A stretch of 44,161 nt of DNA, taken from the NCBI GenBank assembly GCA_005792145.1, contig SXSS01000100.1, positions 1-44,161 of the forward strand, read 5' to 3'. The position numbers were made by a program, and so were the translations under genes. Origin of the DNA: Planctomycetia bacterium (GTDB taxonomy: Bacteria; Planctomycetota; Phycisphaerae; Phycisphaerales; SM1A02). The notes beneath the pieces were generated by a model, which was given only the letters and a program-made list of their open reading frames with translations, was not told the origin of the DNA and did no database searches. Shown here piece after piece: positions 1 through 44,161 of the stretch (the first letter of the stretch is position 1; each line of letters begins with the position of its first letter).

Positions 1-1448
1 CTGGCGAACCGATCGCTGGCATACGCCTGCAAAGTCGCGCGGAACTTGATGACGCAATCGCTCGATGCGATGCGATCTTTCAAGCGTGGAGAGCTTGCCC
101 CGCTCCACAGCGCGGCGAGATTGTGCGCTTGATCGGCAACGAATTTCGCAGGTTGAAAGATCCGCTTGGAGATCTTGTCTCGCTCGAAATGGGCAAGATT
201 CGCACCGAAGGTTTGGGCGAAGTGCAGGAAGCAATCGACATCGCGGACTTTTCTGTCGGACTTGCGCGTCAGTTGTATGGACTCTCGATGCACTCCGAGC
301 GTGCGCGTCACCGCATGTACGAACAGTGGCATCCGCTTGGAACAATTGGAATCATTACTGCTTTCAATTTCCCGTGCGCGGTTTGGGCGTGGAACGCACT
401 CGTCGCCGCAGTTTGTGGCGATACCTGTCTCTGGAAGCCAAGCCTTTTCACACCGCTCGTGGCGATTGCAACCAATGAAATTGCGCGCAAAGTCATGAAA
501 GAACAGCAAATTTTCCGCCCTGAAGGACTCGATCCTGCGGATGTCTTCACGCTCATCATCGGCACAGATGAACATGTCGGCGAACCAATGATTGCCGATC
601 GCCGACTGCCACTGATCAGTGCGACAGGATCTTGTCGCATGGGTCGACGAGTCGCGCAAGTTGTCGGCGCACGACTTGGCCGCACGCTGCTGGAGCTTGG
701 TGGAAACAATGCGATCATTGTCCAACCTGATGCAGATCTCGATCTCGTCACCCGAGCAGTTCTCTTTGGTGCTGTCGGCACTGCGGGTCAGCGCTGCACA
801 ACAACTCGAAGATTGCTCGTGCACGAATCTATCGTCGAACAATTGACAACTCGACTTGCCAAGGCATACAAGACTATTCCTATCGGCGATCCGCTTGATT
901 CCAAGACTCTTATGGGACCGCTCGTTGATGCGCGAGCAGTCGCTGGAATGCGCGCAGCAATTGAACGTGCGGTCGCGGAAGGATGCACGGTTGTCTGCGG
1001 TGGAACTGAAGGGATTGATCGTCTTGCGAAGTCCCCAGGAAATTTTGTTGAGCCAACAATCATCCGTGTTCCCAAAGGAAAGATTCCTGCCATCACTCGC
1101 GAAGAGACCTTCGCGCCGATTCTGTATGTCTTCTCGGTCGCCTCGCTTGAAGATGCGCTTGTCGTGCAAAATGGCGTAGATCAAGGGCTTTCGAGCGCAA
1201 TTTTCACGGACAGCGTTCGATCAGCGGAACGATTCCTTGCCGCGCACGGCAGCGACTGCGGAATTGCGAATGTGAACATTGGAACAAGCGGTGCTGAAAT
1301 CGGCGGCGCATTTGGCGGCGAAAAGGACACAGGTGGTGGACGAGAATCTGGATCCGATTCTTGGAAGGCATATATGCGAAGGCAAACATGCACAATCAAC
1401 TGGGGTGGCGATCTTCCTTTGGCGCAAGGCATCCGATTCGGAGATTGA
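1..1448 (+). CDS. ALDH7-type aldehyde dehydrogenase (5' truncated by window)
   Basis: NAD(P)-dependent oxidation of a semialdehyde to its acid. The closest fit is the ALDH7 (antiquitin / alpha-aminoadipic semialdehyde dehydrogenase) group, which acts in lysine catabolism. The reading frame is open from base 3 with no start, so the gene begins before the window. The general-base glutamate lies in LELGGNN and the nucleophilic cysteine in GQRCTTTRR (codon 795-797). The C-terminus has the ALDH7 signatures GGAFGGEKDTGGGRESGSD and INWGGDLPLAQGIRFG. The TGA ends one base before the ATG of the CoA-transferase subunit, so the two are probably co-transcribed and translationally coupled. The family call is firm. 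The substrate is inferred from subfamily motifs, and other omega-semialdehydes are possible. Confidence 0.93.
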   Translation, partial: GEPIAGIRLQSRAELDDAIARCDAIFQAWRACPAPQRGEIVRLIGNEFRRLKDPLGDLVSLEMGKIRTEGLGEVQEAIDIADFSVGLARQLYGLSMHSERARHRMYEQWHPLGTIGIITAFNFPCAVWAWNALVAAVCGDTCLWKPSLFTPLVAIATNEIARKVMKEQQIFRPEGLDPADVFTLIIGTDEHVGEPMIADRRLPLISATGSCRMGRRVAQVVGARLGRTLLELGGNNAIIVQPDADLDLVTRAVLFGAVGTAGQRCTTTRRLLVHESIVEQLTTRLAKAYKTIPIGDPLDSKTLMGPLVDARAVAGMRAAIERAVAEGCTVVCGGTEGIDRLAKSPGNFVEPTIIRVPKGKIPAITREETFAPILYVFSVASLEDALVVQNGVDQGLSSAIFTDSVRSAERFLAAHGSDCGIANVNIGTSGAEIGGAFGGEKDTGGGRESGSDSWKAYMRRQTCTINWGGDLPLAQGIRFGD

Positions 1449-1449
1449 T

Positions 1450-2112
1450 ATGCCGCTTGATCGCAATCAACTCGCTCAACGTGCCGCGCTTGAATTGCAA
1501 GACGGCTTCTATGTCAATCTTGGCATTGGCATTCCAACACTCGTCGCGAATTATGTTCCAAAGGACATGACAGTCTGGCTTCAATCCGAAAATGGATTAC
1601 TGGGAATGGGCGAATTTCCAATTGACAGCGAAGTCGATGCAGACCTCATCAACGCTGGTAAGCAAACAGTCACAGGAGTTGCAGGGCATTCGTTCTTTTC
1701 AAGCGCAGAGAGTTTCGGCATGATTCGCGGCGGGCATATCGACCTTGCGATCTTGGGTGCGATGGAAGTTTCGCAAGCGGGCGACTTGGCGAATTGGATG
1801 ATTCCAGGAAAACTTGTCAAAGGAATGGGCGGCGCGATGGATCTTGTTGCTGGCGTGAAGCGGCGGATCGTTGTCATGGAACACGCCAATAAACGCGGTG
1901 AAGCGAAGATTATTCCGACATGCACCCTGCCCCTGACGGGCAAACACTGCGTCGATATGTTGATCACCGATATGTGCGTGATGGTGATGGACGAAAGTTC
2001 ACGGCGCTTTGTCTTGACCGAAGTCGCCCCTGGCATCACGGTCGATGATGTCAAAGCACGCACCACTGCGGATTTCAAAGTCGCGCCCCAAGTGATTGCC
2101 GTTCGGGTGTGA
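1450..2112 (+). CDS. scoB: 3-oxoacid CoA-transferase subunit B
   Basis: Beta subunit of a two-subunit family I CoA-transferase (succinyl-CoA:3-ketoacid, ScoB/AtoA/PcaJ type), which moves CoA between short acids such as succinate and acetoacetate. It has 220 residues, normal for the subunit. The catalytic glutamate is in SENGLLGMG (E47), and GIGIPTLVANYVP near the N-terminus is the typical opening motif. I chose the ATG at 1450 because it sits one base after the upstream stop and gives the family's usual N-terminus; longer in-frame extensions only overlap the aldehyde dehydrogenase. Subunit A is not downstream, so it must lie before the window, be elsewhere, or be missing. The pairing with an ALDH7 enzyme suggests amino-acid or ketoacid breakdown, but the exact substrate cannot be read. 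Confidence 0.92.
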   Translation: MPLDRNQLAQRAALELQDGFYVNLGIGIPTLVANYVPKDMTVWLQSENGLLGMGEFPIDSEVDADLINAGKQTVTGVAGHSFFSSAESFGMIRGGHIDLAILGAMEVSQAGDLANWMIPGKLVKGMGGAMDLVAGVKRRIVVMEHANKRGEAKIIPTCTLPLTGKHCVDMLITDMCVMVMDESSRRFVLTEVAPGITVDDVKARTTADFKVAPQVIAVRV

Positions 2113-2130
2113 TTCGCTTCTCAATGTTCA

Positions 2131-2164
2131 CCCTGCAGGGCTCGCGGGGTCTTCGTACCCTGCG
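2131..2164 (+). other. Palindrome and hairpin before the DUF1080 gene
   Basis: A perfect 10-bp palindrome, CCCTGCAGGG (2131-2140), is followed by a hairpin with arms 2143-2150 and 2157-2164 (8 bp, one G-T pair, 6-nt loop CTTCGT). It ends 5 bases before the ATG at 2170, where a Shine-Dalgarno would be expected and none is seen. No T-run follows, so it is not a classical terminator. It may separate the two transcription units or shape translation of the DUF1080 gene. Confidence 0.35.
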
Positions 2165-2169
2165 CGCAT

Positions 2170-3501
2170 ATGCGAAACATTGCCACCCTTTTCGTTGCTG
2201 CCCTCTGCGCACATTCTTCTGCATCAACTGCGGAACCAACCATGCTCTTCAACGGCAAGGATCTTGCTGGTTGGGTGAATGTCAATTGCTCGAGTGATAC
2301 TTTCACAGTCAAGCAAGGGGATGATGGTGTTCCATACATCTTGTGCTCTGGAGTACCCACCGGCGTCTTGCGAACCGCGCAGATGTATGAAAACTTCACG
2401 CTTGATATGGATTGGATGCACGAGCAAGAACCTGGCAACGCGGGGCTCTTCATCTGGAGCGATGGCATTACAGCGGTAGGCGTTCCATTCACTCGTTCGA
2501 TCGAAGTGCAGATCATGCTCACGCCTGATGTCAAAGACAAAGAAGGTCGTCTGCTTTACACCGGCCAAGGCGATATTTTTAATATTCACGGATCAACAAT
2601 GACTCCCGATCGGCCGCATCCTGCGGGATGGAGTCGCTGCCTTCCTTCGGCGCGCATGACCAAAGGCAAAGGCGAGTGGAATCACTACACGGTCAAGGCG
2701 GATCATGGACGCTTGACTCTTGCTGTCAATGGAGTCGAAGTGGGTGGCGCATCGAACATCAATCCGCGCAAGGGATATATCTGTTTGGAAAGCGAAGGAA
2801 CTCCGATTCGCTTTCGCAACATTCGACTCACGCCACTGCCCGCAGCAGAACCTCCGATTTCTGCTGATCAATGCGCTGTTGCCGACGAAGGGTTCACATA
2901 TCTGCTGAAAGATGGATTGAAAGCGTGGCATGAAGATCCAACACTTGCCGGTCATTGGAAGTTGAACGATGACACACTTTCATATGACGGCAAGGGAAGT
3001 CATCTGTGGACGAACGAATCCTTTGGCGACTTCGAACTTGTCATCGACTGGCGATGGGTCGGCGAGTCACAAGGCAAGATGCAACGACCGCTCTTTGCCG
3101 CGGATGGCAGCGAACAGAAGGACGCGGATGGGAAGCCGAAAACAATGGAGATCGAAGAGTGGGACAGCGGCATCTATGTGCGCGGCGATTCGAAGAGTCA
3201 AGTGAATATGTGGAATTGGCCAGTAGGAAGCGGCGAAATTTTTGGATACCGCACCGATCAGTCCATGACACCCGCCATTCGAGCTGCATGCACTCCCAAG
3301 ATGAAAGCCGATGCGCCAATTGGATCTTGGAATCGCTTTCGCATCCAGATGCAAGGCGAACAAATTCAGGTTCTTCTCAATAACAAACTGGTGATTCCAG
3401 GCGCGACTTTGCCAGGCGTTGCCGCAACTGGTCCAATCGCAATTCAAAGCCACGGTTCTGCATTTGAATGTATGAACATTTACATTCGACCCAAAAAGTG
3501 A
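2170..3501 (+). CDS. Secreted double-domain DUF1080 protein (3-keto-disaccharide hydrolase family)
   Basis: 443 residues with a signal peptide (about 1-21, cleavage near SASTA-EP) and two concanavalin-like DUF1080 domains. The first starts at MLFNGKDLAGWV (about 25-220) and the second at LLKDGLKAWHEDP (about 245-443). DUF1080 proteins include 3-keto-glycoside hydrolases and are abundant in Planctomycetota, where they act outside the cytoplasm on sugars. The second domain keeps the family's EIEEWDSGIYVRG strand and GSWNRFRIQ motif; the first has the parallel NAGLFIW and GEWNHYTVK. It stands alone, 5 bp from the convergent sigma-factor gene. No SD is visible before the ATG, but the signal peptide supports this start. 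The family is clear; the substrate is unknown. Confidence 0.88.
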   Translation: MRNIATLFVAALCAHSSASTAEPTMLFNGKDLAGWVNVNCSSDTFTVKQGDDGVPYILCSGVPTGVLRTAQMYENFTLDMDWMHEQEPGNAGLFIWSDGITAVGVPFTRSIEVQIMLTPDVKDKEGRLLYTGQGDIFNIHGSTMTPDRPHPAGWSRCLPSARMTKGKGEWNHYTVKADHGRLTLAVNGVEVGGASNINPRKGYICLESEGTPIRFRNIRLTPLPAAEPPISADQCAVADEGFTYLLKDGLKAWHEDPTLAGHWKLNDDTLSYDGKGSHLWTNESFGDFELVIDWRWVGESQGKMQRPLFAADGSEQKDADGKPKTMEIEEWDSGIYVRGDSKSQVNMWNWPVGSGEIFGYRTDQSMTPAIRAACTPKMKADAPIGSWNRFRIQMQGEQIQVLLNNKLVIPGATLPGVAATGPIAIQSHGSAFECMNIYIRPKK

Positions 3502-3506
3502 GAGGC

Positions 3507-4493
3507 TTATTCTTCGCTGACTTCTTTCAAGCGGTGCTTCATTTGCGATTTCAGCCGAGCCAAAATCGATGAATGCATTTGACTGACCCGACTCTCGGAA
3601 AGATCGAGCGTCACGCCAATTTCCTTCATCGTCAATTCTTCGTAGTAATACAAGATCACAATCAATCTTTCGGAGCGAGTCAGACCGCGAGTCAATAGCG
3701 TTTGCAAGTCTTGACGTTGAAGCATCTGGAATGCGTCCGCTTCACCTGGTTCTTGCGCAACATCAATTTCGCGCGCCTCACCAGAAGAATCCGCGTCCGA
3801 CCATTTCTTATTGAGACTCACAATCCCAACGGGTCGTGAATCGCGATTGATCTTCTCAAACTCTTCGGGGCTGACATCGAGATGTGTCAAGAGTTCTTCA
3901 TCCGTTGCTGGACGACCCTTGGACATTTCGATTTGCTTGCGCACGCGATCCATCCGAGATGTGCGCGAACGAACAAGTCTTGGGACCCAATCCATCTGAC
4001 GCAACTCGTCGAAGATTGCTCCACGAACACGCTGTGGACAATATGTTTCAAACTTGATCCCGCGCGAAGGGTCATACGAATTGATCGCGTCCATCAATCC
4101 AAAGAGACCCGCGGAAATCAAATCGTCGACTTCCACTTCAGATGGAAGGCGCGTGCGCATCCGCTCTGCTGTGTATCGAACGAGATGGTGATACATGGTC
4201 ATCAATTCGTTTCGGATCTGATTGCGTTCTTCGGCACGGCTGGGATCCTTGCGAACAATTCCATATCGCTTCCAAAGCGACTCGGCACTTGCTTTCGCAG
4301 GAGTGGTCGTCTTGGTCGATGATTTCACGGCCAACGAATTGACAACAGCGGCTTTCGCAAACTTCGATGTCGCCTTCGCTGACTTGGGTGTTGGCGATTG
4401 ACTCGCCATCGTCCTTGACTTCTTCGGCGAAATAGTTGCAGAAGAACTTCTGTTCGTTCTTGTCTGACTTACGCTAGGTTTTGCATTTTTCAT
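3507..4493 (-). CDS. FliA/WhiG-type RNA polymerase sigma factor
   Basis: Sigma-70 family factor of the sigma-28 (FliA/WhiG) group, directing RNA polymerase to a special promoter set. Region 2 is clear (DLISAGLFGLMDAINSYDP, then FETYCPQRVRGAIFDELR), region 3 includes GRPATDEELLTHLDVSPEEF, and region 4 has LTMKEIGVTLDLSESRVSQMHS, the DNA-binding helix-turn-helix. I chose the ATG at 4493 because AAGGAGAG lies 6 bases before it. An in-frame ATG at 4565 would add 24 residues but has a poor ribosome site. The first 80 or so residues are a low-complexity extension rich in Ser, Thr, Lys and Ala. No flagellar or anti-sigma gene is nearby, so a general or developmental role is possible. Confidence 0.93.
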   Translation of the reverse strand: MKNAKPSVSQTRTNRSSSATISPKKSRTMASQSPTPKSAKATSKFAKAAVVNSLAVKSSTKTTTPAKASAESLWKRYGIVRKDPSRAEERNQIRNELMTMYHHLVRYTAERMRTRLPSEVEVDDLISAGLFGLMDAINSYDPSRGIKFETYCPQRVRGAIFDELRQMDWVPRLVRSRTSRMDRVRKQIEMSKGRPATDEELLTHLDVSPEEFEKINRDSRPVGIVSLNKKWSDADSSGEAREIDVAQEPGEADAFQMLQRQDLQTLLTRGLTRSERLIVILYYYEELTMKEIGVTLDLSESRVSQMHSSILARLKSQMKHRLKEVSEE

Positions 4494-4583
4494 CTGGGTC
4501 TCTCCTTGACCAATTCGGAACTCATCGGACACAACGATCCTTGTCGTGTCGATTTCTTCATCCATCCTTAGATGAAGATGCGT

Positions 4584-4613
4584 GAACTATACAACACGAT
4601 TTACAAATCTTGC
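4584..4613 (-). promoter_or_regulatory. Possible sigma-70 promoter of the sigma-factor gene
   Basis: On the minus strand, TTGCAA (4613-4608) and TATAGT (4589-4584) are separated by 18 bp and point at the sigma-factor gene. The -10 box matches the consensus at five of six bases, the -35 at four. This is by eye only; planctomycete promoters are poorly defined. Confidence 0.35.
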
Positions 4614-4655
4614 AAGAGAGATTCTGATTTTTTTTTGAAATGAATAAAAAGATAT

Positions 4656-4717
4656 GGTCCGACTTTTCGAACTGGCTGGACCAGACCCTTCAGAGACACG
4701 ATCAATCGTGCACTTCA
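4656..4717. other. Two small inverted repeats in the divergent intergenic region
   Basis: The roughly 290-bp gap between the divergent sigma-factor and bamD-like genes holds TGGTCC...GGACCA (6-bp arms, about 17 nt apart, near 4656-4684) and CACGAT-CA-ATCGTG (near 4698-4713). Either could be an operator or a leader hairpin of the bamD-like transcript. Nothing else recognisable lies in this gap apart from the candidate promoter. Confidence 0.25.
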
Positions 4718-4785
4718 CCACCCACCACCACAAGATGATGGGGTGAGTCCTCAAAGGGATAACTGCTGCACGGCTTAGAAAGAAT

Positions 4786-6015
4786 ATGCGTAGAATCTTC
4801 TCAACTGTGGCAAATCAAGCCAACTCCATCCGAAGATTGACCGCGCACTGTGGAATCCTGTGCATCGTCTGTGCAATTGCATGCGGAGCATTTGCGCAAG
4901 GCGACTTGAAACTTTCATCAGATGATCGATGGGTTCCTCCAGCAGATTCTGATCCAGAGAGTCCCGCAAGCCAGCTGCGTCAAGCCCAACTCGCTCTTGC
5001 AAGAGGCGATGCATCACGGGCTTACAATCTTGCAACAGGCTGGCTCGATCGCTTTCCCGCAAATCCGCTTCGTGCGCATGCGCTGCTTCTCAAGGGAGAT
5101 GCGCTTCTTGCCAAGGGTGATGAATACACCGCACTTTTCGATTACGAGGAACTCGCGCAGCGCTATCCGGGAAGTGACGTATTTGTAATCGCCCTTCAGC
5201 GTGAATATGAAATCGCCAAGGCATACGCAAATGGCTTGCGGAAGAAGTTCTTTGGGACTTTTCGCTGGTTGAATGCGGATGATGAAGCACAAGAAATCTT
5301 GATCAGAATTCAGGAGCGACTGCCAGGAAGTCAGTTGGCAGAGCAAGCGGGAATGGAGTTGGCGGACTTCTATTTTCGCAAGCGGAATTTGCCTTTGGCC
5401 GCCGAAGCATATGACCTCTTTGTGCAAAATTATCCCAGATCCTTGAATGTGGAAAAGGCAAGATTACGGCTGATTTATGCTCTTTGCGGGTCATACAAAG
5501 GACCAAAGTATGACGCACGAGGTCTCTTTGAAGCAAGCGCTCGACTGAAGGAATTACAAGCACTCGATCCCATCACCGCCCAACGCGTTGGCGCGGATGC
5601 ATTGCTCGTGAGAATCTACGAATCTGAAGCCACGAAAATTCTGTACGAGGCGGGTTGGTATGAATTCATGGGTGATCCAATCTCTTGCGAACTCTACATC
5701 CGACGATTGGTGACCCAGTACCCAAAGTCGATTGCCGCACTTCTTTCCCTGCGTGAAATCCCAAAGGTTCTTAGCCAACTCCCCAGCGAAGTCCGAAAAC
5801 AGATTCAGACAAATGGGCCCGACTATCCCAAGTTGCGCAAAGAACTACTTGGCCTTGATTGGGAGACCCCCGCTGACCAAGCGCCAAATGTGAATGAGGC
5901 TCCCACTCTTGACGAACCGCCGACAGGTCCTCCAAGCGAAAACACATCGCCAGGCGCGCCACCAGTTGCGGGCACGCCAACGCCACCGCCATCGACAACA
6001 GGAAAAGTTCCGTGA
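4786..6015 (+). CDS. BamD-like outer membrane assembly protein (TPR)
   Basis: 409 residues with an N-terminal export signal (basic start, hydrophobic stretch to about residue 37) and tetratricopeptide-like helices of the BamD/YfiO type, as in LRQAQLALARGDASRAYNLA, GDEYTALFDYEELAQRYPGS and NLPLAAEAYDLFVQNYPRS. BamD is the periplasmic lipoprotein of the beta-barrel assembly complex. Here the signal could be cut after AFA (signal peptidase I) or at Cys33 (AIAC, lipobox-like), so lipidation is uncertain. The protein is longer than E. coli BamD (about 245 residues) and ends in a Pro/Thr-rich tail (about 360-409). An LptE-like gene and ftsH follow closely, which supports an envelope role. A more general TPR function cannot be excluded. 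Confidence 0.75.
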   Translation: MRRIFSTVANQANSIRRLTAHCGILCIVCAIACGAFAQGDLKLSSDDRWVPPADSDPESPASQLRQAQLALARGDASRAYNLATGWLDRFPANPLRAHALLLKGDALLAKGDEYTALFDYEELAQRYPGSDVFVIALQREYEIAKAYANGLRKKFFGTFRWLNADDEAQEILIRIQERLPGSQLAEQAGMELADFYFRKRNLPLAAEAYDLFVQNYPRSLNVEKARLRLIYALCGSYKGPKYDARGLFEASARLKELQALDPITAQRVGADALLVRIYESEATKILYEAGWYEFMGDPISCELYIRRLVTQYPKSIAALLSLREIPKVLSQLPSEVRKQIQTNGPDYPKLRKELLGLDWETPADQAPNVNEAPTLDEPPTGPPSENTSPGAPPVAGTPTPPPSTTGKVP

Positions 6016-6047
6016 CATTGACTTTTGCAAATTTTCATTGCCGGGCC

Positions 6048-6587
6048 ATGGCTCATAAGCGAGTGGCGGCCAAACTTGTGGTCATTTGGGCTTGTTTTAC
6101 AGCCGTTCTCTTCAATGTCGGATGTGATTCTGCATCCTCGGGTGGTTACACCAGCGGAGTGCTTTATTCGAAAAAGTACCGAAGCGTTGCAGTGCCAATT
6201 TTCAAGAATTCCAGCGCAGATCGTGCAATTCCGATGCAATTGGAAGACGCATTGGTCAAAGAGATCGAATCAACAACCCCATACAAGATCACCGGCGAAG
6301 GGCGCGCGGACACGGTTCTGCGCGGAACTATCTCCAACGTGGAGCTTTCCATGCTCTCCCAGAGCCTCGCAACAGGCTTAACCGAAGAAATGGCCATGAA
6401 AGTGACGGTCGACTTCGAATGGATTGACATGAAAACTGGGAAACCCATAATTTCTAGAGCGGGATTTCAGTCAAGTGCGGTTTTTGTTGCAAGCCTTCCT
6501 AATAATCAACCGATTGATTTAGCACGATTTGCCGTGGCTGAGCAGCTCGCACGGGATATAGTCGCAAGCCTGCAGGGTGAGTGGTAA
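6048..6587 (+). CDS. lptE: LptE-like LPS-assembly lipoprotein
   Basis: About 179 residues: a basic N-terminus (MAHKRVAAK), a hydrophobic stretch, and a candidate lipobox ending in NVGC before a short Ser/Gly linker. Then comes the LptE-family fold, with VAVPIFKNSSADRAIP, LEDALVKEIESTTPYKI and ADTVLRGTISNVELSM. LptE plugs the LptD barrel that puts lipopolysaccharide into the outer leaflet. Two starts are possible: ATG 6048, which gives a classic lipoprotein signal, or GTG 6012, which overlaps the bamD-like stop as GTGA and would add 12 residues. Neither has a strong SD. The position between bamD-like and ftsH genes fits envelope assembly. Sequence identity to LptE is weak by nature, so the call rests on pattern and context. 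Confidence 0.75.
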   Translation: MAHKRVAAKLVVIWACFTAVLFNVGCDSASSGGYTSGVLYSKKYRSVAVPIFKNSSADRAIPMQLEDALVKEIESTTPYKITGEGRADTVLRGTISNVELSMLSQSLATGLTEEMAMKVTVDFEWIDMKTGKPIISRAGFQSSAVFVASLPNNQPIDLARFAVAEQLARDIVASLQGEW

Positions 6588-6620
6588 AGCGAGTGGTAAT
6601 AGGATTGAAAAGGAAACGAC

Positions 6621-8780
6621 ATGCGAATTGGCAACGAAAAACAAACGGCGAAGCAAACAAACCTCCAAATGAACAATCAAATGAGCTCTCAACTTTCACA
6701 ACAATTTGGCGCGCCCATCCTGATGGCTGCACCGGATGATGGTCCATCTTCCGACCGTGATTCCAAAGGGAAAACACCTGTACAACCAGATGGCGGCAAG
6801 AAAGGCGTGCCAACTCCACCAAAGAACCGCCGCCAATTCATGACGTGGATCCTGGCACTTGCCGTGATAGCCGTCATGTGGACTGTGCTGACAAGCACCT
6901 CTCAGCGAGGCGAGGCGATCGAAACTCCACAAGAGTTTTTCGTCTTGGCAAAAACTGGTTATTTCGAGCCAGCATCTGTCATCATTGAAGATGACAAGTT
7001 GATGGCGACTCTCTCCAAGACTCTGCCAGGAGCGACCGATCGAACTGGACAGAAAGGCAGCCAAGTTTGGGTTCGCATTATTCCTGGCAATTATGACTGG
7101 ATTCGCGAGCAACTGACAACTTCTGGAGTCAAGTGGCAAGAGAAGGTTGGACAAAGCATGTTTATGCAGCTGCTGCTGACGCTTGCTCCTGGTCTATTGA
7201 TCTTGGCAGTGCTGTGGTTCTTGATCGCCCGCGGTATGCGAAACGCTGGTGGCGGTGGACCTGGTGGAATGCTGGGGTCGTTTGGCAAAAGCCGACACAG
7301 AGTGACGAACAAGGAAAATGTCAGCATCACGTTCAACGATGTGGCTGGAGTTCAAGAGGCGAAAGAAGAAGTTCAAGAAATTGTCGAATTTTTGAAGAAT
7401 CCAAAGCGCTTCAGCAAACTCGGTGGACGCATTCCTCGCGGAGTTCTGCTGTCAGGGCAACCAGGTTGCGGAAAAACTCTCTTGGCGAAGGCGATTGCGG
7501 GCGAAGCAGATGTTCCGTTCTTCTCCATTTCAGGCTCGGATTTCGTCGAAATGTTTGTCGGCGTTGGCGCAAGTCGCGTGCGCGACTTGTTCAAACAAGC
7601 AAAGGATAATTCCCCTTGCATCATCTTCTTGGATGAAATTGATGCGGTCGGTCGACGACGCGGCGGCGGTTTTTCCTCGGGTGGTCACGACGAGCGAGAA
7701 CAAACTCTCAATGCCATCCTTGTAGAAATGGATGGTTTCGAGGTGAATGACCAGATCATTGTGATCGCAGCGACAAACCGTCCCGACGTGCTCGATCCAG
7801 CGTTGACACGACCAGGTCGATTCGATCGACAAGTTGCCGTTCCCCTTCCCGATGTGCTTGGTCGCCGCCAGATTCTTGCGGTGCACGCCAAGAAGGTCAA
7901 GATGAGCCCCGATGTCAATCTTGAGAGATTGGCTCGAGGAACTCCGATGTTTTCTGGAGCGGATTTGGCAGCGATCATCAACGAAGCTGCGATTATCGCG
8001 ACAATGTCCGAGAAGGAATCAATCGAAATGGTTGACCTTGAAGAAGCGCGTGACAAAGTTCGATTCGGACGGGCCAACAAGAGCCGCAAGATCGAGGAAG
8101 AAGAGCGCGTCGCGACTGCATATCACGAAGCAGGCCACACGGTACTGCAGGTGCTTCTCAAAGACGCAGATCCACTTCACAAGGTCACGATCATTCCACG
8201 CGGCCAAGCGATGGGCGCAACATTCAGCCTTCCAGAGAAGGATCGATATGGTTATTCCCGCCGATATATGCTCGCCACGATGCGTGTTCTCTGCGGAGGT
8301 CGTATCGCAGAAGAGCGCAAAACCAGCGACATTTCAAGCGGTGCATCGATGGATATCCGAATGGCAACTTCATTCGCACGCACGATGGTTCTGCAATGGG
8401 GAATGTCAGATCGTTTGGGCTTTGTGAATTACGCAGGCTCCGACGAACGCGAGATGTTTATGCCCGAGAAGGATTATTCCCCCGAGACTGCTCGGGTCAT
8501 TGACGAAGAAGTTCGCAAATTTATTGACAGCGCATATGCGGATGCAACTCAAATGGTCAACGACAACTGGGCTCAAATTGTCGGCATTGCGGAAGCACTT
8601 CTCGTTGTCGAGACACTCTCGAAAGACGATGTTGATCGAATTATGCGAGGCGAAGTCTTTCAGAGGCCTTCAGTAGCTGAAATGCTGCAGCGCGAAATCC
8701 CAAAGCCCCCTGCACACACTCCAATCAAGAGTGATCCAACCGAAGAACTACCGCCCGGTGCGATGCCGAGTCCGATCTAG
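6621..8780 (+). CDS. ftsH: ATP-dependent zinc metalloprotease FtsH
   Basis: Membrane-bound AAA+ protease that removes misfolded membrane proteins and regulates envelope enzymes. In 719 residues: a polar N-terminal extension (1-70), TM1 (about 74-91), a periplasmic domain, TM2 (about 182-203), a Gly-rich linker, the AAA domain with Walker A GQPGCGKT (279-286) and Walker B IIFLDEID (334-341), second region of homology [19 protein letters not shown], and the zinc-protease motif HEAGH (502-506). The Walker A differs from the common GPPGTGKT at two positions but keeps the essential G-KT. An AAAGGAA ribosome site precedes the ATG. The N-terminal extension before TM1 is unusually long, about 70 residues against a handful in E. 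coli. Confidence 0.98.
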
Positions 8781-8840
8781 TCAATTGGAGTTCATTTCAT
8801 CTGCTGAAGTCGGTGTGACTGCAAAGCGCATCTGAAAGAT

Positions 8841-10187
8841 TCACTGCGATCCGTCCATCATTCGCTTCGATCGAAGAATGTGGTGGTAATGCTGTGCGAA
8901 TCTGTGCGCCTCGTCGCGAATCGCTTGGCAGAGTTTCAGCCCCGCATCGTTGCGTGCGAGTTTTAGTGGCTCTGCGATTCCTTGGCGATAAATCACTTCT
9001 TCTTTTTTCGCCAACCCAATGACCAGCGGAGGCTTGATTCGAAGCGACTCGAATGCTTCGAGAGCTGCGCTCAACTGCCCTGCTCCGCCGTCGATCAAAA
9101 CCAAATCTGGATAGAGTTCCAATCCATCGCCAGCCTCCCTGTATCGACGACTGACCACTTCACGAATCGCCATGAAATCATCATTGCCGGCAGTGCGAAT
9201 GCGATATCGGCGATAGCCCTCTTTGAACGGACGACCGTCGATGAAACAGACTTTGCTTCCGACAGTCTCATCACCACCAAGATGCGCGATATCGATTGCT
9301 TCGAGGCATCGGATGGGCGATTCCAAACCAAGCGAAAGTTGCAATGATGCAAGTCCATCCGCGGGATTCTGAATGAACTCGGTGATTTCAGGCTGCCACT
9401 CATAGCGACCATCTCCTTTGTGATGATCGCGTTGTTCCAACCGTTCAATCGCGCTGATCTGATCGCGCAGAACGCACGCGCGTTCAAATTTTCTTTCCAC
9501 GGAAGCGATCTCCATTTCAGCGCGAAGTTCTCGAAGCATTGCGCTTCGTTTACTGCCAAGAAAACGGATGAATCGATCGATATCTTCACGGTATGCCGCA
9601 GGAGTCACGCGATTTGCACATGGCGCAGTGCACTGCCCGATTGCATGAAGTAGACATGGTCGGAATGATCGATTCGCTGGATTGTCCGCACGAATATCAA
9701 GTTCGCACGTGCGGTACTGAAAGACTCGCTGCAGAATCTGCACCGCGTGACGTAGTGATCCGCCGCTGAGAAATGGACCGAAGATGCGCGCTCCCTGAAA
9801 CCGCGTGTCTTGCGGATTGCGCGTCACAAAGACTCCAGGAAATTCATCGCGCATTGTGATCGCGAGATATGGAAACGTTTTGTCATCAAGAAGCCGCTCG
9901 TTGAATCGCGGCTGAAGATCTTTGACGAGGCGCGCTTCCATCAGCAACGCCTCCCATTCGCTCTCGCAAATGATCACATCAAAGTCAACAATGAGCGCGA
10001 GCATGGGCTGTTTGCGAGGCCCCAAATCGGTGCTGGCAATGAAGTACGAACTGACCCGATCGGGCAAATAGAGGGCTTTCCCAACATATAAAACCCCCCC
10101 TTGCTCGTCTTTCATAAGATAGACCCCAGACTCTGGCGGCAATCCACGAGCTTTTTTCAGCAATTGCAAAGACAAATTGTTGACCAT
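8841..10187 (-). CDS. uvrC: UvrC-like excinuclease subunit, short form
   Basis: Nuclease subunit of UvrABC nucleotide excision repair. The N-terminal GIY-YIG domain is present (SGVYLMKD, VLYVGKA; incision on the 3' side), followed by a cysteine cluster (FRPCLLHAIGQCTAPC), a UVR coiled coil that binds UvrB (MEIASVERKFERACVLRDQI), and the RNase H-like endonuclease core (CLEAIDIAHLGG, DLVLIDGGAGQL, IRDEAHRFA; 5' incision). The protein stops right after this core at about 448 residues, so the C-terminal helix-hairpin-helix pair of the usual roughly 600-residue UvrC is absent. The ATG at 10187 is preferred over the TTG three codons upstream. Both catalytic halves look intact, so this is probably functional with altered DNA binding. 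Confidence 0.93.
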   Translation of the reverse strand: MVNNLSLQLLKKARGLPPESGVYLMKDEQGGVLYVGKALYLPDRVSSYFIASTDLGPRKQPMLALIVDFDVIICESEWEALLMEARLVKDLQPRFNERLLDDKTFPYLAITMRDEFPGVFVTRNPQDTRFQGARIFGPFLSGGSLRHAVQILQRVFQYRTCELDIRADNPANRSFRPCLLHAIGQCTAPCANRVTPAAYREDIDRFIRFLGSKRSAMLRELRAEMEIASVERKFERACVLRDQISAIERLEQRDHHKGDGRYEWQPEITEFIQNPADGLASLQLSLGLESPIRCLEAIDIAHLGGDETVGSKVCFIDGRPFKEGYRRYRIRTAGNDDFMAIREVVSRRYREAGDGLELYPDLVLIDGGAGQLSAALEAFESLRIKPPLVIGLAKKEEVIYRQGIAEPLKLARNDAGLKLCQAIRDEAHRFAQHYHHILRSKRMMDGSQ

Positions 10188-10295
10188 TTCATGCAATTCT
10201 AGATAACATTAAGCGTTGAGCCGATATACTTTGTCCATCGATAGTCATTTTTTACATCACCCAGAACATCAAGTTCACAACCAAAGGAATCAATC

Positions 10296-10559
10296 ATGAA
10301 GCGTTTCGCACAAATCACCGGAAGCATTCTCCTCCTCTCACTCGCAGCATGCGCTAACACCACCACAACAACCACTGCTCCTGGAGCTGTCAGTGGCAAG
10401 TCCGGATGTTGCGCTGATAAGTCCGCCGCTAGCTGCAAGGACAGCAAGGCCGCGACCTGCGATAAGACCGCACCAGCCGCAGCATCGCCAGGCGCTGTCA
10501 GTGGCGTCAAGAAGTCGGGTTGCGGCGCATGCCCAATGTCCGGCAAGACCAACGGCTGA
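10296..10559 (+). CDS. Small cysteine-rich lipoprotein, function unknown
   Basis: 87 residues. The signal peptide ends in the lipobox SLAAC (Cys19), so the mature part should be lipid-anchored. It is only about 69 residues, with a run of six Thr (22-27) and six further cysteines (38, 39, 47, 55, 76, 79). The sequence PGAVSG-K-SGC occurs twice (about 29-38 and 65-76), an internal duplication around the Cys positions. CC and CxxC spacing suggests metal or thiol chemistry, but I recognise no family. A good ribosome site (AAAGGAA) precedes the ATG, and a strong terminator follows 27 bases after the stop, so it is probably a monocistronic, well-expressed gene. Confidence 0.82.
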   Translation: MKRFAQITGSILLLSLAACANTTTTTTAPGAVSGKSGCCADKSAASCKDSKAATCDKTAPAAASPGAVSGVKKSGCGACPMSGKTNG

Positions 10560-10585
10560 TTTCGAGAATCACCGAGATTGAATTC

Positions 10586-10626
10586 AACCGCAGAGCCCAA
10601 GCAATTGGGTTCTGCGGTTTTCACTT
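10586..10626 (+). terminator. Strong intrinsic terminator after the Cys-rich lipoprotein gene
   Basis: A 15-bp stem (10586-10600 with 10605-10619, one G-T pair) closed by a GCAA tetraloop, followed by a short T-rich stretch (TTTTCACTTT). It ends the small lipoprotein transcript and insulates pyrC. Confidence 0.85.
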
Positions 10627-10664
10627 TGTGTTCACAGACCAAGATTCGCTATTATTGAACCACC

Positions 10665-12020
10665 GTGAATAGCACCTTTCTTCTTCGTGGAGGTCGGGTC
10701 ATCGATCCTGCGAGTGGCTTTGATGCCACCGCTGATGTTTTGATTTCAGGTGGATTGATCGTTGAAATCTCGAAGAAGCCTGGGAAACTTTCCACGGCGG
10801 CAGGCGGTGCTGTGATCGAATGCGAAGGTCGCTTGGTTGTTCCAGGATTAATTGATCCGCATGTTCATCTCCGAGAGCCTGGCGCAGAACACAAAGAGAC
10901 AATCGCATCTGGAGCCGCGGCAGCTGTTGCGGGTGGATTTACCAGCGTCTGCTGTATGCCCAACACGACGCCGACCATCGACCTTCCAAGCACCGTTGAA
11001 TTTGTGCAAATGCGAGCAGCGGCAAGTCGAAAGGCGCGCGTCTTTGTGGCAGGTGCCGCAACAGTCGGACGAGCTGGAGAACAACTCGCGCCGATGGGAG
11101 CGATGTCGCAAGTCGGCGCAGTCGCATTCACCGATGACGGTGACTGCATCGCAAGTGCGGGAATGATGGGAAAAGTTCTCGCAGTGTGTGCATCGCTAGA
11201 CAAAGTGTTTATGCAACACTGTCAAGACCCAACTTTGACGATGGGCGGAGTGATGAATTCTGGCGTGATCAGCGCGCGACTTGGACTTGGCGGGTGGCCT
11301 GCTGTCGCAGAAGAAGTCATTATCGAGCGGGATATTCGCTTGAACCGTGGACATCGATGTCGCTATCACGTGCAGCACATGACGACAGCTGGTGGAGTGG
11401 ACATTGTGCGGCGCGCACGCGCAGATGGTCAGCGAGTCACCGCAGAAGCATCACCACATCATCTGCTGCTGACCGAAGAGGCATGCAATAACTACAACAC
11501 GCAAGCGAAGGTCAATCCACCGCTGCGAACCGACGATGATATTCGCGCATTGATCGAAGGAATCGTGGATGGCACGATCACAGTGCTCGCAACGGATCAC
11601 GCGCCGCATGCATCTGCGGAAAAAGCCAGAGATTTTACTGCCGCTCCATTTGGAATGATCGGAATGGAATGCGCTCTTGCGCTCTATGCAAAGGCGCTCG
11701 TCGAAAGTGGTGCGATCGATTGGCCGCGACTCATTGCGCTGATGACGATCGAGCCTGCAAGACTCTTGGGAATTGATTCGATTGGACATGGTCAAATTGC
11801 GCGGGGATTGCCCGCAGATGTGACGGTGATCGATACCAACGCAATATGGAAAATTGATTCGGAAACTTTCCAATCAAAGAGTCGCAATTGCCCATTCGAT
11901 GGTTGGCAGGTCCGAGGACGAGCAACCGAGGTCTTCGTCGCGGGGAGACATGTTCTTATAGGCGGAACATTGCCGGCGACTCCAACGGTTACAGCCCACG
12001 CAAGTTTCAATGCCCTTTGA
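10665..12020 (+). CDS. pyrC: Dihydroorotase (class I)
   Basis: Zinc amidohydrolase that interconverts carbamoyl-aspartate and dihydroorotate, step 3 of pyrimidine synthesis. It has 451 residues in the TIM-barrel amidohydrolase fold. The metal site starts at DPHVHLREPG (H66, H68), the substrate-contacting stretch is CMPNTTPTID, further histidines are in VQHMTTA and EASPHHLLLT, and the catalytic aspartate is in ATDHAPHA. NPPLR is also typical. The start is GTG at 10665; no better ATG is present and the N-terminus (LLRGGRVIDP) is complete. Its last 11 bases overlap the aminotransferase gene, suggesting an operon with the following two genes although their functions differ. Confidence 0.96.
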   Translation: MNSTFLLRGGRVIDPASGFDATADVLISGGLIVEISKKPGKLSTAAGGAVIECEGRLVVPGLIDPHVHLREPGAEHKETIASGAAAAVAGGFTSVCCMPNTTPTIDLPSTVEFVQMRAAASRKARVFVAGAATVGRAGEQLAPMGAMSQVGAVAFTDDGDCIASAGMMGKVLAVCASLDKVFMQHCQDPTLTMGGVMNSGVISARLGLGGWPAVAEEVIIERDIRLNRGHRCRYHVQHMTTAGGVDIVRRARADGQRVTAEASPHHLLLTEEACNNYNTQAKVNPPLRTDDDIRALIEGIVDGTITVLATDHAPHASAEKARDFTAAPFGMIGMECALALYAKALVESGAIDWPRLIALMTIEPARLLGIDSIGHGQIARGLPADVTVIDTNAIWKIDSETFQSKSRNCPFDGWQVRGRATEVFVAGRHVLIGGTLPATPTVTAHASFNAL

Positions 12021-13497
12021 TCTTGCTCAACTTCAATCGACCCACCGTGGCGAAGCGCGGTCACTCCACCGCGACCATATCAACCCCAAGTGGATGCAGG
12101 CTCTGAAACTGATTGGATTCGACCAGGAATATGTGCGCGCGGAGTCGCAATATCTTTGGGATGCAAAGGGAAATCGCTACCTCGACATGATCGGTGGATA
12201 TGCAGTTTGTAATGTGGGACGCAACCATCCAGTCATTCGCAAGGCGCTTATGGACTTTCTTGCATCGCAGACCCCTTCGATGGTTCAGTTCGATGCGTCG
12301 ATTCTTCCGGGTTTGCTGGCGCGGCAACTGAAGGGCCTCGTCGGGAGAGATCTCGACCGCGTGTTCTTCACCAACTCCGGAACAGAAGGCATCGAAGCGG
12401 CAATCAAGTTTGCTCGCTGTGCAACTGGAAGACCCATATTGCTCTATGAAAAAGGAGCATTCCACGGTCTTTCGACTGGTGCGCTGGCGATGAATGGATG
12501 CGAAAGTTTCCGCAGTGGATTTGAACCGCATCCAAAAGATTTCCGCGCCCTGCCCTTCAACGATTTGGTTTCTCTCGAACGAGAACTTGCCCGTGGCGAT
12601 GTTGCAGGATTCGTCGTCGAACCAATTCAGGGAAAGGGAGTGAATGTCCACTCATCTGGATTTCTTGCCGAGGCTTCCGCTCTGTGCCATCGATATGGCG
12701 CGCTGTTTGTTGTGGATGAAGTTCAGACTGGCGTTGGTCGGGCAGGATCTTTTCTTGCCATCGATCAAGAAGGCGCTGTTGAACCTGACATCGTCGTGCT
12801 GAGTAAGGGACTTTCCGGGGGATATGTTCCAGTAGGCGCGGTGATGACGAAGATTGCCATCTGGGAGAAGGTCTTTTCTCGGCTTGATCGTGCGGTTGTG
12901 CATTCGTCAACTTTTCATATGAGCGGACTTGCGATGGTTGCTGGTCTTGCGACTCTGAGCGTTTTAGAAGACGAGCGATTGGCGGAGAATGCGACACAAA
13001 TTGGCGCACTCTTGCGCAATGGGTTGGAGGCAATGAAACCACGGTTCGAGTTCATCGGTGCGATTCGACAACGAGGCTTGATGATCGGGATCGAATTCGC
13101 AAAGCCCACCACTCTGACATTGCGTATGGCGTGGAAGATGATTCATGGACTCGACGGAAATCTGTTCACTCAAGCGGTCACGATTCCATTGATGCAGGAT
13201 CACCGAATTCTTTCGCAAGTCGCTGGACATGCGATTCCGGTTTTGAAGTTGACTCCTCCACTGACGATCACTTCGGATGATGTCACGGATTTTCTTGGAG
13301 CGTTCGAGAAAGTAATGATCGGACTCCACCACTTTCCTGGACCCGCGGGGGTTGTGCTGAGGCGAATTGCGCGCAACTCTCTTCGGCCGAACAATGCTGC
13401 TGCGAAAGTTGCGCAAGATTCAGATTTGCAACTTGCGACGAAAGAGTGGCTTGGGGACGACGATGCAAGTGTTGTGCTCGGAGACAATCGAAAATGA
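12010..13497 (+). CDS. Class III PLP aminotransferase, HpnO-like
   Basis: Fold type I aminotransferase of the ornithine/acetylornithine class. The PLP lysine is in LSKGLSGGY (K266), the PLP-binding aspartate in VVDEVQTGVGR, and the phosphate-binding turn in NSGTEGIEAA. At 495 residues it is about 60-90 longer than typical ArgD/RocD enzymes, with an N-terminal extension and a C-terminal tail after FEKVMIGLHHF. The next gene is an HpnN-like exporter and squalene genes lie in the same window, so the hopanoid aminotransferase HpnO (makes aminobacteriohopanetriol) is the best guess. A general omega-amino acid transaminase is the alternative. The ATG overlaps the pyrC end; no clear SD is seen. Confidence 0.85.
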   Translation: MPFDLAQLQSTHRGEARSLHRDHINPKWMQALKLIGFDQEYVRAESQYLWDAKGNRYLDMIGGYAVCNVGRNHPVIRKALMDFLASQTPSMVQFDASILPGLLARQLKGLVGRDLDRVFFTNSGTEGIEAAIKFARCATGRPILLYEKGAFHGLSTGALAMNGCESFRSGFEPHPKDFRALPFNDLVSLERELARGDVAGFVVEPIQGKGVNVHSSGFLAEASALCHRYGALFVVDEVQTGVGRAGSFLAIDQEGAVEPDIVVLSKGLSGGYVPVGAVMTKIAIWEKVFSRLDRAVVHSSTFHMSGLAMVAGLATLSVLEDERLAENATQIGALLRNGLEAMKPRFEFIGAIRQRGLMIGIEFAKPTTLTLRMAWKMIHGLDGNLFTQAVTIPLMQDHRILSQVAGHAIPVLKLTPPLTITSDDVTDFLGAFEKVMIGLHHFPGPAGVVLRRIARNSLRPNNAAAKVAQDSDLQLATKEWLGDDDASVVLGDNRK

Positions 13498-13509
13498 TCA
13501 CGAGCCCTT

Positions 13510-16233
13510 ATGCATAACGGTTCGGTCGACAGCCAAACGTCAAATTTTAACTTGCGAACGCGAATCATCGCGTCGCTGGCAAAATTCGTGACCAGCGCGC
13601 CAAAGTCGGTTGTGATTTGCGCAGTGCTTCTTTCGTTGATCAGTGGTTGGTATGCATCCAAGAATCTGACTCTTGATGCCAACACCGATTCACTCATCAG
13701 CCCTGACCGCGCATTTATGCAGAAATACTCCGCATATTGCCAGGAATTCGGTGATCTTGAATATCTCTATGTCGCCGTCGACGCCAAAGGAAATCCAGCC
13801 GCCGCAAAGGCCGCAGTGGACGAACTGAAGATCGGACTTGAAACTCTTGTAGATCTTCCTGGTGTCTATGCGCGCATCGATGGAGATGAACAATGGCGAC
13901 TCGCGCCGCGTGCGATGAGTACGACAGAATTGAAATCGCTTCTCATCGCATCGGATGGGTTTCAGCCGCTGCTCGCGACTACGGAGTCATCTGCCAATGC
14001 CTTCACCGTGCTCAGCGCCGCCGATGAACGCTTGCAACGCTTGATGAGCAACGGTCTTTCGATGAGCAGTGAGGAGCGTGAGCGCCTGGGAGCTGGATCG
14101 GCGCTGTTGATGAGCGCAGTCTCGGCGCAACCAGACGATGGATTTGCATTCGCACACGAACGCAAGAGCGAATATCTGGTTTCGTCGAGTGGGAATATGT
14201 TTTTCATAGCGATTCTCCCGCGGAAAGATTTCTCTGGACTTGGAACAATCGAGCCAGTCTTAGCAAAGATTCGTGCCGTCATTTCCCAAGTGCAATCCCA
14301 TTCCCCCGCAGTCGATATCGGTCTGACTGGCAAACCTGTCTTGCAGGCCGACGAACTGCTGACAACCAATCAAGATATGACGCAGGGCACGCTCATCGCA
14401 GCAATTCTCGTGGTGATCTTCACGATGTGGACATTCGGAAGTCTCGTGCGTCCGATTCTGGCATGCGCCGTTCTTGCAATGACCTTTGCGTGCACCTATG
14501 GCGCAGCCACGCTGCTCGTCGGTCGGTTGAATTTGCTCAGCCTCGTCTTTATGTTGGTGCTCGTCAGCGCAGGCGTGGATTATGGAATTCACACGATTGC
14601 GCGTTACACAGAATTTCGCCGCGAACTTGGCACTTTTCAAGCAGTACGCTGCGCGATGGCGGTCAACACGATTCCCACATGGGTCGGCGCACTCACCAGC
14701 GCAGCCGTGTTCTTTATCGCGCTTGGCACAGAATTTGGTGGCTTGCGGGAACTTGGGATTATTGCTGGAAGCGGACTCTTGATATGTGTTTTGATGATGA
14801 CAATTGTTTTGCCCGCGCTCATTTTCGTGGTCGATGGCTGGCGTGAGAAGCGTGCGAATGCAAGTGGAGTTTCTGAAATTGCGATTCCTCTGCGAGTTGA
14901 ACCGCCACCGTCAAGCGCATCTGCAAGAAGTCCGCGGAGAATTCTCGTTGGTTGTGGATTGATGACGGTCGCATTTTGCTCATTGATTCCGATGATGAGA
15001 TTTGAAAACAACCTGCTCAAACTTCAAGCGGATGGGCTGGACTCTATTCAGTGGGAGCATCGAATTCTTCAGGACTCATTAAGTGCGTCATGGTTTGGAG
15101 CGGTGATTTGCAGAAGTGAAGAGCAGGTCACAAGCACAGTCGAACGCGCGCATGCGCAACCGCTTGTTGCCGAAGTTCGAAGCGTGCTGGATTTGGTTGC
15201 GCCAGATAGTGCGGAGCGAATCAAACTGCGCGCAGAATTGGGCGCGGCTCTTTTACCGATTGCATCCAAGGAAACTGCCGTTGCATTGAATGCGGATGCT
15301 GTCCGGGAACAAGAGCTGACTGGTGCATTCGTTGAGGGTGTTCGCAATCGATTGGCACGAATGCTGACCCTTGCATCCTTGCAAGCAAAGCCTGAAGAAC
15401 TTGCTCCTCTGCGAAAAATCGCCGACGCACTGACCCAACTGGAGCGAAAGTTGAATGATCCTCAGCAGCGCGTCGCCGCGCAGGCGCAGGCCCAAGCGAT
15501 GGTTGCACACACCGGAAATGCCTTGAAACAAATGGGAATAGGGGCAAATCTAGGATTGCGGGAGAGTCTTCCGCTTGCCGTGCGCGCCCGATTTGTCTCA
15601 CCTGAAGGTGGATTGTTGGTCTCGATTTTCCCAAAGGAGGATCTCTGGGAATTCGCGCCGCTGGAATCATTTGTGAAGACACTGCGCACGATCGACCCAA
15701 ACGCAACTGGAGCGCCGATGACGGTCTTCGAGTCGATCATCGATATGAGAGACGCTTTCATTCTGATGTCGACTTGGTCGCTTCTTGCAATCACATTCCT
15801 CGTCTGGCTTGATTTGCGATCGATCGTGTCAACAGCGACATGCATGGCGTGCCTGCTCATCGGCTTGAGTTGGACTTTTGGATTGCTTGGATTGCTTGGT
15901 ATCTCGCTGAACCTTGCAAACTTTTTTAGTGTGCCGATGCTGCTTGGATTTGGCATCGACAGTTCCGTGCATGTCATGCACCGAGCGCGCGAACAGGGAA
16001 ACACCCGTGCATTTGGATGGACAATGCGCGCTGTCATTCTCAGCGCTGTGACAACTGCTGTGGGATTTGGAACATTGCTCTTTGCGTCACACCGAGGACT
16101 ACAAAGTCTGGGATGGATTATGTTTTTCGGCAGTTTTTCCTGCCTCATTTGCGCGGTCACTTTGCTGCCTGCGGCGCTGAGAATTTTTCCGCGATTGATC
16201 GGTTCTGCAGGGGAAAACCCAACGAAGGCGTGA
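13510..16233 (+). CDS. RND/MMPL-family exporter, HpnN-like hopanoid transporter
   Basis: 907-residue inner-membrane RND transporter with two repeated halves, each a transmembrane helix plus a large periplasmic loop and a bundle of five helices. TM1 lies near residues 33-52 (VVICAVLLSLISGWYA). The first bundle includes GTLIAAILVVIFTMWTFGSL and VSAGVDYGIHTIAR, the second STWSLLAITFLVWLDLRS and GFGIDSSVHVMHRARE. The paired G-D motifs in TM4 and TM10 are the proton-relay positions of MMPL proteins. It follows the aminotransferase by 12 bp, so they are almost certainly co-expressed. HpnN moves hopanoids to the outer membrane; that assignment is inferred from the neighbour and overall architecture. 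Other lipid cargo is possible. Confidence 0.87.
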   Translation: MHNGSVDSQTSNFNLRTRIIASLAKFVTSAPKSVVICAVLLSLISGWYASKNLTLDANTDSLISPDRAFMQKYSAYCQEFGDLEYLYVAVDAKGNPAAAKAAVDELKIGLETLVDLPGVYARIDGDEQWRLAPRAMSTTELKSLLIASDGFQPLLATTESSANAFTVLSAADERLQRLMSNGLSMSSEERERLGAGSALLMSAVSAQPDDGFAFAHERKSEYLVSSSGNMFFIAILPRKDFSGLGTIEPVLAKIRAVISQVQSHSPAVDIGLTGKPVLQADELLTTNQDMTQGTLIAAILVVIFTMWTFGSLVRPILACAVLAMTFACTYGAATLLVGRLNLLSLVFMLVLVSAGVDYGIHTIARYTEFRRELGTFQAVRCAMAVNTIPTWVGALTSAAVFFIALGTEFGGLRELGIIAGSGLLICVLMMTIVLPALIFVVDGWREKRANASGVSEIAIPLRVEPPPSSASARSPRRILVGCGLMTVAFCSLIPMMRFENNLLKLQADGLDSIQWEHRILQDSLSASWFGAVICRSEEQVTSTVERAHAQPLVAEVRSVLDLVAPDSAERIKLRAELGAALLPIASKETAVALNADAVREQELTGAFVEGVRNRLARMLTLASLQAKPEELAPLRKIADALTQLERKLNDPQQRVAAQAQAQAMVAHTGNALKQMGIGANLGLRESLPLAVRARFVSPEGGLLVSIFPKEDLWEFAPLESFVKTLRTIDPNATGAPMTVFESIIDMRDAFILMSTWSLLAITFLVWLDLRSIVSTATCMACLLIGLSWTFGLLGLLGISLNLANFFSVPMLLGFGIDSSVHVMHRAREQGNTRAFGWTMRAVILSAVTTAVGFGTLLFASHRGLQSLGWIMFFGSFSCLICAVTLLPAALRIFPRLIGSAGENPTKA

Positions 16234-16243
16234 GGATGCCAAT

Positions 16244-16636
16244 TTATTTTGGCGCTGGAACGACCGTCACGGAATAACCCAGCGAGCGAATTGCAGACTC
16301 CACCTTTGCTGCAAGTTGCGGGCTGGAAATCTGGATTTGAGCCGAATGTTTTTCGAGTGAAACTTGCGCGTCAGTGACGCCATCGATCGACCTTGCTTCT
16401 GCATCGATCGCCTTGACACAACCATTGCAGTGCATCCCCTGCACATCCAAATATAAAGTTGTGGTTGCCGAGGAAATCGGCGTGACTGCCTTTGTTGTAT
16501 TTCCAGTTGAATCCTGTGCGGAATCTTGGCAACACATTTTGTCGCAGCCTGTGGATGCAATGCTGGAAAAGATGACAACACCACCGCAAAGCAAGGTATG
16601 GATTGGAAAGTTGCGAATTTGTTTGAACGAAATCAT
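16244..16636 (-). CDS. Heavy-metal-associated (HMA) domain lipoprotein
   Basis: 130 residues: a signal peptide with lipobox ASTGC (Cys31), a short linker with two extra cysteines (DKMCCQD), and an HMA ferredoxin-like domain (about 60-126). The metal-binding loop is GMHCNGC (C70, C73), as in MerP and copper chaperones. The domain ends with the usual ESAIRSLGYSVTVV. It should bind a soft metal such as Cu(I) or Hg(II) on the outer face of the inner membrane or on the outer membrane. Its ATG overlaps the stop of the DHH phosphoesterase gene as ATGA, so it is the last gene of the ribF operon, an unexpected place for a metal protein. Confidence 0.88.
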   Translation of the reverse strand: MISFKQIRNFPIHTLLCGGVVIFSSIASTGCDKMCCQDSAQDSTGNTTKAVTPISSATTTLYLDVQGMHCNGCVKAIDAEARSIDGVTDAQVSLEKHSAQIQISSPQLAAKVESAIRSLGYSVTVVPAPK

Positions 16637-17670
16637 GAGTGAACTCCTGTGATAGAACCGATCGCCAATTCAATAGTACGGCGCGCATCAGCCAGAGGCA
16701 ACATCAATTTCGCGCCAGCCGCCTGCGCATGCCCCCCGCCGCCAAATTGCGCTGCGAAATCGCTGACATTCACGCTTGGCGCGCCCGACGCAGCAGGCTT
16801 GCTGCGAAAACTTGCCTTTGTGATTCCAGCTTGAGTTTCAGTCAAGACAACCGACATCACCACCGAACCGATCGACAATGGAACATTCACAAATCCTCCA
16901 ACATCATCGGAATTCGCACCAGTTTGTGCGAAGTCATCATGGGAAAGCGCCATCACCGTCGCACGACCATCGAGATGAAATGTCAGTGATGAAAGTGCGC
17001 GGGCCATTGCGGCGAGACGAACGGGTCGTCCATTCTCGTCGAGCAATTGATATAGAGCCATCTTATCCACGCCATGCGCGAGCAAACGAGATGCAAGCGC
17101 AAAGACCGCGGCATCCGCGCTTTGAAAACGGAACCACCCAGTATCAGTTGCCAGACCGACAAAGAGCGCCTCTGCGATTGAAAACTTCGCGCTCGAGCCC
17201 GCGGCAATAAGCGGCACGGCAAGTTCGTCAATCAAACGCACCACCAACTGTGTGGTGGATGCCATCGAGCAATCAACCACTCTGTCCGATGCGATGTCGT
17301 CGCCACGCGCATGATGATCAAGCCCAACAATTCGACCTGCCATCGATTTGAGCCAAACATCAAGCGGTTCAACCTGACTCCACGCTCCAGTATCCACAAG
17401 CACGACAAGGTCGATTGCGGGATCTGGCTGGGAAACCGTCGCCAATTGAATTTCGCCTGGCGCGGCAAGGGCTTGAATGTTTGGATCGACCACTCCAGTG
17501 AAAATTCCATCGACTCGCTTGCCCATCGATCGCAGTGCGCGTGTCATGGCGAGAATTGATCCCGCCGCATCTCCATCTGGCTTGGCGTGACTGACCACCG
17601 CGATATGCGAAGCAGCCTTCAATCGCCGAGCAATCGAGGATAAATCTGTTGTCGAGAGATATGCGCTCAA
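16633..17670 (-). CDS. nrnA: DHH-family phosphoesterase, NrnA-like (nanoRNase / pAp phosphatase)
   Basis: Manganese-dependent DHH/DHHA1 phosphoesterase that degrades very short RNAs and dephosphorylates pAp. Motifs in order are SHAKPDGDAAGS (motif I), VLVDTG (II), GLDHHARGD (III, the DHH triad), GLATDTGWFRF (IV), and the DHHA1 substrate loop FGGGGHAQAAGA. About 345 residues, typical. There is no ATG. I favour TTG at 17670, which overlaps the ribF stop as TTGA and has AGGTGG four bases upstream; a TTG six codons earlier (17688) is possible. The coupling to ribF and overlap with the HMA gene make a three-gene operon. In many bacteria nrnA-like genes sit near ribF/truB, which supports the call. 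Confidence 0.92.
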   Translation of the reverse strand: MSAYLSTTDLSSIARRLKAASHIAVVSHAKPDGDAAGSILAMTRALRSMGKRVDGIFTGVVDPNIQALAAPGEIQLATVSQPDPAIDLVVLVDTGAWSQVEPLDVWLKSMAGRIVGLDHHARGDDIASDRVVDCSMASTTQLVVRLIDELAVPLIAAGSSAKFSIAEALFVGLATDTGWFRFQSADAAVFALASRLLAHGVDKMALYQLLDENGRPVRLAAMARALSSLTFHLDGRATVMALSHDDFAQTGANSDDVGGFVNVPLSIGSVVMSVVLTETQAGITKASFRSKPAASGAPSVNVSDFAAQFGGGGHAQAAGAKLMLPLADARRTIELAIGSITGVHS

Positions 17671-18545
17671 GCGACCACCTGCTTGCAATCGCGCGCAATC
17701 TGGGCGACAAGAACATCGACAGAATCAAATCGCATCATGCCACGCAACCACTCATGAAAGGAGATGCGCATGCTTTGCCCATACAGATCCGTATTTTTAG
17801 GCAGGTCGAGGACATGAACTTCAAGCGTACGTGGACAATCTCCAAATGTTGGATTCGATCCGATGCTTGCGGCAGCGCGCCAATGACGACCTTGCGCATC
17901 CTCGACGCCAACCGAATAGACCCCATCACTTGGCAGAACGGAAGTCAGTTGTGCAAAATTCGCAGTGGGATATCCCAATTGACGACCACGCTGTTGTCCA
18001 AGCACAACAATTCCAGTGACAGAATATGAGCGACCCAACATGCGCCGCGCATCTGCGACGCGCCCGTTGGCCAAGAGCCAGCGCACCATCGAACTTCGTG
18101 CAGAGACGATTTGGCCATCCTGCAGAGCAACATCGACATTATCCGCAACGATTGTCTCAAACTTTTTGCGACGACCAATTTCGCGCAGCGTGTTCACATC
18201 GCCACTTCGTCGACAACCAAATCGAAAATCTGCGCCTTCAACCACTGCGGCGAAATTCATTCGCGAATGCAAAAACTCGATGAACTCATTCGGATCAAGA
18301 GCAAGCAATTCTGCGGTTGTCTTCAAGCATTCGACTCGGGTGACCCCAGTTTCGATCAGCAAGCGCTCGCGATCTTGATTTGTGGTCAACATCGGAGGTG
18401 CTTCTCCGCGCGTCTGCAATGCCGGGTGGGAATCGAAGGTCACCGCAACCACATCGCTTGTGGGCGAGAGATCAAGCGCACGGCGAATAAGCCCTTGATG
18501 CCCAATATGGACGCCGTCGAAGTTTCCGATAATGATTGTGGACAT
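17667..18545 (-). CDS. ribF: Bifunctional riboflavin kinase / FAD synthetase
   Basis: Makes FMN from riboflavin and then FAD. The N-terminal nucleotidyltransferase domain has IIIGNFDGVHIGHQGL (HxGH-type ATP site) and VVEGADFRFGCRRSGDV; ISSTxxR-like SARSSMVRWLLANG precedes the C-terminal kinase domain with GRQLGYPTANFA and the EVHVLDL strand. 292 residues, slightly shorter than the usual 305-315. The kinase domain is complete. The stop overlaps the TTG start of the DHH phosphoesterase. Divergent from the glutamate dehydrogenase gene with a 48-bp gap, which must hold both promoters. Confidence 0.96.
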   Translation of the reverse strand: MSTIIIGNFDGVHIGHQGLIRRALDLSPTSDVVAVTFDSHPALQTRGEAPPMLTTNQDRERLLIETGVTRVECLKTTAELLALDPNEFIEFLHSRMNFAAVVEGADFRFGCRRSGDVNTLREIGRRKKFETIVADNVDVALQDGQIVSARSSMVRWLLANGRVADARRMLGRSYSVTGIVVLGQQRGRQLGYPTANFAQLTSVLPSDGVYSVGVEDAQGRHWRAAASIGSNPTFGDCPRTLEVHVLDLPKNTDLYGQSMRISFHEWLRGMMRFDSVDVLVAQIARDCKQVVA

Positions 18546-18593
18546 TCGTGATATTGCTCTACTTGATTTGAGCAGAAAGGGTACTTTTACGGG

Positions 18594-21548
18594 ATGACCA
18601 CCGTTCGATCAAACGATGCCACCCAGCCGAGCCCCCAAACTGAAGGATTGCTGGATCAACTCTCAGCCGAATTCCATGCCGCGGCTAGCGTGGTTGTCCC
18701 GTGGTTTCTCGACAATATGCCAAAGATGTACTTCCAGGACACCTCCCCTGAAGCGCAGCGAGTGCACCTCCGATCAATCTTGGCTGCGAAAACTTCTGGC
18801 CGGCCGATCGATGTCACATTGAAAAGCGCAGATGGGCAATCGATCACTGCGATTCGCAGTGGCAATCGAGCAGGAGTTCTGGCTGACATCGTGCGCGACC
18901 TTCCGATGGATTCGTCACTTCGAGCGGCGAAGATTCATTCTTCAAAGGATGGGGAACTTGTCATTGACACATTCGAGTTCGGTGAGCAGGAACCCTATGA
19001 CAAGTCAAATGCCGCTCAGAATAAAGCGATTGAAACCACAATTGTCTTCTCGCGCACGCATCACCCAAGTCTTCAAGTTGATGCTCTTCGCAAATTCCTC
19101 ACGGGATGCTCGGCACGCTATTTGACGACGCTGACACCCTTGCGTATGTGCCGCCACTTCGAACTCTTTCGACAGATTTCTGGCACAGACAAACCAATCG
19201 TCTCTCTCGAATCGGAAGATGATCCAACCACAAGTCGAATCACGATTGCGGTCTCCAACGCACGAACGAGGACAATGCTTGAACGCGCCGCGCGAATTCT
19301 CATGCGACACAATGCCAGCATCACACGTGCTCATTTGGATATCGTGCAGGATGCGCCATATGGATCAGTCACATTCGTGGGATTCATCGCACAGTGGGCG
19401 GATCACACCAGAATTGAGGCGAAAGACCCTCGTTGGGCACCTCTGCACAGCGAGATTATGCGCTTGAAGTGGCTCGATTTCCGCGTGGTCGAATTGATTG
19501 GGCGACGCCCAGAGTTCACACTTCCTCAAGGCGAATTGATTTCCGCCTTCGCCGATCTTGTTCGTCAGATGCTTGTGCCTAGTGACGCTTTGGCGTTCAG
19601 CCGAGATCGCGTGACGATGACGATGGAATCTCGCGCTGCAATCACTCTGCCGATCGTGGAACTCTTCACTTCGCGCTTCGATCCAGCAAAACCACTGGGC
19701 GACGCAGAATTCAACGCTCGCGCTGAAAAACTTCGAATCACAATCGATGCAATCAGCGACTCGGATGATGCGCGCGAAATTTTCTCCGCATTCCTGCGCG
19801 CCGTGCAAGCAGTGCTTCGCACCAACTTCTTTGTTGCGGATCGATTCTCATTTTCCGTTCGGCTTGATCCTGCGCTGCTCGTTGGTCGAACTCGACCCGA
19901 ATTGCCATTCGGCGTCTTCTTCGTCTATGGCCGAGGCTTTCACGGATTCCATGTCCGCTTCAAAGAAATTGCACGGGGTGGGCTTCGTGTCGTGAAGCCA
20001 GCAAATGCGGTGCTCTTTGACCGCGAATCGGAGCGACTCTTCGACGAGGTCTATGGCCTTGCGTTCGCACAACAGCTGAAAAACAAGGACATTCCAGAAG
20101 GCGGCGCGAAAGCGGCAATCGTGCTTGAACCACCCGCGGAAACGAATCGCTGCGTGAAGGCTTTCGTGGATGGCATTCTTGATCTCATCACTCCAGACCC
20201 TGCGACGCGATCTCGCATCGTTGATCACTTGGGGCGTGAGGAATTTATTTTCTTGGGACCAGATGAAAACATCACCCCAATGCACATCGACTGGATTGTT
20301 GCGCACGCGGCAGCTCGAAAATATCCGCTTGCCAATGCGTTTATGAGTTCCAAACCAAATGGTGGAATCAATCACAAGGAATATGGCGTCACCAGCGAAG
20401 GTGTGAATGTCTTCCTGCGTATTGCGCTTTTGTCGCAAGGGATCGATCCCACAAAGCAGCGCTTCACGGTCAAGATCACTGGTGGACCCGATGGCGATGT
20501 CGCGGGAAATATGATGCGCATTCTGCACCGTGACTATGGCGCAAACGCCTGCATCGTGGGTGTTGCGGACGGAAGCGGAGTTGGAGAAGATCCGCAAGGA
20601 CTCGATCATGCAGAACTTGAACGGCTCTTTGTTGCAGGCTTGGCGATTTCCCATTTCAATCCAAAGTCTCTTTCCGCAAAGGGACGCGTGGTCAAAGCGG
20701 ATACGCCAGAAGGCGTTCAATTGCGTAATTCCCTGCATAATCGGCTGGTTTCTGATGCATTCATTCCAGGAGGCGGGCGACCTGCGACAATCAACGAGAG
20801 AAATTGGCGAGAATATTTACTGCCAAACGGAAAGCCCTCAAGCCCGCTGATTGTTGAAGGAGCGAATCTCTTCCTCACGCCAGACGCGCGCATTTCACTT
20901 GCGAAGGCTGGAACATTGATCATCAAAGATTCCAGCGCGAACAAATGCGGCGTGATGTGTTCGAGTTTCGAGATTGCATCCAGCATGCTGTTGAACGAGG
21001 AACAATTCCTGAAGATCAAACCAACATTCGTCGGACAGGTCTTGGAGAAATTGCGTGAAGCCGCTCGCCAAGAGGCGCTCATTTTACTTGGCGAGGGACG
21101 CAGGCATCCATCTATGCCACTTCCAGAATTGTCGACGAAACTTTCCTTGGCGATCAACGCGAGCGCGAATGCGATTCAACCTGCCGTCGCAAGTTGGGCC
21201 GCCAACAATCGAGAAATCTTTCGCGAAGTGGTTCTCAATCACATGCCACGAGAACTCTCCAAGACTGTTGGAGAGCGCATCTTTGATGAACTTCCAACAG
21301 CATATTTGGAATGGGTTGTCGCCAAATACGTTGCAAGCAGAATCGTGTACCGCGAAGGGATCGACTTCTTTGCTTCGATGGAACCCTCCGCCGTTGCAGA
21401 AACTGCGCTGAGATATCTGCAAAAAGAGCGGGAAATGCGCGGGCTCATTCAGGAAGTACAAGGAAGCAAACTGGAACATGCCGCACGAATCGCAGCATTG
21501 CTTGAACGCGCTGGAATTCGAGCCGCACTGCTCGAGATCGAGACATGA
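18594..21548 (+). CDS. gdh: Large NAD-dependent glutamate dehydrogenase (about 110 kDa class)
   Basis: Oxidatively deaminates glutamate to 2-oxoglutarate with NAD+. It has 984 residues, nearer the 115-kDa class known from eukaryotes than the 180-kDa Bac_GDH type. The first 440 or so residues are a regulatory region, including an ACT-like stretch (about 200-265). The catalytic core has HVRFKEIARGGLRVV and LKNKDIPEGGAKAA (substrate lysine region, about 500). The Rossmann NAD site is ITGGPDGDVAGNM (about 630), and the EGANLFLTPDAR motif lies near 755. The stop overlaps an ATG of the MuiA-like gene. No good SD is seen before the ATG at 18594. The family call is secure; cofactor preference is from the family. 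Confidence 0.93.
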   Translation: MTTVRSNDATQPSPQTEGLLDQLSAEFHAAASVVVPWFLDNMPKMYFQDTSPEAQRVHLRSILAAKTSGRPIDVTLKSADGQSITAIRSGNRAGVLADIVRDLPMDSSLRAAKIHSSKDGELVIDTFEFGEQEPYDKSNAAQNKAIETTIVFSRTHHPSLQVDALRKFLTGCSARYLTTLTPLRMCRHFELFRQISGTDKPIVSLESEDDPTTSRITIAVSNARTRTMLERAARILMRHNASITRAHLDIVQDAPYGSVTFVGFIAQWADHTRIEAKDPRWAPLHSEIMRLKWLDFRVVELIGRRPEFTLPQGELISAFADLVRQMLVPSDALAFSRDRVTMTMESRAAITLPIVELFTSRFDPAKPLGDAEFNARAEKLRITIDAISDSDDAREIFSAFLRAVQAVLRTNFFVADRFSFSVRLDPALLVGRTRPELPFGVFFVYGRGFHGFHVRFKEIARGGLRVVKPANAVLFDRESERLFDEVYGLAFAQQLKNKDIPEGGAKAAIVLEPPAETNRCVKAFVDGILDLITPDPATRSRIVDHLGREEFIFLGPDENITPMHIDWIVAHAAARKYPLANAFMSSKPNGGINHKEYGVTSEGVNVFLRIALLSQGIDPTKQRFTVKITGGPDGDVAGNMMRILHRDYGANACIVGVADGSGVGEDPQGLDHAELERLFVAGLAISHFNPKSLSAKGRVVKADTPEGVQLRNSLHNRLVSDAFIPGGGRPATINERNWREYLLPNGKPSSPLIVEGANLFLTPDARISLAKAGTLIIKDSSANKCGVMCSSFEIASSMLLNEEQFLKIKPTFVGQVLEKLREAARQEALILLGEGRRHPSMPLPELSTKLSLAINASANAIQPAVASWAANNREIFREVVLNHMPRELSKTVGERIFDELPTAYLEWVVAKYVASRIVYREGIDFFASMEPSAVAETALRYLQKEREMRGLIQEVQGSKLEHAARIAALLERAGIRAALLEIET

Positions 21549-21562
21549 TCGGAGAAAGAAAT

Positions 21563-23308
21563 ATGAAAGCCCAGCTGCTCGCCATCGCCCTCTGCTGTCT
21601 CGCCGTCGAAACGAATGCGAACTGCCAAGTCGCTGACGCTCAAATCGATCCGAATGTTCCCGAGGAACGATTGCTGAAAGCGAAGATCGAATCCGTTGTG
21701 CTCTATCAAGGACGGGCTGCGATCACCAGAGTTGCAACGACAACTCTGACCGCTGGTCTTTGGAAACTTCGCTTTGAAGATCTGCCAGCGTCAATTCAAC
21801 CTGAAACACTGGAAGCAAAGAGTGGCTCTGGCAGAATTCTCTCCGTCGATTTTTTTGAGCGTGCTATGCCAGACGCTGCATCGACTCCGGACGCCGCTGT
21901 TTTGGATGCGGAAATTCGAAAGATCAACCAAGAGATCTCTGCAACAAATGACACATTGACTGGAGCACAAAGCGAATTGAAAGTTGTCGAATCTGTTGGC
22001 GTGCGAGCGGCAAACGATGCAACCAAAGAAGGTGGCACTGCAAAGCTTGACCTTGCAAGCCTTGATGGACAACTTGCCTGGATGGCGACCCAGCGAACCC
22101 GAATCGGCGCTGTCATTCGCACGACGATGGAACGAGCAGAGTTGCTTCGAAAAGACTTGCAAACTGCCCAGAATCGACGAAATGCCCTCGGTGGCAGTGC
22201 GAAGACCTCTCAATCCGCAGAAGTTTTGCTTGCGATGACAACCGAAGGCGAAGTCCCAGTGCGGTTGTCATATCTCGTGACTGATGCTCGCTGGGAACCC
22301 GTCTATTCCATTCGCGCATCACCTGATCGCAATGCCATCGACATTGAATTTGACGCACTCGTGATTCAGAACTCTGGCGAAGATTGGAAAGGCGTCCGAC
22401 TATCACTCTCGACCGCAAGGCCTTCTCGTGCGGCGAGTCCGCCATCCGTCACACCATGGTTCGTGGATGTCCGCTCGGCGTACGAACGATCGCAAGTGAC
22501 ATCTGTGGCTTCGCGCGTAGAAAGCGCACCCGCCATGCCAGCAAACGATTCGGCGCCGATGGAATTGAAAGACCCCTCAACTGAATTTTTGGCCCAGCGC
22601 AAGTCAGCGGCAGAAAAATTGAGCGAAGACGCTGTCGTCGGTGGCTCTGGACCGAGCGTGACATACACCATCGCATTGCCGTTTGATGCGCCGAGCGACG
22701 ACCAAGTCCGGCGCCGCGCCCGTATCGCATCTTTTGATGCGCCGACAAAGTTTGTCTTTCAAACTCAACCCATCGCATCCGAAGGAGTCTTTCTTCGAGG
22801 CACGCTGACCAACGCAAGTCCATTCCAACTGCTGCCAGGTCGCGCATCTGTTTTTGTCGGCGCCGACTATGTGGGAGCAACGCCGTTTGTAGGTGCTGCA
22901 CCCAAACAAGAATTTGCTGTTTTCTTTGGGGCAGATCCTGCGGTCACTGCACGGCGAGAATTGATCAAGAAGGAAGACCAACAATCTGGACTCTTCGGCG
23001 GAGGGCTTGATACTGTCAGCGATTATCGCGTGACGATCGCCAACGGTACAGGTCGGCCGATCGATATGGAATTGTTTGATCGACGACCTATTAGTCGCAG
23101 CGACAAAATCGTGGTCAATATTTCCGCAAGCAACTTGCTTCTCTCCAAAGATGCTGATTACATCGCGACCCAATTCCCTCAGGGAATTTTGCGCTGGGAT
23201 CTTGCGATTCCGGTCACGCCTTCAGGAAGCGAAGGGACTGTCGTCACTTGGACAGTAGTGGTCAGTCGATCAAAAGACATCGAGATTACGCCGCTGCCAG
23301 AGCAATAA
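21563..23308 (+). CDS. DUF4139 (mucoidy inhibitor MuiA) family exported protein
   Basis: About 581 residues. A signal peptide (MKAQLLAIALCCLAVETNA) is followed by the DUF4140 N-terminal domain (SVVLYQGRAAITRVATTTL) and a coiled-coil segment (about 95-200). The DUF4139 beta-rich domain follows, with LSYLVTDARWEPVYSIRA and VIQNSGEDWKGVRLSLSTARP, then the C-terminal SDYRVTIANGTGRPIDMELFDRRP. The family has no proven biochemical role; a Shigella/E. coli relative affects mucoid phenotype. I chose ATG 21563, with GGAG eight bases upstream and a proper signal peptide; an ATG at 21545 overlaps the gdh stop and would add six residues. Close coupling to gdh may be only transcriptional. Confidence 0.88.
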   Translation: MKAQLLAIALCCLAVETNANCQVADAQIDPNVPEERLLKAKIESVVLYQGRAAITRVATTTLTAGLWKLRFEDLPASIQPETLEAKSGSGRILSVDFFERAMPDAASTPDAAVLDAEIRKINQEISATNDTLTGAQSELKVVESVGVRAANDATKEGGTAKLDLASLDGQLAWMATQRTRIGAVIRTTMERAELLRKDLQTAQNRRNALGGSAKTSQSAEVLLAMTTEGEVPVRLSYLVTDARWEPVYSIRASPDRNAIDIEFDALVIQNSGEDWKGVRLSLSTARPSRAASPPSVTPWFVDVRSAYERSQVTSVASRVESAPAMPANDSAPMELKDPSTEFLAQRKSAAEKLSEDAVVGGSGPSVTYTIALPFDAPSDDQVRRRARIASFDAPTKFVFQTQPIASEGVFLRGTLTNASPFQLLPGRASVFVGADYVGATPFVGAAPKQEFAVFFGADPAVTARRELIKKEDQQSGLFGGGLDTVSDYRVTIANGTGRPIDMELFDRRPISRSDKIVVNISASNLLLSKDADYIATQFPQGILRWDLAIPVTPSGSEGTVVTWTVVVSRSKDIEITPLPEQ

Positions 23309-23353
23309 TTTTGCTTGATTGCCTTACGGCTACCAGCCTGAGGTCCACTGGCT

Positions 23354-24346
23354 TTATGTCCACCAGGGCGTCGCTGGTGGTTCCTCGATAATCGCATCTT
23401 TGAGAAATCGAACTGCTCGACGAAATCCTTCGTCAACGCTCAAGAGCGCATCTTCATGTTCGATCGATAGAACGTGGTCATACCCCTGCCGCCGAAGCAT
23501 CGAAACAAACGGCTTCCAGAACTCGTGACCATGACCATCTCCGCATGTTCTGAAATTCCACGAACGATTGTTCAATGCGGAATATGGTCGCGCGTCGAGA
23601 TATCCATTGCGTGGTCCTTCGTGTCGATCGAGTTCGGTGTCCTTCGCATGAACATAAAACAAAAGTCCCGCTTCGCCGAGAATTTGTGCTGAAAGAATCG
23701 GATCGATCCCCTGCCAGAAGAAATGTGATGGATCGAGATTCGCGCCAAGAATCGGTTTGCCTTTGATCCCCGATGCCGCCATTGCGCGCTGTGAAAGTTC
23801 GATGATTGTTCCAGGGTTGTATGCGCAAAATCCAGGATGGCCCTCCCACGCTGTGCGAACTCCGTGCGTCCGACAGAGCTTCGCTTGCGATGCCCAATAC
23901 GGAACAAGTACATCGTCCCATTGATATTTCAAAGTGTCGCTGAAGTCCGTTGGCCACGGGCAGGTCACCCAATTGGGAGTCTTGTCACCCTTCGCTCCAC
24001 CTGGACAACCAGAAAAAGTGATCACGATGTCGGTGCCTAATTTTGGTGCCAGCTTCACTGCCGTGACAAATGCGTCATGATGAATCTTTGCAATTGCACG
24101 ATCTGGATGAACCGGATTGCCATGAACGGCGAGTCCCGAGAGTTCCAAACCGTGGTCTTTCAAAAGCGACTTGATGCGATCCTGTGAACGGCGATCGGCC
24201 AAGACCTTCGAAGGCTCGAAGAATGGCTTGCCTGGATATGCACCCACAGGCAATTCAATTGCAGCGAGTCCATTCTCTGCGCAGACCCGAACAACTTCCT
24301 CAAGTGGTCGCCCTGAAAAGAGCGCTGACATGACTCCAAGTTTCAT
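23354..24346 (-). CDS. Sugar phosphate isomerase/epimerase family protein (AP endonuclease 2 TIM barrel)
   Basis: 330 residues, xylose-isomerase-like TIM barrel. Likely metal ligands are spread through TAWEGHPG, GANLDPSHFFWQGIDP, FYVHAKDTELD and VLSIEHED, the E-D/H-H-E pattern of this superfamily. Such proteins isomerise or epimerise sugars and inositols, or dehydrate 3-keto sugars, and are very numerous in Planctomycetota beside GFO/IDH oxidoreductases and DUF1080 hydrolases. The start is the ATG at 24346 (MKLGVMSALFSG); an 11-residue extension in the same frame is not family-like. It is a single gene, convergent with the MuiA-like gene and divergent from an exported protein gene. The substrate is not readable. 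Confidence 0.92.
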   Translation of the reverse strand: MKLGVMSALFSGRPLEEVVRVCAENGLAAIELPVGAYPGKPFFEPSKVLADRRSQDRIKSLLKDHGLELSGLAVHGNPVHPDRAIAKIHHDAFVTAVKLAPKLGTDIVITFSGCPGGAKGDKTPNWVTCPWPTDFSDTLKYQWDDVLVPYWASQAKLCRTHGVRTAWEGHPGFCAYNPGTIIELSQRAMAASGIKGKPILGANLDPSHFFWQGIDPILSAQILGEAGLLFYVHAKDTELDRHEGPRNGYLDARPYSALNNRSWNFRTCGDGHGHEFWKPFVSMLRRQGYDHVLSIEHEDALLSVDEGFRRAVRFLKDAIIEEPPATPWWT

Positions 24347-24393
24347 AGTGTGGGCAGAGTATCCCGTACAATGCGCCAAGGGAATATGCCCTT

Positions 24394-25899
24394 ATGAAAA
24401 AGTGTTTTTCAACCATCCTCCGTTCTCTTCGCATTGGAGCGATCCTTGCCGCAATCCTTGCCGCAAACATAAAGGGCTTTTCTCAAGACCCTTCCGCAAC
24501 AAAGAGCGTTGATCCACCAGCGGTTTCTCCACAGACGACTCCTGCAGTTGCGCCAGCTGTACCAACAACGACAGCCGAGCCAGTTGCGACTCCCACAACT
24601 CCTCAACCTCGACGAGTGCACTTAATCGTCGATCGCAAGACAGAAGCAGGTGGATTCGTTGTGTACGAAGATGAGAATCAAATCACGATCGAGCGCGATG
24701 GGAAGAAGCAGGACTTTAAAAAGGATGACATCATTGACGCGATTCAACTGATTGACTTGAAACAACCTTCTATGGCAGTTCTGTATCGCCGTGACGGCAG
24801 CGCGGTTCAGATTCAATTAGTCGCAGATGACTTTGATGAAGTCCGCCATATGCTCGGAAAAACTGTTCGGACAATCCCTCGATCAGAGGTCTATCGAGTT
24901 GGGCTCATTCGGTCTTTCGAAGAAAGCTATGAGGCTCTCAAGAAAACGATCCATCCAGAAGACGGCATTCGAAGACTTTCATTTTGTGATTGGCTTATCA
25001 GCGAAAAGAAATATGCACTCGCGCGAACTGAACTTGTTGCTCTCGTTGCGGACACGAAAATGCCCGAAGCCGTCTTGCTCCTCAATCGTGTTGATGCCCA
25101 ACTGGCTCTCATGAAAGGAAATGTATCGAAAAAGATTCAACCCCCTGAAAACACAAGCCCATCAAACGTTTCAACCAACACACATTTATTGCCCACAAGA
25201 ATTTTGACCGACGACGAAGTGAATCTCATTCGGGTCTACGAAATCGATTTCGATAATCCGCCACGGATCATCATCGATCCCGCGGACGCTCGTGCTTTCT
25301 TTGATGATTTCGGTTCAAGTCCGCGGATTCCTCCAGATGCACCAAGTCGAAATGCCTTGGTCGTGGGAGATCCAATGAAGATCGTTCGGCTTGCCTTTGA
25401 ATTGAAGGCTCGAGATTTTTACACCAAAATTCGAGTCGTTGGCGATCCTGCAACTCTCGGTCTCTTTCGTCGCAATGTGCATGACTCTTGGCTCATCCCA
25501 AATTGTGCAACCAGCCGCTGCCATGGTGGACCAGATGCGGGAAAGTTTTTTCTCACAAACGAAAATCACGCAGAGGCGAGAGTGAGATACACAAATTTGC
25601 TCAATTTGCTTTTGGGAAATTCGAAAGATATTCCACTCGTCGACTTCACTGATCCAAACCGTTCAATCTTGATTCAATATGCACTGCCTAGTGAAGAGGC
25701 AACGACCCCTCATCCACCGGTGAAGGGCTGGCGACCAGTTTTTGGACGCAAATTGAATCCGGAAAAACTTGCAAACACACTTTCGTGGATCCGTTCGATG
25801 TATCAACCGCGACCTGTTTATCCCATCGAGTACCAGCCCCCAGACTTGCGAACCCCCACCCCAGGAACTCCTGCCGATGCGGACGAGCCCACTCGATAG
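24394..25899 (+). CDS. Exported protein with heme-c-like CX4CH motif, function unknown
   Basis: 501 residues. A signal peptide (about 1-31, through AILAAILAANIKGFSQ) leads into a Pro/Thr/Ala-rich linker (32-72), then a small beta-rich segment (HLIVDRKTEAGGFVVYEDEN), then a helical middle. Near the C-terminus NCATSRCHGGPDAG (C371, C376, H377) looks like a CX4CH heme-attachment motif, and the following NRSILIQYALP plus HPPVKGW resemble planctomycete cytochrome-c-like domains, where such motifs often read CxxCHG. A degenerate or unusual heme c domain is my inference. AAGGGA lies nine bases before the ATG. It is followed 52 bp later by an orphan lipoprotein gene, probably in one transcript. Confidence 0.8.
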   Translation: MKKCFSTILRSLRIGAILAAILAANIKGFSQDPSATKSVDPPAVSPQTTPAVAPAVPTTTAEPVATPTTPQPRRVHLIVDRKTEAGGFVVYEDENQITIERDGKKQDFKKDDIIDAIQLIDLKQPSMAVLYRRDGSAVQIQLVADDFDEVRHMLGKTVRTIPRSEVYRVGLIRSFEESYEALKKTIHPEDGIRRLSFCDWLISEKKYALARTELVALVADTKMPEAVLLLNRVDAQLALMKGNVSKKIQPPENTSPSNVSTNTHLLPTRILTDDEVNLIRVYEIDFDNPPRIIIDPADARAFFDDFGSSPRIPPDAPSRNALVVGDPMKIVRLAFELKARDFYTKIRVVGDPATLGLFRRNVHDSWLIPNCATSRCHGGPDAGKFFLTNENHAEARVRYTNLLNLLLGNSKDIPLVDFTDPNRSILIQYALPSEEATTPHPPVKGWRPVFGRKLNPEKLANTLSWIRSMYQPRPVYPIEYQPPDLRTPTPGTPADADEPTR

Positions 25900-25951
25900 A
25901 GCACTTTGCGCTTATTCAGCGTAGACTGCTAAATCTTCTTCTTGGAAAAAT

Positions 25952-27952
25952 ATGAAACGAACATCGATCCTTTCAATCTGCTCTCTCTGCACAATGCTGG
26001 CAAGTTCTGCATGCGAAGATCCTTCCGTCGCTATTCAAGATCGGGCAGAGAAACAGATTCGTGATGGCGGTGAAAAGATCTCACAAGTTGCCCATCAAGC
26101 AAGCATCGACCGAGTCGCAGCCGCCGAAGAGATGCGCAATGCAGGTTCGAGATTGTCGAATGTTTCAGGTGCAAGTACGACCCAGAAAAATATTGCATCC
26201 AGCCTGCGTGCAAATGCCTTGACTCAGGCGGCTTTGCTTGAAATTGGAAAAGCAGACCAGATTGAAAGTACGAATCGATCGAGCAGAATGCTTGCCAACG
26301 GCCTTCTTCAGGTGGTCGACGATATTCATATGACCCTTGCCGCCCAAGACACCAAGGGAATTGCCGATGAATCCCAAGTCCTTAAGCCGAATTTGGCGAA
26401 TGCTGTAAACGAACAACGTGAACATGAGTCACAGCAGATCATCCTCACAACTAAACTGGCAGATTTGCGTGCGGTCAATGAGGTTGCGCTTGCTGATGCT
26501 CAAACTTTGCTTGCAGAAGCAGAGGAAATTCGAATTCGAGGATTGCGTGCTCCACGAGGTGAGATTTCAGTTCTCGCGGAAGAAGCAGGACGCAAACGTG
26601 ATGAGGCTCGCGCAAGTCAAACGACAGCTGAGGATGCTGATGTCAATGCAATGGCTCAGGAATCTGTCCTCCGACTGCGTGCCGGCGAAGCACTCAGCGC
26701 TCAACTTCGGGCGCGGGCATTTCAGGGAGCACTTGATGTACTTGGAGAGTTGTCATCGATTCAGAATGCAACAGAATTACAGGAAAACACGATATCTGAT
26801 TCGCTCAAAGATTCAATTCTGAAATTGGTTGCCGCGTCGAATCCAGACGAAGATTTGGAGTTGAAGGGTTGCTATGAACGAACTTTCTCTGATCTCGAAA
26901 ATGCTGGCGCCGCCGCTCAGTTAAGTCAACCAAAGAATAGTTCGAACTTCAGTATCGCTGCAGCAAAAGCTCGAGCACTTTTGATGCGCGGCGAAGGTGA
27001 ATTCCAACAAGCGCTTCTCTATCGAGCGCTTGCGATGAGCCCCAGTATGAGTCAGTCTGAAGATGGATTCAAAGCCAATGCTGATGCTTGGCTGACCAAA
27101 GCACAAGCCTCGACCAAGGAAGCGATCGATGCATACACCGCGCTGCAAGAAGTTCTTGCCAATAGTGGATCAGAGAGTCCATCCAAACAAGCACTTATCG
27201 TGACCGTTGAACGAGCACTTAAGATTGCGATGCCAACCTTTGAACTGGTGGCTGTAGCGCCAACAGAGGTTGCCAACAAAGATGAAAGCGCCGCGCCTTC
27301 GGAAGTGCCTGCTGAAGCTTCCGAAGAAACGACCCCCGCAACTTCCGAAAATGCATCGATGGCATTTCCATTCGCCACTGCAGAGGATCTCGCCGCATTC
27401 TTTGCTTCCTCCAAGCGTGACCCTGCATTGACAGCGCGAATAGATGAAATTTTGATTGCGATCACTCCCGAAGGACAAGAACTCGCAACAACTGCTTTTG
27501 GAGCGGTTCAAGCGATCGGGAAATTGCAAGTTGCGATGCAGGAAAAATTCGGGAGTTCCAATCTTGGCCCTCTTTCTGCAATGATTGGTCAGGGTTCGCA
27601 AGCAACAGTCTCTGATGCGACCGAAAAAACAGCGACAATTGATATCAAGAGTGCACAAGGTGCGCTGTCTTTTAAGGCTGCACTTTCGGACAATGGATGG
27701 ATGCTTGATCTGGATTCAACCGCGGTTGAAATGGATGAAACCATGAAAGCGCAAATGTCCGCAGCTGGCGCAATGATGGGCACTCTGACTCAAGGGTTGA
27801 CACAAGTCACGGAACGAATTGAAAACGGTCAACTCAAGAGCGCCCAAGCTGTTCAAGGTGCGCTGATGATGGCCATGCAGAAGTTGATGGGTGGTATGGG
27901 CGGCCCTGGTGCCGGCGCCCCCCAAGACGACAACACCCCAACCGAAAACTAG
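25952..27952 (+). CDS. Large coiled-coil lipoprotein, function unknown
   Basis: 666 residues. The signal peptide ends in lipobox ASSAC (Cys21). The mature part is Ala/Glu/Gln-rich and mostly helical (about 30-440, for instance RVAAAEEMRNAGSRLSN and TLLAEAEEIRIRG), probably coiled coil. It is followed by an acidic Ala/Glu/Thr linker (about 435-470) and a C-terminal domain with EDLAAFFASSKRDP and DNGWMLDLDSTAVEM. Within it, ATIDIKSAQGALSFKAALSDNG resembles the small beta modules that end many planctomycete lipoproteins. The tail is Met/Gly-rich (LMGGMGGPGAGAP). I do not recognise the family. It lies in line with the CX4CH protein. The ribosome site is weak (GGAA). Confidence 0.8.
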   Translation: MKRTSILSICSLCTMLASSACEDPSVAIQDRAEKQIRDGGEKISQVAHQASIDRVAAAEEMRNAGSRLSNVSGASTTQKNIASSLRANALTQAALLEIGKADQIESTNRSSRMLANGLLQVVDDIHMTLAAQDTKGIADESQVLKPNLANAVNEQREHESQQIILTTKLADLRAVNEVALADAQTLLAEAEEIRIRGLRAPRGEISVLAEEAGRKRDEARASQTTAEDADVNAMAQESVLRLRAGEALSAQLRARAFQGALDVLGELSSIQNATELQENTISDSLKDSILKLVAASNPDEDLELKGCYERTFSDLENAGAAAQLSQPKNSSNFSIAAAKARALLMRGEGEFQQALLYRALAMSPSMSQSEDGFKANADAWLTKAQASTKEAIDAYTALQEVLANSGSESPSKQALIVTVERALKIAMPTFELVAVAPTEVANKDESAAPSEVPAEASEETTPATSENASMAFPFATAEDLAAFFASSKRDPALTARIDEILIAITPEGQELATTAFGAVQAIGKLQVAMQEKFGSSNLGPLSAMIGQGSQATVSDATEKTATIDIKSAQGALSFKAALSDNGWMLDLDSTAVEMDETMKAQMSAAGAMMGTLTQGLTQVTERIENGQLKSAQAVQGALMMAMQKLMGGMGGPGAGAPQDDNTPTEN

Positions 27953-28096
27953 GCTGAACTTCGGCCAAAACATAGCCGAATCGATTCTGCGATTTGATTT
28001 TGTGATTTGAATCTTTGTATTGCAGTGGTGTGCAGCGGAATGATTCTCCCCACAGCTCAACAAGTATGCAGTTGCGCAGTTGTTTGCGTGGAAAGT
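27953..28096. other. Convergent intergenic gap, no clear signal
   Basis: 144 bp between the convergent lipoprotein and queG genes. It holds AT-rich imperfect repeats of the type GATTTGA/GATTTTG (about 27991-28012) but no convincing hairpin with a T-run and no ORF worth calling. Confidence 0.4.
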
Positions 28097-29245
28097 TCAA
28101 TCCAATTTTGCTGGCTGATTCAGCCGATCCAATACTTCCCGCGCAGCTTCTCGAACCATTGGGTCTTCATTTTCATCACGAGCGATCCGCCGCACAATTC
28201 CACCAACTGGATCATCACTCGACCGCCGTAACACCTCCAGCGAACACCACACCGCGTTGCGCCGAACATGCTGCGCGAGAACTCGATTGAGCGCACTCGG
28301 TCCAAATGCTGCGCGACGAGTCGGCTCGTCCCAACCAAGAACCGCGCGCAAAGAAAAGGCCGCATTTCGCCCGTCATATTCTGGATGAATTCCCATTCGA
28401 AGCGACAATCTTGTCGGCTGATTGTGCGGACAAACCTCTTGGCAGATATCGCATCCCAAGAGCCAGTCCCCCACTTTTGCCGCTGACTCTGGATCGGGCC
28501 GCACACGCTCTTCAAGCGTGATTCCACTGATGCACTTCGTCGCGTCGACCGACCAAGGTGTGATTGCACTCGTTGGACACGCATCAATGCAGCGCGTGCA
28601 CGATCCACACGGATCACCACGATGCGACAGATTTGGTGCTGTTGCATTCAACTTTGCGGTCGTTACGTATGAAGCGAGTAAGACCCACGAACCAAGTTCT
28701 GGCAAGATGAGCAGCGTGTGCTTGCCGCATTGACCAAGTCCCGCTCGCTCCGCCATTTCACGCTCCATAAATGGTTCAATATCGCAGCAAACTTTCCCCC
28801 GCGCTCCTGGAAGCGCCTCTTCCATTTCTCGCTGCAATCTTCGCAATCTTTTCTTGATGCGTCGGTGATAATCGCGTCCGCGTGCATAACGCGCGGTTCG
28901 TCCCGCGGACTCGAATTCGCCCGTTGCAGGATCGACGACTTGTGCAGGACGTTGATCAGGTCGACCATCGTGATATCGATCAGCAACCACCACAATGCTC
29001 TGCGCGCCAGGTACAAGCTTGCGCGGATCAAGTCTGACTGAAATATTTTTACTCATCCACTCCATCGATCCATGATGCCCCGCTGCGAGCCAAGCATGTA
29101 ACTCTTCGCCACGACTGCTTTCTGCCGCATCACAAATTCCCACTGCTGCAAATCCAAGCGAGCGACTTCGAGCGAGTGCCCACTCTGTCAAAGCCGATGC
29201 GTCTGATGGATCGGTTGGACACGCGATCTCATTCATGTCAGACAT
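28097..29245 (-). CDS. queG: Epoxyqueuosine reductase QueG
   Basis: Cobalamin- and [4Fe-4S]-dependent enzyme making queuosine in tRNA from epoxyqueuosine. The N-terminal part has YARGRDYHRRIKKRL and MAERAGLGQCGKHTLLI. The two ferredoxin-like clusters are CGSCTRCIDACPTSAI and CDICQEVCPHNQP. The C-terminal HEAT-like helices (VRRNAVWCSLEVLRR, DPMVREAAREVLDRL) bind tRNA. About 382 residues, normal. I chose the ATG at 29245, two bases after the hpnE stop; a TTG two codons upstream overlaps that stop. It is the last gene of the hpnCDE operon. The functional link to hopanoids is not obvious; shared transcription is the simplest reading. Confidence 0.96.
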   Translation of the reverse strand: MSDMNEIACPTDPSDASALTEWALARSRSLGFAAVGICDAAESSRGEELHAWLAAGHHGSMEWMSKNISVRLDPRKLVPGAQSIVVVADRYHDGRPDQRPAQVVDPATGEFESAGRTARYARGRDYHRRIKKRLRRLQREMEEALPGARGKVCCDIEPFMEREMAERAGLGQCGKHTLLILPELGSWVLLASYVTTAKLNATAPNLSHRGDPCGSCTRCIDACPTSAITPWSVDATKCISGITLEERVRPDPESAAKVGDWLLGCDICQEVCPHNQPTRLSLRMGIHPEYDGRNAAFSLRAVLGWDEPTRRAAFGPSALNRVLAQHVRRNAVWCSLEVLRRSSDDPVGGIVRRIARDENEDPMVREAAREVLDRLNQPAKLD

Positions 29246-29247
29246 TT

Positions 29248-30654
29248 TCAAAGGCCCAGCATTCGCGCGAGCCCCGCAGGTGGAACATCCGCGATCAATC
29301 CATCAATCTTGGTCGATCCGTTGAACGCGGAGCATCCGTCAGCAGCCAAATATCCGCTGCGTACGGCGCCCTCCATCGTCGCGGGCCAGCCCGTATCACA
29401 CCAATCCCCAGCGAGCAATAAATTATCAATTCCTCCGCGGATTCCATCACGAACAGCGCTTGGTCGCAGGTCATCAATTCCTGGCGTGCATGCAAATGTT
29501 GCGCGTTTTTCCTTGACAGCGCGAAACGCAATGGGATCAAGGCCACGCGTGTTTGGAAGCGCCCACTGCACATCGTTCATCACCTTGACGACGATATCGG
29601 CCTCATCAAGTTCCATCCATTCATCTGCTGCGCTGATGACGGCATGAACATGTGAACGCCCCTGCGAGTCCACGCCTTTATCAAAGAGCCACTGCGTCGC
29701 ACGGCCTGGCAAGACGATGTGAGGAGTTTGCATAATCGGCTGATCGAAAAAAAGATGCACCCCAAGAATTGGGCTGAATTGAATCTCTTCCAAACGCGCG
29801 AGTCGAACATCTGCCGCGCGCATTGTGTCAGAGCAAAGTTTTGCCAATCGATCTGGTGGAACGGATGCGATCACTGAAGATGATTCGACCATTCCCTCAT
29901 CGGTCACAACGCCTGTGACGCGCCGACCATCGAATGCGAGTGCGAGTGCGCTCACTCCCATTCGAAGTTCGCCGCCACAAGAACGGAGAATCTCCTCCGC
30001 TGGGTCATAGAGCGACAAGAGAGGAACAGACGAGAGACCCATCACTGGACTCCACGAATCCTGCAGAAAACCCTGCTGAAAGACATACATCGCATAGAAC
30101 GCGTCGGTCCGATCACATGGGACATTGCATGCGCTAGTGATGACTGGCTCCCAAAAAAGTTCACACGCGGCACGCGTCTGTTTGGTCTCGTTCAAGAACT
30201 CTCCAAAAGATCTTCCACGCCATCGCTCTCGACCTTCGCGTCCCAAGCGAATCAATCGCCACATCGCTCGGGCAATCGACCGCTTGTCTGCGACACCAAG
30301 AAATTTCATGCGTAAAAAACTGATTGAGAAATGTCCAGGTGCGGGAAGTCGTCCCGGCATCATCACATCTGGCTCGTATGGAGGATTTGCCCACCAGATA
30401 CGAGGATGCCACTGCACGCTTGTGAGAACTCCAAGTCGGTCATAGAGATCAAGCAAGTTGGTGCAACTTCCCATCAACACATGCTGACAATTGTCGAGCA
30501 TTTCTCCACTGCGAGGATCGACGAAACTCGTCGCTCGTCCACCAAGTTTCTTTTTGGATTCCAGCAGCACCACGCGTTCGCCTGCATCGACAAGGCGAAT
30601 TGCGGCGGCGATACCTGCCAGTCCGCCTCCAACGATTGTGATCGGTGGCTTCAT
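29248..30654 (-). CDS. hpnE: Hydroxysqualene dehydroxylase HpnE
   Basis: FAD-dependent amine-oxidase-fold enzyme that reduces hydroxysqualene to squalene, the last step of the HpnCDE route. 468 residues. The dinucleotide site is at the N-terminus (ITIVGGGLAGIAAAIRL, then LLESKKKLGGRATSF); NCQHVLMGSCTNLLDLYDRLG is typical of HpnE. Near the C-terminus, NLLLAGDWCDTGWPATMEGAVRSG is the FAD-closing motif of this group. The ATG overlaps the hpnD stop as ATGA. Phytoene desaturase relatives look similar, but the position after hpnC and hpnD settles the call. Confidence 0.95.
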   Translation of the reverse strand: MKPPITIVGGGLAGIAAAIRLVDAGERVVLLESKKKLGGRATSFVDPRSGEMLDNCQHVLMGSCTNLLDLYDRLGVLTSVQWHPRIWWANPPYEPDVMMPGRLPAPGHFSISFLRMKFLGVADKRSIARAMWRLIRLGREGRERWRGRSFGEFLNETKQTRAACELFWEPVITSACNVPCDRTDAFYAMYVFQQGFLQDSWSPVMGLSSVPLLSLYDPAEEILRSCGGELRMGVSALALAFDGRRVTGVVTDEGMVESSSVIASVPPDRLAKLCSDTMRAADVRLARLEEIQFSPILGVHLFFDQPIMQTPHIVLPGRATQWLFDKGVDSQGRSHVHAVISAADEWMELDEADIVVKVMNDVQWALPNTRGLDPIAFRAVKEKRATFACTPGIDDLRPSAVRDGIRGGIDNLLLAGDWCDTGWPATMEGAVRSGYLAADGCSAFNGSTKIDGLIADVPPAGLARMLGL

Positions 30655-31571
30655 GACTTGCGGCCCATGCCGCGAGCACGAAGCGCGATCATCACTTTGC
30701 GTATCGTCGGCAATGAGACACGCTTGCGCGAAATTTGCGATGGATCACGGGCAATTCGCTCGAGAAGTTCACGGTAAATCTCGGTGAGCGCCCAAAGCGT
30801 CGGTCGGCACATTGGATCGATCATCGCATCAAGCGGCTGACTTCGCACGAAATGTTCGCGGGCACGGTCGATCATCGCGCGCATCAACTGTTCGCACTGA
30901 GCGGGCTTTGACCACGCGCACAAATCTTCGGCGGTGATTCCAAATCGATCAAATTCTTCTTGAGGAAGATAGACCCTTCCAAGTCCAACATCTTCAACAA
31001 CATCGCGCAAGATATTCGTCAATTGAAACGCGATGCCACGATCAACGGCAAGTTCGAGCGCGCGCGGATCTTCGAATCCCCAAATTCGCACGCAAACTGT
31101 TCCAACCGTACTTGCAACCTGACAGCAGTAGGCGCGCAATTCGTTCCAGTCCGCAATTTTTCGAGGCTGCAAGTCCGCGATTTGACCATCGATCATGAAA
31201 TGAAAGTCGTTCGCGTCAAGAGGGTATTCCCGCGCCACCGCGGAGAGCGCAATCCAAAGTGGTTTTTCCGAGAGTGATCGCCCCGCAAGCGCATCAACTG
31301 TGGCGGATCGGAAAGAATGAATATCGTTTTCGCCAGAGTTACTTCTGCAATTGGCGCTGATCTGGGCACCAGAAGCTTGGCCATCAACGATGTCGTCCGC
31401 TTCGCGCATCCAAGCATAAATCGCATACATCGCAGAACGCCGAGGTTCTGGGGTCAAGCGAAGTCCCCAGTAGAAATTCCCCGCGCGCGTTCGAGTGATT
31501 TCTTTGCAGACTGCAACTGCTGCGCGAGTCTGCGCATCACTTTGCAAAGCGCTTTGTGCGATCAGACTCAT
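30651..31571 (-). CDS. hpnD: Presqualene diphosphate synthase HpnD
   Basis: Squalene/phytoene synthase fold; condenses two farnesyl diphosphates to presqualene diphosphate. 306 residues. The first Asp-rich motif is in MYAIYAWMREADDIVDG and the second in QLTNILRDVVEDVGLGRVYLP, both with intact Mg-binding aspartates. GNFYWGLRLTPEPRR opens the domain. It overlaps hpnC upstream and hpnE downstream by four bases each, so translation is coupled through the three genes. HpnD is told from HpnC by the stronger RD-E-D second motif and gene order. Confidence 0.95.
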   Translation of the reverse strand: MSLIAQSALQSDAQTRAAVAVCKEITRTRAGNFYWGLRLTPEPRRSAMYAIYAWMREADDIVDGQASGAQISANCRSNSGENDIHSFRSATVDALAGRSLSEKPLWIALSAVAREYPLDANDFHFMIDGQIADLQPRKIADWNELRAYCCQVASTVGTVCVRIWGFEDPRALELAVDRGIAFQLTNILRDVVEDVGLGRVYLPQEEFDRFGITAEDLCAWSKPAQCEQLMRAMIDRAREHFVRSQPLDAMIDPMCRPTLWALTEIYRELLERIARDPSQISRKRVSLPTIRKVMIALRARGMGRKS

Positions 31572-32530
31572 TTCACATCTGCTCCGATTTTTCTAGTGGC
31601 CCATCGAGCACGCAGCACCAACGAAACTTTCGCCCACTTGGAAAGTCGCGGACGAGAGAGACATGTTTCATAATTCCAATTCTCAATCTGGCGAAGCGTT
31701 CCTGCGCCGCCTTGAAGAAAGAGCCAAATCAACGGTCGGTTGTTGGGTTTGAGCATTGGCAATAACGAAGATCCAGATTCAAAGAGCCCCCACGTTCGAA
31801 GGGTCAACTCTCGCATTGATTCTCGCCATGACTGGAGAAACATTTGATCTGGAGCGTATCCCTGCCGACAAGTCGAGACAAGCCTTTCCTCGAATTGTTC
31901 GACTTTCCAATATTCACGCGGCACATAGATGCGATCCCGTTCTAGGAGATCGCGACGCGCATCTTGCCAGTGATTGGTCAGTTGGAGCGCAGTGCAAATC
32001 GCATCGCTGCATCGCAAGCATTCTTCGTCGCGCCGTTCGCCAAGCAACATCAGAACCAGCCGCCCCACTGGATCTGCGCTCAATTTGCAATATCCGATGA
32101 CTTCGTCCCATGTTTCGTATCGCGTCTTTATCTGATCCATCTCGAAGGCGCTGATCAAGTCATCGAACGGTTCTTGCGGAAGTGAATGGCGTGAGATGAC
32201 TGGCATCAACGCAACAAAGATCGGGTGACTTGCGTGACCTGCGAAACATTGATGCAATTGATCACGCCACCAAGCCAACAACTCCGTGGAGCGCTCGCGA
32301 CTATCAGTTTCATCACCAAGATCATCGGCGGCTCTGCAGAATGCATAGACAGCAGAAAAATCATCGACCAAAGAAGCTGCGACGAAGCGACTGAGCACGC
32401 TGAAGTTCTCACCGTGATTTTGCGTTAAATCCTTACACCATCGCTGAGCCTCTGCCAGCGACGCTGTTCGCGAACTCGTCGGTCCGAACTCCGCGAGCGC
32501 AACCGTTCGATCTGCCTTCGTCGCATTCAT
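31568..32530 (-). CDS. hpnC: Hydroxysqualene synthase HpnC
   Basis: Squalene/phytoene synthase-fold enzyme that converts presqualene diphosphate to hydroxysqualene. 320 residues. The first Asp motif is AFCRAADDLGDETDS (DDLGDE, 69-74); the second is QLTNHWQDARRDLLERDRIYVP, where the altered HWQD-RRD pattern is typical of HpnC. The start is the ATG at 32530 (MNATKADR). A longer open frame continues 87 codons into the opposite strand of ispH, but its Arg-rich translation is not family-like. First gene of hpnC-hpnD-hpnE-queG, 32 bp from the divergent ispH start, so both promoters must be packed in or within the 5' ends. Confidence 0.95.
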   Translation of the reverse strand: MNATKADRTVALAEFGPTSSRTASLAEAQRWCKDLTQNHGENFSVLSRFVAASLVDDFSAVYAFCRAADDLGDETDSRERSTELLAWWRDQLHQCFAGHASHPIFVALMPVISRHSLPQEPFDDLISAFEMDQIKTRYETWDEVIGYCKLSADPVGRLVLMLLGERRDEECLRCSDAICTALQLTNHWQDARRDLLERDRIYVPREYWKVEQFEERLVSTCRQGYAPDQMFLQSWRESMRELTLRTWGLFESGSSLLPMLKPNNRPLIWLFLQGGAGTLRQIENWNYETCLSRPRLSKWAKVSLVLRARWATRKIGADVK

Positions 32531-32562
32531 ATGATTCCATAGGCTACACCGACAAAAGAGGG

Positions 32563-33657
32563 ATGAACGGCTATGATGTGATGCTCGTGAAGATCCTTCT
32601 CGCCAATCCCCGTGGTTTCTGCGCCGGCGTCTATATGGCAATCGATGTGGTCGACCAACTGCTCGATCTTTGTCCCGACGAGACGATCTATGTCTTTCAT
32701 GAAATCGTGCATAATCGACATGTTGTTGAACGATTTCAAAGACGCGGAGTCGAGTTCGTCGAATCCATCGCTGAAGTTCCAGACGGCGCAATTGTGGTCT
32801 TCAGCGCGCATGGAGTCAGTCCAGCAATTCGCCACGAAGCGAAAGCAAAGAAACTTGCTGCGATTGATGCGACATGCCCACTCGTCACCAAGGTGCACGC
32901 AGAAGCAATCCGATACGCACGCAAGGGATTTCAAATTCTGCTCGTTGGACACCGACATCATCAGGAAGTTGTTGGAACTCTCGGCGAAGCTCCTGAAGTA
33001 ATGCAGGTCGTGGAGAAACCTTCTGACATCGCCAGTTTGACCATCTCCGATCCAGACAAGTTGGTCTATCTCACTCAAACAACGCTTTCCCTTGATGATG
33101 CAAACACAATCATTTCCGCACTCAAGGTTGCATTCCCTAATATCAAAGATCCGCCAGTCAGCGATATTTGTTATGCCACAACGAATCGCCAAATGGCCGT
33201 GCGAGCCATCGCACCCAAGTGCGATCTCGTCCTCGTTGTCGGGAGCGCGAATTCTTCCAATTCAGTTCGACTGACTGAAATATCTATGAATCTAGGCACT
33301 CCGGCGCGATTGATCGATGACCGAAGCGAAATGAAAGCCGAATGGTTTCTTGGTGTTGAAACACTTCTTGTCACTGCCGGAGCGAGCGCGCCAGAAGATC
33401 TTGTGCACGATTTGATCGAAGATCTCGTGCGTACTCACGGAGCCGAAGTCGAGCAACACGATGTCTGCCACGAAGAAGTCGAGTTCGGTCTGCCTGGAAC
33501 ACTCAAGACAATGATGCGTGCGCGTGGAGTTGATCCCGCTGGCCGTCGGATCGTGCGCGGCGATGAAGGTTCTCGCTTGCACGAGTGGTTTGCCAAGCAC
33601 AACATTCCTTTCCGTACAGTCGACTTGACGGTACAGGGATCAGCAATTCAAAATTGA
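32563..33657 (+). CDS. ispH: 4-hydroxy-3-methylbut-2-enyl diphosphate reductase IspH
   Basis: Last enzyme of the MEP pathway; a [4Fe-4S] protein that makes IPP and DMAPP. The three cluster cysteines are in NPRGFCAGV, DATCPLVTKVH and VSDICYATTNRQ. FSAHGVSP, LVGHRHHQEVVGT, YLTQTTLS and GSANSSNSVRL are all in place. 364 residues, about 45 more than usual. The extra part comes after the normal end (VEFGLPGTLK) and contains RGDEGSRLHEWFAKHNIPFRT; I do not recognise it. The ATG at 32563 has AGAGGG directly against it; the ATG at 32581 in the same frame gives a typical N-terminus, so the true start is open. The stop overlaps a TTG that could start rlmN. Confidence 0.96.
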   Translation: MNGYDVMLVKILLANPRGFCAGVYMAIDVVDQLLDLCPDETIYVFHEIVHNRHVVERFQRRGVEFVESIAEVPDGAIVVFSAHGVSPAIRHEAKAKKLAAIDATCPLVTKVHAEAIRYARKGFQILLVGHRHHQEVVGTLGEAPEVMQVVEKPSDIASLTISDPDKLVYLTQTTLSLDDANTIISALKVAFPNIKDPPVSDICYATTNRQMAVRAIAPKCDLVLVVGSANSSNSVRLTEISMNLGTPARLIDDRSEMKAEWFLGVETLLVTAGASAPEDLVHDLIEDLVRTHGAEVEQHDVCHEEVEFGLPGTLKTMMRARGVDPAGRRIVRGDEGSRLHEWFAKHNIPFRTVDLTVQGSAIQN

Positions 33658-33758
33658 CCGCTCCAGACGATTCCATCCTGCCGACGAATCCGCCGACCGA
33701 TCAGCCAATAGAATCATCGGCAGATCAGTCCAATTCTCGCAGTCATGAGAAGTCCAAT

Positions 33759-34862
33759 ATGGCCCACTTCTTCGACTTGAATCAGGAGAAGCTTGCCGCA
33801 TGGGTGATTGAACACCGTATGCCGCGTCATACAACCGATCAGATTCTTGATTGGGTTTATCGCAAAGGCGTTTGCGATCCCGCGCAGATGACCAATCTTT
33901 CGCGAGGTCAGCGGGCATACTTGGCAGATCACATTGCGTTCACCCGTGGCCGCACAGTCGCGCATCAATCCGCAAGCGATGGCACGCAGAAGTTGCTTGT
34001 GTCATGGGCGCAAACTGCTGAACCAACGGAAACAACTGGGACACTCCCTATTGTTGGTCAATCAAATGTTGCGCGCGGCCAAGAAACAGAATGCGTGCTG
34101 ATTCCAGCGGAATCTCGGCGAACTGCATGCATTTCCAGTCAACTTGGCTGCCCAGTGGGATGCAAATTCTGTGCATCAGGCATTGGCGGGCTTGAAGGAA
34201 ATCTATCGGCTGGACAAATCATCGAACAGGTCTTTCAACTTGGACAATTGAAAGGTGTTGATCGAATCTCGCATGTGGTCTTCATGGGAATGGGCGAACC
34301 TCTCGCAAATTATGCTGCAGTCACCGATGCGATTCGAACGCTCAATGCACCATGGGGATTTGGAATTAGCGCCAGACGCATCACACTTTCAACTGTTGGA
34401 TTGCCGATGGCGATTCGCAAGTTCTGCGACTTCGAGATTCCTGTGACACTTGCGCTGAGTTTGCATGCACCAAACGATGCGCTTCGCAGAGAGATCATTC
34501 CGTGGGCAGAATTCAGCACAGTCGAAGAATTGCTTGATGCGTGCGACGAATGGTTCACGAGAACTGGACGCGAGATCACGTTGGAATACATCTTGCTTGG
34601 TGGAGTCAACGATCGACCAGAACATGCTGAAGAACTTGCATTTCATGCGAAGCGCATCCATGCCAATGTGAATCTGATTCGATACAACGAAGTCCGAGGC
34701 ATGCCATATCAGCGCCCTTCGACCGAAGATGTCTTGCGCTTCCAAAACATTCTTCGCCAGCGCGAGGTCAATGTGCACATTCGAGCAAGTCGCGGCCGTG
34801 ATATCGCCGCAGCTTGCGGACAATTGCGACACGAACACGCCAGTAATGTGCGGCCTGTCTGA
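33759..34862 (+). CDS. rlmN: Dual-specificity RNA methyltransferase RlmN
   Basis: Radical SAM enzyme that methylates C2 of A2503 in 23S rRNA and A37 in some tRNAs. 367 residues. The N-terminal helical domain is AAWVIEHRMPRHTTDQIL, the radical SAM cysteines are in GCPVGCKFCASG (C131, C135, C138), MGMGEPLANY follows, and the methyl-carrying Cys is in GRDIAAACGQL near the C-terminus. Before the SAM motif there is an extra stretch (about 83-108, rich in Thr/Glu) compared with usual RlmN. I chose ATG 33759 as family-like; TTG 33654 overlaps the ispH stop and would add 35 polar residues. Operon with ispH; convergent with the oxidoreductase-like gene. Confidence 0.95.
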   Translation: MAHFFDLNQEKLAAWVIEHRMPRHTTDQILDWVYRKGVCDPAQMTNLSRGQRAYLADHIAFTRGRTVAHQSASDGTQKLLVSWAQTAEPTETTGTLPIVGQSNVARGQETECVLIPAESRRTACISSQLGCPVGCKFCASGIGGLEGNLSAGQIIEQVFQLGQLKGVDRISHVVFMGMGEPLANYAAVTDAIRTLNAPWGFGISARRITLSTVGLPMAIRKFCDFEIPVTLALSLHAPNDALRREIIPWAEFSTVEELLDACDEWFTRTGREITLEYILLGGVNDRPEHAEELAFHAKRIHANVNLIRYNEVRGMPYQRPSTEDVLRFQNILRQREVNVHIRASRGRDIAAACGQLRHEHASNVRPV

Positions 34863-34889
34863 ATTGTCCCTTTTGGAATTCGCTTCAGA

Positions 34890-37800
34890 TTAAAGTTGAG
34901 CAACTTCCGGCGCAGGTAACGCCCCACAATTCAAGGCGAATTGTTCAATTTCCGCGGCGGTCATCTTGCGGATACTTCCGTCGATTGCGGCATCGTGAAC
35001 ACGGCGCGCGAACTCGATCCACGCACTTCGTCGTGCGACATCGACCGCTGCGCGAGCAAAAAGATTCTGCATCATCTCGCGAACCGCGCGTGACTGAAAA
35101 TTTCCACGCAGTCCCATTGGTATGAACGGCAATGTCGTTCGCAAAATCTGATCGGGCCAGTCGCTTGACCGAAACTCGACGACCCATCGATTGCTTGCCA
35201 ACCGAATTTCCAACCGGTGCAAATAACGCCGCCGTATTTCGTCACCGCGCGCAAGATGCACACCGAGCGTTTCGCGTATGCGGTGACTTTGATCGAGGCT
35301 TGTCGTAAGCGCACCGACATACCAAAGATCACGAATCAGAAAGCACTCCGCCAACGGCAGAATCGCCAGTCGCGCGAGTTCTCCAGAGTCCGCTGGATCA
35401 TCATTGCGGCGCAGATCGCTGATGCATGCGGCAAACTGAGTTGCGTATTCGAATCCTCCCCACATCTCGCAACGCCGCATCGCCATCGCGAAATCACGCA
35501 TTGCTTCGCGGCCATGTCGAGTATTCGAAAGTGGTGTCAACTGTGCCAACATTGCCGCGACCGCCTTGCGAAGTCTTCGACCTCGACTGCGATCTCGTCT
35601 TCCACCAAGTTGACGATCGGCGCTCACGCGTCTGGCAAGTCGAAGCGTGTCTTCAGTCGCCTTTGATTGCGCAGTCATCTTCGCTGTCGCGCCTGGGGAT
35701 TGATCTGTTTTTGCCGCCAAGATTCGCCCAAGCTGAATTGCCTCGAAACTTCGCGCAAATCCTCGTAATTCCATACGGCGAGCCGCCTCTTCCAACGCTT
35801 CGATCGACACAGGAATGAATCCTCGCTGAAATGCAATTCCAAGTGCGACCAAATCGCAGAGCCGATCCGTCAAGAAGATTGCTCGCGCCTCGGTGACGAT
35901 ATCGATGAGCACACGTCGATCTGGATGTGTCGTGACTTCCGCAACCGACGGAAGTCGGTTCGCCGCCTGCTGAATCTCCGCATCAATTTGATCTTCGAGT
36001 GGACAAATGTTTGCGATGATCGCTGTACGCAGCGGATCAGCAACTCGAAGTTGTGCATCGGTGGCAATGGCGCGAATTGTCTCGACAGGATCAATTCCAA
36101 TCACAACATCTGCTTCACCATATGGAATCTGAGTGGTGAAACTTGCAAGCTCGGCGAGATGCACTCTCCCTCCATCATCAACAACACTGGGCGATTCTTC
36201 GTCCATCCGTGTAAAGACCAACTGCGTCCAAGCACGACGGCCAGGCCCAATGGGAACACCAAGATGCGTCCAATCAACTCGGAAACCCATCTTGCGACCA
36301 GCCTCCGCCAATAATTGTCCCGCCACTCCAGGTGCGTCGCCGCGAAATCCTGCAAGATGTATGCGCCACATTCCTTGCTCTGCGTGCAGCGGACGCGGCG
36401 GAGTCATCCGAACTGAAGTTCGCAACTCATCAATTCCAGCGGGAGGACGAGTGCGAACGATTTCAACCTGTTCGAGCAGCGATTCGAGCTTGAAAAACAC
36501 TCCTTTTGCCCCAGCCACAATTGAACGCTCGACAAGTGGTTCGGATCGAAGCGGATCGGATCCACGCAAAAGTCCCCGCGCAACTTGAGTCGCAAGTCCA
36601 GGGTCACGAAGTTCGCACGCGTTATCCGCAGGAAGAACAAATCGCTGGAATCGAAGAAATCCATCGCGATCAATTTCTCGCGCAGTGCGATCGAGTGCTG
36701 TGATGTTGCGCCGTGGCGGCGGACCATCACGCGCAATCACAATCGTCAACGCTGTGGACTCCGCCGCCATCACAATCCCATCGCGAAGCGCCTCGCTGTC
36801 GTTGATATCGAAACGCAAAAAAGTCAAACTTGTCTCTCCCACTGTTCCCGAAGCAGCTCGAGCGATGCGCTCGATGTCAAGATTTGCATCATCACCAAAA
36901 TCACAGACAACAATAATTCTTGGATTTGATTCGAACTCCGCTTGTTTCACTGCGCCAATACCTTCGCGCCCGAAGCGGCGACCATCCCATGTTTCGACGG
37001 TGCAGATCACATCCGCACTCGGCGGCGATTGACGATCATTCACAATCACTCGACGCAGTTGATCTGGATAGACCCGTGCTGCAACAATCGCAGCGGCTTC
37101 TTCGATTGCACTTGCGATCACATCGAACGCTGATCCAATACCAATTCCCGCACTTCTGCGAGGCAAGTCTATTGTTGCCACCCACGCTGGCACCCGCGCA
37201 AGTCGTTCATTCAACTGCAATCCTGGGCGAATTTCATGCAACAAACGCACGACACGACGAGTAAGCAAACTTGTCCTCAATCCATCGTTGATGCCAAGCG
37301 GTTCGACATCGCCTGCAGCGGGCGGCATCGAATTCCACCAGACTTGCGCAGGCACCCCACCACTTCCACGCATCGATTCGGCAATTGCGACAATTCGAGT
37401 CGCAACCGATCCTGGTCGAGCCTCGACAAGAATGACGTGATGGCAACGCTCCAAGATTCGAATGACAGCGGCATGATCGATTGGTTCGATGACCGTCAAT
37501 CGAAGCACTGGCACTCGCCCCGTCATACTCATTTCATCGAGCAAGTGACGCACTGCGACAGCGCTTGCACCAATAGCAAGAAAACCATACTGCTCTCGTT
37601 CTCCGGGATTCGGAAGATGCTCGAGCCGATTCAATTCGAGTCCGCGAATGATTCGCAGCGGATCGGCGGAGTCTCCCAGTCGCGGCGCTTGCTTGCGGCG
37701 CAACCAGGCATCGTGATCGACCCGAGAAACTTGACGATTGGGAGCCACAAGAAGTGTGGACCCCGAGCGCAAGATCGACACATGAATAATGAGCGCCGAC

Positions 37801-38348
37801 GGACGACGAGTAGCGCGAGACAATCGAAGAACTTCATCGCATCCACTGCGTACTCCTGCGATATCGCAAGGTTCGACTGCTGTGAATCCAGCGCGGCGGC
37901 TTATTCGACGAGGGCAGGTCGCCTCAACGGCGAATGGGTTGTCCTCCATCACCACGCAAATACCTGCCGATTCGCCAAGGGGCGTCTGAGACAATTGCGC
38001 GAGTGACAAGACCACACTGTCCAATTCATCATTTGGAATCAGGATCGCGACGCGCCGACCACGCGCGGCTTCTTGTGCGGCAAGTTCGATTGCGCGTGAG
38101 GCATCCTGCACTTCAATAACTCTGACCCCATTGCGTTGGAGAATCAATTCATTTGCTTCCAACTCCGCCGCGCGGAAAACGGTGTCGAATGGAGCGCGCC
38201 TGACACCGAAAATCACATGGACATCAAGTTCGGTTTCAAGAAAACCTTTCAACATTGCCTCGGCCGCAGTGCAGAGTGCTGATCCATCCACTCGCGCCAG
38301 CGGTGGAGACCATTGTGTCAATGCATTTGTTTCCGCCGACGAGTTCAT
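34890..38348 (-). CDS. Indolepyruvate:ferredoxin oxidoreductase-like protein lacking cofactor motifs
   Basis: 1152 residues, the length of proteobacterial IorAB-fusion enzymes, and the same domain order by eye. Pyrimidine-domain-like part about 25-210; transketolase-C-like part about 250-345 (YGFLAIGASAVAVRHLLD, HHVILVEA); TPP-domain-like part about 400-545 (ETWDGRRFGREGIGAVKQ, IIVVCDFGDD, LTIVIARDGPP). A stretch at 565-625 sits where the two ferredoxin clusters belong but has a single cysteine; POR gamma-like domain about 660-850 (LAGFRGDAPGVAGQLL, GEADVVIGIDPVE); C-terminal DUF6537-like region about 890-1140. The TPP GDG...N signature and the CxxCxxC ligands are absent. The frame is intact throughout, so this is not a decaying gene by truncation. 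ATG 38348 is preferred; an ATG at 38423 would overlap the HAD gene. Function unknown. Confidence 0.7.
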   Translation of the reverse strand: MNSSAETNALTQWSPPLARVDGSALCTAAEAMLKGFLETELDVHVIFGVRRAPFDTVFRAAELEANELILQRNGVRVIEVQDASRAIELAAQEAARGRRVAILIPNDELDSVVLSLAQLSQTPLGESAGICVVMEDNPFAVEATCPRRISRRAGFTAVEPCDIAGVRSGCDEVLRLSRATRRPSALIIHVSILRSGSTLLVAPNRQVSRVDHDAWLRRKQAPRLGDSADPLRIIRGLELNRLEHLPNPGEREQYGFLAIGASAVAVRHLLDEMSMTGRVPVLRLTVIEPIDHAAVIRILERCHHVILVEARPGSVATRIVAIAESMRGSGGVPAQVWWNSMPPAAGDVEPLGINDGLRTSLLTRRVVRLLHEIRPGLQLNERLARVPAWVATIDLPRRSAGIGIGSAFDVIASAIEEAAAIVAARVYPDQLRRVIVNDRQSPPSADVICTVETWDGRRFGREGIGAVKQAEFESNPRIIVVCDFGDDANLDIERIARAASGTVGETSLTFLRFDINDSEALRDGIVMAAESTALTIVIARDGPPPRRNITALDRTAREIDRDGFLRFQRFVLPADNACELRDPGLATQVARGLLRGSDPLRSEPLVERSIVAGAKGVFFKLESLLEQVEIVRTRPPAGIDELRTSVRMTPPRPLHAEQGMWRIHLAGFRGDAPGVAGQLLAEAGRKMGFRVDWTHLGVPIGPGRRAWTQLVFTRMDEESPSVVDDGGRVHLAELASFTTQIPYGEADVVIGIDPVETIRAIATDAQLRVADPLRTAIIANICPLEDQIDAEIQQAANRLPSVAEVTTHPDRRVLIDIVTEARAIFLTDRLCDLVALGIAFQRGFIPVSIEALEEAARRMELRGFARSFEAIQLGRILAAKTDQSPGATAKMTAQSKATEDTLRLARRVSADRQLGGRRDRSRGRRLRKAVAAMLAQLTPLSNTRHGREAMRDFAMAMRRCEMWGGFEYATQFAACISDLRRNDDPADSGELARLAILPLAECFLIRDLWYVGALTTSLDQSHRIRETLGVHLARGDEIRRRYLHRLEIRLASNRWVVEFRSSDWPDQILRTTLPFIPMGLRGNFQSRAVREMMQNLFARAAVDVARRSAWIEFARRVHDAAIDGSIRKMTAAEIEQFALNCGALPAPEVAQL

Positions 38349-38379
38349 TGTGGAGATCGTAGTCCCAACAGACGGAATG

Positions 38380-39255
38380 TCATCTTGTGCGTAATACTTC
38401 CGCAACAACGAATGCCAAGGCATTTTCGTCGTGATCTGGAGCACGGTGCTTTGCAAGAGCGGCGACGGCAGAATCCGCATTCGCAACTGCGAAGGATTGC
38501 CGCGCACCGCTGAGCATTCCAACATCATTCAGGCCATCGCCGACAGTGACTACTTGCGACTCATCAATCCCGCGCAACTTGCAGAGCCTTTGAATCATTA
38601 ACCATTTATCAACATTCGCATCGAAAATTTCGAGCAAGTGCGTATCGATGCCAGCTGTGCCAAGTGCGACCAATGCAGGCCAATGCTTGATCGCAAGTCG
38701 CTCTGGAACTTCTTTGCGAATTGCATCTGCGACGAGAGCCAAATCGCTTGCGATCGCTACTGTTCCAACACGCAGAACATGTTCCAACTGCGCAGAGCGC
38801 TCGCTTGCATCATCGTGCAACTGTGGCACAGAGCGAGTCGTTACTGGATGCACTCCGAACCACCAGCGACTCGCTGCGTCAAGTTGTGCGTCGCCCACCA
38901 ATAAATAGTCATATCCTGCTTGAGTCGAATCTTTCAAGAGATGAGCGAGATGTCCATGACGAATGAGACTCTCTGTGCAGTGGCTGACGAGATCGTGCGA
39001 AATCACGATTCGGTCTTCGCAGCGCCCGCTCGCGATGTCGTGGAGAGCGGCGCCACCAGCCGAAATAACCACTCCTGATCCCAGCACATCTTGTGCAATA
39101 CTTTGACATTCAAGCCAAGAACGACCCGTTGCGAAAACGACTTCGATTCCAGCATCTTTCGCCAACTCAATCGCCTGTCGGTTCGCCAATGAAACTGAAC
39201 CACTGCGATCAAGCAGTGTTCCGTCGAGATCAGTCACAAGAATCTTGCAGCGCAT
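38380..39255 (-). CDS. HAD-superfamily phosphatase, Cof (IIB) type
   Basis: 291 residues. HAD motif I is at the N-terminus (ILVTDLDGTLLD, nucleophile Asp), motif II in VVFATGRSW, the lysine of motif III in VDKWLMIQRL, and motif IV is VVTVGDGLNDVGMLS. The large C2B cap lies between motifs II and III (about 75-215), as in Cof-type sugar-phosphate or nucleotide phosphatases. The start is ATG 39255 (MRCKILVTDLDGT); a longer open frame upstream is not protein-like. Divergent from the TPR-like membrane protein gene with 34 bp between starts. Cof substrates are broad and cannot be read from sequence. Confidence 0.93.
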   Translation of the reverse strand: MRCKILVTDLDGTLLDRSGSVSLANRQAIELAKDAGIEVVFATGRSWLECQSIAQDVLGSGVVISAGGAALHDIASGRCEDRIVISHDLVSHCTESLIRHGHLAHLLKDSTQAGYDYLLVGDAQLDAASRWWFGVHPVTTRSVPQLHDDASERSAQLEHVLRVGTVAIASDLALVADAIRKEVPERLAIKHWPALVALGTAGIDTHLLEIFDANVDKWLMIQRLCKLRGIDESQVVTVGDGLNDVGMLSGARQSFAVANADSAVAALAKHRAPDHDENALAFVVAEVLRTR

Positions 39256-39289
39256 TGAATTCTTGCGTAATGGTACACTTCGACCCCTT

Positions 39290-40156
39290 ATGGACCGCAA
39301 ACGACTTGGCAACGTGCAACAAACCGATTTGACCGAAAGTCGAATCAACGACGACTTTCTTTTCTGGCTCAAGACCAGCGGACCGAATTGGCTTCTCGCC
39401 GTATTGGTCGTTGCATGCTTGGTCATGGGATGGAATTGGTGGAAGAATCGCTCGGCGCAAGCGCGCGATCTCGCATGGGCAGAACTCGACGCTGCGGATC
39501 TTCCATCGTCGCTGAAAGATGTCGCAGTCAAGCATGCTGATATTGATGCAGTCGCATCATTCGCATTGCTCAACGCAGGAGATCGATATCTGCAGAGTAT
39601 CGTCACAGGGCAACGATTTGATCGTGAAGCAACAGCGACCGATGCGCAGTTGACACCAGCTATGAGATTGGAATGGCTCAATGAAGCCGACGGTCTCTAT
39701 ACAGAAGTCATCAAGAATGCACAGTCAAACCCGAAGAATGCCGCAAGTCGAGGATTTGAAGTGAGCGCACTCTTCGGACGCGCTGCGGTCGCTGAATCAA
39801 AGGGCGATGTTGCTGCCGCGAAGGTCTCGCTCGAAGCTGCGCAGGCTCTTGCAGGAACTGAATATCCATGGGTTGCGGGTCAAGCAAAGGCTCGCATCGA
39901 AACTCTTGGAGTGATTTCTTCGCCGTATCCGATTCCACCCGCACCACCCATTGCGGTCCTCCCTGATGGAACGCCATTGGATCTTTCCGGTGCTAGTTCG
40001 AATGCGGAGGCAGATGCCATGAAACTTCTCATGAGTGATGTTGCCAAGAGTGCTGCTCAACCAGCCAATGCACCCGCTCAAGAGCCAGCGCCAGTTCCAG
40101 CGCCTGCGCCAGTTCCTGCGCCTGCGCCTGCGCCAGTTCCTGCGCCTGCGCCATAA
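39290..40156 (+). CDS. Membrane-anchored TPR-like protein with Pro-Ala-Val tail
   Basis: 288 residues. One transmembrane helix (WLLAVLVVACLVMGWNWW, about 34-51), with a short cytoplasmic N-terminus and the rest predicted outside. The outside part is helical and TPR-like (FEVSALFGRAAVAESKGDVAAAKVSLEAAQ), resembling the YfgM/TPR_21 group that helps periplasmic folding; this resemblance is weak. A Pro-rich segment (SSPYPIPPAPPIAVLP) precedes the tail of (P-A-P-V) repeats (about 262-288). The ATG is at 39290; an upstream ATG (39245) overlaps the divergent HAD gene. The pseudouridine synthase gene follows 17 bp later. Confidence 0.75.
   Translation: MDRKRLGNVQQTDLTESRINDDFLFWLKTSGPNWLLAVLVVACLVMGWNWWKNRSAQARDLAWAELDAADLPSSLKDVAVKHADIDAVASFALLNAGDRYLQSIVTGQRFDREATATDAQLTPAMRLEWLNEADGLYTEVIKNAQSNPKNAASRGFEVSALFGRAAVAESKGDVAAAKVSLEAAQALAGTEYPWVAGQAKARIETLGVISSPYPIPPAPPIAVLPDGTPLDLSGASSNAEADAMKLLMSDVAKSAAQPANAPAQEPAPVPAPAPVPAPAPAPVPAPAP
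40084..40152 (+). repeat. Short tandem repeat coding Pro-Ala-Pro-Val
   Basis: Imperfect tandem units built from GCGCCTGCGCCAGTTCCT (18 bp) and 6-bp GCGCCT steps, encoding the C-terminal PAPVPA tail. Such a tract is prone to length change by slippage in steps that keep the frame. Confidence 0.8.
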
Positions 40157-40173
40157 GACTGTGAAGAATTGAA

Positions 40174-41349
40174 TTGCTCTCCACCAGTTCCAGCGACGAC
40201 GCGAGCAAAGTTCCCAGCGATATCTCCAGCGATATTTCTGCGGATGATCCGCAGAATCTGCTGACATCTGCGGGAACTGTCAATCGTGAAGCGCTCTTTG
40301 CACTCTATGAAGAATCTGCCGCTGCGGACGATGATCATCCCGTCCAAGTCACTTTCACTCTCAGTCACGATCTTGAAAAGCGACTTGATCGCTATCTCGT
40401 TGATCGCGTTCCATTTCTCAGTCGCACTGCGCTCCAGAGATTGATTGAAGAAGATGCAGTGCTTGTCAATGGCCGCATTGCCAAAGCAAGCACAAAGTTA
40501 CGCAAGGGAGATGTGGTGATCGCAACTCTTCCCCCACCGCCGAGCAGCGAAATTCCTGCGGAAGAAATGCCGCTTGATATTCTCTTCGAGGATGACGAAT
40601 TGATCGTCATCAACAAGCGGCCTGGGCTGATCGTTCATCCCGCGCGAAGTCATAAATCTGGAACATTGATCAACGGACTTGCGTGGCATTTTCAGCATCG
40701 ATCAAGCGGGCAACTTTCGACAGTCGGTAAAGACTTTGCACGACCAGGAGTGGTGCACAGACTGGACAAGCACACCAGCGGCGTGATGGTCGCGGCGAAA
40801 ACAGACACCGCACATTGGCGACTCGGCAAGCAGTTCGAACTTCGTCAAACACGCAAGAGATATATCGCTTTGGTTCAAGGCCACCCCGAACCGCATGTCG
40901 ATCTGATCGACCTTCCACTTGGAAAACATCCGACGATCCGCGAAAAATATGCGGTGCGGCATGATGACACGGGCAAACCATCGCAGACTGTCTACCGCGT
41001 GTTGGAAGAATATGAAGGATGTTCATTACTCGAACTCGAACTTCTCACTGGCCGCACTCACCAGATTCGCGTGCATTTGGCGCATCTTGGATATCCGCTC
41101 GTGGGCGATGACATGTACGGCGGCAAACATGTGACTGAACGAGACTTTGGCGGCAGCACCGACGCCCCACTTCTCGCACGACAAGCTCTGCACGCGGCTC
41201 TGCTTGGATTCAAGCATCCAATCTCCAACGAGCCCATGACATTTCAAGCGCCACTTTGGAGCGACTTGCAACGAGCAATCGAATTACTCCGCACGCATCG
41301 ATTTCAAAAGCGAATCGATGCAGTTGGAACACTTGTCACTGTGCCGTAA
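40174..41349 (+). CDS. RluD-family 23S rRNA pseudouridine synthase
   Basis: 391 residues. N-terminal S4 RNA-binding domain (about 65-125: KRLDRYLVDRVPFLSRTALQ, VLVNGRIAKASTKLRKGD) followed by the RsuA/RluD catalytic domain. The catalytic aspartate is in GVVHRLDKHTSGVMV, and TGRTHQIRVHLAHLGYPLVGD is present. RluD/RluC-type enzymes modify uridines of 23S rRNA; which site cannot be told. The only upstream start is TTG at 40174, because a stop lies four codons before it; the first 60 residues form an acidic Ser/Asp-rich extension (SDISSDISADD). No good SD is seen. Co-directional with the TPR-like gene, convergent with gpsA. Confidence 0.93.
   Translation: MLSTSSSDDASKVPSDISSDISADDPQNLLTSAGTVNREALFALYEESAAADDDHPVQVTFTLSHDLEKRLDRYLVDRVPFLSRTALQRLIEEDAVLVNGRIAKASTKLRKGDVVIATLPPPPSSEIPAEEMPLDILFEDDELIVINKRPGLIVHPARSHKSGTLINGLAWHFQHRSSGQLSTVGKDFARPGVVHRLDKHTSGVMVAAKTDTAHWRLGKQFELRQTRKRYIALVQGHPEPHVDLIDLPLGKHPTIREKYAVRHDDTGKPSQTVYRVLEEYEGCSLLELELLTGRTHQIRVHLAHLGYPLVGDDMYGGKHVTERDFGGSTDAPLLARQALHAALLGFKHPISNEPMTFQAPLWSDLQRAIELLRTHRFQKRIDAVGTLVTVP
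40236..40256. repeat. Inverted repeat inside the 5' end of the pseudouridine synthase gene
   Basis: Arms 40236-40245 and 40247-40256 are perfectly complementary over 10 bp with a single central base. Just before it, CCAGCGATAT occurs twice (about 40214-40233). It lies in the low-complexity N-terminal extension and encodes part of SADDPQN. Confidence 0.6.
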
Positions 41350-41363
41350 CTGTTGGAGTGACC

Positions 41364-41381
41364 GCAAAGATTTCGCTTTGC
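41364..41381. terminator. Weak hairpin between convergent rluD-type and gpsA genes
   Basis: GCAAAG-ATTTCG-CTTTGC, 6-bp stem. It lies in the 40-bp convergent gap, followed on the plus strand by AATAAAAAT rather than a T-run. It may slow polymerase from either side. Confidence 0.3.
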
Positions 41382-41389
41382 AATAAAAA

Positions 41390-42382
41390 TCAGATTCGCT
41401 CTTCGCCGGAATTTCGCCGCATCAATTCTTGCAGTGCGCTTCGGGGGGAAAGTCCAGAGAACAAGACTGCGTGAACTGCGTTTGCAATGGGCATCTCCAC
41501 TCCATGCTGCTGCGCAAGCTGCACCACGACTCTGCAAGTCTCAACCCCTTCCACAACGGATTCCATTGATTTCACAGCGGAATCGCATGATTCTCCACGA
41601 CCGATTCTTTCGCCAAGCGTTCGATTTCGTCCATCCATGCTGAAGCAAGTGGTTGCAAGATCGCCCACGCCCGCGACGCCAAAAAATGTTTCTCTGCGAC
41701 CTCCAAGAGCAATTCCCAAACGAGAAATCTCTGCCAGTCCGCGCGCGAGCAATGTCGCCTTGGCATTCATTCCAAGTTCCATTCCATCAACCATTCCCGC
41801 GGCAAGAGCGATCACATTTTTTATTGCTCCCGCAGCTTCGACTCCCACCTGATCGGTCGTGCAATAGATGCGCCAAGAGTCCGTCGCAAGCGCTTTCTGT
41901 ACGAACATCGTCGCAGATTCAGAACCCGCGGCAACAAGCGCTGTCGGCAATCCACGAGCCGCTTCGGTTGCAATCGTTGGGCCGGAAAGTGTGACGATTT
42001 CTCCGCCAATGTTCAGAGTTGCGAGCACCTCGCTCGGTCTCATTCTTGATTCGACTTCGAAACCTTTCGCGACCGTCACTACGCATGCACTCTTTGGGCA
42101 ATCCTTGCCAAGAACTTTCCAAATAGAACGAGCGTATTGAGCCGGTATGGCGGTGATCACCAAATCAGCTCCCGACATTGCATGTCGACCATCGATAGTG
42201 ATGGCGATTGATTCCGCAATGCGCAGCCCTTTGATTCTTGGACTTTCGCGATTCGCCAAGAGGGGCGCAATCTCTTGTGTATCGCGTCCCCAAAGCGAAA
42301 CCTCGTGCCCCGCTTTCGCGCAGTGGCACGCAAGAACGGTTCCAAATTGCCCACATCCAATGACAGCGATCCGTTGTGCCAT
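41390..42382 (-). CDS. gpsA: Glycerol-3-phosphate dehydrogenase [NAD(P)+]
   Basis: Reduces dihydroxyacetone phosphate to sn-glycerol-3-phosphate for phospholipid synthesis; cytoplasmic. 330 residues. The Rossmann site is IAVIGCGQFGTVLA (GxGxxG-like), VTVAKGFE carries the catalytic lysine, LSGPTIATEAARGLPTA follows, and the C-terminal domain has EAAGAIKNVIALAAGMVDG and AGVGDLATTCFSMDGRNRTLG. It starts with ATG at 42382. Divergent from the P-type ATPase gene, 69 bp apart. The family and function are secure. Confidence 0.97.
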   Translation of the reverse strand: MAQRIAVIGCGQFGTVLACHCAKAGHEVSLWGRDTQEIAPLLANRESPRIKGLRIAESIAITIDGRHAMSGADLVITAIPAQYARSIWKVLGKDCPKSACVVTVAKGFEVESRMRPSEVLATLNIGGEIVTLSGPTIATEAARGLPTALVAAGSESATMFVQKALATDSWRIYCTTDQVGVEAAGAIKNVIALAAGMVDGMELGMNAKATLLARGLAEISRLGIALGGRRETFFGVAGVGDLATTCFSMDGRNRTLGERIGRGESCDSAVKSMESVVEGVETCRVVVQLAQQHGVEMPIANAVHAVLFSGLSPRSALQELMRRNSGEERI

Positions 42383-42451
42383 CCAAACACCCTACCACGA
42401 CTCGAGTTCGCAAGCGTGCTAACCTTCAAGACAATTGGAGAACCCCCGTTT

Positions 42452-44161
42452 ATGACCACCATTGATGCATCCACAGCAACAGCTCGCAACGACAGCGAGA
42501 ACGAATCCGCACAAGGCGGTATCCGACTTGAGCGGAGACTTTTTATTGCGCTCTGCGGAGGCATGATGCTCTTGGTTGCGTGGTTGGGTTCCGCGCTTTT
42601 CGGAATTGAACCCTCCGTTGCGCAAATTCCAGCTGTGATTGGCGCGATCATTCTGACTGTGCCGATGGCCGTCGGCGCAATAAAAGAATTGAAAATGGGT
42701 CGTGCATCGAGCGATGCGCTTGCGACTTTGGCGGTGCTTGCGGCAATGGCGAATCATCTCTATCTCGCCGCAGGATTTCTTGCTTTCTTTCTCTGGCTCT
42801 CAGAACTGATTCTCTCACGAACTGCTTGGGGCGCTCAGCGCGCAATTCGCGATCTGCTCGAATTGACTCCAGACATGGCGCGCATCGTCGACGCTTCTGG
42901 CAGTGAGCGTGAAGTCAGTCGCAATGTCGTGAAGGTTGGTGATGTTCTTCGTGTGCGGCCTGGAGAAAATCTTCCCGCCGACGGTCGCGTTGTGCGCGGC
43001 ACAAGCAGCATCAATCAGGCTTCATTGACTGGAGAAGCTGTGCCAGTCGAAGCGCAGGCTGGACTTGATGTGTATGCGGGAACCACGAATTTGACTGGAC
43101 AATTGGATATTTCTGTGACCGCTGTCGCAGGAGAGACCACGATCGGCAAAGTCGAAACGCTCATCCGCGAAGCTGAAAATTCCCGCAGTGATCGCCAAGA
43201 ACTCATCGAACGATTGGCCGCGTATTACGTTCCAGTCGTGTTGATGGTCGCTGGATTAGTTTGGTTCTTCACTAGCAAGAGCGTGTTTGCAGAAATTCGC
43301 GATCAAGCAGCCGTGCGTGCGATTACCGTCTTGGTCGTCACTTGCCCTGGCGCGCTTTTGATTGCATACCCCACCGCAATGGTTGCTGCATTTGCCGCAG
43401 CGGCTCGATTGGGAATCATGATCAAGCAGACGCGAACATTGGAAGCCGCAGGACGAATCGACACCGTAGTCTTGGATAAGACTGGAACTCTCACCACTGG
43501 AAAATTCAGCGTCAGCAGACTTGCTCCCGCGGATGGATGCGAAGGCGCCGCGCTGCTGCAAGCTGCCGCTGACTGCGAACAATCTTCCAACCATCCACTT
43601 GCACGCAGCATTCTTGAAACTGCAACGCGCGCACGAATCCAACCTACCGCTCTCACCGCATATGAGGAAGTTCACGGGCGCGGAGTGCTGGCAAAGACCG
43701 CAAGCGGTTCCACCATTCACGCTGGAAGATCGCAGTGGCTTCGAGAACTCAATCCAAGCGTCGCAGAACAAGTCACCAAGGTTGAAGAGCGCATAGAGGG
43801 CATGTCAAGCGTTCACGTCATGGTCGACAACAGATACTTGGGTGCAGTTGGACTTGAAGACAAAGTGCGCCAAAATGCAGTGGAAACCGTCACTCGCCTG
43901 CGACAATTGGGCGTTCGGCGCATCTGCATATTCACAGGTGATCGGTTGGCGGTCGCTCGCCAAGTAGGCGAAGCTGTTGGTGTCGACACCATCGAAGCTG
44001 AATGCCTTCCAGAAGAAAAGCACGAAGAATTGAAGTATCTGCTGCAACGCGGACATAAGGTTCTTGTCGTCGGCGACGGCATCAACGACGGACCAATTCT
44101 CGCCAGCGCAGATGTTGGCGTTGCCATGGGGCTTTCAGGTTCTGATATCGCAACCAACAGC
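42452..44161 (+). CDS. P1B-type (heavy-metal) ATPase with CPG motif (3' truncated by window)
   Basis: 570 codons are visible and the frame runs off the window end. There is no N-terminal HMA metal domain; instead a polar start (1-30) leads into transmembrane segments. The actuator loop is TGEAVP (193-198). The transmembrane metal motif is TCPGALLIAYP (CPG, 298-300) where Cu and Zn pumps have CPC. The phosphorylation site is DKTGTLT (Asp342), the P1B-specific His-Pro is SNHPLA (H381), and the hinge is GDGINDGP (541-548, normally GDGINDAP). It should pump a metal ion across the membrane, but the ion cannot be assigned with this motif. GGAG lies 11 bases before the ATG. Divergent from gpsA. Confidence 0.9.
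   Translation, partial: MTTIDASTATARNDSENESAQGGIRLERRLFIALCGGMMLLVAWLGSALFGIEPSVAQIPAVIGAIILTVPMAVGAIKELKMGRASSDALATLAVLAAMANHLYLAAGFLAFFLWLSELILSRTAWGAQRAIRDLLELTPDMARIVDASGSEREVSRNVVKVGDVLRVRPGENLPADGRVVRGTSSINQASLTGEAVPVEAQAGLDVYAGTTNLTGQLDISVTAVAGETTIGKVETLIREAENSRSDRQELIERLAAYYVPVVLMVAGLVWFFTSKSVFAEIRDQAAVRAITVLVVTCPGALLIAYPTAMVAAFAAAARLGIMIKQTRTLEAAGRIDTVVLDKTGTLTTGKFSVSRLAPADGCEGAALLQAAADCEQSSNHPLARSILETATRARIQPTALTAYEEVHGRGVLAKTASGSTIHAGRSQWLRELNPSVAEQVTKVEERIEGMSSVHVMVDNRYLGAVGLEDKVRQNAVETVTRLRQLGVRRICIFTGDRLAVARQVGEAVGVDTIEAECLPEEKHEELKYLLQRGHKVLVVGDGINDGPILASADVGVAMGLSGSDIATNS

Follow-up and report, generated by a model that had tools for sequence, protein, structure and literature searches.

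Within the window, a 44,161-nt stretch of contig SXSS01000100.1 from a Planctomycetia bacterium (assembly GCA_005792145.1), we identified a gene whose product is, judging from sequence comparison, probably a pseudoenzyme shared across the family, derived from fused indolepyruvate:ferredoxin oxidoreductase (IOR) by replacement and partial deletion of the TPP and Fe-S sites. The protein would be kept for a non-redox role. The gene, its neighbor and the domains, with limits read from the alignment and from DSSP of the predicted model, are presented in Table 1. The longest open reading frame in this frame starts at 38528; support for the ATG at 38348 comes from two near homologues, L002 and L003, whose first start codon following a stop lines up with residue 1 of the window protein.

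Table 1 Coordinates of the putative pseudoenzyme gene, its domains and the adjacent phosphatase gene in the window
Feature	Coordinates	Strand	Basis
IOR-like putative pseudoenzyme gene	34890..38348	(-)	1152 codons + stop, frame intact
Domain I, PYR-like, aa 16-205	37734..38303	(-)	site scoring, fold search, profile alignment
Domain II, aa 229-375	37224..37664	(-)	conservation comparison
Remodelled TPP domain, aa 390-545	36714..37181	(-)	GDG and Asn replaced; two segments shortened
Fe-S region remnant, aa 575-618	36495..36626	(-)	one Cys (C578) vs 7 in intact
Gamma (POR) Rossmann-like domain, aa 656-880	35709..36383	(-)	PRK13030 match aa 738-939
C-terminal mostly helical domain, aa 898-1125	34974..35657	(-)	corresponds to DUF6537 of intact relatives
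Cof-type HAD-IIB phosphatase gene	38380..39255	(-)	upstream, 31 bp gap; start MRCKI inferred

The homology could be detected only with family profiles and profile-profile comparison. Neither Pfam nor a phmmer search of the PDB returned a match to the window protein, nor did the profile of seven intact proteins at E 1e-5. NCBIfam gave PRK13030 (E 1.3e-10) at 39.6 bits against a cut-off of 816, a failure that is a weak criterion on its own because the intact order-mate L041 also misses the cut-off (448.7 bits). The Pfam POR cut-off, which the window protein does not reach, is reached by some other members of its family, f1 (G035, 32.8 bits), and domain II produced weak matches to the NCBIfam model IOR_alpha (aa 249-326, E 0.19) and to the PDB profile 1yd7 (profile positions 249-314, E 0.079). 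When 61 window-type proteins (A4) were aligned as a profile with seven intact order-mates (A2) in hhalign, the probability was 100% and the E-value 2.5e-102 over 1071 columns. The full-length homology and the domain order of fused IOR, which a preliminary description of this DNA had claimed from order and length, were thus recovered.

One additional piece of evidence was provided by structure prediction, which the same description had proposed as a check. The AlphaFold2 model of the protein (pLDDT 85.5, pTM 0.81) was searched against the PDB, and the best 18 matches were all pyruvate:ferredoxin oxidoreductases (PFOR), with E-values down to 1.3e-13. The PFOR-type domains are matched locally, but their relative placement is not; the whole-chain TM-score is about 0.3, so the domain placement either differs or is mispredicted. 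The C-terminal domain had no match at E ≤ 0.001 in the PDB fold search. A search of BFVD returned a single match at this threshold, an acetolactate synthase (1e-5).

To assess the cofactor sites, 23 cofactor and active-site positions were scored in 70 proteins. Nearly all of them are kept in the 28 intact proteins, whereas 34 f1 proteins, six proteins of f4 and one single protein lack the conserved Glu, GDG, Asn and CPGCPH/DTGC and retain only 0-1 Fe-S cysteines. In all 34 of these f1 sequences, A, S, G or P takes the place of the Glu (E71 of L041). Across residues 640-700 of L041, the Fe-S region, every intact protein has seven cysteines vs 0-1 (mean 0.91) in f1, and the CPGCPH/DTGC region contains none in 34/34; the cysteines of this region, which belongs to the TPP domain, constitute a third lost site, gone together with much of its segment. 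Segment 395-500 comprises 58-82 residues in f1 vs 106-111 in the intact proteins, and the post-Asn loop 532-565 comprises 12-16 vs 34; both shortened segments are common to f1 and f4. In the gamma domain, L041 residues G741 and G776 are replaced by Arg in all 34 f1 rows, while G742 is mostly kept. Accordingly, the window protein displays neither the TPP site of fused IOR (Glu, GDG, Asn) nor the cluster-cysteine patterns of its intact relatives (CPGCPH/DTGC; CxxCxxCx5C; Cx5Cx5C).

The preliminary description had mapped by eye four stretches, ETWDGRRFGREGIGAVKQ, CDFGDD, RFVLPADNACEL and GFRGDAPG, all of which are present in the frame, and alignment to the intact relatives placed them where it had suggested: the place of MGDGTFFHSG is occupied by ETWDGRRF, that of the IILENxTT strand by VVCDFGDD and that of the CEYCLECTTQTGCPG cluster motif by NACEL, and GFRGDAPG is the counterpart of GVGGMGIG. 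Its statements on the loss of TPP and Fe-S ligands, the lone cysteine and the altered glycine motif therefore stand, and the ligands were not found elsewhere in the chain; the 1212-codon frame contains 16 cysteines, and searching it for a three-Cys pattern gave no match. The ligand loss points to a loss of the ancestral activity. That the protein is still a TPP/Fe-S oxidoreductase, its cofactors held by unrecognised residues, could be argued from the remaining cysteine, which is inherited, standing where the first cluster has its first ligand, and is kept in 31/34 f1 proteins scored; with the other cysteines and the Glu gone and the TPP segments shortened, such a reading is highly improbable.

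Is the gene, then, a relic drifting towards loss, or is it maintained? A homologue is present in 36 of the 37 f1 genomes, truncated where a contig ends in one of them, and the single genome lacking it is a 72%-complete assembly; this distribution and the profile E-value exclude chance. The dN/dS ratio is 0.053-0.160 in 13 same-genus pairs and 0.072-0.089 in the six pairs whose dS is under 0.9. As would be expected of a relic, conservation is lowest in the once catalytic parts, but the frames are intact, new conserved residues have appeared, and the selection and retention rule out decay, leaving this explanation a negligible chance. The selection that had been supposed from the intact frame alone is thereby demonstrated. 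Catalytic residues lost from a conserved protein under purifying selection are what characterizes a pseudoenzyme, and the near-universal retention under strong selection indicates that the old enzyme body seems to have a new job. The earlier reading of a repurposed pseudoenzyme is borne out in its homology, its ligand loss and its purifying selection.

In f1, conservation has moved away from PYR, TPP and Fe-S; domain II and gamma are now the most conserved parts. The mean pairwise identity among 24 f1 vs 28 intact proteins is 31.9 vs 64.9% for PYR, 26.3 vs 65.3% for TPP and 19.9 vs 70.2% for Fe-S, and 43.4 vs 45.2% for domain II, 43.2 vs 55.4% for gamma and 35.4 vs 43.7% for the DUF6537 part. 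In 47 columns, f1 is conserved without matching the intact proteins, although several of these are merely less conserved in the latter rather than different. Under a stricter definition (a residue in at least 32/34 f1 proteins where at least 24/28 intact proteins share another), the new conserved residues are E135, E238, E452, R669, R704, R822, R829, D832, P998 and R1040, of which R822, R829 and D832 fall in the gamma domain and R669 and R704 lie at former Gly columns of that domain; R85, D560, W707 and E745 are further f1-conserved residues, the last two in the gamma domain.

Nine of these ten clear replacements are charged, which, together with the four further residues, the low dN/dS, the high conservation of domain II and gamma and the adjacent phosphatase gene, might suggest a new enzyme that uses neither TPP nor Fe-S clusters and whose active site, built from the new charged residues, would probably lie on the surface of gamma and domain II. 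However, five of the ten are Arg, suiting binding at least as well, no catalytic motif was recognised, and the majority residues of f4 differ at these positions; we consider a new enzyme unlikely. Under the preferred reading of a non-redox pseudoenzyme, the inherited body would be held together by the helical C-terminal domain along with gamma and domain II, the gamma cleft with its invariant Arg residues would bind an anionic ligand or a partner, and the protein would serve as a scaffold or sensor that binds ligands, possibly in concert with the adjacent HAD phosphatase. As a tentative scenario, a ~1150-residue fused 2-oxoacid oxidoreductase may have been turned, in the f1 ancestor, into a protein free of cofactors whose gamma/domain II surface carries a new site, either active or binding a specific ligand; this protein is now near-universal in the family and possibly shares a pathway with the Cof-type phosphatase.

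The neighbor protein scores 129.4 bits with PF08282 (Hydrolase_3; cut-off 20.9) and 67.1 bits with HAD-SF-IIB (cut-off 41.8), and 114 bits with the TIGR00099 Cof-subfamily, under its cut-off of 137. A HAD gene lies at most 900 bp upstream in 76 of the 78 loci with room for it, on the same strand in 64 and on the opposite strand in 12. Given the opposite-strand loci and the wide conservation of other neighbors (RlmN, RluD, a TPR-like gene), gene order is weak evidence of function here, and a joint role of the pseudoenzyme and the phosphatase, as gene order would have it, is rather doubtful.

Alternatively, the protein might join an active 2-oxoacid oxidoreductase of its own cell as a subunit that regulates it or acts as a dominant negative. 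Such oxidoreductases are normally multimeric; the POR cut-off is exceeded in 39 of the 81 sampled f1 genomes (some matches being the pseudoenzyme itself), and in G026 a normal IorA (744.9 bits with IOR_alpha) is encoded beside a POR frame. In contrast, profile searches for canonical proteins in the window's own genome (assembly 90% complete) found no POR or POR_N match, although the same searches fail to detect the window protein and would overlook another degenerate relative too; a protein search with the window protein hit one place only. No POR match was found in G011 and G016 of the same genus (g1), and the gene is retained both where a POR partner exists and where there is none. A regulatory role of this type, an option raised earlier, is thus very unlikely here. 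Intact fused IOR in f1 was sought in seven of the eight non-pseudoenzyme POR frames of at least 1040 aa above the cut-off (G029:C449 was left out); the A5 profile was matched by L233 alone, the match lying in a separate frame of 630 aa. Judged by eye from short motifs, the other six presumably resemble NifJ-type PFOR or 2-oxoacid enzymes of another type.

Intact copies are carried by representatives of f5, f9-f15, f17, f25 and part of f6. Degenerate IOR-like proteins of f4, in the same order, have lost the same cofactor sites as f1 and share both TPP-segment deletions (hhalign f1 vs f4, E 1.7e-88), but they differ in their majority residues at the ten replacement positions and have no HAD neighbor in the loci scanned. 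L049 (f6) has lost the same sites, yet its segment lengths are kept, and L048, with GDG changed to GDA and its cysteines kept, is possibly an intermediate between intact and stripped forms. The trees group f1 with f4 (support 97 and 94) and both with L049 (98 and 94), next to L048. The branches are long and the support for the L049 placement falls to 0 without f1, so long-branch attraction may still account for the grouping; the shared deletions favor a common origin of f1 and f4.

Intact, possibly intermediate and fully stripped forms thus coexist within one order, which opens the route from enzyme to non-enzyme to stepwise study. To our knowledge, it is rare for an oxygen-sensitive metabolic enzyme to have given rise to a very large, full-length pseudoenzyme that is near-universal in a lineage. 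Literature searches found no description of a redox-dead IOR among the titles and abstracts listed, and the main text of a paper on the class (PMC11266412) does not contain indolepyruvate, ferredoxin or pseudoenzyme. Annotating these bacteria from their weak PRK13030 match would falsely assign them ferredoxin-dependent 2-oxoacid oxidation.

Among known systems, the best fold matches are NifJ-type PFOR (PDB 6cio, 2c3y and 7plm; 908-968 alignment columns), from which the window protein differs in its 9-11% identity, its low whole-chain TM-score and its missing cofactor ligands. Fused IOR of the PRK13030/PRK13029 type is recognised in the intact relatives by POR and DUF6537; compared with it, the window protein lacks GDG, Asn, CPGCPH/DTGC and the cluster Cys set, carries Arg for the first gamma Gly and has two shortened TPP segments. 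PFOR moieties whose cofactor ligands are lost occur in sulfite reductases of eukaryotes, including fungi. According to part of the published account (PMC2275785), eukaryotic sulfite reductases carry an N-terminal PFOR moiety and likewise keep a PFOR-family body in another context; there, however, the body is fused to a redox enzyme, whereas the window protein is a free-standing, full-length bacterial chain.

The gene is uninterrupted over the full frame ascribed to it in the preliminary description (see the table), and the motif stretches quoted there are present in the protein, at positions that agree with that placement after alignment to intact relatives, i.e., relatives of indolepyruvate:ferredoxin oxidoreductase (IOR) that keep their cofactor sites. 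Pfam gave no match to the window protein; NCBIfam gave matches to two fused IOR models as well as weak matches to the IOR beta and alpha models. The proposed homology was borne out by hhalign, in which the profile of 61 window-type proteins (A4) aligned with that of seven intact ones (A2; six from family f5 and one from f6) along 1071 columns (14-1106 of the query), with a probability of 100 and an E-value of 2.5e-102. The window-type profile also matched five proteins of f4, a family of the same order with degenerate IOR-like proteins (E 1.7e-88). The E-values of PRK13030 are graded, from 4.1e-134 for the intact order-mate L041 through 7e-96 (L048), 7.3e-22 (L049, a degenerate f6 protein) and 2.6e-19 (L047, f4) to the value for the window protein. 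The AlphaFold2 model of the latter (mean pLDDT 85.5, pTM 0.81) had pyruvate:ferredoxin oxidoreductases (PFOR) as its best 18 PDB matches, with E-values down to 1.3e-13; the whole-chain TM was only about 0.3, so the domain placement differs or is poorly predicted.

Coordinates of features in the window (nucleotides) and in the window protein (aa)
Feature	Position	Strand	Remarks
IOR-like pseudoenzyme gene	34890-38348	-	open over 1152 codons
Squalene/hopanoid-type cluster (HpnE-, HpnD-, HpnC-like frames) adjoining an IspH-like gene	29248-33657		presumed, by eye
PRK13030 match (fused IOR)	aa 738-939		E 1.3e-10
PRK13029 match (fused IOR)	aa 738-911		E 1.2e-8
Strand closed by R669	aa 660-669		DSSP of AlphaFold2 model
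Strand opened by R704	aa 704-714		DSSP of AlphaFold2 model

To assess the cofactor sites, 23 positions (L041 numbering) were scored in 70 proteins, comprising 34 of the window's family f1, six of f4, 28 intact ones, L048 and L049. They were chosen from 102 extracted rows; L052, a different protein, was left out before scoring, as were doubly fetched loci and some close rows, either same-genus or from f9. The scored positions were nearly invariant in the intact proteins: 11 carry GDS rather than GDG, one has Ile in place of Thr at 536, one has Thr in place of Gly at 742, and three have Ser or Ala in place of Gly at 777. The TPP ligands (Glu, GDG and Asn) are absent from 34/34 f1 proteins, 6/6 f4 proteins and L049, and so are the CPGCPH and DTGC sites. 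The loss of Fe-S cysteines extends throughout f1: the region holds seven cysteines in 28/28 intact proteins versus none or one in 34/34 f1 proteins, and the first cysteine column of cluster one is retained in 31 of the 34. The altered glycine motif of the gamma domain was also recovered, as the G741 and G776 columns of L041 correspond to R669 and R704 in the window protein; the second glycine is retained in most f1 rows. Among the other proteins, L051 (f4) has one cysteine, at a different cluster column, L049 retains two of the five gamma glycines, and L048 retains every cysteine but has GDA plus three further changes.

The losses exceed point changes, with two TPP-domain segments shortened. 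The CPGCPH plus DTGC segment, 106-111 residues long in intact proteins, is down to 58-82 in f1 and to 73-91 in f4, and the loop after the Asn measures 34, 12-16 and 19-23 residues, respectively; L049 has about kept both lengths (106 and 32). Three intact-type fused IOR frames of ~1600 aa (L183, L184 and L189; f15 and f25) carry a long extra region, since their profile match ends near position 1125-1133.

A match was present in 51 of 61 genomes (the own genome and 60 relatives). Within f1, the gene was found in 36 of 37 genomes, one copy being cut by a contig end, and the single miss was a 72%-complete assembly; elsewhere, matches were found in 6/6 (f4), 6/6 (f5), 3/5 (f6), 0/6 (f2) and 0/1 (f3) genomes. 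Across the class, 210 of 298 genomes matched at E <= 0.001, many through short partial matches alone, with long matches in f9-f15, f17 and f25 among others; f1 accounted for 21 genomes among the matches listed and for none of the 20 listed without a match (68 more without a match lay outside the list). Across the phylum (246 genomes, the own genome being the sole f1 member, with at most three candidates scored per genome), the f1 profile gave long matches only in f1, f5, f6 and f13. The loci studied, the best 80 of 90 confirmed stretches, mostly bear the source labels Phycisphaerales, Phycisphaerae or planctomycetes, with ten labelled uncultured bacterium; the few labelled Singulisphaera, Kuenenia or Limnohabitans are taken as bearing bin names. 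Isolate names suggest lake and sea habitats.

A further question is whether the same genomes also have a normal 2-oxoacid oxidoreductase. POR (PF01558) and POR_N (PF01855) found nothing in the own genome at E 0.001, nor was there a POR match in the same-genus genomes G011 and G016; the POR search gave hits in 11 of 14 control genomes. Of 81 f1 genomes, 46 had some kind of POR match, in some cases to the pseudoenzyme itself. In G026 (locus L148, G026:C90), the normal IorA-type protein L052 coexists with the pseudoenzyme. In L052 (1161 aa, IOR_alpha 744.9 bits), IorA is joined in one chain to a GltD-like, NAD(P)/FAD-binding part and to one of ferredoxin type; a POR frame lies immediately downstream.

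In two trees, one built from 34 and the other from 27 of the 70 rows, f1 and f4 each formed one clade (SH-aLRT 100), joined to each other with support of 97 and 94 and to L049 with 98 and 94; together, they adjoin L048, outside the intact group. Long-branch attraction is possible given the long branches and the support of 0 for the placement of L049 in the tree without f1. The deletions common to f1 and f4 support a putative single event behind both, and L049 may represent an earlier or separate stage. With all its cluster cysteines kept and GDG changed to GDA, L048 is a possible intermediate. Its branch (locus L144, G041:C134) is clearly longer than those of intact proteins, and its grouping with two intact f6 proteins was rejected (p-AU 0.005).

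The selection assumed in the preliminary description is evident from the dN/dS values of 0.053-0.160 over 13 same-genus gene pairs (Nei-Gojobori), which argue against a drifting relic; six pairs with dS < 0.9 gave 0.072-0.089, and dS in the remaining seven was 1.1 to 3.1. Mean pairwise identities by domain were compared between 24 f1 proteins (10 of 11 rows of the window's genus dropped, the window protein retained) and the 28 intact ones. Intact proteins are most similar in the Fe-S (70%), TPP (65%) and PYR (65%) domains, precisely those in which f1 is lowest (20, 26 and 32%, respectively), while domain II and gamma are kept, at 43% in f1 versus 45% in intact proteins for domain II and 43% versus 55% for gamma. 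Conservation in f1 is thus shifted away from the catalytic half and towards domain II and gamma. The pattern is not clear in f4, where, in a tally of one distant row (L051) against three, PYR and Fe-S show roughly the same conservation as domain II and gamma, and the C-terminal part shows the least.

In each of 88 columns, at least 32 of the 34 f1 proteins have one and the same residue; 41 of these columns agree with the intact proteins and 47 do not, although intact proteins simply vary at some of the latter. At ten, the residue has clearly been replaced, as at least 24 of the 28 intact proteins share another one: E135, E238, E452, R669, R704, R822, R829, D832, P998 and R1040. R669 and R704 would lie along a Rossmann-like cleft. 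The Lys/Arg content is 0.8/12.5% in f1, 0.6/12.0% in f4 and 4.5/8.6% in intact proteins, and among 26 window frames tallied the window protein ranks lowest in Lys and highest in Arg. The figures are 1.6/11.6% for one conserved cluster of f1 neighbours, and Lys averages 1.7% in the other proteins of the f4 loci; the bias in f1 and f4 exceeds that of most neighbours and may partly reflect general composition.

The pseudoenzyme adjoins a gene for a Cof-type HAD-IIB phosphatase (PF08282, E 2.5e-37). Among 78 loci with room for it, 76 have this gene upstream at a distance of at most 900 bp, with the strand shared in 64 and opposite in 12; many of these loci are close relatives and hence not independent. 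Of the other two loci, one has it ~1.1 kb upstream and one lacks it. Of 51 HAD neighbours found by clustering, 49 share the strand of the pseudoenzyme gene; the most frequent spacing is -1 (stop codon not counted), as where stop and start overlap. In 61 of 76 loci, an RlmN gene of opposite orientation follows downstream. No HAD neighbour was found in the 16 loci L133-L148, of which 15 carry f4, f5 or f6 genes. Around the degenerate f4 gene (L140-L143, L147), a conserved gene of ~380-470 aa lies downstream in 5/6 loci, its L140 copy being Rho-factor-like (NF006886, E 3.4e-119); upstream, four of them have a gene of 275-340 aa that neither Pfam nor NCBIfam matched, and a guanido-phosphotransferase-domain gene (domain checked in L140) is nearby.

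The reading best supported by these sequence comparisons is that the window protein is a redox-dead body retained for binding; its main rival is a new enzyme. Domain II and gamma are constrained, the catalytic half far less so, and the invariant arginines in two gamma glycine columns would suit an anionic ligand. From gene order, we would guess at a joint role with the HAD phosphatase. None of the open-access titles and abstracts screened describes a redox-dead IOR. The nearest precedent known to us is provided by the PFOR moieties of eukaryotic sulfite reductases (PMC2275785).
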